A stretch of DNA of 64,000 bases from Trichococcus pasteurii (lineage in GTDB: Bacteria; Bacillota; Bacilli; Lactobacillales; Aerococcaceae), in NCBI RefSeq assembly GCF_900112935.1, contig NZ_FONM01000006.1:1-64000 (forward strand), written 5' to 3'. Of the stretch, positions 1 through 64,000 are shown one piece after another; within the stretch, counting starts at the first letter, position 1; the number at the start of each line of letters is the position of its first letter. Made by a program: the position numbers and the translations under genes. Below the pieces are notes generated by a model. It saw only the letters and a list, made by a program, of their open reading frames with translations, made no database searches and was not told the DNA's origin.

Positions 1-165
1 CTCATCAAGCGTGAAAAATATTACCGTCGTAAATTTACTAGTCGTTCTTCTTTGATTGATATGATTCACAACTATATGGAATATTACAATAATAGACGCA
101 TTCAAAGGAAGCTGCATATCATGACTCCAATGGAGTTTCATGATCAGTATTTCGAGGCAGCCTAA
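1..165 (+). mobile_element. IS3-family transposase (OrfB), C-terminal fragment at window edge
   Basis: An open frame runs from the window edge to TAA at 163-165 and encodes about 54 residues. It contains YYNNRRIQRKL followed by MTPMEFHDQYF, the usual end of IS3/IS150-type DDE transposases (the 'YNN.R.H..L...P' region after the catalytic Glu). The rest of the gene lies outside the window, so intactness cannot be judged. A strong hairpin follows and no clear terminal inverted repeat is visible. Confidence 0.85.
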
Positions 166-173
166 TGAACCCT

Positions 174-218
174 CACGTTTTATGAGTGAAGCGTTTTGTG
201 CTTCGCTCATAAAACGTG
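174..218. terminator. Hairpin after the transposase gene
   Basis: Arms of about 18 bp (cacgttttatgagtgaag and its near-perfect complement) enclose a short loop just after the transposase stop. It probably ends transposase transcription or marks the IS right end. There is no long T-tract. Confidence 0.55.
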
Positions 219-246
219 TGGGCCGCCAAGCGTAAGCGCGGCAGGG

Positions 247-288
247 TTAAAAACGAAAAAAACTGCCCCCACATTACGGGGAGCAGTC
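247..288 (-). terminator. Intrinsic terminator for minus-strand transcription
   Basis: Read on the minus strand, a GC-rich stem (ctgctcccc / ggggcag-like) is followed by TTTTTTT-C-G-TTTTT. The only plausible minus-strand source is the small ORF at 317-451 or a run-through antisense transcript of pgpA. Confidence 0.7.
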
Positions 289-316
289 TGTAAAACTGTT
301 TAAATATTTTACTGTC

Positions 317-451
317 CTATTGACGGGTGGCATACCATACAGAGACGGCCCCTTCTTTTTCGCTTAGCCCAGAATTTTTGGACAGAATCTCCGCCAAATC
401 CGCTCTCTGGCGCAAATAATAAATCAGGAATGCCTCTTCTTTTGTTTTCAC
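317..451 (-). CDS. Possible 44-residue protein, unknown function
   Basis: A GTG at 449-451 preceded by GAGG opens a 44-codon frame that ends 30 bp before a good minus-strand terminator. The product is charged and helix-prone with no recognised motif. A longer TTG-started version would overlap the pgpA ribosome binding site and is less likely. The case rests on the terminator and the ribosome binding site; no family was recognised. It could be a non-coding antisense remnant. Confidence 0.3.
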   Translation of the reverse strand: MKTKEEAFLIYYLRQRADLAEILSKNSGLSEKEGAVSVWYATRQ

Positions 452-469
452 AAACCAATCCTCTATAAT
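442..469 (+). promoter_or_regulatory. Promoter of the pgpA-like gene
   Basis: TTGTTT (442-447), 16 bp, TATAAT (464-469). The ribosome binding site AGGAGG follows at 491-496, before ATG 504. Confidence 0.55.
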
Positions 470-503
470 AAAAGTATCAAATACGAATCCAGGAGGCTTT
501 AAT

Positions 504-1010
504 ATGGTCAAATCAGACAGCGAGTTGCATGCACGAGCGGTGGCTTTGATGAAAGAACGCGGCGTAAGCGTCGAAGATATCGCCGACCTCGTTTTGCATC
601 TCCAAAAATCCTATGTCGACAATCTGACTATGGAGGAATGCATCGAGAACGTTACGGCTGTGTTCCTGAAACGGGAAGTCCAAAACACAATCATAACCGG
701 CATTGAATTGGATAAGCTCGCCGAATCTGGGAATCTGTCCCAGCCACTCGCGGACATTATCCTGAACGACGAAGGCCTCTACGGCATCGATGAAATCCTT
801 GCTCTTTCCATCGTCAACGTATACGGGTCGATCGGCTTCACGAACTACGGATACATCGATAAAGTCAAACCAGGCATTCTCCAGAAACTGAACGACAAAT
901 CCGATTCGGAGTGCCACACCTTCCTCGATGACATCGTAGGCGCCATCGCCGCAGCCGCAGCCAGCCGTATCGCCCACGACAACCCAAACAAAAGCGACAT
1001 AATGAAATAG
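504..1010 (+). CDS. Phosphatidylglycerophosphatase A family protein (YutG-like)
   Basis: The 168-residue protein matches the short Firmicute YutG/PgpA-like family, which has no obvious membrane segments, unlike the membrane form of E. coli PgpA. Signature stretches are YGIDEILALSIVNVYGSIG and FLDDIVGAIAAAAASR (Asp pair DD near residue 140). Family members dephosphorylate phosphatidylglycerophosphate or a related lipid or head-group phosphate; the exact substrate is inferred. ATG 504 has AGGAGG at 491-496. It is monocistronic, with its own promoter. Confidence 0.85.
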   Translation: MVKSDSELHARAVALMKERGVSVEDIADLVLHLQKSYVDNLTMEECIENVTAVFLKREVQNTIITGIELDKLAESGNLSQPLADIILNDEGLYGIDEILALSIVNVYGSIGFTNYGYIDKVKPGILQKLNDKSDSECHTFLDDIVGAIAAAAASRIAHDNPNKSDIMK

Positions 1011-1145
1011 AGTGTGATGATTCGCGGGAGGGGATGAGCACTAAGAGGCTATTACGAGAACGGACGCTTTTTGTCCGTGTGTGTTAGTCAGCTTAGGCGG
1101 AGATTTCTGGGATTCAGAACACGTTTTAGAGATTTTGTTAGGATG

Positions 1146-1213
1146 CACTGTGGTCGCAAGCGCCCAAGTGTATCATGTCTCTAAGCGATTAAAAATCGCA
1201 AGAGCCATGACAA
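1146..1213. repeat. Modular palindromic repeat, copy C (inner module only)
   Basis: The stretch from about 1165 to 1213 can be folded into a hairpin (tcatg.ctctaagcgatt against its complement). It is nearly identical to 47669-47717 inside the larger repeat upstream of an RpiR gene, with only a few substitutions over 49 bp; CACTGTG is also shared upstream. No gene is present in 1011-1236. Confidence 0.75.
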
Positions 1214-1232
1214 AATCGAGCACCCAGTCAAA

Positions 1233-1285
1233 ACAAAAACCAGCTTGAGCTGCCATCAAACAAGATGGCAGCTCAAGCTGGTTTA
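1233..1285. terminator. Terminator of the DUF1461 gene (21-bp perfect stem)
   Basis: Arms 1237-1257 and 1264-1284 are perfect complements with a 6-nt loop, starting 4 bp after the DUF1461 stop. On the minus strand TTTTTGTTTT follows; the plus strand also has TTTATTTTA, so it could act both ways. Confidence 0.85.
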
Positions 1286-1287
1286 TT

Positions 1288-1920
1288 TTATGTTGTTTTC
1301 ACTTTCCTGCGTACCCAAAAGTACAACAGCACAAGCGCTAGTTCAAGCAGCACGAAGACCAGCACAAAGCAGTGCATGAAGAAATCCTGCGGCAACGCCA
1401 AAATGATCGGATCTGTCCGTGCATCAAAGATCCAGGCATCATTATTGAAGAAGACACCGTGGAACGCGACAAACAAACGGTCGAAGTTCATGAATATCAC
1501 AGTCAAAGCCACCAATGGAGCAGCGATCATCAGCCGCAACGGATTCAACATGCGCCAGTAGCCCTGCTCTTTTTTCACCATCCGCAAAAACAATACGGTT
1601 GCGGCGGCCGACACACCCAAGACGGCGTAATCCAACAGGAACAATCTTTTCACCTCATGAAAATGGAACAGGCCGCTTTCGGATGCCGGGAAATCAGGCA
1701 TTTTCAATTCCGCAATCCATGGCAAATTCAGATACTGCATCAGGATGCGGTAATTATCCAGTATGACGTCTTTCGAAAATCCGGTCATCTGTTCAATGTT
1801 CAGGTAATCGATATCGAAGCTGTAGAGCGGGGTGAAGTTGATCGTAAAAGCGATGCTTGCACTCAGCACCAGAAAAAAAATTGCTGTGTATCCGAAAAAA
1901 TATTTCAGCTTTTGCACCAT
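1288..1920 (-). CDS. TIGR01906/DUF1461 integral membrane protein
   Basis: The 210-residue protein has an N-terminal hydrophobic helix (about residues 10-30), an extracytoplasmic segment, and three further helices (around 100-120, 130-150 and 175-200), the pattern of the DUF1461 family that usually sits beside yutF. Function is unknown. ATG 1918-1920 was chosen because it lies 2 bp after the yutF stop with GGGAAG upstream; a GTG 15 bp earlier is possible. It is the last gene of a five-gene minus-strand operon. Confidence 0.8.
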   Translation of the reverse strand: MVQKLKYFFGYTAIFFLVLSASIAFTINFTPLYSFDIDYLNIEQMTGFSKDVILDNYRILMQYLNLPWIAELKMPDFPASESGLFHFHEVKRLFLLDYAVLGVSAAATVLFLRMVKKEQGYWRMLNPLRLMIAAPLVALTVIFMNFDRLFVAFHGVFFNNDAWIFDARTDPIILALPQDFFMHCFVLVFVLLELALVLLYFWVRRKVKTT

Positions 1921-1922
1921 CA

Positions 1923-2690
1923 CTACACTTCCCACTCGGACAGATCATTGATGATGTAGGTTGGTTGCTCATCCTTGCCTTCGATGTCCACCAACTGGGA
2001 GAATCCTGTCAAGACCATCAACGTGTCCACACCATAATGGACACCGGCCAGGATATCTGTATTATAGTTATCCCCGACCATGATGACATCTTCTTTCTCC
2101 AACTGCATCCTTTTGATGGCGCCTGCCATTATAGTTGGATACGGCTTTCCGATGATCAACGGTTCTTTCTGGGTGCAAGCCTTCAGAAAGGCAGTCAAAG
2201 CACCGGCTCCTGGAATAAAGCCTCGTTCGGTCGGCAAATTGGTATCCGGGTTCGTCGCAACAAACTTAGCTCCTTTTTGGATGGCCAAACAAGCAGTCTC
2301 CAATTGCTGATACGTAACCCCGCGATCCAACGCCTGCAGGACAAAATCAGGATCTTCATCCACCATCTCAAAACCGGCTGACTGCACCTCCTCCTTCAAA
2401 GAGGCTTCACCGACGACAAGAACCTTTTTGCCGATGTTCAATTCATTCAGGTGATCCAATGCCGCCATGGCGCTGGTGTAGATATGATCTTCCGTCACAT
2501 CGATCTGGAAGTTTTGCAAAAGGTTCTCTTTTACCTCTGCGGCAGTCTTGGTTGCATTGTTTGTGACGAACAGGAACGGTATGTTTTTATCCTGAAGTTC
2601 TTTGACGAAGATTTCCGCTGTCGGGATGCGCTCAGCACCTTTATACACGGTTCCGTCAAGATCGATTAAATAACCTTTGTACTTTTTGAT
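1923..2690 (-). CDS. yutF: HAD-family (NagD/YutF-type) phosphatase with a probable ATC start codon
   Basis: This 255-residue haloacid-dehalogenase phosphatase is of the TIGR01457 type. The nucleophile motif DLDGT (residues 10-14) is only included if translation starts at ATC 2688-2690 (or the ATC just before it), 8 nt after AGGAGG; no ATG, GTG or TTG lies in frame there. The first GTG (codon 15) would remove the catalytic Asp. The distal motif VGDNYNTDI and the cap domain are intact. Known family members act on sugar phosphates or nucleotides. The gene follows yutD by 16 bp. Confidence 0.85.
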   Translation of the reverse strand: MKKYKGYLIDLDGTVYKGAERIPTAEIFVKELQDKNIPFLFVTNNATKTAAEVKENLLQNFQIDVTEDHIYTSAMAALDHLNELNIGKKVLVVGEASLKEEVQSAGFEMVDEDPDFVLQALDRGVTYQQLETACLAIQKGAKFVATNPDTNLPTERGFIPGAGALTAFLKACTQKEPLIIGKPYPTIMAGAIKRMQLEKEDVIMVGDNYNTDILAGVHYGVDTLMVLTGFSQLVDIEGKDEQPTYIINDLSEWEV

Positions 2691-2706
2691 GATATTCTCC
2701 TCCTGA

Positions 2707-3426
2707 TCACTGCTCTATCTTTTTGATTTGGAAACTTTTCTTCTCGCCCTTAGCAGGTCGGGTTGTTGTCGTTTTAGGTTTATCCTTTGGCTGGGAGTCC
2801 TTCGCGTTCACATCTTTGATCACAAACCCTTTTTTCTTCGCTTGGCTTTTTGGTCTTTCGGCATTTTTTGTTTCTTTATTTTTGTTTGGTTGAATCGGAG
2901 CAGGGATTGGCTGGGCAACCGTTCGGGCAGCTGTATCGGCTGGCAATTCTTCTCTGTTTGCTTCACGATTTTTCCGCTTGCGATTGCGCTTGGTTTTTGT
3001 GATTTTTTCTTTCTCCGCTCGCGTTTTTTCGATCACGAAATAGGCACAACCAAAATTACAGTATTCATAGAGATAATCCTCCAGGAAGCTGATTTTCTTA
3101 TCTTGGGATACCTTGCTGTTGTTGTTTCTGTAAAAGCCCTTGAGACGTAACTGATCATAGCCCCAATCCCCGACGATGTAATCGTACTTACTCAAAATGG
3201 ACGTATATCTCCCGGCTAACGCTTCAGCATCAAAGCCTTCACGGTGATTGATACTCAATTCGTATTCTTGAGTACCCACCAAAAGACGGTTATCGTCCAA
3301 TAACTTAACCATTTCTTCCTCTTCTTTACGGTCTATTGTTTCCGACCCACTATCATCCGCAATAGTTTCCAGTAAGGAGTCAACTTGTGTTTTCAATGAC
3401 TCATCCACAAATTCCTTTTTATCCAC
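2707..3426 (-). CDS. yutD: YutD-like DUF1027 protein with basic tail
   Basis: A 239-residue protein. Residues about 50-135 are the DUF1027 domain (DYIVGDWGYDQLRLKGFY, FLEDYLYEYCNFGCAYFVI). The last 100 residues are a low-complexity Lys/Arg/Pro/Thr tail, probably disordered and nucleic-acid or membrane binding by charge (inference). The family function is unknown; its constant position between yunD and yutF in Firmicutes suggests a shared housekeeping role. Confidence 0.85.
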   Translation of the reverse strand: MDKKEFVDESLKTQVDSLLETIADDSGSETIDRKEEEEMVKLLDDNRLLVGTQEYELSINHREGFDAEALAGRYTSILSKYDYIVGDWGYDQLRLKGFYRNNNSKVSQDKKISFLEDYLYEYCNFGCAYFVIEKTRAEKEKITKTKRNRKRKNREANREELPADTAARTVAQPIPAPIQPNKNKETKNAERPKSQAKKKGFVIKDVNAKDSQPKDKPKTTTTRPAKGEKKSFQIKKIEQ

Positions 3427-3435
3427 GATAGCACC

Positions 3436-4824
3436 TCACTTTTCTCTCATTATAGGAAATTTATCTTCTAAATGCAGACCGAACACGTCCCTAAGGAAAT
3501 ACGGGAACAGCAGACGGCTGCGGCCTTCGTTTTCAATTGTCGGGAAATAGCTGATGTAGCGGAAATGGTCCACCGTCACAAAGGTGATGTCTTCCTCATC
3601 GGAAAGCTCCCGGCCTTCCAACATCACGCGGTTCGTAATCGGTTCGACTTCGAACCCCCGGTAGCAGAGCTCCCCGAATACCCTTCCCCGGAAACCCATG
3701 CCGGTTATTTCCTTCGCCATCAGTTCTTCGCGCTGCGATTCCATTTCATCAATCATGACTTTAAAATCCCGCCCCGTCAGCGTGCATTCCAGCAGGCGCA
3801 TCGGATGCGGCAGGATTTGGTGGAGATGATTCTTGGTGATGATACCTTGAGGCAAATCTTCCAGGAACAGTCCGGAGTTCAGTATGCCGAATGGCGTACC
3901 GGCATATTCGGTCACAGCGTCCAATCCCAACAGCAACAAATCACTGATGTGGCCTTCGTCCGCATTGAGCCGGTTCGGGTTGTCCGCGATCGGAATCGCA
4001 GACAGCAGTTCCTCTCCGCGCTGTTGCAGTTCCTCGACTTCCGCTCGATCGCCAGGTTCTTCCGGCAGATCCGCCGCTTCAATCAATTCGGCCTTGCGAT
4101 CCAGAATCCTGTCGGAATCATAGCTGACCGTTACATGACCGATGTATTTTCCGAACTTGCCCGCTCCCAGCAACAAGGAATCATCCACATGCTTGCCTTC
4201 CGGCAGTACATGGTGAGTATGCGCTCCGATGATGATCGGAATAGAACGGTACATTTCGCCGATATGGATGTCCTCGATGATGCCGACGTGCGACAAAAGG
4301 ATGATCAAATCGACGGACGGCGCTACTTTCAACAAAATTTTCGGCAGAACTTCATCCGATTCCTTAGGGTCCCAACCGTTCGGGACATAACTGAGGTAGA
4401 GCGGTGCCGTCAGACCGATGATGCCGACCTTCAATCCGCTGGACAAGGTCTTGATCAGATAAGGCTGCGCCCAAGTCGGCAGAGCATCCGTCTCCGGATC
4501 GTAGAGATTCGCCAACACAACCGGAAATTCGGCATTATCATAAAGTTCGTCCAGTTGGCGTTTGTCGTTGCCTATTCCTTCATTGTTCCCAATCGTCACC
4601 GCATCAAACGGAATTTGGTTCAACAACTCGATGTTCGCTTTACCGTTGGTGGCCTCCGTCAAAGGGTGCACCCGATCGCACGCGTCGCCGATGTCGAAAA
4701 GAAGCACCTCTTCTCCATTTTTTTCATGGAAGGTTTTCTTTTCCAACAAAAAGCGCCTGATCTTCGGCCAATTATCAAAATGTGAATGCAGATCATTGAT
4801 ATGATAAATGTGCAATTTTTTCAT
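3436..4824 (-). CDS. yunD: Cytoplasmic metallophosphatase / 5'-nucleotidase (YunD type)
   Basis: A 462-residue UshA-like enzyme without signal peptide. It has the calcineurin-like metal ligands NDLHSHF (10-16), DIGDACD, GNNEG, LLSHVG and GAHTHHV, and a C-terminal 5'-nucleotidase domain. It likely removes phosphate from nucleotides or related phosphates inside the cell. It sits 9 bp before yutD and 39 bp after ybaK in the same operon. Confidence 0.85.
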   Translation of the reverse strand: MKKLHIYHINDLHSHFDNWPKIRRFLLEKKTFHEKNGEEVLLFDIGDACDRVHPLTEATNGKANIELLNQIPFDAVTIGNNEGIGNDKRQLDELYDNAEFPVVLANLYDPETDALPTWAQPYLIKTLSSGLKVGIIGLTAPLYLSYVPNGWDPKESDEVLPKILLKVAPSVDLIILLSHVGIIEDIHIGEMYRSIPIIIGAHTHHVLPEGKHVDDSLLLGAGKFGKYIGHVTVSYDSDRILDRKAELIEAADLPEEPGDRAEVEELQQRGEELLSAIPIADNPNRLNADEGHISDLLLLGLDAVTEYAGTPFGILNSGLFLEDLPQGIITKNHLHQILPHPMRLLECTLTGRDFKVMIDEMESQREELMAKEITGMGFRGRVFGELCYRGFEVEPITNRVMLEGRELSDEEDITFVTVDHFRYISYFPTIENEGRSRLLFPYFLRDVFGLHLEDKFPIMREK

Positions 4825-4863
4825 GATACGTTCTCCTTTTCCGTTGACAAAGAGGAACGTGCT

Positions 4864-5367
4864 TCATTCATCTTTCTCTTGTGTTATCTTTTCAACTTTA
4901 GCGTGCGCAACGGCAATCAGATCGGCCGGGCTGATTTCGATCTGCGTTCCGCGTTTGCCTCCGGATACGAGCACGCTCTTTTCATCAAGGATGTGATGCG
5001 AAAAATAGGTAGGGAAAGCTTTCTTCATCCCGACCGGCGAGCAGCCGCCCCGGATGTAGCCGGTCGTCGCTTCCAGATCCTTCAACGGCAGCATTTCGAT
5101 CCGTTTATTGCCGCTGACTTTCGCAAAAGCCTTCAGGTCCAGCTCGTTCTGCGCCGGGATGACCCCAACAACGACACCGGTCTTATCGCCGACCGCTACG
5201 ATGGTTTTGTATACCGCTCCGGCATCCTGACTCATTTTCTCAAGGACGGATAGCGCATCAAGGTGGTCCTCCGACCAAGCGTATTCGTGGATTGTATAAG
5301 CGCGCTTCTGCTTATCCAGCATGCGCATCGCATTTGTTTTGGTGATTTTCTTATTTTTCACTGTCAT
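4864..5367 (-). CDS. ybaK: Cys-tRNA(Pro)/Cys-tRNA deacylase, YbaK/EbsC type
   Basis: A 167-residue editing-domain protein of the YbaK/ProX superfamily. It hydrolyses Cys-tRNA(Pro) made in error by ProRS. The conserved features are the KTIVAVGD strand (residues about 54-61, containing the functional Lys) and the GGCSPVGMKK loop. It is the first gene of the ybaK-yunD-yutD-yutF-DUF1461 operon; no convincing promoter was found upstream. Confidence 0.9.
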   Translation of the reverse strand: MTVKNKKITKTNAMRMLDKQKRAYTIHEYAWSEDHLDALSVLEKMSQDAGAVYKTIVAVGDKTGVVVGVIPAQNELDLKAFAKVSGNKRIEMLPLKDLEATTGYIRGGCSPVGMKKAFPTYFSHHILDEKSVLVSGGKRGTQIEISPADLIAVAHAKVEKITQEKDE

Positions 5368-5453
5368 CTTTCCTTTTTATCTGATACTGCTTATTTTACC
5401 ATATGTATAGGGATTGCATCCGGAAAAAGTGATTTATCGGGCATAAAAAAGCG

Positions 5454-5500
5454 CAAAAAAAGTGACTCCCCAGCCAGATGCTGTGGCAGTCACTTTTTTG
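5454..5500. terminator. Bidirectional terminator after the MarR gene
   Basis: The stem AAAAAGTGACT / AGTCACTTTTT with an inner paired segment separates the MarR gene from ybaK. T-tracts are present in both directions. Confidence 0.8.
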
Positions 5501-5516
5501 TTATGCTGAATTGTGG

Positions 5517-5960
5517 TCAATGCTCCAAATTTTCGGCATGGACCCCGACTCTTTTGGCCAAGTCGATGAACGTTTCAACTTCTTTATCTGAAAGGACAGA
5601 AAAAATTTCTGCGATATACGCAGCATGCAATGGGAAAATGCGGTCCATCAATTTGCGTCCTTCTTCAGTAATGGCTGTGAATATAACGCGGCGATCAGTT
5701 GCACATGGGATGCGTTGCACCAGCCCTTTGCTCTCTAATTTATCGACAACGTACGTCAAACTGCTGCTGGCAAGCAAGACTTTCTTTCCGATGTTTTGGA
5801 TCGGTTGTTCCCCTTTATGGTACAACAATTCCATCACGGCGAATTCGGAGAAATTCAAACCTTGTTTCATCATATCTTTCTTCAGTTTGTCCTGTACATG
5901 TTGGGATGATTTAAATAACACAGTAAGGGCCTTTAAAGTATCGCGATCTGTTGCAGACAT
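5517..5960 (-). CDS. MarR-family regulator, MhqR-like
   Basis: A 147-residue winged-helix regulator. The core ELLYHKGEQPIQNIGKKVLLASSSLTYVVDKLESKGLVQR is close to what I recall of the B. subtilis MhqR (YkvE) group, which senses quinones or electrophiles. There are no cysteines at all in the protein, so a thiol switch is excluded. It has its own promoter with an overlapping palindrome (next entry), consistent with autorepression. No obvious target gene (dioxygenase, azoreductase) is adjacent. Confidence 0.8.
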   Translation of the reverse strand: MSATDRDTLKALTVLFKSSQHVQDKLKKDMMKQGLNFSEFAVMELLYHKGEQPIQNIGKKVLLASSSLTYVVDKLESKGLVQRIPCATDRRVIFTAITEEGRKLMDRIFPLHAAYIAEIFSVLSDKEVETFIDLAKRVGVHAENLEH

Positions 5961-5980
5961 CGTAACACCACCTCCCTTTA

Positions 5981-6028
5981 ATATTTCGATTTCGAAAGAA
6001 TAATATCACGAATAATAAGGTTTGTCAA
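5981..6028 (-). promoter_or_regulatory. MarR promoter with overlapping operator
   Basis: On the minus strand TTGACA (6023-6028), 17 bp, TATTAT (6000-6005). An imperfect palindrome covers 5981-6006, centred on the perfect TTTCGAAA (5990-5997), so the regulator would block the -10 region and transcription start. Confidence 0.75.
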
Positions 6029-6070
6029 AATATACAAACGCTTGCACGATGGGAATAATAGCAATCGCTG

Positions 6071-6117
6071 CAAAAAAAAAAGCGTACGGCTGGACATCGA
6101 AAAGCCCAACGTACGGT
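6071..6117 (-). terminator. Terminator of the 6130-6528 gene
   Basis: CGTACG-based stem followed on the minus strand by an uninterrupted run of more than 8 T. Confidence 0.8.
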
Positions 6118-6129
6118 TTTTATAAAGAA

Positions 6130-6528
6130 TCATGAGAGCTGATCATTCCACCTGAAATACAAAACAATCAGGTAAAGGATCAACGTCAACAACATGGCTA
6201 CGGCAACATAATACCCGTAGAGCACGACGTCGAGGAATATCAGACCGTCGGATATCAGCGGCGACAGGATGATTCCTGCCAAAAAAATCAGTTCCGCTGC
6301 GAGCAAGAGCAATACTTTAGATTGCCTGAACCTGAACAGCAGAAAATACGTAAGCAAAATCAGGATACATAAAAATAGCACGGAGTAGTTTTGTGAATAA
6401 AACCGATAGCCTGAAGTCGGGTCCAACGCGAACGTCGCATAGTTCGGAAGCAGGATCCAAGGCATAAACAGACTGATTCCAAAAACGGCAAACAGTAAAC
6501 CCAAAATTACAAGAGATGTATTTTTCAT
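6130..6528 (-). CDS. Small membrane protein, unknown function
   Basis: A 132-residue protein made of four predicted membrane helices (about 7-27, 48-66, 72-92 and 100-125) with little outside them. No family was recognised. It is monocistronic, divergent from the YbaN-like gene, with a shared intergenic region containing a palindrome at 6591-6608. Confidence 0.6.
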   Translation of the reverse strand: MKNTSLVILGLLFAVFGISLFMPWILLPNYATFALDPTSGYRFYSQNYSVLFLCILILLTYFLLFRFRQSKVLLLLAAELIFLAGIILSPLISDGLIFLDVVLYGYYVAVAMLLTLILYLIVLYFRWNDQLS

Positions 6529-6590
6529 AATAGCTCCTTCTCGGTAATGAATCAGGACTTCCCTAATACACGCGCTCCGCCAAATGTACT

Positions 6591-6608
6591 ATACTATCCG
6601 AATAGTAT
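6591..6608. promoter_or_regulatory. 18-bp palindrome between divergent membrane-protein genes
   Basis: ATACTAT-CCGA-ATAGTAT, 7-bp perfect arms. It looks like an operator for a dimeric repressor or for divergent promoter control; the regulator is unknown. Confidence 0.5.
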
Positions 6609-6697
6609 ATCACAAACAATCTTCATTACGACGATATTGTTAACTATAAGCAACAAAAATCATCTGGTTTTCGCCAGACTTGAAGGAGACTATCCAT

Positions 6698-7060
6698 TTG
6701 AAAAAGTATCTATATATCGCATTAGGGTCATTAACATTCGGACTCGGGACTGTCGGGATATTCCTGCCATTCCTGCCTACAACTGTCTTCTATCTGCTGA
6801 CCGGCTTCTTCTGGGTCCACAGTTCGGACCGTCTGCATCAGCAATTCGTCGAATCGGAAAAATACAAACAATACATCGAGGAGCCGTTAGTAAAGAAAAA
6901 CATCACGAACCCAGGAATGGTCCGGATGTTCGCGATGTTGCTCTTCGTCTTTGCAATCCCTTTTGCGCTGACCGACAGCGCGTTGTTGCGCATCCTACTG
7001 ATAATCGTATACTTGGCCCACCTGATCGGTTTGACCTGGCATCTGCGGTTCAGGAAATAG
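6698..7060 (+). CDS. YbaN-like DUF454 inner-membrane protein
   Basis: A 120-residue DUF454 protein. GSLTFGLGTVGIFLPFLPTT (residues about 10-29) and FWVHSSDRLHQQF are family hallmarks, with two further helices at the C-terminus. TTG 6698 was chosen because AAGGAG lies at 6683-6688. Function is unknown; homologues are widespread. Confidence 0.8.
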   Translation: MKKYLYIALGSLTFGLGTVGIFLPFLPTTVFYLLTGFFWVHSSDRLHQQFVESEKYKQYIEEPLVKKNITNPGMVRMFAMLLFVFAIPFALTDSALLRILLIIVYLAHLIGLTWHLRFRK

Positions 7061-7089
7061 CAACGATTACGTCAATCTCCAACGTCAGA

Positions 7090-8781
7090 TCACAGTTTCC
7101 CCAAACTTCCGGATAATCGCTTGCCATTTTCCGCATGGTCCTCCTCGCGGGATAGATTCGAAATGACTTCCCGGATCAGTTGGGGCAGGACTTCATAGGA
7201 ATAGGGCTTGTGGATCCTTTCCTTCCAAGTGTGCGCCCCTTTTCCGAACACACCCAGATTAACCGCAGGGATCGAAAGTTCCTGAATATCATCGGTCGGC
7301 AGCGGGTAAATGCTTTCCATGCCCGGAAAATTTTGGATCAATGTCAGGATTTCCGCTTTTGTTTCGCTCATGGACAGGTAGCTGCTGTCGGAAAGGAACG
7401 GAAAGAAGCGCCGTTTTTTGAATGTCTGGCCGTGCTCTTCACCGATTTTTCCCATCGCGGCTGAAATGGCACGGTCGACCGAAGAATCCGGTTCGATGCC
7501 ATTATGCGGACAAAACGGCGGTGCCAGGAACAGGATGACTTTGGCGCTGTCGTCCCCTGTCGCATGCTCCAATGCCTCGACCAGCCGGAAGCCGAATGCG
7601 CGTTTGTCCTCGCTGCCGTATTTATTTAACGCGTCCGCAATTATCGCAGCCGTATCGACGCCCTTTTGCGAACACTCCCGCAAATACTCTTCGAAAAGCA
7701 GCACCTTCACCTCGTGCTCGACCGTACCGATCGGAACGCCGACTCTGGCACGGTATTCGGCAAGTCGGGCGTCCAATTTATCCGTCACTTCCCGTACGGC
7801 TTCCTCGGCTGCACCGCGCAATACCGTCAGCACCTCCGTAACGGAGCATTCGTAGAGGAAAGTATTGAAATACAGATGAGCCACTTTCGCTGTTTGGACA
7901 TTGTAGAAGTCTTTGCAGTCCCGCTGCTGGAGAGCGGATGACGGCAGGACCTCTTCGTCGTCGATCAGCTCGCACAAATCAGGGTTCGTGTTGATCGCCA
8001 AATTGATGGCACTGGAAAGCAGTGTCGGATCGATGCCCTGCAAGGTGCTGCCCACATGCGTTTCGCGACCTTTGATGTAAAAACAAGGGAGGATTTTCCC
8101 GGCAGCGCCCGTATACAGATAGCGCGTGCTGTCCCCCTCATACAACGGCGAGACAAAATCGGTGTTGACCGCAATGACGAATTCATAGCCCTTCCGCTTG
8201 AATGCCAGCAGCTCCGGCAAAGAAGCGATGACGCCGGTATGATCGTTCTCCTCCACGGGGTTCCCCATCAACAACAGGTTGAAAGGCAGTTGTTCCGGAT
8301 GTAACGAATAATGCAGCAGGTTCGCCAGATGCACAGCCATCCCGCTTTTCATGTCCAACATGCCGCGCCCGAATGCCCACGCCCCGGACAAGGCATCCCT
8401 TTGAAGCTCGGCATCCGCTTCGTAATTCTCAAAAAAGCGCAACAGACGCTCCGGCGAAAAAGCATCTGCTTTCTGCTTTCCGAAGTCCTCGACACCGACC
8501 GTATCGATATGGGCATGCATCAGGACGATCTTCTTCGAATCAGCTTTGGGGAGAAAAGCGAACACATTTCTCCGCTGCAAAGGGTCATTTTCCAACGGCG
8601 TCTCCCAGACCAGCTCGGTGTGCTCCTGAAAATAAGGGAAACTCGACAGGATTTCAAAAACCCGTCTGCTGAGCTCCGCTTCGCCATGAGCGGAACTGTT
8701 CACGCTCGGGATTTGGACGAGTTCTTTTGCCAATGCTTCAATTTGCTGCGGTTGCGGCAGATTTTTGATTCTCTCGTACAT
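7090..8781 (-). CDS. RocB-like M20-family peptidase/deacylase
   Basis: A 563-residue zinc hydrolase of the ArgE/DapE/M20 class, full length for RocB. Metal-site motifs seen are HAHIDTVG (about 88-95), GRGMLDMKSG and GNPVEEND. RocB in B. subtilis belongs to arginine use, but its reaction is not firmly known. The gene lies 11 bp after an amidinohydrolase gene and both are divergent from a LysR gene, suggesting joint breakdown of a modified or blocked arginine derivative (inference). Confidence 0.8.
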   Translation of the reverse strand: MYERIKNLPQPQQIEALAKELVQIPSVNSSAHGEAELSRRVFEILSSFPYFQEHTELVWETPLENDPLQRRNVFAFLPKADSKKIVLMHAHIDTVGVEDFGKQKADAFSPERLLRFFENYEADAELQRDALSGAWAFGRGMLDMKSGMAVHLANLLHYSLHPEQLPFNLLLMGNPVEENDHTGVIASLPELLAFKRKGYEFVIAVNTDFVSPLYEGDSTRYLYTGAAGKILPCFYIKGRETHVGSTLQGIDPTLLSSAINLAINTNPDLCELIDDEEVLPSSALQQRDCKDFYNVQTAKVAHLYFNTFLYECSVTEVLTVLRGAAEEAVREVTDKLDARLAEYRARVGVPIGTVEHEVKVLLFEEYLRECSQKGVDTAAIIADALNKYGSEDKRAFGFRLVEALEHATGDDSAKVILFLAPPFCPHNGIEPDSSVDRAISAAMGKIGEEHGQTFKKRRFFPFLSDSSYLSMSETKAEILTLIQNFPGMESIYPLPTDDIQELSIPAVNLGVFGKGAHTWKERIHKPYSYEVLPQLIREVISNLSREEDHAENGKRLSGSLGKL

Positions 8782-8792
8782 ATCGTTACCCC

Positions 8793-9638
8793 CTATGCGT
8801 TCATTCTTCTAAGAGGAAAGGTCATACAATGGATGCCTCCCCCTAATTTCAGCAGCTCAGTCAACTCGATTTCATGGACGGTGAGTCCTTTCTTGCGCAT
8901 CTTTTCATTGATGCGCCGATTCTGGGCCAGGGAAATCACTTCGTCACAACCGATCGCCTGGACATTGTAGCCATGCCGGAAAATCGCGGGTTCGTCATCG
9001 GTGATCAATTCGATCTCCATTCGCTTCAACAACGCGACGAAAGCTTCAGGCAAATCTGCATAGCCGATCGCCACTTTTGGAGCAACCAGGTTAAAGCACA
9101 TATCCAAATGGAGATACCTGGGATCCATCTCAACGGAATGCACTTCATAACCCAAAGGCTTCAGGATATCCGTAATCTGGCCGAATCCCTCCGCATTCGT
9201 CCGATCCAGCATACCGATCGCCACCGTGCGTCCGTCAAGGAAGGCAAAATCCCCGCCCTCAAAGACGCCCGTCCCTGAGACTTCCCCCAATAACGGAACC
9301 CCCAGCTCGGCCATTTTCTCTTCGTAGGCTGCCGTTTCCGGCAAGCGGATCCCATTTTTGAATTTCCCGAGTATGTAGCCTTCGTTTACGCAGCCCCCGA
9401 AGTCCCGGGCGAACACGGCATGCGGTAGGATTTCATCCTTATCCATCAGTTCGACGGAAATGCCCAAACTTTCATATAATGTACGGAGATCTTGGAATTC
9501 CTTTAGAACACGACCTTCATCTATATGTTGCATGTTCCAATTTTTTGAAATTTCATTGATTTGTTCTGCCTGATGGACATGATTGGGTTTTGAAAGCAAA
9601 ACCTTCTCCAACCTGCCTGTTCCGTTTGCGACATACAT
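8793..9638 (-). CDS. Dimethylargininase-like amidinohydrolase (DDAH/arginine deiminase superfamily)
   Basis: A 281-residue guanidine-modifying enzyme. FARDFGGC, FEGGDFAFLDG, RYLHLDMCFN (His) and the C-terminal GGGIHCMTFPLRR with the nucleophilic Cys fit the DDAH group, which turns methylated arginine into citrulline. Substrate could also be arginine, citrulline or another guanidino compound. ATG 9636-9638 is preceded by GGAGGGAG; an upstream extension of 21 codons has no ribosome binding site. Confidence 0.75.
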   Translation of the reverse strand: MYVANGTGRLEKVLLSKPNHVHQAEQINEISKNWNMQHIDEGRVLKEFQDLRTLYESLGISVELMDKDEILPHAVFARDFGGCVNEGYILGKFKNGIRLPETAAYEEKMAELGVPLLGEVSGTGVFEGGDFAFLDGRTVAIGMLDRTNAEGFGQITDILKPLGYEVHSVEMDPRYLHLDMCFNLVAPKVAIGYADLPEAFVALLKRMEIELITDDEPAIFRHGYNVQAIGCDEVISLAQNRRINEKMRKKGLTVHEIELTELLKLGGGIHCMTFPLRRMNA

Positions 9639-9906
9639 AAGCTCCCTCCGTTCACTTGATGCTTTTGCAGATCCGGATGAACGGCCACCTATTGCTGCCA
9701 TTCAGAACGGATCCTTGCTTTTTTCTTATCTGATTCAAAGTATAAGCAACATTTTCAAGGCCGGCTACTCGGTGTAAATTGCTGAAAACGGTGCCTTCCC
9801 GTTCCCACAAGCATTGGAAAGGACATTGGAATAGTTGCGGCTTTTCCTATTTGTGTGATATTTCCTAACAGGATTCACGACTTTCTTACATACCCAACCT
9901 TTTTTC

Positions 9907-9921
9907 ATAACTACTGGTTAT
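9907..9921. promoter_or_regulatory. LysR-type operator candidate
   Basis: ATAAC-TACTG-GTTAT, a 5-bp-arm palindrome between the amidinohydrolase and LysR genes, 37 bp before the LysR ATG. The rest of the 319-bp gap (9639-9957) holds no gene. Confidence 0.5.
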
Positions 9922-9957
9922 ACTGGGTGGTAAATAAGCTGACACGGAGGGATTGCA

Positions 9958-10836
9958 ATGGGTTTAACACAGCTACGGACTTTCCATTATTGCGCTACTT
10001 TTTTAAGTTTCTCAAAAACCGCCCAACATTTCGAACTGAGCCAACCGGCAATCACCAAACAAATCAAAAAGTTGGAATCGGACCTTGAGCAGGAGTTGTT
10101 CATCCGTGCCGGCAGGAAACTGTTCCTGACAGCGGCCGGGGAAGCCTTGTTCGAGTATTCCTCACAAATATTCAGTCTTTATGAAGAGGCACTGGATAAG
10201 ATGCGTAATCTGTCCGAAAAAAAGCGGCGGCTACGGATTGTAGGGGATCTTAATTATATGAAGATGAACCTGTCGGCATTTTTCGCGAAAGCATACGAGC
10301 AGTTTCCTGACATCGAAATCGAGATCGATACCGCTGAGAACGCCAAATTGATATTTTCAGGCGTACGCGACAAACTATACGACATCGGCATCCTCAGTGC
10401 CAATTACACAACGATCGGCGTGCGCGACCGGTTGCTCCGGGAAGACAACATCTGCTTGGTCGCTTCAACCGTTTTGGCCAGCCGCATGAGACGCGAACCC
10501 AATCTGCAGCCGCCCTTGCTATTCTACAAATCGGAATCCTCCTACAGCAGCTTCCTTCAGGAATTCATGCACAGAAACAGCCTGTCAGACCAGAATCGGA
10601 TGACCTTCAACAGTCTCGAGATGATCCGCCAAGCCTTGTTGATGGACGCGGGTGTCGCCATCCTGTCGGAAGATGTCATCAAGGAAGACCTCCTGGCCGG
10701 GCGCGTCACCATTTTATCGACTCCGACTGAGTCATTGAAGATCAAGACAAGAGTAATCTATCGGACGGACAACCCGATGCTGCGCAGCATCGAGGAATGC
10801 CTGAAATTGATCATTGATGAAACGAGCAAATCCTGA
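9958..10836 (+). CDS. LysR-family regulator of the adjacent amidinohydrolase-rocB unit
   Basis: A 292-residue LTTR: N-terminal winged helix (LRTFHYCATFLSFSKTAQHFELSQPAITKQIKKLE) and a periplasmic-binding-like effector domain. The divergent layout with the arginine-derivative genes is typical of a LysR activator and its target. The effector is unknown. Confidence 0.85.
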   Translation: MGLTQLRTFHYCATFLSFSKTAQHFELSQPAITKQIKKLESDLEQELFIRAGRKLFLTAAGEALFEYSSQIFSLYEEALDKMRNLSEKKRRLRIVGDLNYMKMNLSAFFAKAYEQFPDIEIEIDTAENAKLIFSGVRDKLYDIGILSANYTTIGVRDRLLREDNICLVASTVLASRMRREPNLQPPLLFYKSESSYSSFLQEFMHRNSLSDQNRMTFNSLEMIRQALLMDAGVAILSEDVIKEDLLAGRVTILSTPTESLKIKTRVIYRTDNPMLRSIEECLKLIIDETSKS

Positions 10837-10857
10837 AAATACAACGCTTTTATAATA

Positions 10858-10908
10858 CAAAATGGATCAGCAAATCCTCCTTCCGGGGAATTGCTGGTCC
10901 ATTAATTT
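10858..10908. terminator. Terminator between LysR and HD genes (convergent)
   Basis: AATGGATCAGCAA / TTGCTGGTCCATT hairpin shared by converging genes. Confidence 0.75.
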
Positions 10909-10911
10909 CTT

Positions 10912-11328
10912 TCACTTTGATAAATATTCAATCGCCTTGCGGTATTTCTCTGCCCGCTCCCTGTCCTTTTGGGTGATCTTCTCCAGACGGCTCAAATCCG
11001 AATTGTGCTTCAGATCCGCCAGCTTTACGGCAGTGGCCAACCGGTTCTTTTTAACGCCAGCCAAATATGCGGCATAGTTTTGGTTATGCTTTTTGGTCAA
11101 TGCTTCAACAGCTTCGACAACATTGTCCGGCAAACCCTTCGCCAGCAACTCATTTGCCGTCACATCCGTATCCTCGATGATATCATGCAGCAGCGCGACA
11201 GCCTTCTCTTCATCCGTCGTCATCTCTGCAGCCACTTGCAACGGATGCAGGATATAATCAAGACCGGCTTTATCCGTCTGTCCGGCATGCGCTGCTTTCG
11301 CAATTTCAAACGCCAACTCTTCCAACAT
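10912..11328 (-). CDS. HD-domain phosphohydrolase (RelA/SpoT-hydrolase-like)
   Basis: A 138-residue stand-alone HD protein. HPLQVA, LLHDIIEDT (the HD-ED pair) and LADLKHN match the ppGpp-hydrolase-type fold without synthetase or TGS domains. It could be a small alarmone hydrolase or a nucleotide phosphatase. ATG 11326-11328 has AAGGGTGG upstream; an upstream GTG at 11350-11352 has none. Confidence 0.75.
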   Translation of the reverse strand: MLEELAFEIAKAAHAGQTDKAGLDYILHPLQVAAEMTTDEEKAVALLHDIIEDTDVTANELLAKGLPDNVVEAVEALTKKHNQNYAAYLAGVKKNRLATAVKLADLKHNSDLSRLEKITQKDRERAEKYRKAIEYLSK

Positions 11329-11382
11329 GATTGCACCACCCTTCTCATCCATTATAATTGACTTTATAACAAAATGAAAAAA

Positions 11383-11410
11383 GGATCAGCGTGAACTGAT
11401 CCAAATTTTT
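11383..11410. terminator. Terminator of the SemiSWEET gene
   Basis: GGATCAG-N6-CTGATCC with T-tracts on both sides; it abuts the SemiSWEET stop. Confidence 0.75.
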
Positions 11411-11648
11411 ATTTATATTTCAATTTGGCAACCAGAATGACCAAGGCCAAGCAGAAAGTGATGAGATTGGCGATCAACAGTGCCATGTCCCCCATTATAT
11501 ACCCATGCGTCATCCATAAGAAGATGCCTATCACTGACATGAGGTACATCCCCAACGAAATGGCCTTCGTGTCCTTTGTCTGTAAAACTTTGATAACCTG
11601 CGGTACGAATGACAATGTCGTCAATATTCCTGCGATCGTTCCAATCAT
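11409..11648 (-). CDS. SemiSWEET sugar transporter
   Basis: A 79-residue, three-helix PQ-loop protein. GILTTLSFVPQVIKVLQTKD carries the PQ motif of bacterial SemiSWEETs, which work as dimers to pass sugars through the membrane passively. It probably forms a small operon with the 70-residue protein upstream. Confidence 0.85.
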   Translation of the reverse strand: MIGTIAGILTTLSFVPQVIKVLQTKDTKAISLGMYLMSVIGIFLWMTHGYIMGDMALLIANLITFCLALVILVAKLKYK

Positions 11649-11673
11649 ATTCTTTTCCCCCTGATTTGTATTA

Positions 11674-11886
11674 TTATTTTAGTCTGTAAAGCAAGTAGTC
11701 CAAACAGTCGATCGCCTTTTGGTCCTCATGGATCTTATCCAATAAAATGTGCCTGTGTTTCTTCAGCAAATCCATCTGTTTTACCTGTTCGTTCGTTTGG
11801 CGGTAGTGCAGGAAAGCAGCGATGGTTTCATTCGTGCAGCCTGCATCATTAAGATTTGTGATCATCATTTCTTCACTTATGTCCAC
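11674..11886 (-). CDS. Small hypothetical protein, 70 residues
   Basis: GTG 11884-11886 has a strong AAGGAGGGAG upstream. The product is acidic at its start and then basic and helical, with no membrane segment and no recognised motif. It is divergent from the LysR gene at 12015 and 25 bp ahead of SemiSWEET, so it may be co-transcribed and LysR-controlled. Confidence 0.6.
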   Translation of the reverse strand: MDISEEMMITNLNDAGCTNETIAAFLHYRQTNEQVKQMDLLKKHRHILLDKIHEDQKAIDCLDYLLYRLK

Positions 11887-11942
11887 TCATCTCCCTCCTT
11901 ATGTGAACAGAATATATCGAATCAAGGTGAATTTCAAATACC

Positions 11943-11963
11943 TATATCAGATAACTTGATATA
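11943..11963. promoter_or_regulatory. LysR operator candidate, perfect palindrome
   Basis: TATATCA-N7-TGATATA in the divergent promoter region 11887-12014, a good LTTR box (T-N11-A type). Confidence 0.65.
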
Positions 11964-12014
11964 CTTGAAAGGCATAGCAAGAAACGCTAAAATGGTGGCG
12001 AAGGAGTTGAGGTC

Positions 12015-12905
12015 ATGGAAATCAGAGTGCTGCAGTATTTTTTGACGATCGCAAGGGAACAGAGCATTTCGGGTGCAGCGGAATTTTTGCATATCACGCA
12101 GCCTACCCTTTCCAGACAAATGAAGGAACTGGAGGAGGAACTCGGAAAGCAACTTTTCATCAGAGGCAACCGCAAGATCACTTTGACGGATGACGGCATG
12201 CTGCTCAGAAAAAGGGCGGAGGAAATCATCCAACTCGTTGATAAGACCGAGTCTGAAATGCGAGCGGACGATACTGAATTCAGCGGGGACATCTATATCG
12301 GCGGTGGCGAATCCGAAGGGATGCGGATCATAGCGCGCGCAATCAGCAGAGCCCAAACGGAGCACCCGCTGCTCAAATTCCATCTGTTCAGCGGCAATGC
12401 CGAGGACGTTACGGACCGATTGGACAATGGTTTGCTTGATTTCGGCGTACTGGTCGAGCCGACGAACATGACCAAATATGATTTCATCAAGTTGCCGACA
12501 AAGAACGTCTGGGGCGTGCTGATGAGGAAAGACAGTCCACTGGCTGATTTGGAAAGCATCGCACCGAAGGATCTGAGGGGTAAACCGGTCATCTGCTCGA
12601 ACCAGATGCTGGTCAAAAACGAACTTGCTGGTTGGCTCGGTGGCAATGAGCGCAGCCTGAACATCGTCACAACCTATAATCTACTTTACAATGCCTCCCT
12701 GCTCGTGGAAGAAAACAGCCATTATGCGCTGTGCTTGGATGGCATCATCCATACCGGCGAAGGCAGCGACTTATGCTTCCGTCCGTTGGAACCAAGGCTT
12801 GAGGTCGGACTCCACTTTGTCTGGAAGAAATATCAAGTGTTTTCGAAAGCCTCGGATTATTTCCTGGGATTGGTGCAGGAAGAAGCACGATCCCAAAGCA
12901 AGTAA
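12015..12905 (+). CDS. LysR-family transcriptional regulator
   Basis: A 296-residue LTTR. Residues 1-60 form the helix-turn-helix (EIRVLQYFLTIAREQSISGAAEFLHITQPTLSRQMKELE), with a substrate-binding domain after it. GGAGTTG precedes the ATG. The neighbour on the other strand is the small-protein/SemiSWEET pair, its likely target. Confidence 0.85.
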   Translation: MEIRVLQYFLTIAREQSISGAAEFLHITQPTLSRQMKELEEELGKQLFIRGNRKITLTDDGMLLRKRAEEIIQLVDKTESEMRADDTEFSGDIYIGGGESEGMRIIARAISRAQTEHPLLKFHLFSGNAEDVTDRLDNGLLDFGVLVEPTNMTKYDFIKLPTKNVWGVLMRKDSPLADLESIAPKDLRGKPVICSNQMLVKNELAGWLGGNERSLNIVTTYNLLYNASLLVEENSHYALCLDGIIHTGEGSDLCFRPLEPRLEVGLHFVWKKYQVFSKASDYFLGLVQEEARSQSK

Positions 12906-12956
12906 TGAATGATCCGATACGAATTTCGAAATACCTTATGAACGGCTGCGCGATAG

Positions 12957-13008
12957 CGAAAAAGAAGCATTACACCCTCATCAGATTTGGGCGTAATGCT
13001 TCTTTTGT
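12957..13008. terminator. Bidirectional terminator between converging genes
   Basis: AAAAGAAGCATTAC / GTAATGCTTCTTTT stem. Confidence 0.85.
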
Positions 13009-13018
13009 TTACAAACAT

Positions 13019-13450
13019 TCATTTCTTCTCTTTCGTGTGCGAGCGGATATTGGCGATGATCTGGATAATGAACAAGCCCAACAGAATTCCGCCTTGCAGC
13101 TTCGAATGTTTCCACGTCATTACGATGAAACCGTAATTCATCGACCAATACAGCATCAGATAAGGCGTCAATAACTTCCAATTTTCACGGAAAGATACCT
13201 TCAGAACGAAGTCGTAGATGCCTTCCAGCATAAGGAAAGCCAGGAAGATTCCCAGGAATATCGTGTATTGGGTCGGCTTCTGCTGCTGTTGCGCCAGGAC
13301 GATTCCGATGACAGCCGGGATCGCCAACGCCAAATAGACTTTCCCCGTGACCGCTACCTGCGCGGTTTTGGTATACCGCACAAGAAAAAATATCGTAATC
13401 AAAAGTAAACTGTTCACTATCCCGAGCAAAAAATAAAAAGTCTCGAACAT
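13019..13450 (-). CDS. Four-helix membrane protein, unknown function
   Basis: A 143-residue protein with about four hydrophobic helices (5-27, 38-56, 66-86 and 110-132) and a Lys-rich C-terminus (positive-inside). ATG 13448-13450 has GGGAGGCGGG upstream. It lies 33 bp after the Mg-ATPase stop and may be co-transcribed with it. No family was recognised. Confidence 0.55.
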   Translation of the reverse strand: MFETFYFLLGIVNSLLLITIFFLVRYTKTAQVAVTGKVYLALAIPAVIGIVLAQQQQKPTQYTIFLGIFLAFLMLEGIYDFVLKVSFRENWKLLTPYLMLYWSMNYGFIVMTWKHSKLQGGILLGLFIIQIIANIRSHTKEKK

Positions 13451-13483
13451 GCGTATCCCGCCTCCCTGATTGCAACACACTGC

Positions 13484-16033
13484 TTATCTGCGTACTTTCT
13501 TGGTTTCCGGCTGCGCCTTTGCTTTATAAAAATAATACTTGGCGATTTCCGTGACGATGACGTACAGGCCGAGGATGAGGAACAGAGACAGCAACAGCAT
13601 TGGCTTGATTGGTTCCATGCCAAGGTATTGACGAAACGGCAAGTATGGGATCAGCATAGTGATAATGCCCACCAAGATGGATGAATATAGCAAGATTGGG
13701 GCGGGTTTGCTTCTGTAGAAACGCTTCTGCGTACGCATGACCAATAATACCAGCAATTCCGTGAGCACTGAAAAAGTGAACCAGCTGCTCTGAAATAATC
13801 CGTGTTTGGCATCAAAACCGATGAACAGGAGGGCAAAAGTCAGATAGTCAAAAACCGAACTGACAAGCCCAAAAACAAACATAAAATCACGGATGAAATG
13901 GATATCCCATCTGAGCGGCTTTTCCACTGTTTCCTTATCCACACTGTCATTGGCGATGGTGATCGCAGGGAAATCGCTCAAAAAATTGATCAAGAGTATT
14001 TGTTTGGGGAGCAGCGGCAGGAACGGCAGGAATAATGATGCCCCCGCCATACTGAACATATTGCCGAAATTGGCGCTGGTAGTGACTTGGATGTATTTGA
14101 GCGTGTTGGCAAAGGTTGTCCTTCCCATCACAATACCGCGGCTCAGTACTTCCAGATTTTTTTCCATCAATACGAAATCAGCCGATTCCTTGGCCACATC
14201 AACGGCATTGTCCACTGATAGGCTGACGTCTGCCGCATGCAGCGCTGGCACATCGTTGATGCCATCGCCCATGTAGCCCACCACATGATTTTTCTTTTTC
14301 AGGGCGAGAATAATCCGCTCCTTCTGGTTGGGATCCACTTCTGCAAAGACCGTATTGGCTTCGATTTTAGCCCACAAAGCTTCATCACTCAGCTTCATCA
14401 GTTCCGATCCGGTAAGAACCCCAGTGACTTTCAGACCTACCGCCTCGGCAGTGTGCAAAGCGATCAACTTATTGTCCCCAGTGATTATCCGCAGACTGAC
14501 CCCTTTACGCGCCAAGTCTAAAATGGTCTGCGAAACATCCGCTTTCGGATGGTCAAACAGGAGCAGAAAGCCCATCAGGACCATTTCCTTTTCGTCTTCA
14601 ACTGCATATTTCCCCTGCATGGGCACCATTTTTTGGGCGACTGCAATGATGCGGATTCCTTGACTGCTCCACTCCTCGTAGTGCTGTTGGATGCCGGACC
14701 GGATTTCTTCATCCATTGCGCTTTCGGCGCCAGCGATTTCAACCCGCGTGCAGATGGCGAGGATGCTGTTCAAGGCCCCTTTCACGATCATCATGCACTT
14801 TCCATCCTCCTGAACAATGACACTCAGTCGTTCCCGGTTGAAATCAAAAGGGATTTCCCCTTGTTTTTTGACGGCACTGATGTCCACATCTTTGGATGCA
14901 CTGATTGCCTCGTCCAGCGTATTCACCATCCCTGTCTGAAGGCGCGCATTCAAGTACGCAAGCCGAAACACTTCATCTGAGGGCTGCCCGGAAACATCAG
15001 CCGCACCATCAAGACGGATGGCGCCCTCCGTCAAGGTTCCGGTTTTATCGGTGCAGAGGATATCCATGCTGCCGAAATTTTCGATTGCGGTCAACCGGCG
15101 GACGATGACCCCTTCCTTCGCCATAATGCGGGATCCTTTCGAGAGGGTGATGCTGATGATTGCCGGCAGAAGCTGCGGCGTGATCCCAACAGCAAGAGCA
15201 ACCGAGAAAAGCAAGGCTTCGATGGCTGGCCGGTTCATGATGACGTTGATCGCGAAAACGACCAAGGTGAGAACCAGCATGATTTCAGTCAATAAATAGC
15301 CGAATCGCCGCACGCCGCGTTCAAATTCCGTTTCCGGCGGGCGTAAAGAAAGCTTATCGGCGATTTGCCCGAATTCAGTGTTTGCTCCCGTTTCCACCAC
15401 CAACACCGTGGCGTTTCCACTTTGCACACTTGTACCCGTGTAAACACAGTTGGTACGTTCTTCCAAGCTGGCATCCTCACCGACTTTGCCCGGTTTCTTT
15501 TCGGACGGTTGGGATTCTCCCGTGAGGATGGACTGGTTGACGAATAAATTCGAGCTATCCAGAATCAACCCGTCCGCAACAATGAGGCTGCCGGTAGAAA
15601 GTTTGATGATATCGCCCGGAACTACCTCTTTTGATGCAATCTCGATCGGCTTACCATCGCGAAGGACGACGGACTTTGCTTGCACTTTCGCCCGGAGTTC
15701 CGCTATGACATTGCCCGCGGTATATTCCTGATAAAAGCTGAGCGTCGCGCTCGCCAAGACGATGGCCAGGATGATCATCGCATCAATCCACTCCCCTGTT
15801 GCAGCCGATATTCCGGTTGCAACAATCAGTATGAGGATGATTGGATTTTTGAACTGGCTGAGGAAGGCCCTGAGTTGCGTATCTTTTTTCTGTTTTCTTA
15901 GCGTGTTTTGACCGTGCTGCTTCAACCTTACTGCCGCTTCCTCAGCAGCCAGACCGTTTACGTTGGAATGAACAGCTTCCAACATCTCTTCCGGAGTCAC
16001 ACTCCAATAGTTGATTCTCACTTTTTCTTGCAT
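13484..16033 (-). CDS. mgtA: Magnesium-importing P-type ATPase (MgtA/MgtB, type IIIB)
   Basis: An 849-residue P-type ATPase. The N-terminal cation-ATPase domain starts at YWSVTPEEML, then ILTGES (actuator), CTDKTGTLTEG (phosphorylated Asp), MGDGINDVPAL (hinge) and six C-terminal helices including NFLSDFP. This is the MgtA pattern; it brings Mg2+ into the cytoplasm. ATG 16031-16033 has GAAAGAAGG upstream. No M-box riboswitch was recognised in the leader; a TATAAT sits around 16124. Confidence 0.9.
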   Translation of the reverse strand: MQEKVRINYWSVTPEEMLEAVHSNVNGLAAEEAAVRLKQHGQNTLRKQKKDTQLRAFLSQFKNPIILILIVATGISAATGEWIDAMIILAIVLASATLSFYQEYTAGNVIAELRAKVQAKSVVLRDGKPIEIASKEVVPGDIIKLSTGSLIVADGLILDSSNLFVNQSILTGESQPSEKKPGKVGEDASLEERTNCVYTGTSVQSGNATVLVVETGANTEFGQIADKLSLRPPETEFERGVRRFGYLLTEIMLVLTLVVFAINVIMNRPAIEALLFSVALAVGITPQLLPAIISITLSKGSRIMAKEGVIVRRLTAIENFGSMDILCTDKTGTLTEGAIRLDGAADVSGQPSDEVFRLAYLNARLQTGMVNTLDEAISASKDVDISAVKKQGEIPFDFNRERLSVIVQEDGKCMMIVKGALNSILAICTRVEIAGAESAMDEEIRSGIQQHYEEWSSQGIRIIAVAQKMVPMQGKYAVEDEKEMVLMGFLLLFDHPKADVSQTILDLARKGVSLRIITGDNKLIALHTAEAVGLKVTGVLTGSELMKLSDEALWAKIEANTVFAEVDPNQKERIILALKKKNHVVGYMGDGINDVPALHAADVSLSVDNAVDVAKESADFVLMEKNLEVLSRGIVMGRTTFANTLKYIQVTTSANFGNMFSMAGASLFLPFLPLLPKQILLINFLSDFPAITIANDSVDKETVEKPLRWDIHFIRDFMFVFGLVSSVFDYLTFALLFIGFDAKHGLFQSSWFTFSVLTELLVLLVMRTQKRFYRSKPAPILLYSSILVGIITMLIPYLPFRQYLGMEPIKPMLLLSLFLILGLYVIVTEIAKYYFYKAKAQPETKKVRR

Positions 16034-16318
16034 AAAACGACCTTCTTTCACAAACCGTCACACCGCATTCGCTGTCTGAAATGTTGCCCAACTGCACTCT
16101 TCATCAAGCAGCTTCCGTTGACCCTATTATAACGCAATCGCGGCTGCATACAGAAAATTTAACCGCGCGGAATAGCGGATTCCATCTTGAAAATGTCATC
16201 AGCTGCTTTTCCTCCAACACTTTTCCCGCAAATTTTCGTCTTTTTTTCGGGGAATCGCAATTCTTAGAGGCATACAATGAATGCATGAGAAAGAAAATAC
16301 AAAAGAATAGGTGATTCC

Positions 16319-17236
16319 ATGCAGATTTCGTTTCAAGCTTTCGGTACCTACAACCAGATCATGGCGGAGGTGGATTGCCTGCCGCTGTTGGAAGAATGCC
16401 GGTCATTGTGCGAAGCTATCGAAGCCAAATTTTCCGCCTTCCAGCCCACAAGCGCGATTGCCGAAATTTCAGCGCAAGCAGGCATCCGCCCCATCGCAAT
16501 CGATGAAGAAACGTTTTTTATGTTAAAAAAAGCACAAGATTTTTCGAATCTTTCCAAAGGAGCGTTTGACATCACCATACGCCCTGCTACCGCGCTTTGG
16601 GGGATCGGCAAGAAGGGAAATTACGTACCTGTCAGCCAGGATCTCGAGCAGCTCAATGAACTTGTCGATTACACAGGACTCGTCCTGGACCAGAAAAACG
16701 GCACAGCCATGCTGCAGAAAGCCGGCCAGCAGATCGACCTGGGCGGCATCGCGAAAGGCTATGCCGCCGACCGGGCCAGGGGCCACCTCGCTGAGAACGG
16801 TTGCAGCTCAGCCCTGATCAATTTCGGAGGCAACATCGCAACGATTGGGAAAAAACAAAACGGAGAACGTTGGCAGATCGGCGTCCAGAATCCCTTGGCG
16901 AAGCGCGGCGCGTTCATCGGGACAATTGCTCTGACTGATCAGACGATGGTCACGTCAGGAGTGAACGAGTGCTTTTTCATCCGCGATGGGAAAAGATACC
17001 ATCATATTTTGGATCCGCGGACTTGCCGCCCGGCCGATTCTTCCTTGTTAAGCGTAACGGTCGTCGGCAACCGATCCATCGATATGGACGCCCTGTCGAC
17101 CGCTCTGTTCGTGCTCGGACCCGATGAAGGCGCCAAATTGGCTAATCAAACGGGCTGCCACGCCCTGTTCATCTTGACTAACCGGGAAATTTTTGCCACG
17201 GACGGTTTCACTAAAATGCTGAAAAGGAAGGTATGA
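16319..17236 (+). CDS. apbE: FAD:protein FMN transferase
   Basis: A 305-residue ApbE/flavin transferase. It covalently attaches FMN to a Thr/Ser in S/T-GA motifs of exported flavoproteins, using FAD and Mg2+. GGIAKGYAAD, NFGGNIATIG, SGVNE and DALSTALFVLG are hallmark stretches. No signal peptide or lipobox is seen. It lies 4 bp upstream of the protein it most likely flavinylates. Confidence 0.9.
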   Translation: MQISFQAFGTYNQIMAEVDCLPLLEECRSLCEAIEAKFSAFQPTSAIAEISAQAGIRPIAIDEETFFMLKKAQDFSNLSKGAFDITIRPATALWGIGKKGNYVPVSQDLEQLNELVDYTGLVLDQKNGTAMLQKAGQQIDLGGIAKGYAADRARGHLAENGCSSALINFGGNIATIGKKQNGERWQIGVQNPLAKRGAFIGTIALTDQTMVTSGVNECFFIRDGKRYHHILDPRTCRPADSSLLSVTVVGNRSIDMDALSTALFVLGPDEGAKLANQTGCHALFILTNREIFATDGFTKMLKRKV

Positions 17237-17240
17237 TACC

Positions 17241-18884
17241 ATGGATCAGAAAACAAAAAATAAACTGAAACGAAAAATGCGCCAGTTCAAAAAAATCAAC
17301 TTCGTCAGGAGGATTGTTCAGCTCATCTGCTTCCTCTTGTTGCCCGGATTCTTTACCCAGATCTATTCGAGCACAAAAGCCCTTGTGGTGGCAATCCTCG
17401 CCGGCAACTTTTCCTTGCAGGCGAACAGCGTCGACCTCGTTGTCGTACTGTCCGTCTATCCCCTCACACTGTTGTTCGGTCGCTTCTTTTGCGGTTGGAT
17501 CTGTGCGATGGGCAGCCTAGGAGACCTGCTGACCTCCATCCGCAACGGACTGAAAATCAAGGAACATCAAATCGGGGAGTCCACAGACAGCAACCTGAAG
17601 CTGGTCAAATACATTCTCCTACTTTTCTCCATCATTTTCATTTGGGTTCTCCAAATTGTCGCGATTCCGCAAGGACTCAATCCGTTGGATGCTTTCGGGG
17701 TTTTGGTTTCCCTGGAAAACCTGGATCTGTTGTTCACCACTTTCCTGATTGCGACAATCCTGTTGATCGGCATTTTGATTGCTTCCTTCTTCGTGCCGCG
17801 GTTCTTCTGCCGCTACTTGTGCCCGACCGGCGCCATCCTCAGCCTGGTATCCCTGCCGCGCATGCTGACAATCAAGAAACCAAGAGAGAATTGCCGCAAC
17901 TGCAACCTTTGCACGCAAAACTGCCCCATGTCCATCCCGCTTTACAAAACGGATAAATCCCGCTCCGGCGAATGCATCGAGTGCGGTCAATGCGTGATAG
18001 GCTGCCCAAAGAAAAACTGCAACATGCAATTCTTGGGGAGGGATTTGAACAGCAAGACTCTGGGAGCCGTTACAGCGACAAGCATCGTCGGGCTGAATTA
18101 TCTTGGGACGATTACGGTCAGCGCGATGGACTTCGAATCCGCTCAAACGATAACGACGATTGCCGAAGCTGCCACACAGCCCTCCACTGGAACAAGCACC
18201 GGCCAGTATCAGGATGGCACTTACGAAGGCAGCGCGCGCGGGTTCAAAGGTCTGATCACGGTTTCGGTCACTGTCGAAAATGGCCTGATAACCGACATCG
18301 AGGACGTTTCCAACAACGATACCCCTTCATTCTTCGAGAGATGTTGGAGCGTGGTCACGGGCGACATCATCGAAGCGCAAAGTACCGATGTGGATGCCGT
18401 TACGGGCGCAACCTACAGCAGCGTAGGGATCATGGATGCGGTCGCCGATGCCCTTTCCGGACAAACAGCCACCGCATCCACAGCAAGCGACTCAACTAAA
18501 ATTGAATCTGATACCAACGAGGAAGCAGCTTCATCCAGTTCAGAGGAGAGCGCATCAAGCAGTGTTTCTGCAGGGCAATATGCAGATGGCGTATATACAG
18601 GCAGCGGAACCGGCTTTCGCGGTGAAACGATTGTGGAAGTGACCGTCCAGAACGGACTGATAACCGACATCACAGAAACATCAAAACAAGACGATGACCA
18701 ATTTTTCTACCGCGCTTGGACCACCGTCATCGAAGAAATCATCACCGCCCAAGCAGTCGAAGTCGATGCCGTATCGGGCGCGACCTTCAGCAGCAACAGC
18801 ATCATGGAAGCCGTCTCCGATGCATTGGGTTTAGCTTTCGAAAATCCGAACAGCTCGCTCCCAAGCGGACACGGCGGACATTAA
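17241..18884 (+). CDS. NapH-type membrane iron-sulfur protein fused to two FMN-binding domains
   Basis: A 547-residue multidomain redox protein. Residues about 20-220 have NapH/YccM-like membrane helices with CGWICAMGS and CRYLCPTGA; about 225-270 have two 4Fe-4S ferredoxin motifs (CRNCNLCTQNCP, CIECGQCVIGCP). A helix at about 275-295 leads to an extracytoplasmic part with two FMN_bind domains, each ending in a flavinylation site: DAVTGATYSS and DAVSGATFSS, joined by a Ser-rich linker. It probably moves electrons across the membrane to an outside acceptor, with apbE supplying FMN. Confidence 0.85.
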   Translation: MDQKTKNKLKRKMRQFKKINFVRRIVQLICFLLLPGFFTQIYSSTKALVVAILAGNFSLQANSVDLVVVLSVYPLTLLFGRFFCGWICAMGSLGDLLTSIRNGLKIKEHQIGESTDSNLKLVKYILLLFSIIFIWVLQIVAIPQGLNPLDAFGVLVSLENLDLLFTTFLIATILLIGILIASFFVPRFFCRYLCPTGAILSLVSLPRMLTIKKPRENCRNCNLCTQNCPMSIPLYKTDKSRSGECIECGQCVIGCPKKNCNMQFLGRDLNSKTLGAVTATSIVGLNYLGTITVSAMDFESAQTITTIAEAATQPSTGTSTGQYQDGTYEGSARGFKGLITVSVTVENGLITDIEDVSNNDTPSFFERCWSVVTGDIIEAQSTDVDAVTGATYSSVGIMDAVADALSGQTATASTASDSTKIESDTNEEAASSSSEESASSSVSAGQYADGVYTGSGTGFRGETIVEVTVQNGLITDITETSKQDDDQFFYRAWTTVIEEIITAQAVEVDAVSGATFSSNSIMEAVSDALGLAFENPNSSLPSGHGGH

Positions 18885-18910
18885 GTTTCTGCATTATCGC
18901 TTGAGAGATC

Positions 18911-18965
18911 AAAAAAAACAAGTGCCCCGATCGATGCAAATTGCGCATCGGTCGGGGCACTTTTC
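18911..18965. terminator. Bidirectional terminator
   Basis: AAGTGCCCCGATCGATGC paired with GCATCGGTCGGGGCACTT, A-run before and T-run after. Confidence 0.9.
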
Positions 18966-18977
18966 CGTTTAATTTGT

Positions 18978-19418
18978 CTAAATGATAGTGGTATCAAAGC
19001 TGATGCTGGCAGGATTGATCAAGGTATCGCCGACTGGGCAATGCGATTCCACAAACTCCACGAAATGGCTGATTTCCGCTTCGGTATTATCAGCTTTGAT
19101 GTGGTAGACCGCATGAATGTCAGTAAAACCGATTTTGACATTCTCATCGCCCAAAAATCCGTCTGTGTTCAGGTTTCCGCTCACTTCAATCTCAAGTTCA
19201 TGGAGTTTGATGCCGAGCTTCGCGGCAAACATCCGCCCGGCGATGGCTTTACAGCTGCCCAATCCGGCAAGCAATGCCTCCACCGGGCTCAAGCCGATGT
19301 CCGTACCTCCGAATGCTTCCGGTTCATCCAGCACGATGGATTTGCCTCTGGCTTTGTTAATCACCTGGTAATTTTCGTGCAAACTGGTCGATGTCACTTT
19401 GAATAATTGATTTGGCAT
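18978..19418 (-). CDS. OsmC/Ohr-family peroxide reductase
   Basis: A 146-residue OsmC-like protein. The paired cysteines lie in LGSCKAIAG and ESHCPVGDTL. This YhfA-like branch reduces organic hydroperoxides in tested members; the substrate here is not known. It is monocistronic. Confidence 0.85.
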   Translation of the reverse strand: MPNQLFKVTSTSLHENYQVINKARGKSIVLDEPEAFGGTDIGLSPVEALLAGLGSCKAIAGRMFAAKLGIKLHELEIEVSGNLNTDGFLGDENVKIGFTDIHAVYHIKADNTEAEISHFVEFVESHCPVGDTLINPASISFDTTII

Positions 19419-19644
19419 ATCTGTTCCCCCTTAGTTGAAATTTGGTAAGCAAAGAATACCATCTTATCAACCGTTTGGATAACATGCGAAATCGAACACG
19501 TTTGATAGCTATAACAGAACAGACTTCGGGAAGGTGAGTCATCTGAACGCGCAAGGTTTTTGTTTCTTTTTGACCCAGAATCGGATATGATAACAACGGC
19601 AGGAACAAACGTTCTCGCTTATTTCAATTTCGAAAGGATTCAAC

Positions 19645-20265
19645 ATGACTGGAAAAACACACGTAGCGGTAGGGACTGCGGCCAGCCTGCTGGTTACGCA
19701 ACCCTCCACGCTGAAAGAATTATTCATCTGTCTAGGCGTAGCGATCGTCGGGTCTGTCATCAGCGACATCGATGTCACTACATCTGAATCCCATCAGACA
19801 CTGGACTGGATTCTCGGTTTGATTCTGGCGGTATCGGTCCTGCTGGCATTCGCAGAGTCCAGGTGGTCGCTCGGCATCTTCTCCGCCATCCTGAACCACA
19901 GCTCCTACTCCCGGATTTTTTTCGGGACCGTCATCTTCTTGGGTATCTGCATCTTCGGAAAGGAACAACCGCATAGGTCGTTTCTTCATTCCATACTCGG
20001 ACTGGCCTTATTGAGCATGGCGGTCTATATTCTGTCGCCGCTTCTGGTTCCTTATTTCGCAGTTGCGATGGCATCACATATCGCGATTGACATGCTGAAC
20101 CACAAGCGCGTGAAGCTTTTTTACCCGCTGCCCGGCGGCATCCGCCTCGGATTGTGCAGCGCTAACGGCATCGTGAACGGCTGGTTGTTCAAAATCGGCA
20201 GCCTGGTGGTCATCATCAAAATGATGCAGCTGATCGGCAGAATGGGATTGGCCTTCTTTTCATAG
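19645..20265 (+). CDS. YdjM-like DUF457 membrane-bound metal-dependent hydrolase
   Basis: A 206-residue protein with several helices. It carries MTGKTHVAVG, SDIDVTTSESHQ, HRSFLHSILG and ASHIAIDMLNHKRV, the His/Asp-rich motifs of the YdjM/DUF457 family of putative membrane hydrolases. Biological role is unknown. Confidence 0.85.
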   Translation: MTGKTHVAVGTAASLLVTQPSTLKELFICLGVAIVGSVISDIDVTTSESHQTLDWILGLILAVSVLLAFAESRWSLGIFSAILNHSSYSRIFFGTVIFLGICIFGKEQPHRSFLHSILGLALLSMAVYILSPLLVPYFAVAMASHIAIDMLNHKRVKLFYPLPGGIRLGLCSANGIVNGWLFKIGSLVVIIKMMQLIGRMGLAFFS

Positions 20266-20273
20266 ACGGTAAA

Positions 20274-20329
20274 ACAAAAACACAAGTTTTCTGGCAATAA
20301 TACTTTGCCAGGATGCTTGTGTTTTTTGT
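20274..20329. terminator. Terminator of the ydjM-like gene
   Basis: AAAACACAAG / CTTGTGTTTTTT stem with a nested CTGGCAA / TTGCCAG helix. Confidence 0.85.
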
Positions 20330-20354
20330 TCATGATTGGCTGAGTTACCCTATT

Positions 20355-20482
20355 CTCCGGCGAGAGCAGCCTTGGCCGGAGGTGAGATATCGAGTATATC
20401 GTTCTTCTCCGGCCAAGCACTCTTCGCAGGAGTTGCGCCCGCGTATTTCAACTGTCCTCCGGTGACAGACCCTTCACCGGAG
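20355..20482. repeat. Array R1 of 50-bp-period palindromes (CTCCGG/CCGGAG)
   Basis: Three units at 20355-20381, 20407-20432 and 20457-20482; unit starts are 52 and 50 bp apart. Each unit begins CTCCGG and ends GGAG and can form a short stem of up to 9 bp with an 8-nt loop (perfect in unit 3). Spacers of 24-25 bp differ in sequence. A decayed fourth start (CTCCGC) lies at 20512. The array lies just 3' of folE. Confidence 0.85.
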
Positions 20483-20541
20483 ATCCGGACTCGTTCGCGT
20501 TCCCCGCTATCCTCCGCTCAGCCACCCATCACCAACTAACA

Positions 20542-21153
20542 TCAGCCAAACTGATTCGAGCTATCTTTCGTATACAGCATCATCAGCTTATTGTTCAGCA
20601 TCGGATCGGTGTTGAAGCGTCCGCGCAGCGTGGTCGTAATGGTTTTCGCGCCTGGCTTCTGGATGCCACGGGTGGTCATGCAGCCGTGCTCGCCTTGGAT
20701 GATGACGGCTACGTCCTCCGATTCGGTGATCTTCTCCAGAATCTCCGCGATGTCGCTGCCGATCCTTTCCTGCAACTGCAGCCTGCGACCCGCCATATCG
20801 GCAATCCGGGCTATTTTGCTCAAGCCGATGACCTTTTGTTTGGGGATATACGCCACCGCAACCTTCATGTTGTACATCAACGCCAGATGATGCTCGCAGT
20901 GGCTGAATATCTCAATGTCCTTCATGAAGACAAGATCATTTTCGGCATTGCCAAAGGCCAGGTCATCCTCGAAAGTGGTGTTCAGCATTTCCGCGATTTC
21001 ATCGTTCGTGTAGCACATCCCTTTGTAGATGTCCTCATACATTTTGGCCACCCGTTTCGGAGTATCCTTGAGTCCCTCTCTTTCGGGATCGTCGCCCAAG
21101 GCAATCAGGATACCCCTTATATGCTCTTCGATTGCTTGTACATCAATTGCCAT
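20542..21153 (-). CDS. folE: GTP cyclohydrolase I
   Basis: A 203-residue enzyme making 7,8-dihydroneopterin triphosphate from GTP. Zn ligands: HCEHHL (Cys, His) and [10 protein letters not shown] (Cys). It starts 2 bp after the queE stop in the preQ1-controlled operon, so it supplies the queuosine pathway and perhaps folate too. No intrinsic terminator is visible after it, only the palindrome array R1. Confidence 0.95.
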
Positions 21154-21155
21154 AG

Positions 21156-21821
21156 TTACACTCCTCTCTCGTTCGGATCCCAGATGATTTTGTGGAGCTG
21201 CACCTGCATGTTGACCCCATTCATCTGGTTGTCCTTCATGAAATCGACGATGCTTTCCAGCTCGATATCCCCGAACACCGGACTGATGAAGACACTGGCT
21301 TTTTCAGTAAGTTTGTATGCATTAATCAATTCCCGGGCTTTCTCCAAATCCGCCATGCTTCCCGATACAAATTTTACCGCATCTTTTTCAGTCAGATGAT
21401 CGAAATTTTCCAACGCCATCATCCGCTCCATCCCGCTGGAAGGAAGCTTGTAGTCCATCGTGAAGCTCGGCGGGTTTTCCAGATCCGAGAATTTGCTCAA
21501 CAACACGCTGCCGTTCGTCTCGATTTCGACATAGAGTTCCGAATCCTGCGAAAGCAACTCCAGAAGTTCTCCCATATCTTGCTGCAGCAACGGTTCGCCC
21601 CCAGTCAGGGTGACATTGGTGACCTGAGTGTCCTTGATGTAGGCATAGACCTCCTCGGCAGTCATCGGATCAAACGCGACTTTCCTGTCGTTGGCCCAAG
21701 CGGTATCGCAATAGCCGCAGTTCAGATTGCATCCCGCGAACCGGATGAAGGTCGCCAATTGCCCGCACCTGCGGCCTTCCCCATTGATGCTGACGAATTT
21801 TTCAACTACCTGCAATACCAT
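21156..21821 (-). CDS. queE: 7-carboxy-7-deazaguanine synthase (radical SAM)
   Basis: A 221-residue radical-SAM enzyme of queuosine synthesis. It has the CX3CX2C cluster motif (CNLNCGYC, residues about 31-38), NGEGRRCGQ for substrate binding and [10 protein letters not shown]. It directly abuts queD. Confidence 0.95.
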
Positions 21822-22253
21822 TTATCTTACCCCACTTTCTTCATAAACTGCGCTGTTTGTTGGTGTTTCATAAACGGTCGCCCGCTTCACCTCATAGCCC
21901 AAGCCAGCCATCGTTCTGTAGAAATGTGCGGCGAAATTTTCGGCTGTCGGACGGAACGGGAATTCGATGACGGCAAAGCCGTCTTCCTTGATGCATTGCA
22001 GCGTTTGTTCCCGCATGGTCCCCTGCTCGATAATCAGCGCGTGATCCAAGTGATCCACGGCGGTCTTGAGGTCCCTTTTCAGATCCCCGAAATCCACTAC
22101 CATTCCGTCCAGTTGGCCGGATGCGACCAATGCTTCCGCTTGCACCTCGATTTCGACCCGCCATCTGTGGCCGTGGATGTTTGCGCATTTGCCTGCATAG
22201 CCAGCCAGAAAGTGAGCGCTGTCGAAGCTGTGTTCTGTTTTTAAAATATACAT
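21822..22253 (-). CDS. queD: 6-carboxy-tetrahydropterin synthase
   Basis: A 143-residue PTPS-family enzyme. Zn-binding HFLAGY, CANIHGHRWRVE (catalytic Cys plus two His) and the VDFGDLK and LDHALI motifs are present. ATG 22251-22253 follows GGGGGAG. It is the first gene of the operon; no queC is adjacent. Confidence 0.9.
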   Translation of the reverse strand: MYILKTEHSFDSAHFLAGYAGKCANIHGHRWRVEIEVQAEALVASGQLDGMVVDFGDLKRDLKTAVDHLDHALIIEQGTMREQTLQCIKEDGFAVIEFPFRPTAENFAAHFYRTMAGLGYEVKRATVYETPTNSAVYEESGVR

Positions 22254-22389
22254 TTTTTTATTTCTCCCCCTAAAGTTGTTCGCAGCACCGAAATTTTCCA
22301 GGCGCTGCTGCCGTTCTGCCGATCCGTCTTCCCAGAACTTTCCTTGTCTTTGATGGCTTCGAAATATGCAGATCACTACTATTTTTTTG

Positions 22390-22490
22390 CACAAAAAAAG
22401 GGCACACTATGCCCATCAACAATCGACCGCTTCAAATAAGCAGCAGTCAGGTCCTAGTTTTGATTTGAGACAGGATGGTTTCGAACTGTC
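22390..22490 (-). ncRNA. preQ1-I-like riboswitch with attenuator terminator
   Basis: On the minus strand, 22490-22453 reads P1 stem GACAG/CTGTC enclosing a loop with UUCG...ACC, then an A-rich tail ending CTAGG whose GG can pair with the loop CC: the H-type pseudoknot of preQ1-I aptamers. A switch helix (GCTGCTT/AAGCGGT) and a short terminator GGGCA/TGCCC followed by eight T (about 22393-22414) come next, before queD. The match is by eye. Confidence 0.75.
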
Positions 22491-22515
22491 TTATTCTGTT
22501 TTTTGACACTAATAC

Positions 22516-22544
22516 AGACTACTACAGGAAAAATAGATAGTCAA
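22516..22544 (-). promoter_or_regulatory. Promoter of the queDE-folE operon
   Basis: TTGACT (22539-22544), 17 bp, TAGTCT; a weak -10 but the right distance upstream of the riboswitch. Confidence 0.45.
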
Positions 22545-22577
22545 GTTGCCCCCGCAACAAAATAAGGCGAAGGCAGC

Positions 22578-22913
22578 TCAAATTCGTTCAAATTGTCTGA
22601 ACCATTTTCTTTTGTACGTCAGCCTGCCGTAATCGCCAATCACATACTTGCGGTACACCCCTCTGCCGACACGGAAGGTGATGCGTTCGCCACCGTCGAC
22701 TTCGAAGGTCATCACGTAGCTAGTTGTCGTCATCAAAGAGTCCCCGTTCATGTGACTCGCACTCTCCGTATCTTTCCCGATCAATTTGGCGTTTTCGGTA
22801 ACCTCCACAGCAGTCAGATTCAAAACCCAATTAAAAACCAGATACCCAAATACACTGATGATTCCGATGCTCGCCAGAATCATAATCAACTCAAAATCCT
22901 CACTCATACCCAT
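22578..22913 (-). CDS. DUF2500 membrane-anchored protein
   Basis: A 111-residue protein: one N-terminal helix (about 9-31), then a beta-rich domain with SYVMTFEVDGGERITFRVGR and GDYGRLTYKRKWF, typical of DUF2500. AAGGAG precedes the ATG. Function is unknown. Confidence 0.75.
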   Translation of the reverse strand: MGMSEDFELIMILASIGIISVFGYLVFNWVLNLTAVEVTENAKLIGKDTESASHMNGDSLMTTTSYVMTFEVDGGERITFRVGRGVYRKYVIGDYGRLTYKRKWFRQFERI

Positions 22914-22988
22914 GCCCCATCACACTCCTTGTTAAAATAATAACACTTTTTGATGGAATATTATAATGAATCACCGTCTAATATAAGA

Positions 22989-23134
22989 GGCGAATTGCCG
23001 AATATCGGACTATCATTCGATTATTTTATTCCAGTTTTGGGCGAAATTGCCGAATGCTGACTTGCATTCAACAATTTGACTCCTGTGCAGGCCAAATTTG
23101 TCGAATACAGCACGCCTATTCGACAATTCGCTCC
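22989..23134. repeat. Array R4: three 50-bp tandem hairpin units
   Basis: Units of about 50 bp start near 22989, 23039 and 23090. Each has AATTG-CGAAT-N11-ATTCG-CAATT type symmetry, so each transcript copy could fold into a long hairpin. The sequence differs from arrays R1-R3 but the period is the same. It lies upstream of the DUF2500 gene and 3' of the GH1 terminator. Confidence 0.8.
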
Positions 23135-23153
23135 ACAAAATCAACCACACCCA

Positions 23154-23193
23154 CGAAAAAGCTCTCCCACCAATTGATGGAAGAGCTCCTTTA
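23154..23193 (-). terminator. Terminator of the GH1 gene
   Basis: GCTCTTCCA / TGGGAGAGC stem followed on the minus strand by TTTTTCG. Confidence 0.8.
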
Positions 23194-23203
23194 TGTTCAG
23201 TAA

Positions 23204-24808
<1,605 letters not shown>

Positions 24809-24853
24809 CTATTGGCACGCCGTTGCAGGATTTCTTTTTGGGCGCTCATTTGT

Positions 24854-24868
24854 TGAAACATAATTTCA
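24854..24868. promoter_or_regulatory. Perfect TGAAACATAATTTCA palindrome, regulator-site candidate
   Basis: TGAAA-N5-TTTCA lies in the 219-bp gap between the GH1 gene and the DUF1349 gene. A similar TGAAA-N9-TTTCA overlaps the promoter of the RpiR gene at 33599, so an RpiR-family site is plausible. Confidence 0.45.
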
Positions 24869-24884
24869 TCATTTGGCTCTGTTT

Positions 24885-24912
24885 TTGTTTAACTTTTGAT
24901 TTAGGGTATAAT
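24885..24912 (+). promoter_or_regulatory. Promoter of the DUF1349 gene
   Basis: TTGTTT (24885-24890), 16 bp, TATAAT (24907-24912). Confidence 0.6.
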
Positions 24913-24943
24913 ATAAGCATATATAGTTGCGGAGGTTTGATAC

Positions 24944-25567
24944 GTGAGGAAAAATATGGAATTTAATAGTAACGATTTAAAATGGATAAGAGAACCTAAA
25001 AACTATAGTATTACTGACAGTAAAATAGAAATTATTACAGAACCTCATACTGATTTATGGCAAAGAACATATTATAATTTTAGGAATGATAATGCTCCTG
25101 TTTTGCAAATTAATACTGATGAAAAATACTTTTCTTTTATAGTAAAAACTGAATTTGAAAGCAATCATCGTTTTGACCAATGTGGAGTAGTTATGTATTT
25201 AGATAGTGACAATTGGTTTAAATGTTCTATTGAATATGAAAATGAAGATTTTCAACATTTAGGAAGCGTTGTTACGAATAATGGCTATTCTGATTGGGCT
25301 ACTACAGTTATTGATGCATCTATTAAATCTATGTGGTATAGATTTAGTCGAAGAGAGGATGATTATTGTATAGAATCATCGATTGATGGAATTAATTATA
25401 GTCAGATGCGTATATTTCATATGTGGAAAGGTAATAGCACTATTCAATTTGGTATCTATGCTTGTAGTCCAGAAAATTCATCGTTTAAAGCAAGATTTAC
25501 AAATATGGAGATAACAGATTGTAAATGGCTAGCTCATGATGGGCAAGCTTCAGATGGAAATGTATAG
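24944..25567 (+). CDS. DUF1349 (concanavalin-like) protein, AT-rich insert
   Basis: A 207-residue cytoplasmic beta-sandwich protein of the DUF1349 family (KYFSFIVKTEFESNHRFDQCGVVMY, WFKCSIEYEN, FGIYACSP). No signal peptide. GTG 24944 has GGAGG 8 nt upstream. Base use is strikingly different: 15 G+C in the 60 bases at 24961-25020, against 32 in 60 within the neighbouring GH1 gene (23881-23940), pointing to recent transfer. Function is unknown; it may bind sugars. Confidence 0.8.
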   Translation: MRKNMEFNSNDLKWIREPKNYSITDSKIEIITEPHTDLWQRTYYNFRNDNAPVLQINTDEKYFSFIVKTEFESNHRFDQCGVVMYLDSDNWFKCSIEYENEDFQHLGSVVTNNGYSDWATTVIDASIKSMWYRFSRREDDYCIESSIDGINYSQMRIFHMWKGNSTIQFGIYACSPENSSFKARFTNMEITDCKWLAHDGQASDGNV

Positions 25568-25623
25568 GGAGAAATTTCAATTTGATTGTTAGATTATTAT
25601 GAACAGTTTTAATATATTATGAA

Positions 25624-25656
25624 CTAAAGACCAGCGAAATTTCACTGGTCTTTTAA
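25624..25656. terminator. Terminator of the DUF1349 gene
   Basis: AAAGACCAG / CTGGTCTTTT stem. Confidence 0.8.
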
Positions 25657-25738
25657 ATTTATCATATGTCATCAACATTATTTTAAAACTGAGCCCATCA
25701 TTTAAATCGACAAATGGTATAATTGGGGCAAAACGGGG

Positions 25739-26629
25739 GTGCTATTTCTGAACATAATCAGCAGGATGAACCAAAGCCACTTTTTTTCGAACGCGGAGAA
25801 CAGCATCATCCATTTTTTGCTTGAAAACCCGGATGATTTAAAAAATGCCACAACCAAAGACCTAGCCACGAAAACCTTCACGAGCCCATCCACCATCGTG
25901 CGGCTTGCCCAAAAACTGGGCTTCCAAGGCTACAATGATTTCAAAATCGAATTCCTGGCCGCTGTCCAACAGATCGACAGTCCACTGGTTTCGATCGATG
26001 CCAATTTCCCGTTCAAAAAAGCAGATGGCATCACCGAAATATCCTCAAATCTATCTCAGCTTTTCGTGGATGCAGTCAAGGAAACCAATTCCCTAGTGGA
26101 TGAAGACACATACAATCAAGCCATCAATCTGCTTGACCAAGCGACCTTCATCGACATTTATGGCGTCGGCTCAAACCAGCACTTGGCCTATAATTTCACG
26201 CTTGATATGCGGCGCATCAACAAAGAAGTCACGACATCCACCAGCCAGCAGGAGCAACTCATCAAGGCTGCCACATCGAACAAAGACCGTGTCGCTTTGA
26301 TCATTTCCTACACTGGCGAAACAAAAGACATCCTTGAAATCTGTCAACTGCTGAAGGCTTCGGAAACGCCGATGATCTGCATCTCCAGTGTCGGAAACAA
26401 CAGCATCAGCGATTTGTGCGACATCACCTTGAACATCGTCACATGGGAAAAAATGTTCTCGAAAATCAGCACCTTCTCTTCCAGTGTGTCCACTCTTTTG
26501 GTGCTGGATATTCTGTATGCCGGCCTGTTCGCGCGGAACTATGATCAGAATAAGGAACGCTTGCTTCAGGTGAAGGCGAACACCACCGGTTTCCGCTCCA
26601 GAATCCAGCCTCTGATAGAGGATGTTTGA
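25739..26629 (+). CDS. RpiR-family regulator (HTH plus SIS)
   Basis: Up to 296 residues: an N-terminal RpiR helix-turn-helix (KDLATKTFTSPSTIVRLAQKLGFQGYNDFK) and a C-terminal SIS sugar-phosphate-binding domain (IYGVGSNQHLAYNF, ALIISYTGETKDI). TATAAT at 25718-25723 puts the transcript start near 25730, so GTG 25739 is doubtful. GGGGGTG would instead serve CTG 25748 (giving MNIISRMNQ) or, less well, ATG 25766. Probable control of the GH1 gene at 23204 across the inserted DUF1349 gene. Confidence 0.8.
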   Translation: MLFLNIISRMNQSHFFSNAENSIIHFLLENPDDLKNATTKDLATKTFTSPSTIVRLAQKLGFQGYNDFKIEFLAAVQQIDSPLVSIDANFPFKKADGITEISSNLSQLFVDAVKETNSLVDEDTYNQAINLLDQATFIDIYGVGSNQHLAYNFTLDMRRINKEVTTSTSQQEQLIKAATSNKDRVALIISYTGETKDILEICQLLKASETPMICISSVGNNSISDLCDITLNIVTWEKMFSKISTFSSSVSTLLVLDILYAGLFARNYDQNKERLLQVKANTTGFRSRIQPLIEDV

Positions 26630-26644
26630 GGCGCAACAATCTTT

Positions 26645-26690
26645 CAAAAAGAGAGGCTCTCCCATCAAATTGATGGGAGAGCCTCTCTAT
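26645..26690. terminator. Bidirectional terminator
   Basis: GAGAGGCTCTCCCATC with its exact complement, 5-nt loop, between converging genes. Confidence 0.85.
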
Positions 26691-26700
26691 GAGTAAATAT

Positions 26701-27351
26701 CTACCTGGCTGTTTTTTGGAACTGCGCAAATGTCAAAAACGGTTCCACTTTTTTCTTGAAATAGTTGATCAAGGGACCGGTGAAAAAAGCCGTGATGATT
26801 GTTCCGATACCGATTTGGGCACCCAAGATGAAGCCGACCGCGACACAACTGAGGTCCGTCATGATCCTGATTTCCCGGTAAGTTAATCGGAGAGGCAACT
26901 TTTCCAGCAGAATGATTCCCAATGCGTCATACGGAGCAAGACCCATATCGGCAGTCATATAGACGGCTACTCCGAAGCAACATGCGATAAGCCCGAGGAG
27001 CAATCCCAGCATGCGCATCGTCAGCGTGTCAGGCAGATTCTGCAACATTCCCAAAAGAAAGTCCGAAAAATAGCCAACGAAAAAAATTCCCAATAGCGTC
27101 CCTAAATGGATCAGCTTCGGCCGGAACCAAAGCATCACCAACAGAACCGTAATATTTGCCAGCATCTGTATCGTTCCGAAGTCCATTCCTATAGATTCAC
27201 TGATCCCGATATTCATCGTCACAAACGGATCGGTTCCCATTCCGCTGAAACGCATCCAAGCTATGCCACAACTGATGAGACTTGTTCCGAGAAACGTGGT
27301 GACACCCCGGAACAGTATGTTACCCTTTTTTTCTGTAGATGGTACTTTCAA
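26701..27351 (-). CDS. YczE/YyaS/YitT-family membrane protein
   Basis: A 216-residue protein with about five helices; GMGTDPFVTMNIGISE and DMGLAPYDALG are the repeated motif of this family. Function is not established (suggested transporter or post-translational helper). TTG start with GAGAGGGG upstream. It is divergent from the AraC gene. Confidence 0.75.
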   Translation of the reverse strand: MKVPSTEKKGNILFRGVTTFLGTSLISCGIAWMRFSGMGTDPFVTMNIGISESIGMDFGTIQMLANITVLLVMLWFRPKLIHLGTLLGIFFVGYFSDFLLGMLQNLPDTLTMRMLGLLLGLIACCFGVAVYMTADMGLAPYDALGIILLEKLPLRLTYREIRIMTDLSCVAVGFILGAQIGIGTIITAFFTGPLINYFKKKVEPFLTFAQFQKTAR

Positions 27352-27403
27352 TGTGATAACCCCTCTCGTTGTCGGTTCGCGCTTAATCCGTTCTTATTAT
27401 AGG

Positions 27404-27433
27404 TTGCTGGAAACACATTCTATAGATTATAAT
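27404..27433 (+). promoter_or_regulatory. Promoter of the AraC gene
   Basis: TTGCTG (27404-27409), 18 bp, TATAAT (27428-27433). Confidence 0.55.
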
Positions 27434-27444
27434 GTTTTCAAATA

Positions 27445-27461
27445 CAGTCAAAATGTTAGGA
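27445..27461. promoter_or_regulatory. 17-bp element shared with the alpha-galactosidase upstream region
   Basis: cagtcaaaatgttagga occurs exactly here, covering the AraC leader and ribosome binding site, and again at 30649-30665 upstream of the alpha-galactosidase and GH1 genes. It is a candidate AraC binding site, giving autorepression here and activation there. Confidence 0.55.
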
Positions 27462-27468
27462 GGTAATG

Positions 27469-28332
27469 ATGGAAACTTCTTATTTCAAATCTTACTTTTT
27501 CAATAATCAAAAAGACCTCAAGATTCTTTTCTCCGGAAAAGCGGTCTGCGATTCGCTTTACAGTTTCGGGCCGGCAGTCCGGCCCAATTACATCATCCAT
27601 ATCGTGACGAAAGGCAAAGGCCGCTATCAGCTGGATAATGAGTCCTATGAAGTGACGGCAGGCCAAGGTTTCATTATTCCGCCGGATACCAGGACTTTTT
27701 ATCAAGCCGACAAAGAAGACCCATGGAGTTACTATTGGATCGGGTTCGAGGGTGATCTCGCCGGGTTCTACCTGGATGCACTGGGGTGTTCGGGCCACCA
27801 TCCGGTTTTCCAAACCGAAAATACGGAACGCATCATCCAAATCATAGAAGAATCCTTTTCCGAGGATCAAGTTTCTCTTTTTTCCGAATTGATGCTTTCG
27901 GCCCGACTGTATGAATTTTTGGCCTTGTTTAAACAGGCAACGGAACACTCCATCACCAGAGGTCAGCTACGGAACCCGCACATCCGGGAAGCGATCGCCT
28001 ACATCAGGAGCTATTATGCCACACCGATGACCATTCAGAGTCTTGCGGAAGCATTGTGTTTGAACCGTAGCTATCTTTCCAGCATTTTCAAGCAGGAGAT
28101 GGGCGTGACGCTACAGCAATATTTGACGGATCATCGTCTGACTCGGGCGGCGGAACTCTTAGGTTTGAAGAACTTTTCGATCGATGAAATCGCAGAATAC
28201 AGCGGCTATCGCGATACCTTGGTCTTTTCCAAAGCTTTCAAAAGAAAGTACTCAGTCACGCCGACCGCCTACAGAAAGGCGGAATACGAAAAGCGGGAGC
28301 AATACAACGAGAAAACGGTGCATCGCTTTTGA
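27469..28332 (+). CDS. AraC-family regulator of alpha-galactoside use
   Basis: A 287-residue protein: N-terminal cupin (HIVTKGKGRYQLDNESYEVTAGQGFIIPP) and C-terminal double helix-turn-helix (LAEALCLNRSYLSSIFKQEMG, IAEYSGYRDTLVFSKAFKRKYSVTPTAYR). It is of the MsmR/RafR kind and adjacent to the alpha-galactosidase. ATG 27469 has GGAGG 5 nt upstream. Confidence 0.85.
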   Translation: METSYFKSYFFNNQKDLKILFSGKAVCDSLYSFGPAVRPNYIIHIVTKGKGRYQLDNESYEVTAGQGFIIPPDTRTFYQADKEDPWSYYWIGFEGDLAGFYLDALGCSGHHPVFQTENTERIIQIIEESFSEDQVSLFSELMLSARLYEFLALFKQATEHSITRGQLRNPHIREAIAYIRSYYATPMTIQSLAEALCLNRSYLSSIFKQEMGVTLQQYLTDHRLTRAAELLGLKNFSIDEIAEYSGYRDTLVFSKAFKRKYSVTPTAYRKAEYEKREQYNEKTVHRF

Positions 28333-28350
28333 CGATGCACCATTTTTTTT
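28317..28350 (+). terminator. Terminator of the AraC gene
   Basis: GGTGCATCG-N7-CGATGCACC followed by eight T; the stem overlaps the stop codon. Confidence 0.85.
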
Positions 28351-30571
28351 ATTTTGCCTCGAATATGTAAATTTTTGAATCGAAGTCACAAGAAGGTTTT
28401 CTTCCATCGAGAACCTGACCGCAGGAAGTGTCACTTGTCACCAAGCCGATATGCATCAGTTCATCTCCGTAATAGCCCTTCCCATCGGAAATGTCGACGT
28501 ACTCGATCGAAGGATCCAATCCGATCAAATGCAGTCTTCTGAAAGGGGCATTGACCTCATTCAGAATTTTATATTGGCCCACCAGCACCGTCCGTTTATC
28601 TTCGGAAACGACCATCCATGCACAATAATTCCCGTCGAATGGGCTCATGAGACGGTAGAAAGTGCCGCTGTGGATGATTTTGCGGTACTTCTTGATGAAC
28701 ATGATCTGTTCCTTGACGATTGCCCTCTCCTGTTCCGTCAGCTTGTTCAGATCCAATTCATACCCGAATGAGCCGAATGCCGAAACATTCCCGCGTGTCT
28801 CCAACGGTGTGTAACGGTGAAGCTGTTCGTTAGGAGCTGCGGAAACATGCGCTCCCATTGAGCTCAAGGGGTAAACAAAAGACGTGCCGTATTGGATTTT
28901 CAATCGTTCAACTGCATCCGTATCGTCACTGGTCCATCCCTGCGGAGAGTAGTAGATCATCCCAGGATCAAAGCGACCTCCCCCGGAAGCGCAAAATTCA
29001 AAAAGAATTTCCGGAAACTCGGATGTCAGACGTTCATACAGGTCATAGACGCCCAGCATGTAGCGATGGAATACCTCACCCTGTCTCTCGGCGGGAAGGC
29101 TAGGCGAATATGCCTCAGTGATGCAGCGGTTCATATCCCATTTCACATAAGAAATTTTGGCTTCGCGCAATATCTTGGAAATCATGGTGTAAATATGATC
29201 GACTACTTCAGAGCGGGCGAAATCAAGGACATATTGGTGGCGCCCATGAGAAACCGGTCGTTCCGGTGTATGGATAATCCAATCCGGATGGGCCCGGAAA
29301 AGATCACTATCCGCATTCACCATTTCCGGCTCGAACCATAGCCCGAACCGCAATCCGATCGCTTCAATTTTTTCAGCCAATCCGTCAATCCCCTCCGGCA
29401 ACAGTTCCCTGTTGACGAACCAATCTCCCAGCCCAGCTTGCTCATTGCGTCGACCACCGAACCAGCCATCATCAAGAACGAAGAGTTCAACCCCGTCTTG
29501 ATAAGCCGTTTCGGCAAAATCCAACAATTGCTGTTCGGTGAAATCCATCCCGGTCGCTTCCCAGTTATTGATCAAAATCGGACGCTCCTTATCGCGCCAC
29601 GTCCCTCTGGACAACCGTTGGCGGTAGAGACTATGGAAAGTTTGGCTCATGCCGTTCAAACCATTTCCGCTGTGCACCATCACAACTTCCGGTGCCTGGA
29701 AGGTTTGTCCTGGTTCAAGCAACCAGCCGAAACCGAACGGATTGATCCCCATACTGACGCGCGCAACATTGTAGGTATCCACCTCCACTTGCGCCAAGAA
29801 ATTACCGGAATAAACGAAACTGAATCCCAAGACCTCTCCGGTTTGTTCGGTGGCATCCGGCCTTTTCAAAGCAATGAACGGATTTTGGTAGTGGCTGGAT
29901 GATCCTCTTGCGCTTTCGACACTTTGGATACCCGGAATCAATCGGCGGAAGTACGGATGGCGTTCCCGTCCCCAAGCGCCCGACAACTGCAACAGTTCGT
30001 ATTCTGCATCGGGCAGATCCAGGTTCATGCTCAGCAAACGTTCCAGCTTCACATTTTTCTGGCCATCATTCCGCACACGCACGGATCTCGTCACGACAGG
30101 ACGGTCCTCATAGAGCGTATAGTTCAGCATGACGACCACCCCTGCCAGAGAATCTTCCAAAGTGATTTCCAAAGTGGTCGCCTCTTCCGGAGATTCGACA
30201 TAAGTGGACGGCAATCCAGCGAGTTTTCTCTTACCCGAATGGACAGCGTGTTCTTTCACTTGGAAGGCGGACACCCGGCTGCCGTTCTCATACAGCACAC
30301 TGATGGCCGGGTGGCGGAAATCAGTCGTCCCGTAGACCGGAAATTCCTGGCGCATATGCTCCCTCGAAAAAGAGTAGTCCTCCTGGCTGGCGTAAGCTGT
30401 GTTCGGACGATACGCCGATTCGATCAGATGGCTGAAATCCGTCCTGTCGGCTACCTTTTTTCCGAAATAAAGATTCCCCAGACTGCCATCCTCCAATACT
30501 TGCATGATGTAGCTGATTTTCTGATTGGTCAGATGAAAGAATTTCCCTTGTTGATGAATATGAATTGGCAT
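28349..30571 (-). CDS. GH36 alpha-galactosidase
   Basis: A 740-residue enzyme releasing galactose from melibiose, raffinose and similar sugars. The nucleophile Asp lies in YVKWDMNR and the acid/base in GWTSDDTDA; CASGGGRFD is the substrate loop. No signal peptide, so it acts inside the cell and needs a transporter not found here. ATG 30569-30571 has AAGGAGG. Regulation by the AraC protein is likely. Confidence 0.95.
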   Translation of the reverse strand: MPIHIHQQGKFFHLTNQKISYIMQVLEDGSLGNLYFGKKVADRTDFSHLIESAYRPNTAYASQEDYSFSREHMRQEFPVYGTTDFRHPAISVLYENGSRVSAFQVKEHAVHSGKRKLAGLPSTYVESPEEATTLEITLEDSLAGVVVMLNYTLYEDRPVVTRSVRVRNDGQKNVKLERLLSMNLDLPDAEYELLQLSGAWGRERHPYFRRLIPGIQSVESARGSSSHYQNPFIALKRPDATEQTGEVLGFSFVYSGNFLAQVEVDTYNVARVSMGINPFGFGWLLEPGQTFQAPEVVMVHSGNGLNGMSQTFHSLYRQRLSRGTWRDKERPILINNWEATGMDFTEQQLLDFAETAYQDGVELFVLDDGWFGGRRNEQAGLGDWFVNRELLPEGIDGLAEKIEAIGLRFGLWFEPEMVNADSDLFRAHPDWIIHTPERPVSHGRHQYVLDFARSEVVDHIYTMISKILREAKISYVKWDMNRCITEAYSPSLPAERQGEVFHRYMLGVYDLYERLTSEFPEILFEFCASGGGRFDPGMIYYSPQGWTSDDTDAVERLKIQYGTSFVYPLSSMGAHVSAAPNEQLHRYTPLETRGNVSAFGSFGYELDLNKLTEQERAIVKEQIMFIKKYRKIIHSGTFYRLMSPFDGNYCAWMVVSEDKRTVLVGQYKILNEVNAPFRRLHLIGLDPSIEYVDISDGKGYYGDELMHIGLVTSDTSCGQVLDGRKPSCDFDSKIYIFEAK

Positions 30572-30648
30572 GGAATCGCCTCCTTTATAATGTAACTGGA
30601 TTGTAACCCCTTTTCCGGAAGATCCGGAGGGGTCGGCGTCTGTTAAAT

Positions 30649-30665
30649 CAGTCAAAATGTTAGGA
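30649..30665. promoter_or_regulatory. 17-bp element, second copy (AraC site candidate)
   Basis: Identical to 27445-27461. It lies about 80 bp upstream of the alpha-galactosidase start and about 120 bp upstream of the divergent GH1 start, as expected of an activator site. Confidence 0.6.
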
Positions 30666-30679
30666 ACCGGACCAAATTA

Positions 30680-30694
30680 TTGCAAACGCTACCT
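30680..30694. promoter_or_regulatory. CcpA cre site
   Basis: TTGCAAACGCTACCT fits WTGNAANCGNWNNCW at every fixed position. A one-mismatch inverted copy (TAGCGTTTGGAA) follows at about 30740-30751, on the other side of the likely GH1 promoter (TAGAAT, 30725-30730). It would give glucose repression of the GH1 gene and perhaps of the alpha-galactosidase. Confidence 0.75.
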
Positions 30695-30743
30695 TATGCC
30701 ATGCGTTTTCTGTACCAAGCATGTTAGAATAGAGATGAAGTAG

Positions 30744-32249
<1,506 letters not shown>

Positions 32250-32253
32250 GAAA

Positions 32254-32369
32254 AGCTGAACGGGTTCGTTCAGCCCTGAAAGAAATTTAGGAAATCTGGC
32301 CCTGAATGAGCATCGTAGAGCGCAATGGGTCAGATTTATCTAATTTCCGAAGGGCTAACCCGTGCAGCT
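32254..32369. repeat. Modular palindromic repeat, copy A (116 bp)
   Basis: The left arm from agctgaacggg to aaatctggccc pairs imperfectly with the right arm ending aacccgtgcagct, over about 45 bp. Both arms and the centre TGAGCATCG.AGAGCGCAAT recur in the 308-bp copy B at 47617-47924. It lies 5 bp after the GH1 stop. Confidence 0.8.
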
Positions 32370-32473
32370 GGACATCATTTTAGGTGCATGAAACATTTTG
32401 CAAACTTGTGAAACACCTCCGGTGATGCACTTTTCACTCTGGAAAATTTTATAAATTCCTATAAGTTAACAAA

Positions 32474-32518
32474 GAATCCCCGACCAAGCTCATAATGCAG
32501 CTCGGTCGGGGATTTTTT
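32474..32518. terminator. Terminator of the EamA gene (and GH1)
   Basis: AATCCCCGACC / GGTCGGGGATTTTTT stem between converging genes. Confidence 0.85.
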
Positions 32519-32529
32519 CGGTATATGAA

Positions 32530-33432
32530 TCACTGGTATTCTGTCTTTTTTAGCATTCCCGTCTTTTTCGAATCTTTCAAACTATTCAGACTGATGCCTA
32601 TCAAAATTAATATAACACCCGTCCACTTTACAGGTGGGACTGGCTCTGATAATACGACTGAGGACATCAGTATCGCTACGGGAAGTTCGGACGATGTCAA
32701 AATCGTTCCTAGGCTGGGTCCGACATGCGGCATTCCGATCGAATAAAGCAACGGAGGCAGCACTACACCGAAAAGACCAAGAAGCAGGCCGTATGGAGCA
32801 AGGCTAAAGAACGTCGTGCCCTCAAGGATGAAGACCGGCGGATAACAAATGGACACGAGTATGCTCGCGCCTGTAGCCAGCAAGGCACTTTTTTGAACGG
32901 GCGGGAGATGACTCCCGACAGCACTGCTCAAAAAAAGGAAAGTCGCAAAACTGACTGCTGCCATAATCCCCCACATCAAGCCGCTCAATGTGAACGATGA
33001 GGTACTTTTCGAAAAAACGTCAGCCACCAATAAAGAGCCGAACAAAAGCACGGCGATCGACACTAGCTTCGTTTTATCCGGAACACGTCTGTAAGCAAGC
33101 CACTCGATCACTGATCCGATCCAAACAAATTGAAAAAGGAATACAATCGCTAATGAGGCACTCAATGATTGCAGCGCTTGATAATAAAAGATTCCGGTCA
33201 AACCGAAAGGGATGCCTGATGACAAAAGTTTCACCGACTCCTTTACGGAAAGCTTTTCCTTTTTTGTAAACTGTAAAACAAGCCACAACATCATCGTACC
33301 GAACAAGTACTGCGCACCCGTCACGGCAGCAGAACTAAATCCGTTCGCATATGCTATTTTCACAAAAGTCGAAAGGATGCCGTAACAGCATCCCCCTAAA
33401 AAAACAAGTCCTGCATAGTACATATTTTTCAT
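32530..33432 (-). CDS. EamA/DMT-family transporter
   Basis: A 300-residue protein with ten predicted helices in two EamA repeats (first ends near residue 140; the second carries GLLLGLFGVVLPPLLYSIG and SSVVLSEPVPP). Members export amino acids or other small metabolites; the substrate is unknown. ATG 33430-33432 has GGAG. It is divergent from an RpiR gene, which may control it. Confidence 0.85.
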   Translation of the reverse strand: MKNMYYAGLVFLGGCCYGILSTFVKIAYANGFSSAAVTGAQYLFGTMMLWLVLQFTKKEKLSVKESVKLLSSGIPFGLTGIFYYQALQSLSASLAIVFLFQFVWIGSVIEWLAYRRVPDKTKLVSIAVLLFGSLLVADVFSKSTSSFTLSGLMWGIMAAVSFATFLFLSSAVGSHLPPVQKSALLATGASILVSICYPPVFILEGTTFFSLAPYGLLLGLFGVVLPPLLYSIGMPHVGPSLGTILTSSELPVAILMSSVVLSEPVPPVKWTGVILILIGISLNSLKDSKKTGMLKKTEYQ

Positions 33433-33543
33433 AATTATACACTCCGATCCATTTGCCGGAGTCAATCCCCCTTTGGATGCTAAAATGATTTCAACCATGT
33501 TTGCATAGAATTTCCCAGCGTTCCCGCTATCCCCATGCTTGTG

Positions 33544-33571
33544 TTGAAAATTAATGGATTTCATCTATACT
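33544..33571 (+). promoter_or_regulatory. RpiR promoter with palindrome
   Basis: TTGAAA (33544-33549), 16 bp, TATACT (33566-33571). TGAAA-N9-TTTCA symmetry lies inside it (33545-33563), suggesting autoregulation. Confidence 0.6.
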
Positions 33572-33598
33572 AAAGATAGAAACTTCAGGAGGTGCAGC

Positions 33599-34345
33599 AT
33601 GATTCTCGATAAGGTCAACGACATACTGAATACAAGAAATCAGAATGATTCCATTTATGCCATCGCTGGCTACATCAAATCCCATATTGACGAAATCCCC
33701 TTCTTGACGATAGATGCTGTTGCTGCCGGATGCTTTGTTTCGAAAGGTCAAATCTCCAAAACTATCCGAACTCTAGGATACGAAAACTACGCAAGCTTCA
33801 AGGATGCTTGCCGGAATTATGTAGATTCCCTGGAGAGAAAATCCTTTCTGTTCAATAAAGCGTACGGTTTTCCTGAGAATGTCGCCCTTTTCAACCAGAA
33901 ATTAAGCGAGACATTCCAGTACGTTACAAACCATCTCGATTATGCCACTCTGGAAAAACTAGTGAACGTCATAGGCAGGCAAAAACGTGTCTATTTATTT
34001 GCCCAAGGTGATATCCGCTCCGTTTGCCACACCATCCAGATTGAGTTGAGTCGTCTTTCCATTTCGACTGTCATTTGCGATGCTGATTTTGACGTCGATT
34101 TCCCGCTCAATCAAGATGGTTTTCTTCTCGTTCTCAGCGTTAACGACAACACTTTCAGATACAGCAAGCGGATCACTCGAAGGATCAAGAGCCTGCAGAG
34201 CACAACTTGGCTCATCACCTGCAATGACCAACTCGAATTTCCCAACAAATGCGTCGTTCCTTCAAACGAAACTACCCTGAACGATTTTGCTTTAAAATAT
34301 GTCGTGGATGTTTTGCTTGCTGGCATCATCATGCAAAAAAGTTGA
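33599..34345 (+). CDS. RpiR/MurR-family regulator, short form
   Basis: A 248-residue protein with an N-terminal RpiR helix-turn-helix (AVAAGCFVSKGQISKTIRTLGYENYASFK) and a reduced SIS-like domain. CAGGAGGTG precedes ATG 33599. It converges on the GH1 gene at 34381 and diverges from EamA. It is the natural candidate regulator of that GH1 gene, whose upstream region has GTTTC-N7-GAAAC. Confidence 0.8.
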   Translation: MILDKVNDILNTRNQNDSIYAIAGYIKSHIDEIPFLTIDAVAAGCFVSKGQISKTIRTLGYENYASFKDACRNYVDSLERKSFLFNKAYGFPENVALFNQKLSETFQYVTNHLDYATLEKLVNVIGRQKRVYLFAQGDIRSVCHTIQIELSRLSISTVICDADFDVDFPLNQDGFLLVLSVNDNTFRYSKRITRRIKSLQSTTWLITCNDQLEFPNKCVVPSNETTLNDFALKYVVDVLLAGIIMQKS

Positions 34346-34380
34346 TAGATCCTCCTTCGAATATCCTGAAGTCCGTTAAA

Positions 34381-35973
<1,593 letters not shown>

Positions 35974-36064
35974 TTATACAACGTGTTGTTTTGACGAACG
36001 TAAGTCCTGTTGTCAAAATTCTGCACGCTTTTTTGTTGCTTTTGGAAGAGATATGGAGGATTAC

Positions 36065-36577
36065 ATGTACAAAGTTAATGATTTGATAGTGTATGGAAAC
36101 GAAGGGGTCTGCCGAGTTGAAGCGATCGAAGTTATGAATGTCACTGCTGTCGCAAATGATCGTCTCTATTATGTTCTGAAGCCCCTGTATCGGAACGGAA
36201 CAGTATTCACACCCGTTGATACGAAAGTATTTATGCGTCCCGTTATTTCGGCCGATGACGCACAAGAAATAATCGAACAGATTCCGACAATAGAAACGGA
36301 TATCCTATACAGCAGCGCGAATCTGCTTTCCGAACATTATGATAAAGCCATGGAACGCCATGATTGCAAATACCTGATCCAAGTGATCAAAACAGTCTAC
36401 CTCAAGAACCAGATTGCCGCCACAAAAAATAAAAAGGTTTCCGAAACCGACAGACGCTATATGAAGAAAGCCGAAGAAATGCTTTACGGCGAATTCGCTG
36501 TCGTGCTGGAGATGCCCAAAAATGAAGTAAAGACTTACGTCGAAGAAAAAGTTTCAGCAATTGAATTGAGAAAATAA
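36065..36577 (+). CDS. CarD-family transcription regulator
   Basis: A 170-residue protein. The N-terminal Tudor-like RNA-polymerase-interaction domain (KVNDLIVYGNEGVCRVEAIEVM, YYVLKPLYRNGTVFTPVD) is followed by a helical DNA-binding domain. CarD/CdnL proteins bind the polymerase beta subunit and stabilise open promoters. GGAGG precedes ATG 36065. Confidence 0.85.
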   Translation: MYKVNDLIVYGNEGVCRVEAIEVMNVTAVANDRLYYVLKPLYRNGTVFTPVDTKVFMRPVISADDAQEIIEQIPTIETDILYSSANLLSEHYDKAMERHDCKYLIQVIKTVYLKNQIAATKNKKVSETDRRYMKKAEEMLYGEFAVVLEMPKNEVKTYVEEKVSAIELRK

Positions 36578-36590
36578 AATTCTGCAAATA

Positions 36591-36627
36591 AAAACAGAAA
36601 TCCCTTATCCGGATTTCTGTTTTTTTG
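36591..36627 (+). terminator. Terminator of the CarD gene
   Basis: AACAGAAATCC / GGATTTCTGTT followed by seven T. Confidence 0.85.
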
Positions 36628-36663
36628 TGCTCTCGCATTTACCTCTTTGTACATGCACGCGCC

Positions 36664-37554
36664 CTATTCCATTTGTTTTTCCCAAAAACGGACCGCCTCA
36701 TCGATCCAGCCTTCCGCCTTCGTGCCGGTGCCGAGCCCGAAACCATGCCCCAAACTTGCAACCACATTGAAAGTGACCGGGATCCCCAACCCTTTCATTT
36801 TCTGCGCTCTTCTGCGCATGACTTCCGGGTCGGCAATGTAGTCGTTCGCACCGACGATGCTGAAAGTCGGCGCATCATTATCCGAATAGCCCGAATGCCC
36901 GGTGTAGGCCATAACGACTGCACAAGGCCTTACGCCCGATTTCCCTCCATATGCTTTCACTCCATTCGCACTGATATTGGCAACTACGCGGGCTCCGGCT
37001 GAACCGCCCCAGAGCGAATAGTTCTGTCTATTGATGCCCAATTCGGCCGCATGCTCTTCGATGAAATCGATGGCTGCAGCCATGTCTTCGGTTGCCTTCC
37101 GGTTCCCCAGACGGTAGCGGAGCACAAACGCATGATAACCATGCTCGGCGATTTTCGCGGCAAACGGGAAACCTTCATGGACGGACCCGACATAAGCAAA
37201 GCCGCCTCCGGGAGCGATCACTGCAAAAGGCGATCCGGCTTTGCCGCGAAACCGGAACAAGCAGGTCTGCCTTTTTTCAGGATCTTTTGCTTTCTCTTCT
37301 TCCGAATAAATATCAAAGAAAATAGGTTCGCCCGCATCCGCGGCACCAATCATCCGATTGAGCGCGTGAACGACTGTATCTACATCCACCTGGCTGTGAT
37401 ACGGCAAAAGCCTGGCGATACTCGATAACGGCAGATCAAAATCCGCCCTGTCGTTCCACGGCAGCAGCAAGTGGCCGAATCCACGGAAAGCCGGGTTAGC
37501 AACCATTGTTCCGAGCGTATCGTTTCTGGTGAGGTATGAAGTTCCTTTTGTCAT
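36664..37554 (-). CDS. Alpha/beta-hydrolase esterase
   Basis: A 296-residue serine hydrolase. PGGGFAYVG forms the oxyanion loop, LWGGSAGARV contains the nucleophilic Ser (GxSxG type), GANDYIADP the Asp and SLGHGFG the His. No signal peptide, so probably an intracellular acetyl- or carboxyl-esterase of sugar esters, matching the nearby glycosidases. ATG 37552-37554 has AAAGGAAG. Confidence 0.75.
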   Translation of the reverse strand: MTKGTSYLTRNDTLGTMVANPAFRGFGHLLLPWNDRADFDLPLSSIARLLPYHSQVDVDTVVHALNRMIGAADAGEPIFFDIYSEEEKAKDPEKRQTCLFRFRGKAGSPFAVIAPGGGFAYVGSVHEGFPFAAKIAEHGYHAFVLRYRLGNRKATEDMAAAIDFIEEHAAELGINRQNYSLWGGSAGARVVANISANGVKAYGGKSGVRPCAVVMAYTGHSGYSDNDAPTFSIVGANDYIADPEVMRRRAQKMKGLGIPVTFNVVASLGHGFGLGTGTKAEGWIDEAVRFWEKQME

Positions 37555-37600
37555 CGCTGGTCTTCCTTTCTGCCTTGAAATGTGCTCCCTATTGAACAAG

Positions 37601-37630
37601 AAAAGCGGCTAAATTGAATCAGCCGCTTCC
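37601..37630 (-). terminator. Terminator of the aldo/keto reductase gene
   Basis: AAGCGGCT / AGCCGCTT stem with minus-strand TTTTC. Confidence 0.75.
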
Positions 37631-37680
37631 ACATGTGTATGCTTTTATGTTTACAAATGGCGTTGCCTTCTGATTTCCTT

Positions 37681-38586
<906 letters not shown>

Positions 38587-38596
<10 letters not shown>

Positions 38597-39039
38597 GCAA
38601 GCGGTATTTCCTGTTTTTTGAAATGTTTCATTGTCCAGAGCTCTTCAACCTCGTCATCACTCAGTTCACCGGCATTGATTTTAGCGACATGATCATCAAA
38701 CGTCACGATCTTGTACTCCAGCAGATCCCTTGCATGCATCATCTCCTCCAGCTTGGAATTGATTTCCGTCAACTGATCCTGCAGAATCTGTTTTTGGGCT
38801 GCCCGAACATTACCCTCTTTCGATTGCGCCAAGGTTGCGAACTCGATCAGCGACTCGATCGACAAGCCCGCTTTGCGCAAACTCTTTGCCAGAAAAATCC
38901 AATTGAGGTCCCGTTTGGCATAGATGCGGTAGCCATTTTTGTCGCGCGTTATCGGCGGAATCACACCCACCCGTTCATAATATCTGATCGTATCGATCGG
39001 CAGGTCGAACATCAGCGCTACTTCTTTACTGTTCATCAT
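38587..39039 (-). CDS. MerR-family regulator without cysteine
   Basis: About 150 residues. The winged helix (SKEVALMFDLPIDTIRYYERVGVIPPITRDKNGYRIYAKRDL) is followed by a coiled-coil dimer helix and a short effector tail. There is no Cys at all, unlike AdhR or NmlR, so it must sense something without thiol chemistry. ATG 39037-39039 was chosen; a GTG at 39043-39045 is possible. Its own promoter carries the dyad and 19-bp spacer. Confidence 0.85.
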
Positions 39040-39073
39040 CTTCACTTCTCTCTTGTGCTTTGTCTATGCATCC

Positions 39074-39104
39074 ATTATAAACCATGGAGTGCACTTCAGG
39101 TCAA
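39074..39104 (-). promoter_or_regulatory. MerR autoregulated promoter
   Basis: TTGACC (39099-39104), 19-bp spacer with dyad GAAGTGCACTCC, TATAAT (39074-39079). The long spacer is the hallmark of MerR-activated promoters. Confidence 0.85.
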
Positions 39105-39170
39105 ATCAGGTGCGTTTCGAAGCTGTATTTTGATTTCTTTGGTGTCCGATGCCCTCTACCTCAAACACAC

Positions 39171-39228
39171 ATAAACCGCTCATGACCCCTGCGTCTCTGC
39201 ACGGATCATGAGCGGTTTGTATTTTTGG
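39171..39228. terminator. Hairpin terminator after the ROK gene
   Basis: AAACCGCTCATGA paired with TCATGAGCGGTTT. Confidence 0.7.
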
Positions 39229-39278
39229 ATTTGATTGCAGGATGAATGAATACATTACCTGCTTACGATGCGTGTTTT

Positions 39279-40199
39279 TCAGACGTTCACTGCCATCTCC
39301 TCATCCGCATTCAGCAACAACTGGTACAGCGCCCCCAACAGATTCGCATCATTCAGGAAGCGGCAGCTGTCGATCTCAACTTCAGTCAAGGTGTTCGCCA
39401 GGAAAGGCAATTCTGCGCGGATGGCGCGGTATTGTTTCCGGATTTCTTCGGTAACGATCGGCTGGGCGCTGATCCCGCCGCCGATGACGATCTTTTCGAG
39501 ATCAAGGATTGCCTGGACGTTGCAGATCATATAAGCGATTTCCCTGGCAAAGGCTTCGAAAATCGGATAGACGCTCGGGTCTTTTTGATTGATCGCTTCG
39601 AAGGCAGCAGCGCCGTCCTTCGTGTCCTCGGTCCCCAATTCCAGGTTCACCTTCTTGACGAGTCCAACAGCCGAACCGGTCATGCCGTACATATCTTCAA
39701 AGTTTGGCTTACCTGACTGCTTCATCATGAAGCTCAATTCGCCAGCCTGGAAATTCTTGCCTTGATAGAGTTTGCCGTCAAGGATCAGTCCGCCGCCGAT
39801 GCCGGTTCCGAGCACAAGCGCCAAGCCGTTCTCGATGCCATTGAGATTGCCGAGCCAAAGCTCCGACAACGCTGCAGCCTTCCCGTCATTGATGACGGAA
39901 ACCGGCACATCAAATTTCGGCTGGAATTCATCGATGAAGGAAATACCGTCCAAGAAAGGCAACGCTCCGCCGAAGGAAATCATGCCTGTTTCCGTGTCGA
40001 TTTTCCCCGGACAACTGAAGGCGATCCCGCGAATCTCATCCAGAACAAGTTCGATTTCATTTTCCAATGTGGCGATGAATGCGCCGTATTCGTGCGGCGT
40101 GCGCACTTGTTTCTTGGACTGGATCTGACCGGAATGGTCGATCAGAGCCAATTTGATGTTCGTGCCGCCGATGTCGATGCTTAAGTAGTTTGATTTCAA
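39279..40199 (-). CDS. ROK-family sugar kinase
   Basis: A 306-residue kinase: ATP motif DIGGTNIKLALID at the start, catalytic INDGKAAAL (Asp), GTGIGGGLILDG. The usual ROK zinc motif (CxCGxxGC) is absent, replaced by DMYGMTGSAVGL. The substrate may be glucose, another hexose or a disaccharide. The TTG start overlaps the TGA of the araC gene, so it is translationally coupled as the last gene of the arabinoside operon. Confidence 0.85.
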   Translation of the reverse strand: MKSNYLSIDIGGTNIKLALIDHSGQIQSKKQVRTPHEYGAFIATLENEIELVLDEIRGIAFSCPGKIDTETGMISFGGALPFLDGISFIDEFQPKFDVPVSVINDGKAAALSELWLGNLNGIENGLALVLGTGIGGGLILDGKLYQGKNFQAGELSFMMKQSGKPNFEDMYGMTGSAVGLVKKVNLELGTEDTKDGAAAFEAINQKDPSVYPIFEAFAREIAYMICNVQAILDLEKIVIGGGISAQPIVTEEIRKQYRAIRAELPFLANTLTEVEIDSCRFLNDANLLGALYQLLLNADEEMAVNV

Positions 40200-41358
40200 T
40201 ACTCATTCTGTCCCTTCTTTATGCCATTTTTCAGACGAAATTTATTGGGAGTTATTTGATATTTCCTTTTGAATACATTTCCGAAATGGCTTTGGCTGGA
40301 GAAAGCCAAAAAGTTAGCGATTTCATCAATTGTGTAAGTCGAGTAAAGCAATAAATTCTCAGCCATCTTCAATTTTTCTTCGACAACAAATTCATGGATA
40401 GTCATTCCTGTTTCCTTTTTAAAAATTGTCGATAGATATGCTGGGTCGTATTTAATTCTCTGGCCATTTCTTCAGCCACAATTTTCTCATGCATTTTTTT
40501 CAGGATGAGATTTTTTGTCCGGAAAATGAGAGGATTTTCTACTTTTATTTCTTTTGTCTCAGATACCAATTTCGTAAAGTAAATTTCGGCTCCACGTACA
40601 ATATTATATACTTCATTTTGTGTTTTCGCTTCATCTACTTTCAAAATATAGCTGTCGCTCAAAAGAAAAGCTTGCTCAGAATGGACGCCGCCTTCAATAG
40701 CCGATCTTGTGGAAATCGCCAATACGACGATACCTAAATTTTTTATTGAGCGCAATTCATCTTTCGATAAAGAAGCCACTCTGCCTGCATAACTCTCCTG
40801 AAAACTGAGCATCAATTTATCATGATTTCCTTCTCGGATACTGGCTTGTTCGCGTTGTTCCTGATCGTATGGATTATGCAGTTCACCCATTTCTTGATAT
40901 TGAAAAGCCGTTTCACCAAGTTTCTTAGAAATTTCTGCTTGAATGGAAGATTCATCCATGGATGAAGAAAGAATATCAAATATAGAAATTTTTTGGTCAT
41001 AAAGATAGTCATAAAAAAGGGATACGGCTTCACAAATCGTTTCCAGATCAGCATATGAATGCCTTTGGATAATCTGATCGGCATGAGGAACCTTCACTCT
41101 TCCAAAAATAAAATAGCAGGATAGCTCCTCAACATAGAGGACTGCCGTATATAATAAGTTTTTGTCAGAAAAAGCTACAGGCAAAGTCATTTTATTCAGT
41201 TCATCATACATTTCCAGAGCATTACTGTCTTCTTCCAAGGAACTAGGGATCGCGTTAAAATCTCCAAACACATGTCTCAGCCTGTGATTACTATCGTACT
41301 CGCGAATCGGTACTTTAATTATTTTTGCCAAATGTTCGCACATGCTTTGATAATCCAC
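40196..41358 (-). pseudogene. AraC-family regulator, split by a one-base deletion
   Basis: Two frames make one protein. 40402-41358 encodes the sensor domain and the start of the helix-turn-helix (MARELNTTQH), then runs into a false end. 40196-40405 encodes the rest (MTIHEFVVEEKLKMAENLLLYSTYTIDEIANFLAFSSQSHFGNVF). Adding one T near 40438-40440 restores ...TTQHYLSTIFKKETG..., the normal AraC sequence. GTG start with AAAGGGGGG upstream. It could be a real mutation or a sequencing error. Confidence 0.85.
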
Positions 41359-41386
41359 GAATCCCGCCCCCCTTTAGAAGTGAAGT

Positions 41387-42579
41387 CTATTTTTGGTTTT
41401 CTAAAACAACTGAAGTATTTTTCTTAAATCCTCGAAGGAGAAAAACAAACGCCATCATCACGAATACGATTCCACCAAGTGCAAACGAAAAAGCTGTACT
41501 TGTATTTCCGACTAAATTGCCAAGCCATTGTACCATAAAAGGTGAGAAGAAGGAGCCGAGATTGCAGGAAACCATCGCCAATGAAATAGCTAAGTTAGTG
41601 GAATTTTCCGGAGCTCCTGGCAACAATATATCGTACATGTAAGGGATAAAGATGGAAACAACCAGCATTCCACCAGACAAGATAATCGTAAGTATCAGCA
41701 TACTGTTTACTGAAGGAATCAAAAGGTACACGATGCCGATAAGAATCAAAGCGACTACTGGAGTGAATTGCTTAAGAGCGCTTCGCACATGGCCATAGAC
41801 AAAACCTCCGATTGCCCCAATCAGGCTGCTCATTGTGAAAGCAGTTCCCAAAAACCCTTGATTCGTATAGTTCAATTCTACAATCAATGTGCTTGTTTTG
41901 GTGAAAATATTCATTATTAGTATGAAGAATACAAACATCATGATGCATGAGAATATGACCAAAAAGTTGACTCTTTGCTTTTGCTTGCTTGATTCCGCAT
42001 CATGATTGCTGACTTCTTTTTTATCAGCAGGCAAGAATAAAGCGACTAAAATTACGATCGGTAAAGTGAGGAAATAAATGAGATAAAATATTGCCAAGCA
42101 ACGTTAACCAGAATACCCGCTAAGAAAGTGGCCAGGCTGGAGCCTAACGTCGAAAAAGCTGTTTGATAACCCAACATTTTTTGTTGCGTTTCCCCATCAA
42201 AGTAATCGCCGATCAAACTAACAGCTAGTGAATTATAGATACCTGTTCCTGCCCCGAGTATAAATCTGGAAATATAAATGACAGAAAAATTTGTTGCAAA
42301 AACCGGAATAACGCCTCCAACAAAAGCCAATGTCAAGCCAAGCATGACCGTTTTCTTCTTACCGATTCCCTTGACAATAAAACTGCTGAGCAAGATAAAT
42401 ATCAGCATTGTGAAAGAAGGTATTGTTACCAAAGATTCTACTGTTGCGGGAGCGATATCGGGGAATTGATTTTTTATCATCGGCAAGGTTACTGAAATTG
42501 CGCTCGCCGCACTGAGCATTAAAGAAATGGATAGAATGGTTAACTTCAAAATACCAGCTTTATCTCTACTTTTAGTCAT
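41387..42579 (-). pseudogene. MFS sugar transporter, frameshifted in a T-run
   Basis: The N-terminal half (from ATG 42579; about 5-6 helices, SRFILGAGTGIYNSLAVSLIGDYF) and the C-terminal half (stop at 41387) lie in different frames. The join falls at 42085-42088, a run of four A on the plus strand; five would restore WQYFYLIYFLTLPIVILV. An intact protein would be about 397 residues and import the arabinoside used by the next gene. Its ATG overlaps the arabinofuranosidase stop. Confidence 0.85.
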
Positions 42580-44155
42580 TTTGCTTTTCCTCCCGATTTT
42601 CATCCAGTTTGAATTGAAGAACAGTAACCGAAGCTTTTGCAACTTCGAAGTCAATATTTGTTCCGTCAATTTCCGGCGCGACAGCATCCTTGATCTTGAC
42701 TTGTTCTTCAACTCCGAACTCGTTGTAATCATTCATTTTTTCAGAGCTTAAGACACTACCGGAAATATATTCGACTTTTTGGCCAAAGTTGATCGTCATT
42801 TTTTCGGAATCATCAGCGGAAACATTCACAATATTCACTGTCACAACATCATCTTTAACAGATGCAAAACTGTATATTTTTTTCAAATCTTCTTTACAAA
42901 CATTGCCTAAAGTATTTGTCTCTAAAGCCAGATCGATTTTATGTCCGCTTTTATGCGCTTCATACATCTTGAACACATAATAATTCGGCGTTAAAACGAT
43001 CTCATTTCCATTCGTCAAAAACAGTGAATTTAGGACATTCACGGATTGCGCTACACAGGCCATCTGCACCTTGTCGCAATTTCTATGGAAAATATCCAAC
43101 GTCAATGCTGTAGTGATGGCATCCCTCATCGTGCATTGCTGCCAAAGGATGGATGGTGTGGTCAAATCAATGTTATGCCAATTGCCCCATTCTCCGACAA
43201 TCAAATCGACATTAATCGGAGTAGCAAATGCCCCCTCTTCAACCGGCATCGCTTTCAACCCTTGCTGGATGAGAGTATATTGCTCTTCGATGACATCCTC
43301 CAATTCAAAGGAGCCCTTTATGACACGATACCAAGCTTCTTTACTGAATTCCGTTACTTTATCGGTTTCATCCGACATATTCCAGTTATAGAAATGCAGA
43401 TCATAACCATTGATCTTAGGTTTGCGATACTTCGCAAGTTCTTTGAAGAAGTCCTTCGTCCATTCAACACGCTCTTTCGGTTTGTTTCCATCGGGACCGA
43501 CTGCGATCATCTTCAGCTCTTGAGTTGGCGTTGTCCATGGCAGTCCTGCTCCAAAAAGAGGCATGGCACTTGTATGTTTGCGGTATTCATTTGCATATCC
43601 TTCAGCAGTGTAATTTCCGCCACCTGCCCAGCTCTCATTGCCGATTCCCCAGTATTCAACATTGAATGGTTCCGGATGGCCATTGGTGGCTCTTTCTTCC
43701 GCCAATGTAGTTGCAGTCTCACGATTTACATATTCCACCCATTCTCTTGTTTCCCGAACAGTTCCGGACAACATATTGATATTGAACCACGGTTTTGCTC
43801 CCACCAATTCGCACAGACGCATGAATTCGTGTGTCCCAAAATGATTGTTCTCCAACTGTTGGGTGCCAAAGTTCTCATTATAATATTTAGGACGTTGCTC
43901 TCTTGGGCCAACTCCATCTCTCCAGTGATACGTATCAGCGAAACAGCCGCCGGGCCAACGTAATAATGGTGGATTGATATCTTTTAAAGCATCTACGATA
44001 TCTTTTCTTAATCCTTCATAATTCGGTATGGCAGAATCCTCGCCAACCCAAATCCCATCATAGATACCGCTTCTAAGAAACTCCACGAATTGACCATGCA
44101 GATTCGGATTGTTTCTTTCTCCTCTGTTGCTTGCGTTAATAGTAATCTTACTCAT
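42572..44155 (-). CDS. GH51 alpha-L-arabinofuranosidase
   Basis: A 527-residue intracellular exo-enzyme. The acid/base Glu lies in VEYWGIGNESWAG, the nucleophile in LIVGEWGNWH, with LLRWPGGCFADTYHWRD near the N-terminus. It releases L-arabinose from arabino-oligosaccharides. ATG 44153-44155 (MSKI) follows GAGGG; an ATG two codons earlier is possible. First gene of the operon abf - MFS - araC - ROK. Confidence 0.9.
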   Translation of the reverse strand: MSKITINASNRGERNNPNLHGQFVEFLRSGIYDGIWVGEDSAIPNYEGLRKDIVDALKDINPPLLRWPGGCFADTYHWRDGVGPREQRPKYYNENFGTQQLENNHFGTHEFMRLCELVGAKPWFNINMLSGTVRETREWVEYVNRETATTLAEERATNGHPEPFNVEYWGIGNESWAGGGNYTAEGYANEYRKHTSAMPLFGAGLPWTTPTQELKMIAVGPDGNKPKERVEWTKDFFKELAKYRKPKINGYDLHFYNWNMSDETDKVTEFSKEAWYRVIKGSFELEDVIEEQYTLIQQGLKAMPVEEGAFATPINVDLIVGEWGNWHNIDLTTPSILWQQCTMRDAITTALTLDIFHRNCDKVQMACVAQSVNVLNSLFLTNGNEIVLTPNYYVFKMYEAHKSGHKIDLALETNTLGNVCKEDLKKIYSFASVKDDVVTVNIVNVSADDSEKMTINFGQKVEYISGSVLSSEKMNDYNEFGVEEQVKIKDAVAPEIDGTNIDFEVAKASVTVLQFKLDENREEKQND

Positions 44156-44399
44156 TCTCATCCCTCTTCCTTTTTGTAATCTCAATCAATTTCACTTGAT
44201 GAATTTATTCTAAATTTTTTGGAAGCCTTTTTATATCAAGTTCTTACTCGAAATATCATAATCTTACTAAAGGATTTAAAAAAATCACTGCAACACAAAA
44301 ATGGCTAGAGTTCTCCTGGCTACACATTTATCCTTTTATTCATTTTGTCGGAGATGAGATACCGGGCGCATATTTCTTCTCATCGGGGCTGATGGTTTC

Positions 44400-44526
44400 C
44401 TCCGGTTAGCTGTCCTTCTGCCGGAGGAGAACATCCCACAAGATGATTACCTCCGACCCCGGCGGCTTCGCCGGAGTACAGTCGCCTCAAATACAACCAC
44501 CTCCGGCCAACATTCCCTCATCGGAG
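44400..44526. repeat. Array R2 of 50-bp-period palindromes (CTCCGG/CCGGAG)
   Basis: Units at 44400-44426, 44451-44476 and 44501-44526, starts 51 and 50 bp apart; spacers of 24 bp differ. A decayed unit end (ctcatcggggctga) lies at about 44379-44392, matching ctcatcggagctga at 44518-44531. Same family as R1 and R3. It lies between aroF and the arabinofuranosidase gene (gap 44156-44608), just beyond the aroF terminator; the rest of the gap is AT-rich with no gene. Confidence 0.85.
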
Positions 44527-44566
44527 CTGACGGTTTCTTTCGGTGGCCGCCCCTTCGAAAACCCAA

Positions 44567-44596
44567 CACAAAAAGGCCAGGATTTCTCCTGGCCCC
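44567..44596 (-). terminator. Terminator of the DAHP synthase gene
   Basis: GGCCAGG-N6-CCTGGCC followed by five T on the minus strand. Confidence 0.85.
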
Positions 44597-44608
44597 ACAT
44601 TCATGCTC

Positions 44609-45637
44609 TTATGCGTTTTCTGCGATGTATTTAACCAATTCTTCTGTTTCTTCCCAGCCTAGGCATGGGTCGGTGATGGATTGTCCGAAGACTGTGCCAT
44701 CGTCATCTTGACGGCCGCCCACCAAGAAGCTTTCGATCATGAAGCCGCGCGCCAATTTCTTGATGTCGGCATTCCATGTACGGTTGAACATCGTTTCTTT
44801 GACGATGCGGATCTGTTCCATGTGTTTTTTGCCTGAGTTGTCATGGTTGGTATCGATAACGATGAACGGGTTTTTGTAATCGCCACTTTCATATGCTTTC
44901 ACGACTTTGACTAGGTCTTCGTAGTGGTAGTTCGGAACGTTTTCGCCGTAATCGTTCGTGCCGCCGCGTAAGACAACGTGCGCCAATGGGTTCGAGCTTG
45001 ACTGCACTTCAACACCATTATGGATGAATTTTTGTTTTTGTTGGGCAGCGTAAACAGAGTTGAACAACACTTTCAGGTTGCCGCTGGTCGGGTTCTTCAT
45101 CCCGGCCGGGTGATCGATTCCGCTGGCAACGAAACGGTGCTGTTGGTCTTCCACGGAACGCGCGCCGATTGCATGGTAGCTGACAAGATCATCAACAAAA
45201 TCCAGGTTTTCCGGGTACAACATTTCGTCAGCCGTCGTCAAGCCTGTTTCCGTGATGACGCGGTTGTGCAGACTGCGCACAGCAGCGATTCCTTGGATCA
45301 GGTTACTCTTGCCGGTAGGATCTTGTTTATGCAACAAGCCTTTGTAGCCGTCACCGGTCGTACGCGGTTTATTTGTGTAGATGCGGGGAACCATGAACAC
45401 TTTGTCTTTGACTTGTTCTTGCAGTTTCGCCAAACGACGCACATATTCCATTACCGCTTCCTCATCATGGGCGGAACAAGGTCCGATGATCAACAGGATG
45501 CGATCGTCTTTGCCTTCGACGATGTCGTGCAACTGTTTGTCGCGGGCTGCCTTCATCGCTGCTTGCTCAGGTGTCAGTTTGGATAATTCTTTGACTAATT
45601 CGAAATCGATTTTTTCACTCAATGCTTTGAAACTCAT
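44609..45637 (-). CDS. aroF: 3-deoxy-7-phosphoheptulonate (DAHP) synthase, class I
   Basis: A 342-residue AroG/F/H-type enzyme, the first step of the shikimate pathway (PEP plus erythrose 4-phosphate). IIGPCSAHD, NKPRTTGDGYKG, GIAAVRS, GARSVEDQQHR and DTNHDNSGKKH are intact. It is preceded by a T-box leader, so it is induced when an aromatic aminoacyl-tRNA is low. Gene symbol could equally be aroG or aroA. Confidence 0.9.
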   Translation of the reverse strand: MSFKALSEKIDFELVKELSKLTPEQAAMKAARDKQLHDIVEGKDDRILLIIGPCSAHDEEAVMEYVRRLAKLQEQVKDKVFMVPRIYTNKPRTTGDGYKGLLHKQDPTGKSNLIQGIAAVRSLHNRVITETGLTTADEMLYPENLDFVDDLVSYHAIGARSVEDQQHRFVASGIDHPAGMKNPTSGNLKVLFNSVYAAQQKQKFIHNGVEVQSSSNPLAHVVLRGGTNDYGENVPNYHYEDLVKVVKAYESGDYKNPFIVIDTNHDNSGKKHMEQIRIVKETMFNRTWNADIKKLARGFMIESFLVGGRQDDDGTVFGQSITDPCLGWEETEELVKYIAENA

Positions 45638-45663
45638 AGTAATCCCTCCATTTTCTCTTCAAC

Positions 45664-45952
45664 AAAAAAAAGCTTCGTCCATTCCAAATTTTCATTGGAA
45701 AGGACGAAGCCGTATAGACTCGTGTTACCACCTTTGTTCATAGACCACTCGCGCAAGTCTACCTCGATAGGTACATTATAATACCCTAGCGAAATAACGA
45801 ACGCTATCACCCGTCGCAGCCTACTTGATTTCAGTGCGAAGTTCAAAGATGAATTCGGCTATCTCGCATGTGTGCCTCGCATCGACCGGCACCTTTCTGG
45901 TCAGCTCAATAACTTACTACTTCTTATCATCACTTTTTATGTTGTTTCTCAG
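45664..45952 (-). ncRNA. T-box riboswitch of the DAHP synthase gene
   Basis: The minus-strand leader has the invariant T-box AGGTGGTAACACG (45722-45734) that pairs with the tRNA CCA end, then a terminator (GCTTCGTCC... /GGACGAAGC, T8; 45668-45712). Stem I upstream contains GAAC-UUC, suggesting a Phe (UUC) specifier codon; this reading is tentative. Confidence 0.85.
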
Positions 45953-45981
45953 AATATACTCATTTTTCAAGGAAATGTCAA
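45953..45981 (-). promoter_or_regulatory. Promoter of the T-box leader
   Basis: TTGACA (45976-45981), 17 bp, TATATT (45953-45958). Confidence 0.8.
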
Positions 45982-46026
45982 ATGGTTTTTTGAAAAAAAG
46001 TGAATGATAGGGTTTTCTTGTCGTAA

Positions 46027-47403
46027 TTAGTCCAAGTCTCTAGCGATTTCATCTTTAACAGTCACGCCTTCAGCTTCCAAGCGTGCGATTGTTTCAGCGA
46101 ATTGCGGCAAGTGTTTTTTGTGTGCGATGAACAATTCGTTCATGATTTTGATTGCAGTTTCGCCTGAGCGGATTAATGGGTTGATCGTGAATGCTTGTAA
46201 TGCAGTACCATAGTCGCCTGTTACAGCAGCTTCGATAGTCAGCAATTCCATAGCTTTCATCACTTGCAACCAGCCTTTTTCAGCGGTCGGCAATTCACCG
46301 AAAGCAACGTTACGAGCGCCTTGTGCACCAACGTAAGCCGTAACTTCGACTACGCAGTCAGCTGGCAGATCAGGAACAGCGCCATTGTTTTTAGTCGATA
46401 CAACGATTTGCGTGTCTTTGTTGGCGTAGATGGCAGCGATTGTTTCACAAGCAGCGTCAGAGTAGTACGCTCCCCCACGTTTTTGCAATTGCTCCGGTTT
46501 GTGATCCAGGTTTGGATCTTTGTATAATTCGAACAATTCAGCTTCTGTCTCTTTCACTTGTTGCGCACGCGTGCCTACGCCATTGAATTCTTCCAGACCG
46601 TGTTCCAGCATTTCTTCTTCACGGTAGTAATAACGGTGGTAGCCGCAAGGGATCATGCCCATTTGTTCCAATTGTTCTCTGTAGAACGGAATGTCATGGA
46701 TGTTTTTCGGAAGGCCTGCATCTTTGTCGAACATGGCATCGATCACTTTGTAAGTGACGTCGTTGCCTTTGTCGTCAGCGACTTTATGCCAGTGGAAGTG
46801 GTTCAAACCAGCAAATTTGTAGATCAGGTCCTCTTTTTCGACGCCTAATGCTTTCGGCTCAGTCATGGTAGCCATAACCGGAACGTTACACAAGCCCATT
46901 ACTCTGTCCCATTTGCCGTAGCGTACGACTGCTTCTGTTACCATGCCGCTTGGATTTGTGAAGTTGACCAACCAAGCATTCGGGCATAATTCTTTCATGT
47001 CTTCAACGATCTGCAAAATGATCGGGATTGTACGGAATGCTTTGAACATACCGCCGGCACCATTTGTTTCTTGACCTAGCATGCCATATGAGAAAGGAAT
47101 ACGCTCATCTTTGACACGCGCATTCAGTAAACCGACACGGAATTGCGTCGTTACGAAGTCAGCATCCTTTAATGCTTCTCTGCGGTCCAGAGTCATATGG
47201 ATTTTCACGTCGTAAGGGGATGCATCCCACATACGTTGCGCCATTGTGCCCACGATTTCCAGTTTTTCTTTCCCTGCTTCGATGTCCACTAACCAAATTT
47301 CGCGGATAGGCAGTTCATCGTAACGTTTGATGAAACCTTCCATTAATTCAGGTGTGTAGCTGCTTCCTCCGCCGATTGTTACAATTTTAACGCCTTTTGT
47401 CAT
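46027..47403 (-). CDS. GH4 6-phospho-beta-glucosidase
   Basis: A 458-residue NAD+/Mn2+-dependent GH4 enzyme (LicH/CelF type). NAD-binding VTIGGGSSYTPEL at the N-terminus, metal ligands Cys in GLCNVP and His in AGLNHFHW, catalytic NFTNPSG region. It splits phosphorylated beta-glucosides such as cellobiose-6-P by a redox mechanism. ATG 47401-47403 has GAGGAGG. It is divergent from its likely RpiR regulator. Confidence 0.9.
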   Translation of the reverse strand: MTKGVKIVTIGGGSSYTPELMEGFIKRYDELPIREIWLVDIEAGKEKLEIVGTMAQRMWDASPYDVKIHMTLDRREALKDADFVTTQFRVGLLNARVKDERIPFSYGMLGQETNGAGGMFKAFRTIPIILQIVEDMKELCPNAWLVNFTNPSGMVTEAVVRYGKWDRVMGLCNVPVMATMTEPKALGVEKEDLIYKFAGLNHFHWHKVADDKGNDVTYKVIDAMFDKDAGLPKNIHDIPFYREQLEQMGMIPCGYHRYYYREEEMLEHGLEEFNGVGTRAQQVKETEAELFELYKDPNLDHKPEQLQKRGGAYYSDAACETIAAIYANKDTQIVVSTKNNGAVPDLPADCVVEVTAYVGAQGARNVAFGELPTAEKGWLQVMKAMELLTIEAAVTGDYGTALQAFTINPLIRSGETAIKIMNELFIAHKKHLPQFAETIARLEAEGVTVKDEIARDLD

Positions 47404-47559
47404 TTGTATATTCCTCCTCGTTTCGTTTACAAGGTTATTATCCATCATGTAAATATCGATAACAAGGGTTCTGGGTACACTTCAAAACCTTTTTACAAAA
47501 TTCGTGCAAAATCTGCCCAATAATTCAAATTTTTTTCGCTTTTTGGGCTTATTTGAGCG

Positions 47560-47574
47560 AAATATCGTTTACAT
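47560..47574. promoter_or_regulatory. Weak cre-like site upstream of the GH4 gene
   Basis: On the minus strand ATGTAAACGATATTT matches the cre consensus with one mismatch. It lies in the 567-bp GH4-RpiR gap. Confidence 0.4.
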
Positions 47575-47616
47575 AACATTTACATTAATTTATAATTTTT
47601 GTAAATAGAATGAAAG

Positions 47617-47924
47617 GCTGAATGGGTTCGTTCAGCCCTGATTAAGGAAACACTGTGACCTAATCGGTCAAGTGTATCATGCCTCTAAGCGATTGAAATC
47701 GCAAGAGTCATGACAATTTAGGAAATCTGTCCGCAACGTTCCCTACGGTCACCTTGTACTGGGACTCTAAGGGATGAATCCCTAAAAGTCCCATGCAACT
47801 GAGCATCGAAGAGCGCAATATGCTAAGAGACTTCCTGCGTCAGCAGGTTAGTCGAATAGTATCCTTGGCTCGCAGAGACAAGGGGTTCCTTATTCTTCTT
47901 TCCGAAGGGCTAACCCGTGAAGCT
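47617..47924. repeat. Modular palindromic repeat, copy B (308 bp)
   Basis: The ends match copy A (gctgaa.gggttcgttcagccctga; tccgaagggctaacccgtg). It also holds the inner hairpin module of copy C (47669-47717) and two further hairpins (GGGACT...AGTCCC with ATCCCT; CCTGC...GCAGG). It spans most of the GH4-RpiR gap and ends 47 bp before the RpiR ATG. No protein is encoded. Confidence 0.8.
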
Positions 47925-47970
47925 GGACAACTTGTTAGTACAAATATTCAGAAAAGGAGGCACCCCGCCT

Positions 47971-48864
47971 ATGCTGATACGCGAAAAAATGGAAACCATC
48001 AAGTTTTCTCCGGCTGAAAAGGAAGTCGTGGACTACCTGCTGCGTTATCCGGAAGTGCTGGATGAGAAGACGATGCAGGAAATCGCAGCCGAAACCTATA
48101 CGCAACCATCCACCCTGATCCGCATCGCCAAAAAATTGGGTTTTGCCGGATGGGTGGAATGCAAAAAGGCTTACCAAGAAGAGCACGACTATCTGACCCG
48201 CAATTTCGTCGACATCGATGCCAATATGCCGTTCAAAGCAAACGACTCGATCATGACGATCAGCAAAAAGATGGCCTCGCTCGGACAATCGACGATCGAG
48301 GATACGCTCTCGCTCATCCACCACGATACCTTGCAGCAAGCGAAACAGATGCTGCTGAAGGCGAAGCATATCCAAATCTTCGCCAACAATGCCAATATGC
48401 TCATCCCGCAGGACTTTGCGCTGAAGATGAACCGAATCAAACACCACACTGCCGTCTCCACCATCAAAGGCGAAGACGTCTACACAGCCTACACCTGTCC
48501 AGAAGGCACCTGCGCAATCCTGATTTCTTACACCGGCGAAAGCAATGCGATGAAGCAGATAGCGAACATATTGAAAGCTGAAGGCATCCCGACGATCGGA
48601 ATCACGAGCATCGGCGACAACTATCTTTCGCGGGTGGTCGACTGCTATCTGCCGATCACCACGCGCGAGAAACTGTATTCAAAGATCGGCAACTTCACGA
48701 TCAACCTTTCCATCATCTACCTTCTCGATGTCCTGTACTCGGTCGTCTTTGCCGAAAATTACGAGGAAAATCTTGCCCATGTCATCCGTTTGGGCAAAAT
48801 TGCAGACAAACGGAAAACCAGTTCAGATATCATGCAGGAGAATACTGGTGCGGAAAAGACGTAG
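47971..48864 (+). CDS. RpiR-family regulator of the GH4 gene
   Basis: A 297-residue HTH_6 plus SIS protein (AAETYTQPSTLIRIAKKLGFAGWVECK; AILISYTGESNAMKQI). AAAAGGAGG precedes ATG 47971. It probably senses a sugar phosphate made or used by the divergent 6-phospho-beta-glucosidase. The repeat B lies where its promoter should be. Confidence 0.85.
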   Translation: MLIREKMETIKFSPAEKEVVDYLLRYPEVLDEKTMQEIAAETYTQPSTLIRIAKKLGFAGWVECKKAYQEEHDYLTRNFVDIDANMPFKANDSIMTISKKMASLGQSTIEDTLSLIHHDTLQQAKQMLLKAKHIQIFANNANMLIPQDFALKMNRIKHHTAVSTIKGEDVYTAYTCPEGTCAILISYTGESNAMKQIANILKAEGIPTIGITSIGDNYLSRVVDCYLPITTREKLYSKIGNFTINLSIIYLLDVLYSVVFAENYEENLAHVIRLGKIADKRKTSSDIMQENTGAEKT

Positions 48865-48887
48865 CACCAACTAGAGTTTCTGGATAT

Positions 48888-48915
48888 TTGATAACTAGTC
48901 CGTCCGTGGTATAAT
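48888..48915 (+). promoter_or_regulatory. Orphan promoter upstream of a terminator
   Basis: TTGATA (48888-48893), 16 bp, TATAAT (48910-48915); no gene follows before the terminator at 48956. Confidence 0.65.
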
Positions 48916-48921
48916 GGCTTT

Positions 48922-48995
48922 GCGACATGAAATTAAATCAAGACAAACAACATAGAGCCGCTCCCACTGCGACGAATGGGAGCGGCTTTTTTTTC
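48922..48995 (+). ncRNA. Candidate small RNA, about 75 nt
   Basis: From the predicted start (about 48922) an A-rich single-stranded stretch of about 34 nt leads to a strong terminator (AGCCGCTCCCA...TGGGAGCGGCT plus eight T). No ribosome binding site or plausible ORF is seen. This is the layout of an intrinsic-terminator sRNA; alternatively the terminator only serves the RpiR gene. Confidence 0.45.
48955..48995 (+). terminator. Terminator after the RpiR gene and candidate sRNA
   Basis: AGCCGCTCCCA / TGGGAGCGGCT then TTTTTTTT. Confidence 0.9.
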
Positions 48996-49045
48996 GTCTA
49001 CTGCGACAAATGATTTCAAACTATGCCATTTGTTTTGGTAACCCA

Positions 49046-49076
49046 TTGACATGAAGTCCACTCCACGGTTTACAAT
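49046..49076 (+). promoter_or_regulatory. MerR-type promoter of the histidine phosphatase gene
   Basis: TTGACA (49046-49051), 19-bp spacer with dyad GAAGTCCACTCC, TACAAT (49071-49076). The spacer is nearly the same as that of the merR promoter at 39074-39104. Confidence 0.85.
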
Positions 49077-49103
49077 AGTATGAACTTAATCTGGAGGGAT
49101 TCT

Positions 49104-49691
49104 ATGGAAAAAATATTATATCTGATGCGTCACGGTGAAACGGAATTCAATGTGCGGAAAAAGATCCAAGGTTGGTGCGATTCCCCGCTGACCGAAATCG
49201 GAATCCAACAGGCGCAAATAGCCGGGACCTACTTTTCGAATAATCGAATAGAAATCGATCATGCCTATTCATCCACATCAGAGCGCGCCTCGGATACGTT
49301 GGAAATCGTGACCGGCAATCAAATGCCTTACCAACGTCTCAAGGGGCTGAAGGAATGGCATTTCGGTGCCTTCGAAGGCGAAAGCGAACACCTGAACCCG
49401 CCTATCCCCTATGGCGATTTTTTTGAAAAATTCGGCGGCGAAAGCGAAGAACAAATGAGGGAACGGCTCGCGACCACTCTTAAAATGATCATGGACTCTG
49501 CTGATCATCAAAATGTTTTGGCAGTCTCGCACGGCGCAGCCTGCAGAGGTTTTATGCGCAAGTGGGCTCAAAATCAACAGGTTGATCAAAAATCAAGATT
49601 GAAAAACTGCTGCATCCTGAAATTCATCTACAAAGCGGATGAATTTAATTTGGTCGAAATCATCAACCATGATTTCAGTCAAATCCAATAA
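49104..49691 (+). CDS. Histidine phosphatase (phosphoglycerate-mutase superfamily)
   Basis: A 195-residue enzyme with LMRHGETEFN (phosphohistidine), a Glu in LKEWHFGAFEGE and the second His in AVSHGAACRGF. This branch acts as a phosphatase on sugar or other phosphates rather than as glycolytic mutase. GGAGGG precedes ATG 49104. It has a MerR-type promoter. Confidence 0.85.
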   Translation: MEKILYLMRHGETEFNVRKKIQGWCDSPLTEIGIQQAQIAGTYFSNNRIEIDHAYSSTSERASDTLEIVTGNQMPYQRLKGLKEWHFGAFEGESEHLNPPIPYGDFFEKFGGESEEQMRERLATTLKMIMDSADHQNVLAVSHGAACRGFMRKWAQNQQVDQKSRLKNCCILKFIYKADEFNLVEIINHDFSQIQ

Positions 49692-49729
49692 GAACTTGGC
49701 TCCGTAAAATCTATGCCAAGCCCCAACAC

Positions 49730-49778
49730 GAAAAAACAGCCGGAAAACGTCAGTTGACGTATCCGGCTGTTTCCTTTT
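49730..49778 (+). terminator. Terminator of the histidine phosphatase gene
   Basis: AACAGCCGG / CCGGCTGTT stem with inner ACGTCA / TGACGT; T-rich end. The stretch 49779-49920 shows nothing further. Confidence 0.85.
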
Positions 49779-49920
49779 TCAGTATTCTTCTACCTAAGTG
49801 CTCCACTGCAGGAAATCACTCAGTTTCTTTCTGCATCTCATCAGTATCAATTGGTCGCTTTTGGCTACTCGCAAATCGGCCACTGTTTGATCAGCTGCAG
49901 AACATTTCACTGATCGATAA

Positions 49921-50088
49921 CTATTGATTCGATTCACAGCCACAGATAGCATCCATTTTTTCGGTCATTTCATCGGTCAGCACGTTGCTGACAAATGCTC
50001 CGTAATAGTTTTTCTTCATTTCCATTTCAACTTTGAAATGTTCGCATTCCTGTAAAGTCATATCGTTCATATTAAAGTAATTTTTCAT
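49921..50088 (-). CDS. Small Cys-containing protein, 55 residues, MerR-promoter controlled
   Basis: ATG 50086-50088 has AAGGAGGAAC upstream and the frame ends at TAG 49921. The product starts MKNYFNMNDMTLQEC, is rich in Met, Glu and Lys, and ends ICGCESNQ with a CxC pair. No membrane segment and no recognised family. A MerR-type promoter lies about 80 bp upstream. It could be a small metal- or stress-related peptide (inference). Confidence 0.65.
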   Translation of the reverse strand: MKNYFNMNDMTLQECEHFKVEMEMKKNYYGAFVSNVLTDEMTEKMDAICGCESNQ

Positions 50089-50174
50089 ATAGGTTCCTCC
50101 TTGTTAACAAAACTTATGTAATGGGCCGATAGCCGCTGGGCAACCACAAGGCAGTTGACTGATGAGATGTACTT

Positions 50175-50205
50175 ACTTTATACAATGAAGTGGACGCCAA
50201 GTCAA
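50175..50205 (-). promoter_or_regulatory. MerR-type promoter of the 55-residue gene
   Basis: TTGACT (50200-50205), 19-bp spacer with dyad GGCGTCCACTTC, TAAAGT (50175-50180); a TATAAA with 17-bp spacing overlaps it. Confidence 0.7.
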
Positions 50206-50258
50206 TAATACTGCTCAGGCAATATTGTTCCAAATATCACATTTTAGTCTATATACTG

Positions 50259-50308
50259 CAAAAAAGCAGGAAAACAACCCTATTCTGATAGGATTGTCTT
50301 CCTGCTGT
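50259..50308 (-). terminator. Terminator of the nitroreductase gene
   Basis: AGCAGGAA / TTCCTGCT stem with inner CCTAT / ATAGG; minus-strand TTTTTTGC. Confidence 0.8.
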
Positions 50309-50378
50309 GCTTGCTGTTTTTCTGATGTATTTAGAGGCAGTCACCGTCAATTCAGGATGCGTTTCACCCTTTAAGTGT

Positions 50379-51044
50379 TCAGTCGATTACTTCAAGAATT
50401 TCATCCAAGGACTGTCTCTTTTTCGGCGTGATTGGTTCATTCCGGTATCCGAGACCCAACATATAGGATACGCCGAATTCATTCAGGTCGACCAGGCCTT
50501 TTTCCGATAGATATTTCTCAACATTGGATTTGTTGAAGCCTTCGATCGGGCAACTGTCGATTCCCAAAAGGGCTGCAGTGGTCATCATGTTGGCCATCGC
50601 GATATACGTCTGTTTGGACGCCCAGTCGTACAAAGTGCGTTCGTCCGTCAATTGCTGATTGTTCTTTTGGAAGTTGTCGAAGTATTGGCTGCGCGGTGAG
50701 TCAATCGCAAAGTCCACGCCAAGCACGTCCTCGACGATGTGTCTGACATGGTCGCTTTCGATGGTCACATTTTTTCTGGCCAGCGCGATGACGAAATGGC
50801 TGGCGCCGTTGAGGCTGTTGACTGCTCCCGCAGCGATCCCCTTCAAATCATCCTTGATTACCTGGTTGTTCACCAACAGGAATTTCCAAGGTTCATAACC
50901 GAAGGAACTCGGCGATAAGCGTGCTGATTCGATGATTGTTTCCCAATCTTCCTCGGCAATCTTTTTCGTCGGATCGAAGGATTTAGTGGCATAGCGGCTT
51001 TGGTGCGCTTCGATGATTTGTGCTCTTAACTCAGGTGTCGACAT
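50379..51044 (-). CDS. NAD(P)H-dependent nitroreductase family protein
   Basis: A 221-residue FMN oxidoreductase of the NfsB group: HQSRYATKSFDPTKKI at the start, SARLSPSSFGYEPWKFLLV, and C-terminal GIDSCPIEGF and MLGLGYRN. It likely reduces quinones or nitro compounds. It is monocistronic. Confidence 0.85.
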   Translation of the reverse strand: MSTPELRAQIIEAHQSRYATKSFDPTKKIAEEDWETIIESARLSPSSFGYEPWKFLLVNNQVIKDDLKGIAAGAVNSLNGASHFVIALARKNVTIESDHVRHIVEDVLGVDFAIDSPRSQYFDNFQKNNQQLTDERTLYDWASKQTYIAMANMMTTAALLGIDSCPIEGFNKSNVEKYLSEKGLVDLNEFGVSYMLGLGYRNEPITPKKRQSLDEILEVID

Positions 51045-51223
51045 AAATGGATCTCCTCACTTTTCATGATAACATTCTCAAATAAACTATATATTCAATA
51101 TACTACTTTTTTATGGAACATACGGCAAGGGAGATGCGTTCCGAAAATTTTAAAGCGATGAAGTTAATTGGACGCCTCTCCCATCGTATACAACAATCGT
51201 AACATTGTCCATTCTTCAGGCAT

Positions 51224-51351
51224 CTCCGATGAAGGGCCCCTCGACGGAGATTAAGATCATTATTCATTACTATTCTCCTGTGATGATACGCTCATCGGAG
51301 CTGCCGATGTTTGAATGACAATTTTCTCCGGTGAAGCGCATCAGACCGGAG
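51224..51351. repeat. Array R3 of 50-bp-period palindromes (CTCCGG/CCGGAG)
   Basis: Units at 51224-51249, 51275-51300 and 51326-51351, starts exactly 51 bp apart; 25-bp spacers differ. Each unit starts CTCC and ends GGAG. It lies 28 bp 3' of the DapA-like stop. The rest of the gap 51045-51379 holds no gene. Confidence 0.85.
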
Positions 51352-51379
51352 TTCAGTCCTTTTACCTGAAGCTGAACTA

Positions 51380-52213
51380 TTACTGATTACCCAGCGGCGA
51401 ACGCGCAACGCCCATATCGATATTCATTTGCTTCGTGATTTCGTTTTTTATGTAACTGATCGGATTTTCCGCAAAAACGCTCCGAATCTTCTCTTCGATT
51501 CGGGCGTTTTTTGTTTCGTCCGCGCGCCCGCGCAACAAACCCGTGAAATATGCTTCTACCTCGGTAGGATATAGATTACCCGCCATGGAGGACAAGCGGT
51601 TTGCGCCCAATACGATCTTTTTATCCAAGTCGATTTCCCCGCCAGCATAGATGTAGATTTTTTTGTCGGCAACAGAAACCAATTCGGGGACGCGCGCGCT
51701 GTCGCCCGCATCTTTGATACCGATGATGTTCGCCAGCTTGATCAGTTCAGCAAAAGTATCCAACTCCAGATTGAACCCCGTGCGCCGCGGATTATTATAT
51801 AGAATGATGGGCTTATTGATGACTTTTGCGATGGCTTCAACATAGAGCTTCGCTTCTTTTTGCGAAGGCAAAATATAAGGCGGAAAACCCAGAAGTACGC
51901 CGCTGATTTTTGGGTTCGCATTGACCTTTTCAGCCAGCTGCAGGGCTTCCTTTTGCCTGATGCTGGCCACTCCGAAAAGGATCTCCAGGTCATCCGGCAG
52001 GAAACTGGCCGCGTCCAGGCTTTCCAGCAATTGCAATTTCTCCGCCAACGACAGGCTGTGCTGCTCCCCTGTCGTGCCGCACACCAGGACGGATTTCACA
52101 CCTTGGTCATAAAGATTCCGGATATGCTGCAGCGTCGCCTCTGTATTCAAATCCTCGTTTTCGTAAAACGCGGTCGGGACCGCAATATGGAAATCATTCA
52201 CCAAATCAAACAT
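51380..52213 (-). CDS. DapA/NanA-superfamily lyase or synthase
   Basis: A 277-residue TIM-barrel aldolase. The Schiff-base Lys lies in IGIKDAGD, Tyr in LYNNPRRTG, and CGTTGEQHSLSLAEK replaces the GTTGE.ATL loop. It may be dihydrodipicolinate synthase or a 2-keto-sugar-acid aldolase; sequence alone does not decide. It is monocistronic, so a dedicated lysine role is not supported. Confidence 0.75.
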   Translation of the reverse strand: MFDLVNDFHIAVPTAFYENEDLNTEATLQHIRNLYDQGVKSVLVCGTTGEQHSLSLAEKLQLLESLDAASFLPDDLEILFGVASIRQKEALQLAEKVNANPKISGVLLGFPPYILPSQKEAKLYVEAIAKVINKPIILYNNPRRTGFNLELDTFAELIKLANIIGIKDAGDSARVPELVSVADKKIYIYAGGEIDLDKKIVLGANRLSSMAGNLYPTEVEAYFTGLLRGRADETKNARIEEKIRSVFAENPISYIKNEITKQMNIDMGVARSPLGNQ

Positions 52214-52295
52214 GTGCTTCTCCCCTTAAACAGTGATATGCAAGCTATTATATCACTCTCTTTCCAAATACTTCATCTATTACTGCCACCTAAGT

Positions 52296-52338
52296 GAATT
52301 AAAAAAAGAGACAAAGTAACTGCAACTTTGTCCCTAAA
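52296..52338 (-). terminator. Terminator of the DUF697 gene
   Basis: GGGACAAAGT / ACTTTGTCTC stem then seven T on the minus strand. Confidence 0.85.
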
Positions 52339-52358
52339 GAATTTATCTGTCATGAAAT

Positions 52359-53090
52359 TCATTTCTTATTTGATGATTTACTGGAGTTCTGAAGTGTTTT
52401 GAACAACGTGTTGAACTGCCCTTTGAAGGACATGGCTTGATCGAAAATATCTTCGCCGTCATTCAACATTTTGACGGTTACCCAGCCTAAAGATTCTGTG
52501 ATGGTGCTGGCAACGGCCCCATTGATTGCGGCACCTGCAACAGTGCCTACCGCTGGTACCAATTTCAGGATATTGCCTACTGCCCCTCTGCCTAAACCGA
52601 CAACAATCAATTCCCTGGATAGGCTTTTCCCAAGACTTTCGGACCATGATTGACCAAATATCTTGTGCAGACGAGACATCATTGTTAATTGGACTGGAAC
52701 CAGCAAGAAAGCATCTGAAAAAGGGATTGGCGAACAGCCGATTATGGCTGCTGTCAAAGACGCGGCATGAACAGTCTTGTGACATTTTTTGCGTTTTTCT
52801 TCATCGACACCTTCCAAAAACTCGTCGAAGATACCGTCAAATTGAATTTTACTTTTAGCCAGTATTTTTTCAGCCTGCTCTTTTGATTTGTCATATGCGT
52901 TCAGTACACTTGCAGATGTTTTTTGCGGTAATTTTTTTACAACATCAGAGAAGAATGATTCAAATTCTTTTTCTTCTTGCTTCAAATCACTATCTGTAAG
53001 TGTTGTTTCAACTTGTGCTTCCGCTATCTTCTCTTCTTCCAGATTTCCGGCTTCCCCGGTAATCGTCTTTTTTCTGAACACTTTTTTCAT
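52359..53090 (-). CDS. DUF697 membrane-associated protein
   Basis: A 243-residue protein. The N-terminal 90 residues are charged and coiled-coil-like; from about residue 105 HAASLTAAIIGCSPIPFSDAFLLVPVQLTMMSRLHKIFGQ matches DUF697, a domain often linked with GTPases. Later Gly/Ala-rich helices may enter the membrane. No GTPase is next to it. A TTGGGA-16-TATGAT promoter lies upstream. Confidence 0.75.
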   Translation of the reverse strand: MKKVFRKKTITGEAGNLEEEKIAEAQVETTLTDSDLKQEEKEFESFFSDVVKKLPQKTSASVLNAYDKSKEQAEKILAKSKIQFDGIFDEFLEGVDEEKRKKCHKTVHAASLTAAIIGCSPIPFSDAFLLVPVQLTMMSRLHKIFGQSWSESLGKSLSRELIVVGLGRGAVGNILKLVPAVGTVAGAAINGAVASTITESLGWVTVKMLNDGEDIFDQAMSFKGQFNTLFKTLQNSSKSSNKK

Positions 53091-53286
53091 GATAATCCCA
53101 CCTTTGTAGTTAGTTAATCAGTATAGGGCATGCAAATCTTGCGGATAGATGAGTACTTTTTCTCTATCCTAATCATACACCAGAGAGCGAGAATCCCAAA
53201 GGAAAGGAAAATCCCACCTGAAATTGGCTCGCATTATTTAGCGGGTCATTTTCGGATGGGGTTTTACATAATACGGTAGACTCTAC

Positions 53287-54324
<1,038 letters not shown>

Positions 54325-54345
54325 TCACAAGTTGCAACCCAAAGA

Positions 54346-55245
54346 TTAGGACTGGACCTCGTATATCCGACTGATGATTTGCAGGAATTTTTTGACATCC
54401 TTGGATGGCGTGTTTGAATGCAGGATCCCCATCGGAATCGTATGCTTCCAGCTGATCGGAATGATTTTCAGCAAAGGATGGACATTTCCCCATTCCTTCA
54501 CACCGATCAGAACCGCATTGTCATTTTCACATTTGTTGAAGACATTCACATCGAAAAATGAAAAATCTTCAATCTGGATCCTCGGATAGTTTTCTGCCAG
54601 ATTATCCCTGACTTCATCAAAGGCACTCATGTAGCCGCGTTTGATGAGCATGACCTTTTCATCGAACAGGTCCTCGATCGCTATTTCATCATTTGATGCC
54701 AAGCGATGATGGAGCGGGACCGCCGCACAAAGAGGTGTATCATACAATTTCAATGCCGAACAACGCCGCTCGCTCAATATATTATCGCTATAGATGCCGG
54801 CGACCACATCGATGTTCCTGCCGAAATGATTCATGATTTCCCGCGCATTCTCCGGGGTGTTCTCGAATGAGACCAGTTCAAATTTCAGATCCGGATTATG
54901 TTGGCGGATCTGGGGCCACAGACTGACCAAAAATTGGACCGGCGTCGTCAATGAGGTCCCGATCCTTAGTACGTGCTTGGGCTCTGCCACCATCTTTTCG
55001 GCTCTCGCGACGGAATCTTTGGCATATTGGATGAGATACTTCGCATCCCGGTACAAGGATTCGCCTGCTGGTGTCAAGCGGACGCCCCGATGCGTCCGGA
55101 CAAACAAGTCAAATCCCAGACTGTTTTCCAGAAGATTGATTTGTTTCATGACAGCATTCGGTGATACATACAGTTCTTCGGACGCCTTATTGAAACTGCC
55201 CGCATCGGCGACTTTTATGAATGTATCCAATTGATGATTGTACAT
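54346..55245 (-). CDS. LysR-family regulator
   Basis: A 299-residue LTTR: helix-turn-helix FIKVADAGSFNKASEELYVSPNAVMKQINLLE and an effector domain. It lies upstream of the aldo/keto reductase on the same strand, with a terminator between. Confidence 0.85.
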   Translation of the reverse strand: MYNHQLDTFIKVADAGSFNKASEELYVSPNAVMKQINLLENSLGFDLFVRTHRGVRLTPAGESLYRDAKYLIQYAKDSVARAEKMVAEPKHVLRIGTSLTTPVQFLVSLWPQIRQHNPDLKFELVSFENTPENAREIMNHFGRNIDVVAGIYSDNILSERRCSALKLYDTPLCAAVPLHHRLASNDEIAIEDLFDEKVMLIKRGYMSAFDEVRDNLAENYPRIQIEDFSFFDVNVFNKCENDNAVLIGVKEWGNVHPLLKIIPISWKHTIPMGILHSNTPSKDVKKFLQIISRIYEVQS

Positions 55246-55349
55246 TTTATTTCACCTCCAAAACATTTCCGTTCAGTATAACCAGAGCGCAGTCTTCCTG
55301 TTACTATCTTACCAAACTATCCTGCGAATCAGGAATTTAATTGTTCCAA

Positions 55350-55396
55350 ATAAAATAGAGCCAAATACCTCTGATGGGAGGCTTTCAGCTCTGAAT
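55350..55396 (-). terminator. Terminator of the bioY operon
   Basis: AGAGCTGAAAGCCTCC / AGAGGTATTTGGCTCT hairpin then TATTTTATTT on the minus strand, just after the FabK-like stop. Confidence 0.75.
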
Positions 55397-55416
55397 TTCG
55401 TTATCGTCTTCCTATT

Positions 55417-56352
55417 TCAATATTTGATTCTCAGTTTTGCCAATACAGCCTCGGCTTCAGCGAAAAGCTCTTCGATGATTTGTTTGGCAGGACGGATGTT
55501 TCCGATCATCCCGGCGATTTCGCCTGCCATGCATGAACCCGTTTCAATATCCCCATCATGGACGGCGCGAGCCAACGACCCGACCGTCAGTTTCTCCAAC
55601 TCTTCATGGGGTGCGTTCGCTTCTTCCAAGGCAGCGTATTGCTCCAGCATCGAATTGCGGAGTGACCGCACTGGCTCTTTGGCTTTGCGGCCGGTCACGA
55701 TCGTCGCTGTGTCGTTTGCGTCCAACAGAAATTGTCTGTATCTGTCCGAAATCGGGCATTCTTCCGCGGACAGGAATAAGGTACCGACTTGTATGCCTTG
55801 CGCTCCTAATGCATACATCGCGACAACCGAACGGCCGTCCCCGACTCCGCCTGCCCCCAAAACGGGAATGGCAACGGCATCGACAACCTGGGGCAACAAA
55901 GATAATGATGAAGTCTGGCCGATGTGCCCGCCGGCTTCCTGTCCTTCAGCAATGACTGCGTCTGCCCCTGCCGCCTCCATTTTTATGGCATGTTTGACCG
56001 AGGCGATGACGGGAATCACCTTGATGCCCGCTTCTTTGAAAATCGGCATATATTTCTTTGGCGACCCGGCTCCTGTCGTTACGACTCCGATCCCTTCTTC
56101 GAGGATGACTTGCACAAGTTCATCACAATTTGGCATCTGCAGCATCAGATTTACTCCGAACGGCTTGTTTGTGATAGCGCGCGTCAAGCGTATTTCTTCG
56201 CGGAGCTGTTCTGCGGACATGCCGCACGCACCGATGATGCCTAACCCTCCCGCTTCCGAAACGGGGCCTACAAGTTTATGTGTTGAGATGTTCGCCATTG
56301 CCCCTTGCAGAATGGGATATTCGATACCCAATAGTTGTTCCACAGTTGTCAT
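55417..56352 (-). CDS. FabK-like enoyl reductase / nitronate monooxygenase family
   Basis: A 311-residue FMN TIM-barrel protein. YPILQGAMANIST, GAGGVGDGRS and GAQGIQVGTLFL match FabK and nitronate monooxygenases. In this operon the enoyl reductase role (final step of an elongation round) fits best, but sequence alone cannot separate the two. GGAGG precedes ATG 56352. Last gene of the bioY operon, 91 bp after the SDR gene. Confidence 0.75.
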   Translation of the reverse strand: MTTVEQLLGIEYPILQGAMANISTHKLVGPVSEAGGLGIIGACGMSAEQLREEIRLTRAITNKPFGVNLMLQMPNCDELVQVILEEGIGVVTTGAGSPKKYMPIFKEAGIKVIPVIASVKHAIKMEAAGADAVIAEGQEAGGHIGQTSSLSLLPQVVDAVAIPVLGAGGVGDGRSVVAMYALGAQGIQVGTLFLSAEECPISDRYRQFLLDANDTATIVTGRKAKEPVRSLRNSMLEQYAALEEANAPHEELEKLTVGSLARAVHDGDIETGSCMAGEIAGMIGNIRPAKQIIEELFAEAEAVLAKLRIKY

Positions 56353-56443
56353 TATTCATTGCCTCCGTTTTTTATCATTTCGTAACCCATTGCTGTCCTT
56401 GCAAAGAGAACCGGAAAATGCTCCCTCTCCGGTTCCACCTGCT

Positions 56444-57223
56444 TCAAATACAATATTCGGACCTTTCCGGCCGATGATAGTTCCAAACTTGCTCGCCGTT
56501 GATCCCGAATACTGTTCCCGTGGGTGTCTTCGGCGAATCGATCAATTGGATTATCCGGGTCGCAACCTGCTCGCTCGAACCAATCCGCCAATAATCCGGG
56601 AAAGGTTCGCCTTTCCTGGCGCATTCTTCCTCTGCGCGCTTGATGGCCGGAATCGTCATGTCAGTTTTTGCGGCTGGCGAAACAGCATTAACCTGAATGT
56701 TAAAGCGTTTGACTTCGTCCGCCAAAGCATACGTAAATCCGATCACAGCAGCTTTGCTGGCGCTGTAATTCGCTTGACCAAAGACGCCGTACATGCCGGC
56801 GGTTGAAGTCATGGAATAAATATAACTGGGTTCCGGCTGTTTCATCATCTGCTTCACCACCGGCTGGGTGACGTTGTATAAGCTGTTGATGTTGGTATCC
56901 GTGACGTGATCCCAATTTTCTCCGCTCATCTTGTAAAATTGCCCGTCTGCGCAAATGCCTGCATTGTTGATCAAAATATCGATCCTGTCGAATTCCTGAA
57001 CAATGTCCTGGATCAACTGTCGGCAGTCCTTGCGGTCGCGGACATCACAGCGCTTCGCCCAAAGCTGATCTTTGAATTGGACCAAATCCCCCTCTGCCTG
57101 TTCGATGCTTTCCGCAGTCTTCGAAGTGATGACTACCCGGTCTCCCACGCTCAAAAAAGTTTTTGCCAAGGCAAATCCTATGCCTCTTGTCCCGCCAGTA
57201 ATCAATACGATTCTATTTGCCAA
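56444..57223 (-). CDS. SDR ketoreductase (FabG-like)
   Basis: A 259-residue short-chain reductase. ITGGTRGIGFA (cofactor), NNAG, catalytic Ser in SMTSTAG, YSASK (Tyr, Lys). It would reduce 3-ketoacyl to 3-hydroxyacyl thioesters. TTG 57221-57223 was chosen for GGGAAGGG at 8-9 nt; ATG 57250 and a GTG are alternatives. It overlaps the end of the preceding gene. Confidence 0.8.
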   Translation of the reverse strand: MANRIVLITGGTRGIGFALAKTFLSVGDRVVITSKTAESIEQAEGDLVQFKDQLWAKRCDVRDRKDCRQLIQDIVQEFDRIDILINNAGICADGQFYKMSGENWDHVTDTNINSLYNVTQPVVKQMMKQPEPSYIYSMTSTAGMYGVFGQANYSASKAAVIGFTYALADEVKRFNIQVNAVSPAAKTDMTIPAIKRAEEECARKGEPFPDYWRIGSSEQVATRIIQLIDSPKTPTGTVFGINGEQVWNYHRPERSEYCI

Positions 57224-57515
57224 TACAAACACCCTTCCCGATGCATTCATTCTCCCGCCAAACCTCAAATTCACCTTCATGAAGAAATTTCACCTGGGCG
57301 CGTTCGCCCACAAACAATGGCTTCAGGAACTTGTACTCATATTTGGTGATGACTTGGTAATCCCAATGGGCTGATAAAAACGCCTCGACTTTGGCCATAA
57401 TCAAAATGCCGAACACCAATCCTGTGTCATGAATCGGATTGGTGTCTCTTGAAATTGTTTTGTAAGCCCGCAATTCCGCTGGAGAGAAAAGCAAGCTGTT
57501 CGCTTCTGATGTCAT
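57213..57515 (-). CDS. MaoC-like hydratase, catalytic half
   Basis: A 100-residue single hot-dog protein. AYKTISRDTNPIHDTGLVFG carries the D-x-N-P-x-H dyad of (R)-specific enoyl hydratases/3-hydroxyacyl dehydratases. GGAGGG precedes ATG 57513-57515, which overlaps the TGA of the next entry. It probably pairs with that protein as a HadAB-type heterodimer. Confidence 0.75.
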   Translation of the reverse strand: MTSEANSLLFSPAELRAYKTISRDTNPIHDTGLVFGILIMAKVEAFLSAHWDYQVITKYEYKFLKPLFVGERAQVKFLHEGEFEVWRENECIGKGVCIGK

Positions 57516-57859
57516 ATGTGGCCCTCCACCAGCAAAGTGGTCGCGCATGTCGCAATCACTGCATTTTCTTGCTTGATGAGCAACGTATACGTCCAACAAG
57601 GTTTTCCGGGTTTAAAAGGAGCCTTATCGGTAAGGCTTAATGAAATGGCATACGGTTGATGGAAGCCAAGCTCGTGGCAACAGTTGAAGGCTTGCTTCAT
57701 CAGTATCGGCATTTGATCGGCTAATTCCGGCAAGTCGAATTCCTGCCATAACGTCGCCAGATAGCTGAGGCTTATTTTGCTACCCAATGTTGGATCGACG
57801 AGCTGATTGTACGCGCGGATGTCCGCTTCCGAAAACTGCATGATTTTACTGTTCGCCAT
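57512..57859 (-). CDS. MaoC-like hydratase, non-catalytic half
   Basis: A 115-residue protein beginning like a MaoC domain (FSEADIRAYNQLVDPTLGSKISLSY) but without the Asp/His pair. It is likely the substrate-binding partner of the following hot-dog gene. ATG 57857-57859 has GGAAGGCAGG; it overlaps the thiolase end. Confidence 0.65.
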   Translation of the reverse strand: MANSKIMQFSEADIRAYNQLVDPTLGSKISLSYLATLWQEFDLPELADQMPILMKQAFNCCHELGFHQPYAISLSLTDKAPFKPGKPCWTYTLLIKQENAVIATCATTLLVEGHI

Positions 57860-59030
57860 CAATTGGTCCTGCCTTCCTGATGAGCATGGCAGCACCTTGG
57901 CCCCCGCCTACGCACATCGTGATAATGCCGCATCGATTACTTTCATTCCTGTTCAATTCGGTCAGCAGCCTAGTAACCAGGATAGCCCCTGTAGCGCCGT
58001 ACGGATGTCCGAATGCAGTCGCACCGCCGGAAGGGTTGATTTTTTCGATCGGAAAATTGCCCAATTTGATGCAAGCCAATGCCTGCACGGCAAAAGCCTC
58101 ATTCAGCTCAATCACATCGATGTCCTCAAACGTTAACCTTTGGCGTGCCAACAGCTTTTGAACGGCAGGAACGGGACCTAACCCAAAGTCATTGGGATCA
58201 ACCCCTACCGCAACAGCATCGACAACTTGCGCAATCGGCGTCAAATGATAAAGCCGACATGCTTGTTCCGATGCCAAAATCGTGAAGCTCGCCCCATCAT
58301 TGACGGGACAACAATTCCCGGCCGTTATCGTGCCGTTTGCCTTAAAGACCGGCTTCAATCGATTCAAGCTTTCCATGCTGCTTCGGCTTCTCGGGCATTC
58401 ATCGTCACGCAGCAGGAGCTCGTCATTTACTCGAAAAGGTGTGATTTCTGATTGGAATACCCCAGCTTGTTTGGCACTTTGGCATTTCAGTTGACTCTGA
58501 AGCGCAAACGCGTCTTGCTGCTGGCGGGTAATGCCATACTTTTCAGCGAGTTCCTCAGCAGCTGCGCCCATATCCGGATCGCCATATTCGTTAGTGGACA
58601 GTGGCTGGCGTGTCAATATTTGAGGGGCTTGCATGCCATACAGGGATTTAGGCCGTTCAATTTGCCACGGTGCGCGGCTGCTGCTTTCCACACCGCCGCA
58701 AATCATGATTTCGCCGAAACCGGACATTATTTTCATGTGTCCGATGGCAATGGCTTCAAGCCCGGATGCGCATTGACGGTCTACAGTGACCGCCGGCGTT
58801 TCCACAGGCAGACCTGCTTTTAAGGCAACGCGTCTGGCAACATTGCCACCGCCACCGATTACATTTCCAATAATGACCTCATCAGTGTGCTCGTTTAGGC
58901 CCGGATGCTTGTCCAGCATGGTTTTCATCAGGAATCCGCCTAGTTCTTCCGGACCAACGTCGCTGTACATCCCGCCGTACTTTCCGATGGGCAGACGTGC
59001 AGCCTCAACAATATAAACCTTAGATGACAC
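57846..59030 (-). CDS. Thiolase (acetyl-CoA acetyltransferase, YhfS-like)
   Basis: A 394-residue thiolase with both active-site Cys (VDRQCASGLEA; MCVGGGQG) and His motif GGATAFGHPYGATGA. It condenses or cleaves acyl-CoA and acetyl-CoA. GTG start with AAAGGAGC. Located as yhfS is in the B. subtilis yhfUTS (bioY-ligase-thiolase) operon; overlaps the ligase by 11 bp. Confidence 0.85.
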   Translation of the reverse strand: MSSKVYIVEAARLPIGKYGGMYSDVGPEELGGFLMKTMLDKHPGLNEHTDEVIIGNVIGGGGNVARRVALKAGLPVETPAVTVDRQCASGLEAIAIGHMKIMSGFGEIMICGGVESSSRAPWQIERPKSLYGMQAPQILTRQPLSTNEYGDPDMGAAAEELAEKYGITRQQQDAFALQSQLKCQSAKQAGVFQSEITPFRVNDELLLRDDECPRSRSSMESLNRLKPVFKANGTITAGNCCPVNDGASFTILASEQACRLYHLTPIAQVVDAVAVGVDPNDFGLGPVPAVQKLLARQRLTFEDIDVIELNEAFAVQALACIKLGNFPIEKINPSGGATAFGHPYGATGAILVTRLLTELNRNESNRCGIITMCVGGGQGAAMLIRKAGPIDGEQ

Positions 59031-60420
59031 TGGGCACTCGCTCCTTTACTAACTCATGCAGTAATTGTTTCCTGGATATTTTTCCGTTGTTTTGTTTCGG
59101 TATCTCTTCGACGGCGAAAACGTGATCGATTTTGGCAGGACGGGCCATCCGGGCCGATAAATAAGTATTGATTTCGGCCAAGCTCATCACTTGATTTTGG
59201 TCGGACCAAACAATGACGGCTCCAATTTTTTCATTGTAATGTTCATCCGGAATGCCAAGCACGACGATTTCAGCAACAGCCGCCAACTTTAACAAATGAC
59301 GCTCAAATTCCTGCGGATAGAATTTCTCGCCGCCTCGATTGATGCAATCATCTTTTCGGCCATAGTATTCAAGTGTGTTCCCTGCCAATTTGCCCAGATC
59401 ACCGGTTGAAACGCATGCGACTGTGGCTACGTGGTCCTCGCTTTTGCGGTGGTACCCCGCAAAGTTCAAAGGGCTGCTGACCTGTATTTCACCAACGCCT
59501 TCAGCATTGGGCTGATCAATGGTGACCTCCACTCCGGGAAACATCTGGCCGACGCTATTATCGGAAGGTATGCCCTGCACGGTTTCCATCGAAATGTAGC
59601 TTGTTTCCGATGAACCATAGAATTCATATAACTGCACATTCGGGCAATAGTGGTACAGCTTCCTGCGGATGTCCACATTCAGCTTAGCGCCAGATGAAAT
59701 GATTGTGTAGTTTTCCGTCAACACTTCATTTTGAGCCTCCAGTTTGGAAATGAGCGCGTGGATCATGGTCGGTACAAGATAACAAGTCAACGCCTCCGTC
59801 TGCTTGATGAGGGCAATCAGACGATTTGTGGAAAAATGCTGATTCAGGATGAAGGTCTGCCCAAAATAGAGCGTCTGCATCAGCGTGTACAGACTCAAAG
59901 AATAGTGCATCGAGCCAAAGACCGTGGCGCTTTGGCTGCCGGATTGGGGAATCAACGCATTCGTCCCCTCAAAACTCTTGACCCAGGATTGATGGGTTCT
60001 ACGGTAACCCTTCGGCTGCCCGGTCGTCCCCGAGGTAAAGCCGATAAACGCCAAATCGCTTGGTGACGCATATTCAGCAGAATCAACGGGGACGGCAACT
60101 TTTTGGGAAATGGTATGGATATCCATCAACACCAGCGGATCCTCAAACTGATTCAATATATCCTGCAGTCCCTGATCAGAAATGCCAGCATTAACGGGCA
60201 CTGCCACTTTGTCCGCCCGGATCAACGCCAAAAAATTAATCAGTTGCTCAATGGCATTCGACATAGGTGCAAGGATCACTTTTTGAGGAATTCCCGCTAA
60301 TATCTTAGCCCGATCCTGAACGCGCTCCTCCAATTGCTTGTAGGTCACCAATTCTTTCCCATCAATTATCGCTGTCTGCATAGCATTTTTTGCATGCCAA
60401 TCATCAATACGCTTCATCAT
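59020..60420 (-). CDS. AMP-forming acyl-CoA synthetase (YhfT-like)
   Basis: A 466-residue ANL-family ligase: FTSGTTGQPKGY (phosphate loop), YGSSETS, STGDLGKL, YGRKDDCINRGGEKFYP and the C-terminal catalytic Lys in NNGKISR. It activates a carboxylic acid to its CoA ester. Coupling with bioY points to a dicarboxylic or fatty acid linked to biotin synthesis (inference). Confidence 0.85.
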   Translation of the reverse strand: MMKRIDDWHAKNAMQTAIIDGKELVTYKQLEERVQDRAKILAGIPQKVILAPMSNAIEQLINFLALIRADKVAVPVNAGISDQGLQDILNQFEDPLVLMDIHTISQKVAVPVDSAEYASPSDLAFIGFTSGTTGQPKGYRRTHQSWVKSFEGTNALIPQSGSQSATVFGSMHYSLSLYTLMQTLYFGQTFILNQHFSTNRLIALIKQTEALTCYLVPTMIHALISKLEAQNEVLTENYTIISSGAKLNVDIRRKLYHYCPNVQLYEFYGSSETSYISMETVQGIPSDNSVGQMFPGVEVTIDQPNAEGVGEIQVSSPLNFAGYHRKSEDHVATVACVSTGDLGKLAGNTLEYYGRKDDCINRGGEKFYPQEFERHLLKLAAVAEIVVLGIPDEHYNEKIGAVIVWSDQNQVMSLAEINTYLSARMARPAKIDHVFAVEEIPKQNNGKISRKQLLHELVKERVPSVI

Positions 60421-60439
60421 CGCACCTGCCTAAATCAAT

Positions 60440-60988
60440 TTATGCTAACTTAAAGGAAATCAGACTGTAGCGTTTCTTGAGGCGCAAGGTAATCCAAGCT
60501 GCTAAAATCGCTTTAACCGTATCCAGAGGAACAAAGGCCAACGTCATCTTCAATCCGTTTAACCAAGAGTTGCCCATGTAATACGCCATGGAAAAACTGC
60601 CGCAAAAATCAATCAGCAAAGTCCCTCCAAGGATAAAAATGAGAACGGCTTTAGGAAAAGTAAGTTTTTCCCAATTCTTCTCAAGCAAGTAGCCGATCAC
60701 AAGTGGGGCCAACACGTATCCAAGCAAAAACCCGCCGCTTGCGCTGGCGAATATGGCAATACCGCCCCGTCCGCCGGATAAAACCGGAAAACCTACCGCT
60801 ACCATCAGCAGAAAAACACTCACAGCAAGAGGGCCGTATTTCTTGCCGAGCAGCCCGCCCGCGAGCATCATCATCATATTTTGCAGCACGATCGGAACCG
60901 GCAGGCCGGGAAGCGGAATCGTCAATACCCCCGACACAATCATCAAAGCCACCATCATTGTTACCCTAGTCAAAACTTTTGTCTTCAT
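60440..60988 (-). CDS. bioY: Biotin transporter S component BioY
   Basis: A 182-residue ECF-type S component with six helices. PLPGLPVPIVLQNMMMMLAGGLLGKKYG and GGRGGIAIFASASGGFLLGYVLAP are hallmark. It binds biotin and works with a shared EcfAT module elsewhere. First gene of the operon, under a BirA-like operator. Confidence 0.9.
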   Translation of the reverse strand: MKTKVLTRVTMMVALMIVSGVLTIPLPGLPVPIVLQNMMMMLAGGLLGKKYGPLAVSVFLLMVAVGFPVLSGGRGGIAIFASASGGFLLGYVLAPLVIGYLLEKNWEKLTFPKAVLIFILGGTLLIDFCGSFSMAYYMGNSWLNGLKMTLAFVPLDTVKAILAAWITLRLKKRYSLISFKLA

Positions 60989-61019
60989 AACTTAACTCCT
61001 CCTGTATCTACCATCTTGA

Positions 61020-61050
61020 TTGTTACCCTATAAATTATTGCGGTTTACAA
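61020..61050. promoter_or_regulatory. BirA-like operator upstream of bioY
   Basis: TTGTTACCC (61020-61028), 13 bp, GGTTTACAA (61042-61050). Each half has one mismatch from TTGTTAACC / GGTTAACAA; the spacer is a little shorter than the usual 14-16. It lies 32 bp before bioY. Confidence 0.7.
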
Positions 61051-61124
61051 ACAACATGATAACCCATTTCTTTTTATCCCGCAACGCCCTTTTTGACGAA
61101 TCTTGCATGCATCCAAAAAAGAAC

Positions 61125-61184
61125 ACACCAAAAACAGCAGCAAAGGAACCATCGTTGTGGTTCCCTTGCTGCTGTTTTTGGTGT
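61125..61184. terminator. 60-nt near-perfect palindrome, likely terminator
   Basis: Arms of about 27 nt (acaccaaaaacagcagcaa... and complement) with a 5-nt loop. On the minus strand GTTCTTTTTT follows, so it can end the MazG-like gene at 61267. The stem is much longer than other terminators here. Confidence 0.65.
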
Positions 61185-61266
61185 AGCTATGCGGGAAGTA
61201 ACGAACAACCCTCCGTTGTTCTGGAGTCCCCATTTAAATATTCATGCATCCAGAAAATGATTGCCT

Positions 61267-61593
61267 CTAGAGGTCAAATCTCTTCTCGGTTGTGCTCAAG
61301 AAATTATCCAGCGCTTTCTCGCAGTCGATGCCCATCCGATCTGCCAACACCATCAGCCACCAGATGCTTTCACCGATTTTGTGCTCTAAACCGGATTCGT
61401 TCGAGTTACCGACCGGCCAACGTCCTTGCTGTGCCATGGTCAAGCGCCCCACAAGCCCCGCATCCGTCAAAAACGCCAACGCGTCTTCTTCCACGGACCA
61501 TACACTGCCGTGATGCTTCATTTCAAGTGAGTGGTAATGCTCCCGGATTTTTTTCGATCTTTCGGCTGCTTGTTTGATTGTTAAGCTGTCCAT
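61267..61593 (-). CDS. MazG-like NTP pyrophosphohydrolase
   Basis: A 108-residue all-alpha NTP-PPase. WSVEEDALAFLTDAGLVGR and LEHKIGESIWWLMVLADRMGID supply the E-rich metal site (ExxE...ExxD). AGGAGG precedes ATG 61591-61593. Substrate is unknown; possibly house-cleaning of modified nucleotides. Confidence 0.75.
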   Translation of the reverse strand: MDSLTIKQAAERSKKIREHYHSLEMKHHGSVWSVEEDALAFLTDAGLVGRLTMAQQGRWPVGNSNESGLEHKIGESIWWLMVLADRMGIDCEKALDNFLSTTEKRFDL

Positions 61594-61690
61594 AGCGTGC
61601 CTCCTGATTTGGGATAAGTACAGATTCTTTTGAAACATCAATGGGAATTTACAAGAAAATTAAAAGATTGTGCACACACACTTTACGAGT

Positions 61691-63340
61691 TTATTCGACT
61701 CTGTCATACTGGTTAATTATCAATCTTTCCTTTAACTCTTTTTGGATCGCCGCTAATCGCTTGTTGAAGAAAATGTCATATTCGTCTGTCCAGATTCCCC
61801 ACGTATCCAAATCATTTATTAAATGTGACTTCATCGTCTTAACAATATTTTCGTTACCGGCGACATAATCTTTCATATATACCGATGGTGCTTTATCTCT
61901 TATTTTCTGTTTGTTCAAAAAGTCATCAACCAAAGTAATGTTGGCGATATGGTTGATTTTGTCCTCATCAATCTTCTTTTTGCTAAGATAAGCTCTTGGA
62001 AAGAAATGATGATAATTTTTGCTTGTGGACATTTTAAGATAATCATTGTCTAGAATTACTTTTGAGCCGTCATCAAATGATTTGGGGTCATGATAGGATA
62101 GAATGCAAATCAATGCTTTTATGTAAGCTCGTCCTACCGTAAATTTGCCGTTTTGTTCTAATGCCGAAAGGGATACATCAATGCCCCCTAATTGTTCTGG
62201 TTCTTCTTTCGAAAGTATGCTTTCGATTTTTTTTATATCTTGAGCCATTTTACTTTCCACGCCACTTGAGAATCTCGAAGTAAGGCAGCACCTCCAAAAA
62301 TAATCCTGTAGCCATTTTCTCTGAAAATCATCTGGCTTTTTGCTATTGTTGAAGCAGAAAAAGTAAGCAAAGGGTACCAATAGAGAGTCGTACGGAAGGA
62401 GGCCGGAAACAGGAATCCTATAAAAGGTTCGGAAATAATCTATTGCATCTCTCGTAGCATCGACTGCTTTATCCCAAATGGCTATGAATTCAGTCCTGTT
62501 TGTGGAGAGAATTGATTTCTTAATACAATCCTTGTTTAAAATTAATGAAATCAGTTGTAGCATTACTGTATTGCTGATTGCCCCGAACCGCTTAGTTTCT
62601 AGTTCCTCCAAAAATGCATCATGTTTTTCAGCAAGATCGAACCCAAGCTTCTCGTTATACATTTTTGCTGACATGATTTCAAAAACCGTTAATGTTTTAC
62701 CACCTGTATTTAATCTGGTGAAAACCTCCGTAGCCACCTCGATTGGCGCATCTGTCAGTTCAACGATGGAAAATTGATAGTTCTGAATTTTTGTTCGGTA
62801 CAAACCTATCTGGTTAATTATTTCATTATCATTATATTTAGTTACTATTTTCAACAAATCCATATCAAGCAGTTCTTTTAGAGAAATATACTGAGTTTCG
62901 TTCAAGTTCTCAACATCAGTGACAACAATTTGTTCATCATTTTCTTCAGCAGTCAGATCGATATAAATTCGAGAAAAATCCTCGATTATATTCACCTTCT
63001 TATTTTTGAAATTTTCCCGTTTAACAACCACACCTTTGATTCCAGCATACAGGCTAGTGATTCTCTGCTGACCGTCCAAAACATAATAGACTGAATCACC
63101 TTCAGGAGCATCTTTCAATTTCAAACCACCAATATCTCTTACGGAGCGTAATGTATCTCGTGTTTTCCATAATATGAAAGTCCCTATGGGGTATCCTCTT
63201 AGCACACTATCAATCAACTTTGCGGCATCTTCTTTACTCCAAACATACTCGCGTTGGAATTGAGGGATTTTCACTCTTCCGGAATCAATATCACTCAATA
63301 AATTTACATACTTTATATTATCTGGTTTTGCCTCAGCCAT
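61691..63340 (-). CDS. DUF262/HNH protein, GmrSD-like defence candidate
   Basis: A 549-residue protein. The N-terminal DUF262 (ParB-like) has IPQFQREYVW and YYVLDGQQRITSLYAG; the C-terminus has an HNH/DUF1524-like motif NYHHFFPRAYLSKKK...HIANITLVDD. This is the architecture of single-chain GmrSD-type modification-dependent nucleases. AT-rich (13 G+C in 60 at 62821-62880), consistent with transfer. AAAGGGG precedes ATG 63338-63340. Confidence 0.8.
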   Translation of the reverse strand: MAEAKPDNIKYVNLLSDIDSGRVKIPQFQREYVWSKEDAAKLIDSVLRGYPIGTFILWKTRDTLRSVRDIGGLKLKDAPEGDSVYYVLDGQQRITSLYAGIKGVVVKRENFKNKKVNIIEDFSRIYIDLTAEENDEQIVVTDVENLNETQYISLKELLDMDLLKIVTKYNDNEIINQIGLYRTKIQNYQFSIVELTDAPIEVATEVFTRLNTGGKTLTVFEIMSAKMYNEKLGFDLAEKHDAFLEELETKRFGAISNTVMLQLISLILNKDCIKKSILSTNRTEFIAIWDKAVDATRDAIDYFRTFYRIPVSGLLPYDSLLVPFAYFFCFNNSKKPDDFQRKWLQDYFWRCCLTSRFSSGVESKMAQDIKKIESILSKEEPEQLGGIDVSLSALEQNGKFTVGRAYIKALICILSYHDPKSFDDGSKVILDNDYLKMSTSKNYHHFFPRAYLSKKKIDEDKINHIANITLVDDFLNKQKIRDKAPSVYMKDYVAGNENIVKTMKSHLINDLDTWGIWTDEYDIFFNKRLAAIQKELKERLIINQYDRVE

Positions 63341-63384
63341 CGCAGGATACACCCCTTTGTATTTTAAAAATACGGTGTTTACAG

Positions 63385-63711
63385 TTAGAACTCCGTATAT
63401 TTCTCTTTGTTCCCTTTGCTCTTGTCCACCGGATACTTGATGTTGTTCTTCTCCAGCTTCGCCTCGATGATCTCATCGATGTCCAGATCGAGGTTGCTCG
63501 CCAGCATGTGGGAATAGATCAGCACATCGGCGAGCTCTTCCTTGATCCGTTCGATGCTGGTCTCTTTGACTTCCTCAGGAGATTTCCATTGGAAAAGCTC
63601 CAGCAGTTCAGCGGCCTCCAACGAAATCGAGATGGCAAGATCCTTCTCGTTGTGGAATTGGCGCCAGTCGCGGTCATCGCGTAATTTATTGATTTTATCC
63701 ATTGAGTTCAT
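63385..63711 (-). CDS. MazG-like nucleotide pyrophosphohydrolase (RS21-C6 type)
   Basis: A 108-residue protein: EKDLAISISLEAAELLELFQW and IKEELADVLIYSHMLASNL form the ExxE...ExxD metal site. Members split dCTP or modified dNTPs. ATG 63709-63711 was chosen for AGAAAGGG at about 8 nt; an ATG at 63718-63720 overlaps the DUF2075 stop. Confidence 0.85.
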   Translation of the reverse strand: MNSMDKINKLRDDRDWRQFHNEKDLAISISLEAAELLELFQWKSPEEVKETSIERIKEELADVLIYSHMLASNLDLDIDEIIEAKLEKNNIKYPVDKSKGNKEKYTEF

Positions 63712-63716
63712 TTGTG

Positions 63717-64000
63717 TCATCCCTTTCTGGCATCCATTAGTGCTTGTTGCAGTTCTTCATCCACCGCAAAGAGGTACAAGCCGTTCACTCCTCTGGTCAG
63801 CAACACGTTCAGTTCGTTCTTCAGCAATGTGTCGGAGAAATATTCCTTGCTGCCGTCCTTAAGGCTCCTCTTTTGAGTGGCTTTTTTATTTTTGCTCTCT
63901 TGGCGGTCAAAAATGATTTTGCCGTTCCGGTATTTCACGGATGGCCCGATGATGACGCCCGCATAGTTCAGGTCAAAACCTTGGACCGTGAAAGTGGAGC
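63717..64000 (-). CDS. DUF2075 helicase-like protein, C-terminal part
   Basis: The frame is open to the window edge, about 93 residues. FTVQGFDLNYAGVIIGPS and ELNVLLTRGVNGLYLFAVDEEL match the C-terminal helicase motifs of DUF2075 (Schlafen-like) proteins. The N-terminal ATPase part is outside. It is coupled to the MazG-like gene. Confidence 0.8.
   Translation of the reverse strand, partial: STFTVQGFDLNYAGVIIGPSVKYRNGKIIFDRQESKNKKATQKRSLKDGSKEYFSDTLLKNELNVLLTRGVNGLYLFAVDEELQQALMDARKG

Follow-up and report, generated by a model that had tools for sequence, protein, structure and literature searches.

The BirA-controlled genes yhfT and yhfS have long been listed as putative fatty-acid genes. 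In B. subtilis and S. aureus they are reported together with bioY (PMC11089781, PMC6391492, available text), and in S. aureus the accessible part of PMC6391492 describes BirA repression of the yhfS-yhfT promoter by reporter, with half-repression near 10 nM biotin. Our literature search found no tested function for the BirA-controlled bioY/yhfT/yhfS genes. Like these genes, the operon described here combines bioY with a thiolase and a YhfT-type ligase downstream of a BirA-like operator, but it adds a two-part hydratase, a short-chain dehydrogenase/reductase (SDR) and a FabK-like reductase, which together give a complete cycle. Judged by its sequence, the operon is an extension of the known bioY/yhfT/yhfS genes.

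Other described systems resemble parts of it. By analogy, it would share a thiolase, a PhaB/FabG-type SDR, a PhaJ-type (R)-hydratase and an enoyl reductase acting on CoA esters with reverse beta-oxidation and (R)-hydroxyacyl-CoA pathways. Unlike these, it opens with genes for a vitamin transporter and a CoA ligase, lies under a biotin repressor site, and relies on a FabK-like reductase and on a hydratase split into two subunits in the manner of HadAB. The mycobacterial (3R)-hydroxyacyl-ACP dehydratases HadAB/HadBC and the ChsH1-ChsH2 hydratase also consist of two hotdog subunits, of which one has a D-x4-H dyad and the other lacks it, whereas the subunits found here are much shorter (115 and 100 residues) and their partner enzymes suggest CoA esters.

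We analyzed a window of 64 kb (the whole stretch of DNA) from Trichococcus. On its minus strand, seven reading frames follow each other behind a predicted operator:

61034..61062, minus strand: promoter-like hexamers TTATCA-17-AATAAT, 9/12 match, overlapping the operator
61020..61050, minus strand: BirA-like operator TTGTAAACC-N13-GGGTAACAA, 16/18 half-site bases, 32-62 bases upstream of bioY
60440..60988, minus strand: bioY, substrate-binding (S) component of a biotin ECF transporter (PF02632, 8.2e-32)
59020..60420, minus strand: AMP-forming acyl-CoA ligase, YhfT-like (PF00501, PF13193; TSGTTGQPKG, YGSSE, STGDLG, C-terminal GK)
57846..59030, minus strand: thiolase (TIGR01930, 435.5 bits, above cut-off; RQCASGLEA, NEAFA, GHPYGATG, CVGGGQG)
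57512..57859, minus strand: hotdog subunit A, putative non-catalytic half of a two-part (R)-hydratase (predicted hotdog structure)
57213..57515, minus strand: hotdog subunit B, putative catalytic half (D-x4-H dyad in DTNPIH; PF01575)
56444..57232, minus strand: SDR 3-ketoacyl reductase, FabG/PhaB-like (PF00106, 5.3e-52; GGTRGIG, YSASK)
55417..56352, minus strand: FabK-like FMN enoyl reductase (PF03060, 1.2e-68; GGHIG)

The gene junctions, 5′ to 3′ along the run, measure +19, -11, -14, -4, -20 and +91 bases, lengths that depend on the GTG starts chosen among the possible starts of the thiolase and SDR genes. Pfam and NCBIfam gave clear BioY, AMP-binding, thiolase and SDR assignments, and the catalytic motifs that we take to be expected of each enzyme were found. 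An earlier note on this DNA had placed the same seven overlapping genes here, and all seven were confirmed as open reading frames at that place. Its full reverse-beta-oxidation cycle was borne out as a gene set for reductive C2 elongation, with thiolase, 3-ketoacyl reductase, enoyl hydratase and enoyl reductase all predicted together in the window. Its BirA-like operator at the head of the run agrees with the predicted site, and its statement that B. subtilis has the first three genes under BirA agrees with the sources above.

The operator was scored over the 18 positions of TTGTTAACC-N13-GGTTAACAA, which we take to be the BirA consensus. It is the only site scoring at least 15 within the window, a score of 16 was reached in 1 of 2400 mononucleotide-shuffled upstream regions, and position and score are identical in three other Trichococcus (L030, L031, L033). 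The overlapping promoter-like match is weak (one seen versus 0.6 expected by chance). BirA-like operators precede 10 of the 11 operons of the window's type, with scores of 14-18 of 18; in two Floricoccus the ligase, not bioY, heads the operon, yet such an operator lies in front. Among 57 Paenibacillaceae-like loci, sites scoring at least 15 occur in 39, including 36 of the 40 headed by bioY, compared with 0/57 shuffles, and birA is divergent and adjoins the operator in 17. A birA_ligase match above cut-off was present in 14/14 genomes examined, the host's included.

The host genome carries a further bioY-bioB-bioD-bioA locus. The operon BioY differs from this second BioY (37% identity over 104 residues), and since the latter precedes bioBDA, the operon BioY is paired with its own enzyme set. 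The ligase reached 226.5 bits with its best NCBIfam model, PRK07638, under the cut-off of 518. Among single-domain ligases in the PDB, the best match of the Trichococcus-type profile was coronafacate ligase, and that of another operon ligase (L068) was the fatty-acyl ligase FadD13. The predicted ligase structure (pLDDT 74.6) was too weak for pocket analysis. With a weak model and disagreeing nearest relatives, assignment of a substrate from structure was dropped; at the level of sequence, ligase similarity gives no reliable hint of the substrate.

Hotdog subunit A matched no Pfam or NCBIfam family, but it was modelled as a hotdog fold (pLDDT 88.6), with a best Foldseek E-value of 7.7e-5, to an (R)-hydratase. 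The highest query TM-score, 0.79, was obtained for HadA of HadAB and chain A of HadBD, and both HadAB and ChsH1-ChsH2 are among its structural matches. Split hydratases with a non-catalytic half, such as these two, serve long or bulky acyl groups. The MaoC match of subunit B is marginal (PF01575, 27.4 bits, cut-off 27) and its PDB profile matches to HadB are weak (E 0.07), while D, N, P and H of its motif are invariant across 9 aligned rows. The SDR scored 187 bits with TIGR01830, under the cut-off. Because the last gene falls below the FabK equivalog cut-off (TIGR03151, 393.8 versus 453.1 bits), we call it FabK-like, not FabK; it matches solved FabK structures with 1.4e-91 (9pl0) and 2e-88 (7l00). 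Elsewhere in the host genome, a fab cluster contains acc genes and encodes a FabK, a FabG and a FabZ of its own. The operon enzyme is only 49% identical to that FabK (C31), and we rejected the idea of a FAS copy; it is 65% identical to a paralogue (C21) adjoining a CoA-transferase-like gene.

Beyond Trichococcus, the gene order recurs in Listeria grayi, Enterococcaceae-like genomes and Floricoccus. All enzyme genes are present in 10 of the 11 loci of the window's type, and one locus (L014) is without fabK. All enzyme genes of the cycle are also found in 29 of the 57 Paenibacillaceae-like loci. There, as a further difference from bioY/yhfT-yhfS, a whole ECF module is built into the operon: ecfA, ecfA' and ecfT, assigned by protein families determined in one locus, lie between sdr and fabK in 27/57 loci (22 with bioY, 5 without), that is, in 27 of the 29 full-cycle loci. 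The arrangement bioY-lig-thio-maoA-maoB-sdr-ecfA-ecfA'-ecfT-fabK accounts for 22/57. Six of the 57 retain only bioY-lig-ecfA-ecfA'-ecfT. That the ligase stays with the importer where the remaining enzymes are absent suggests that its substrate is whatever BioY imports. A profile of the operon ligases, searched against 398 Bacilli, found ligase-thiolase pairs in 19/19 matched genomes other than the host's. A subunit B scan of 84,980 genomes returned 9 loci, a count that is no measure of rarity since its patterns were too strict for the Paenibacillaceae forms.

We then considered biotin synthesis. In the host genome bioF was not found (best TIGR00858 match 31 bits, cut-off 426), nor was it in any of the 12 operon genomes at E ≤ 1e-10 (11 genomes plus G463), again setting these apart from the bioY/yhfT-yhfS systems; bioW was found in 0/60 genomes (host and relatives). 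No bioB above cut-off was found in Listeria grayi (G041) and three Enterococcaceae-like genomes (G139, G271, G281), which retain the operon despite missing both genes. The search for bioD and bioA covered the host locus. Genomes with ligase and thiolase but no full cycle all had bioF-type matches (10/10, one above cut-off), so the ligase family is not limited to genomes in which salvage would be needed. Lactobacillales commonly lack bioF anyway; its absence is weak evidence for salvage and good evidence against pimeloyl-CoA as the product.

The best explanation we can offer, held at a little below even confidence, is that the operon serves BirA-controlled salvage of biotin vitamers under biotin starvation. 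BirA with biotin would repress the operon. When biotin is short, BioY and an ECF energizing module would import a biotin-like carboxylic acid with too short a side chain, most plausibly bisnorbiotin, the beta-oxidation product of biotin that is two carbons shorter. The YhfT-type ligase would couple this acid to CoA, the thiolase would condense the acyl-CoA with acetyl-CoA, the SDR would reduce the 3-keto group to a hydroxyl, which the two-part (R)-hydratase would remove as water, and the FabK-like enzyme would reduce the resulting double bond. The end product would be biotinyl-CoA or, in genomes that retain bioB, dethiobiotin as its CoA ester. We infer the reductive direction on CoA esters from the FabK-type last step, which fits reduction better than oxidation. 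The substrate and the release of the product from CoA are presumed in this scheme; the operon encodes no releasing enzyme (no thioesterase). Salvage is supported by the operators in front of the window-type operons (10/11) and of the Paenibacillaceae-like loci (39/57), the transporter linkage, the bioF-less setting, the FabK-type last enzyme together with the split hydratase, and, in Trichococcus, the presence of a second BioY beside bioBDA. Repair of the side chain by one C2 step is the sole biotin-related use we found that works without any biotin synthesis gene.

Our search of open-licence PubMed Central articles found no description of the full operon or of bacterial bisnorbiotin repair; the mention in the available text of PMC11089781 concerns bisnorbiotinol, a selection agent. 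That import of bisnorbiotin and one turn of reverse beta-oxidation undo damage to the vitamin, with bioY-yhfT-yhfS of Bacillus and Staphylococcus as a reduced form, is an idea we regard as plausible and somewhat short of probable.

Some observations sit less easily with salvage. No solved relative has a biotin-like substrate. An operon that merely answers biotin shortage would be expected to show BirA control and linkage to bioY too. The operon BioY retains the D-x-x-K motif, so nothing indicates acids other than biotin. The locus without fabK, the lack of a thioesterase gene in the operon, the uninformative ligase relatives and the occurrence of the ligase family in genomes with bioF-type matches belong here as well.

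The main rival is a biotin-sparing lipid route, which we consider unlikely. Biotin shortage would stop acetyl-CoA carboxylase and exhaust malonyl-CoA, and the operon would elongate acyl-CoA with acetyl-CoA; synthesis of acyl chains, or extension of fatty acids taken up from outside, could then continue. In its favour are the gene set, which makes up a whole cycle of elongation without malonyl-CoA and lies under a BirA-like site, and the proximity of the L068 ligase to FadD13; an accC-type ACC above cut-off in 11/11 operon genomes means that biotin shortage would hit lipid synthesis. Such a route, however, leaves unexplained both the ECF genes inside the enzyme run and the six loci with ligase and transporter but no cycle, and the host has its separate fab cluster. 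Moreover, Gram-positive acyltransferases, so far as is known, take their acyl groups from acyl-ACP or acyl-phosphate, not from acyl-CoA.

We give similarly little credence to the import of another acid needed more in biotin shortage, or to oxidative shortening of a biotin analogue with a longer side chain. The transporter linkage would suit any BioY-type substrate, and thiolase, hydratase and SDR are reversible. But FabK-type flavoproteins are, to our knowledge, reductases in all characterized cases, and we know of no natural longer-chain biotin analogue.

Far less probable, and for this window close to refuted, is the earlier note's view that biotin synthesis is supplied with pimeloyl-CoA by the cycle, which would lengthen a shorter (C5) dicarboxylate. 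BirA-like control would suit it, and a full cycle could convert glutaryl-CoA to pimeloyl-CoA. However, the conversion of pimeloyl-CoA to biotin requires BioF (KAPA synthase), and the absence of bioF (12/12 operon genomes) and bioW leaves this product unsupported; nor could bioI, bioC or bioH rescue it where bioF is absent. In the four genomes without bioB and bioF there is no known route from a pimelate moiety to biotin. The note's suggested check for bioF, bioA, bioD and bioB without bioW gave, in the host, bioB, bioD and bioA without bioW, but no bioF. According to the available text of PMC11089781, loss of BioW alone makes B. subtilis biotin-deficient, so YhfT does not replace pimeloyl-CoA synthetase there. 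The BioZ route from glutaryl-CoA to pimeloyl-ACP makes the same C5 to C7 extension, but BioZ is described in that text as a FabH-like synthase acting on malonyl-ACP in genomes with bioF, whereas the window has a thiolase and no bioF. Of the note's broader proposal, a biotin precursor or another biotin-linked acyl chain, the precursor finds no support and the other chain comes near to vitamer salvage.

A chance, non-functional assembly of lipid genes beside bioY, which the operon's absence from 8 of 13 Trichococcus genomes (FabK marker; two of the eight only 51 and 63% complete) might suggest, is refuted by conservation of the gene order across several families (26-58% identity) and by dN/dS of 0.05-0.27 for all seven genes (five Trichococcus genomes, ungapped alignment, with the start of bioY partly misaligned in two of the comparisons).

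The extended operon unites import, CoA activation and reductive C2 elongation in a setting where pimeloyl-CoA cannot be used, and it narrows the open question of yhfT and yhfS to a few candidate substrates that can be tested. If vitamer salvage is the true function, the operon would provide a way to repair a damaged cofactor, genome-based prediction of biotin auxotrophy would change, and gut and environmental bacteria could use host biotin catabolites.

The earlier note had described a BirA-linked run of seven genes, and gene reading, family searches and the operator score (16/18) bore out its coordinates, gene list and operator:

55417-60988, minus strand: bioY, AMP-forming ligase, thiolase, two small hotdog subunits, SDR and FabK-like reductase, in this order
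61020-61050: BirA-like operator, matching 16 of 18 half-site bases

The seven genes are separated by short gaps or overlap. They were assigned by family searches except for hotdog half A, which was placed by its structure model; half B was assigned from a marginal MaoC match and a DTNPIH motif. A gene for a GmrSD_N (DUF262-like) protein lies upstream on the same strand (61691-63352), with weak, broken matches also near the T. ilyis operon.

Using the operon FabK at ≥90% identity as marker, we found the operon in five of 13 Trichococcus genomes. Each of the four other loci contains all seven genes, and three have the operator in position. For T. ilyis (L032) no operator site was found, the best match upstream of bioY (upstream of 13655) reaching ≤11/18; the sequence there is unlike that of other Trichococcus, perhaps owing to an insertion. 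Contig 21 of the own Trichococcus genome (3.2 Mb, 46 contigs, completeness 100%) encodes a paralogue that shares 65% identity with the operon FabK (L044:7792-10598), flanked by genes for a LysR-type regulator and a CoA-transferase-like protein, then an MFS transporter, these three identified by reading only.

The same gene order recurs in four loci from other families (L014-L017), with identities of 32-35% for the ligase, 52-55% for the thiolase, 26-35% and 36-43% for hotdog halves A and B, 38-45% for the SDR and 33-41% for FabK; L014 had no fabK match within its locus. Two Floricoccus genomes possess the run from ligase to fabK and lack bioY. Permitting spacers of 12-16, the operator scored 18 (of 18) in Listeria grayi, 17 in L014, 16 and 15 in Enterococcus and 14 and 15 in Floricoccus; shuffled regions scanned identically reached ≥14 in 26/2400 trials.

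A profile of the operon ligases recovered 20 of 398 genomes of the class at E ≤ 1e-75: 17 from one Staphylococcus-like genus (2.3-3.0 Mb), G598, G463 and the own genome. The thiolase adjoins the ligase in all 19 non-own loci. One Staphylococcus-like locus (L067) additionally has both hotdog genes (half B motif DVNPIH), and G598 (L066) reads bioY-lig-thio-sdr. In the Paenibacillaceae-like G463, an ECF transporter module is interposed (bioY-lig-thio-maoA-maoB-sdr-ecfA-ecfA'-ecfT-fabK). The ligase is present in 58/392 genomes of its taxonomic order, from which 57 loci were examined.

Gene content of the 57 loci
All ten genes in the G463 arrangement: 22
G463 arrangement minus bioY: 5
G463 arrangement minus fabK: 5
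lig-thio-maoA-maoB-sdr-fabK: 2
bioY-lig-thio-sdr-ecf: 2
bioY-lig-thio-ecf: 3
bioY-lig-ecf: 6
bioY-lig-ecf plus one or two fabK matches: 2
lig-ecfT: 1
lig-thio-sdr, ligase ~40% identity (L145-L153): 9

An operator scoring ≥15 lies upstream of 39/57 loci (36/40 of those headed by bioY), of none of the nine lig-thio-sdr outgroup loci, of 0/5 loci with Vut_1 and no bioY, and of 0/57 shuffled controls. In 17/57 loci, birA is divergent beside the operator. Vut_1, a putative vitamin transporter gene (PF02592 in L110; the other five 94-97% identical), lies upstream of the cycle in L108-L112 and L116, where bioY is absent in 5/6 and a BirA-like site ≥15 in all six. The nine outgroup loci probably represent another system: in this second cluster type the stretch also includes an ecfT-like gene (9/9) and a maoB-like match (6/9), with no BirA-like site, and it is perhaps an ECF-linked CoA pathway for a different compound.

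Contig 22 of the own genome (L003:7169-10837) holds bioY-bioB-bioD-bioA behind a BirA-like site (15/18), with bioB, bioD and bioA each exceeding curated cut-offs. Genome searches found neither bioF (best match 31 bits; cut-off 426) nor bioW, so biotin synthesis would have to begin at KAPA or further along the pathway. At E ≤ 1e-10, bioF is absent from 11/11 operon genomes and likewise from G463. It is matched in 10/10 partial-operon genomes tested; since only G598 passes the cut-off, the other nine matches may be a related enzyme. Among genomes carrying the operon, bioB scores above its cut-off in all five Trichococcus and both Floricoccus (in F. penangensis without other recognisable biotin genes adjoining) and in none of L. 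grayi (one match, 25.8 bits; cut-off 225) and the Enterococcaceae-like G139, G271 and G281. Two Trichococcus genomes without the operon FabK contain short bioB fragments (~50 codons matched; G006 contig 1, 2340436-2340588; G011 contig 23, 24994-25140), as if biotin genes were being lost.

Judging from its genes, the operon would import an acid, activate it with CoA, condense it with acetyl-CoA, and then carry out ketoreduction, dehydration via the HadAB-like pair and enoyl reduction, probably amounting to one C2 elongation per turn. Given the absence of bioF, and of bioB in four genomes, this anatomy suggests that a cell relying on imported biotin must have some use for the product of the elongation. 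Bisnorbiotin is biotin minus exactly two side-chain carbons, and its salvage is our preferred reading. The strongest rival, a malonyl-CoA-free acyl route during biotin shortage, draws support from the retention of ACC in 11/11 operon genomes tested. For pimeloyl-CoA, a product proposed in the earlier note, these cells have no known use, because bioF is missing. As for bisnorbiotin salvage, the ligase remains with the transporter in loci where other cycle enzymes are gone, which fits a ligase acting on the imported compound, with later steps done by other enzymes.

BirA is a repressor of bioY, yhfS and yhfT in both B. subtilis and S. aureus. The papers annotate yhfS and yhfT as putative genes for a fatty-acid ligase and an acetyltransferase, and the consulted portions of these sources give no tested function for either (PMC11089781, PMC6391492, PMC7235819). 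The operon in the window is of the same kind, but extended, and its function is possibly new.
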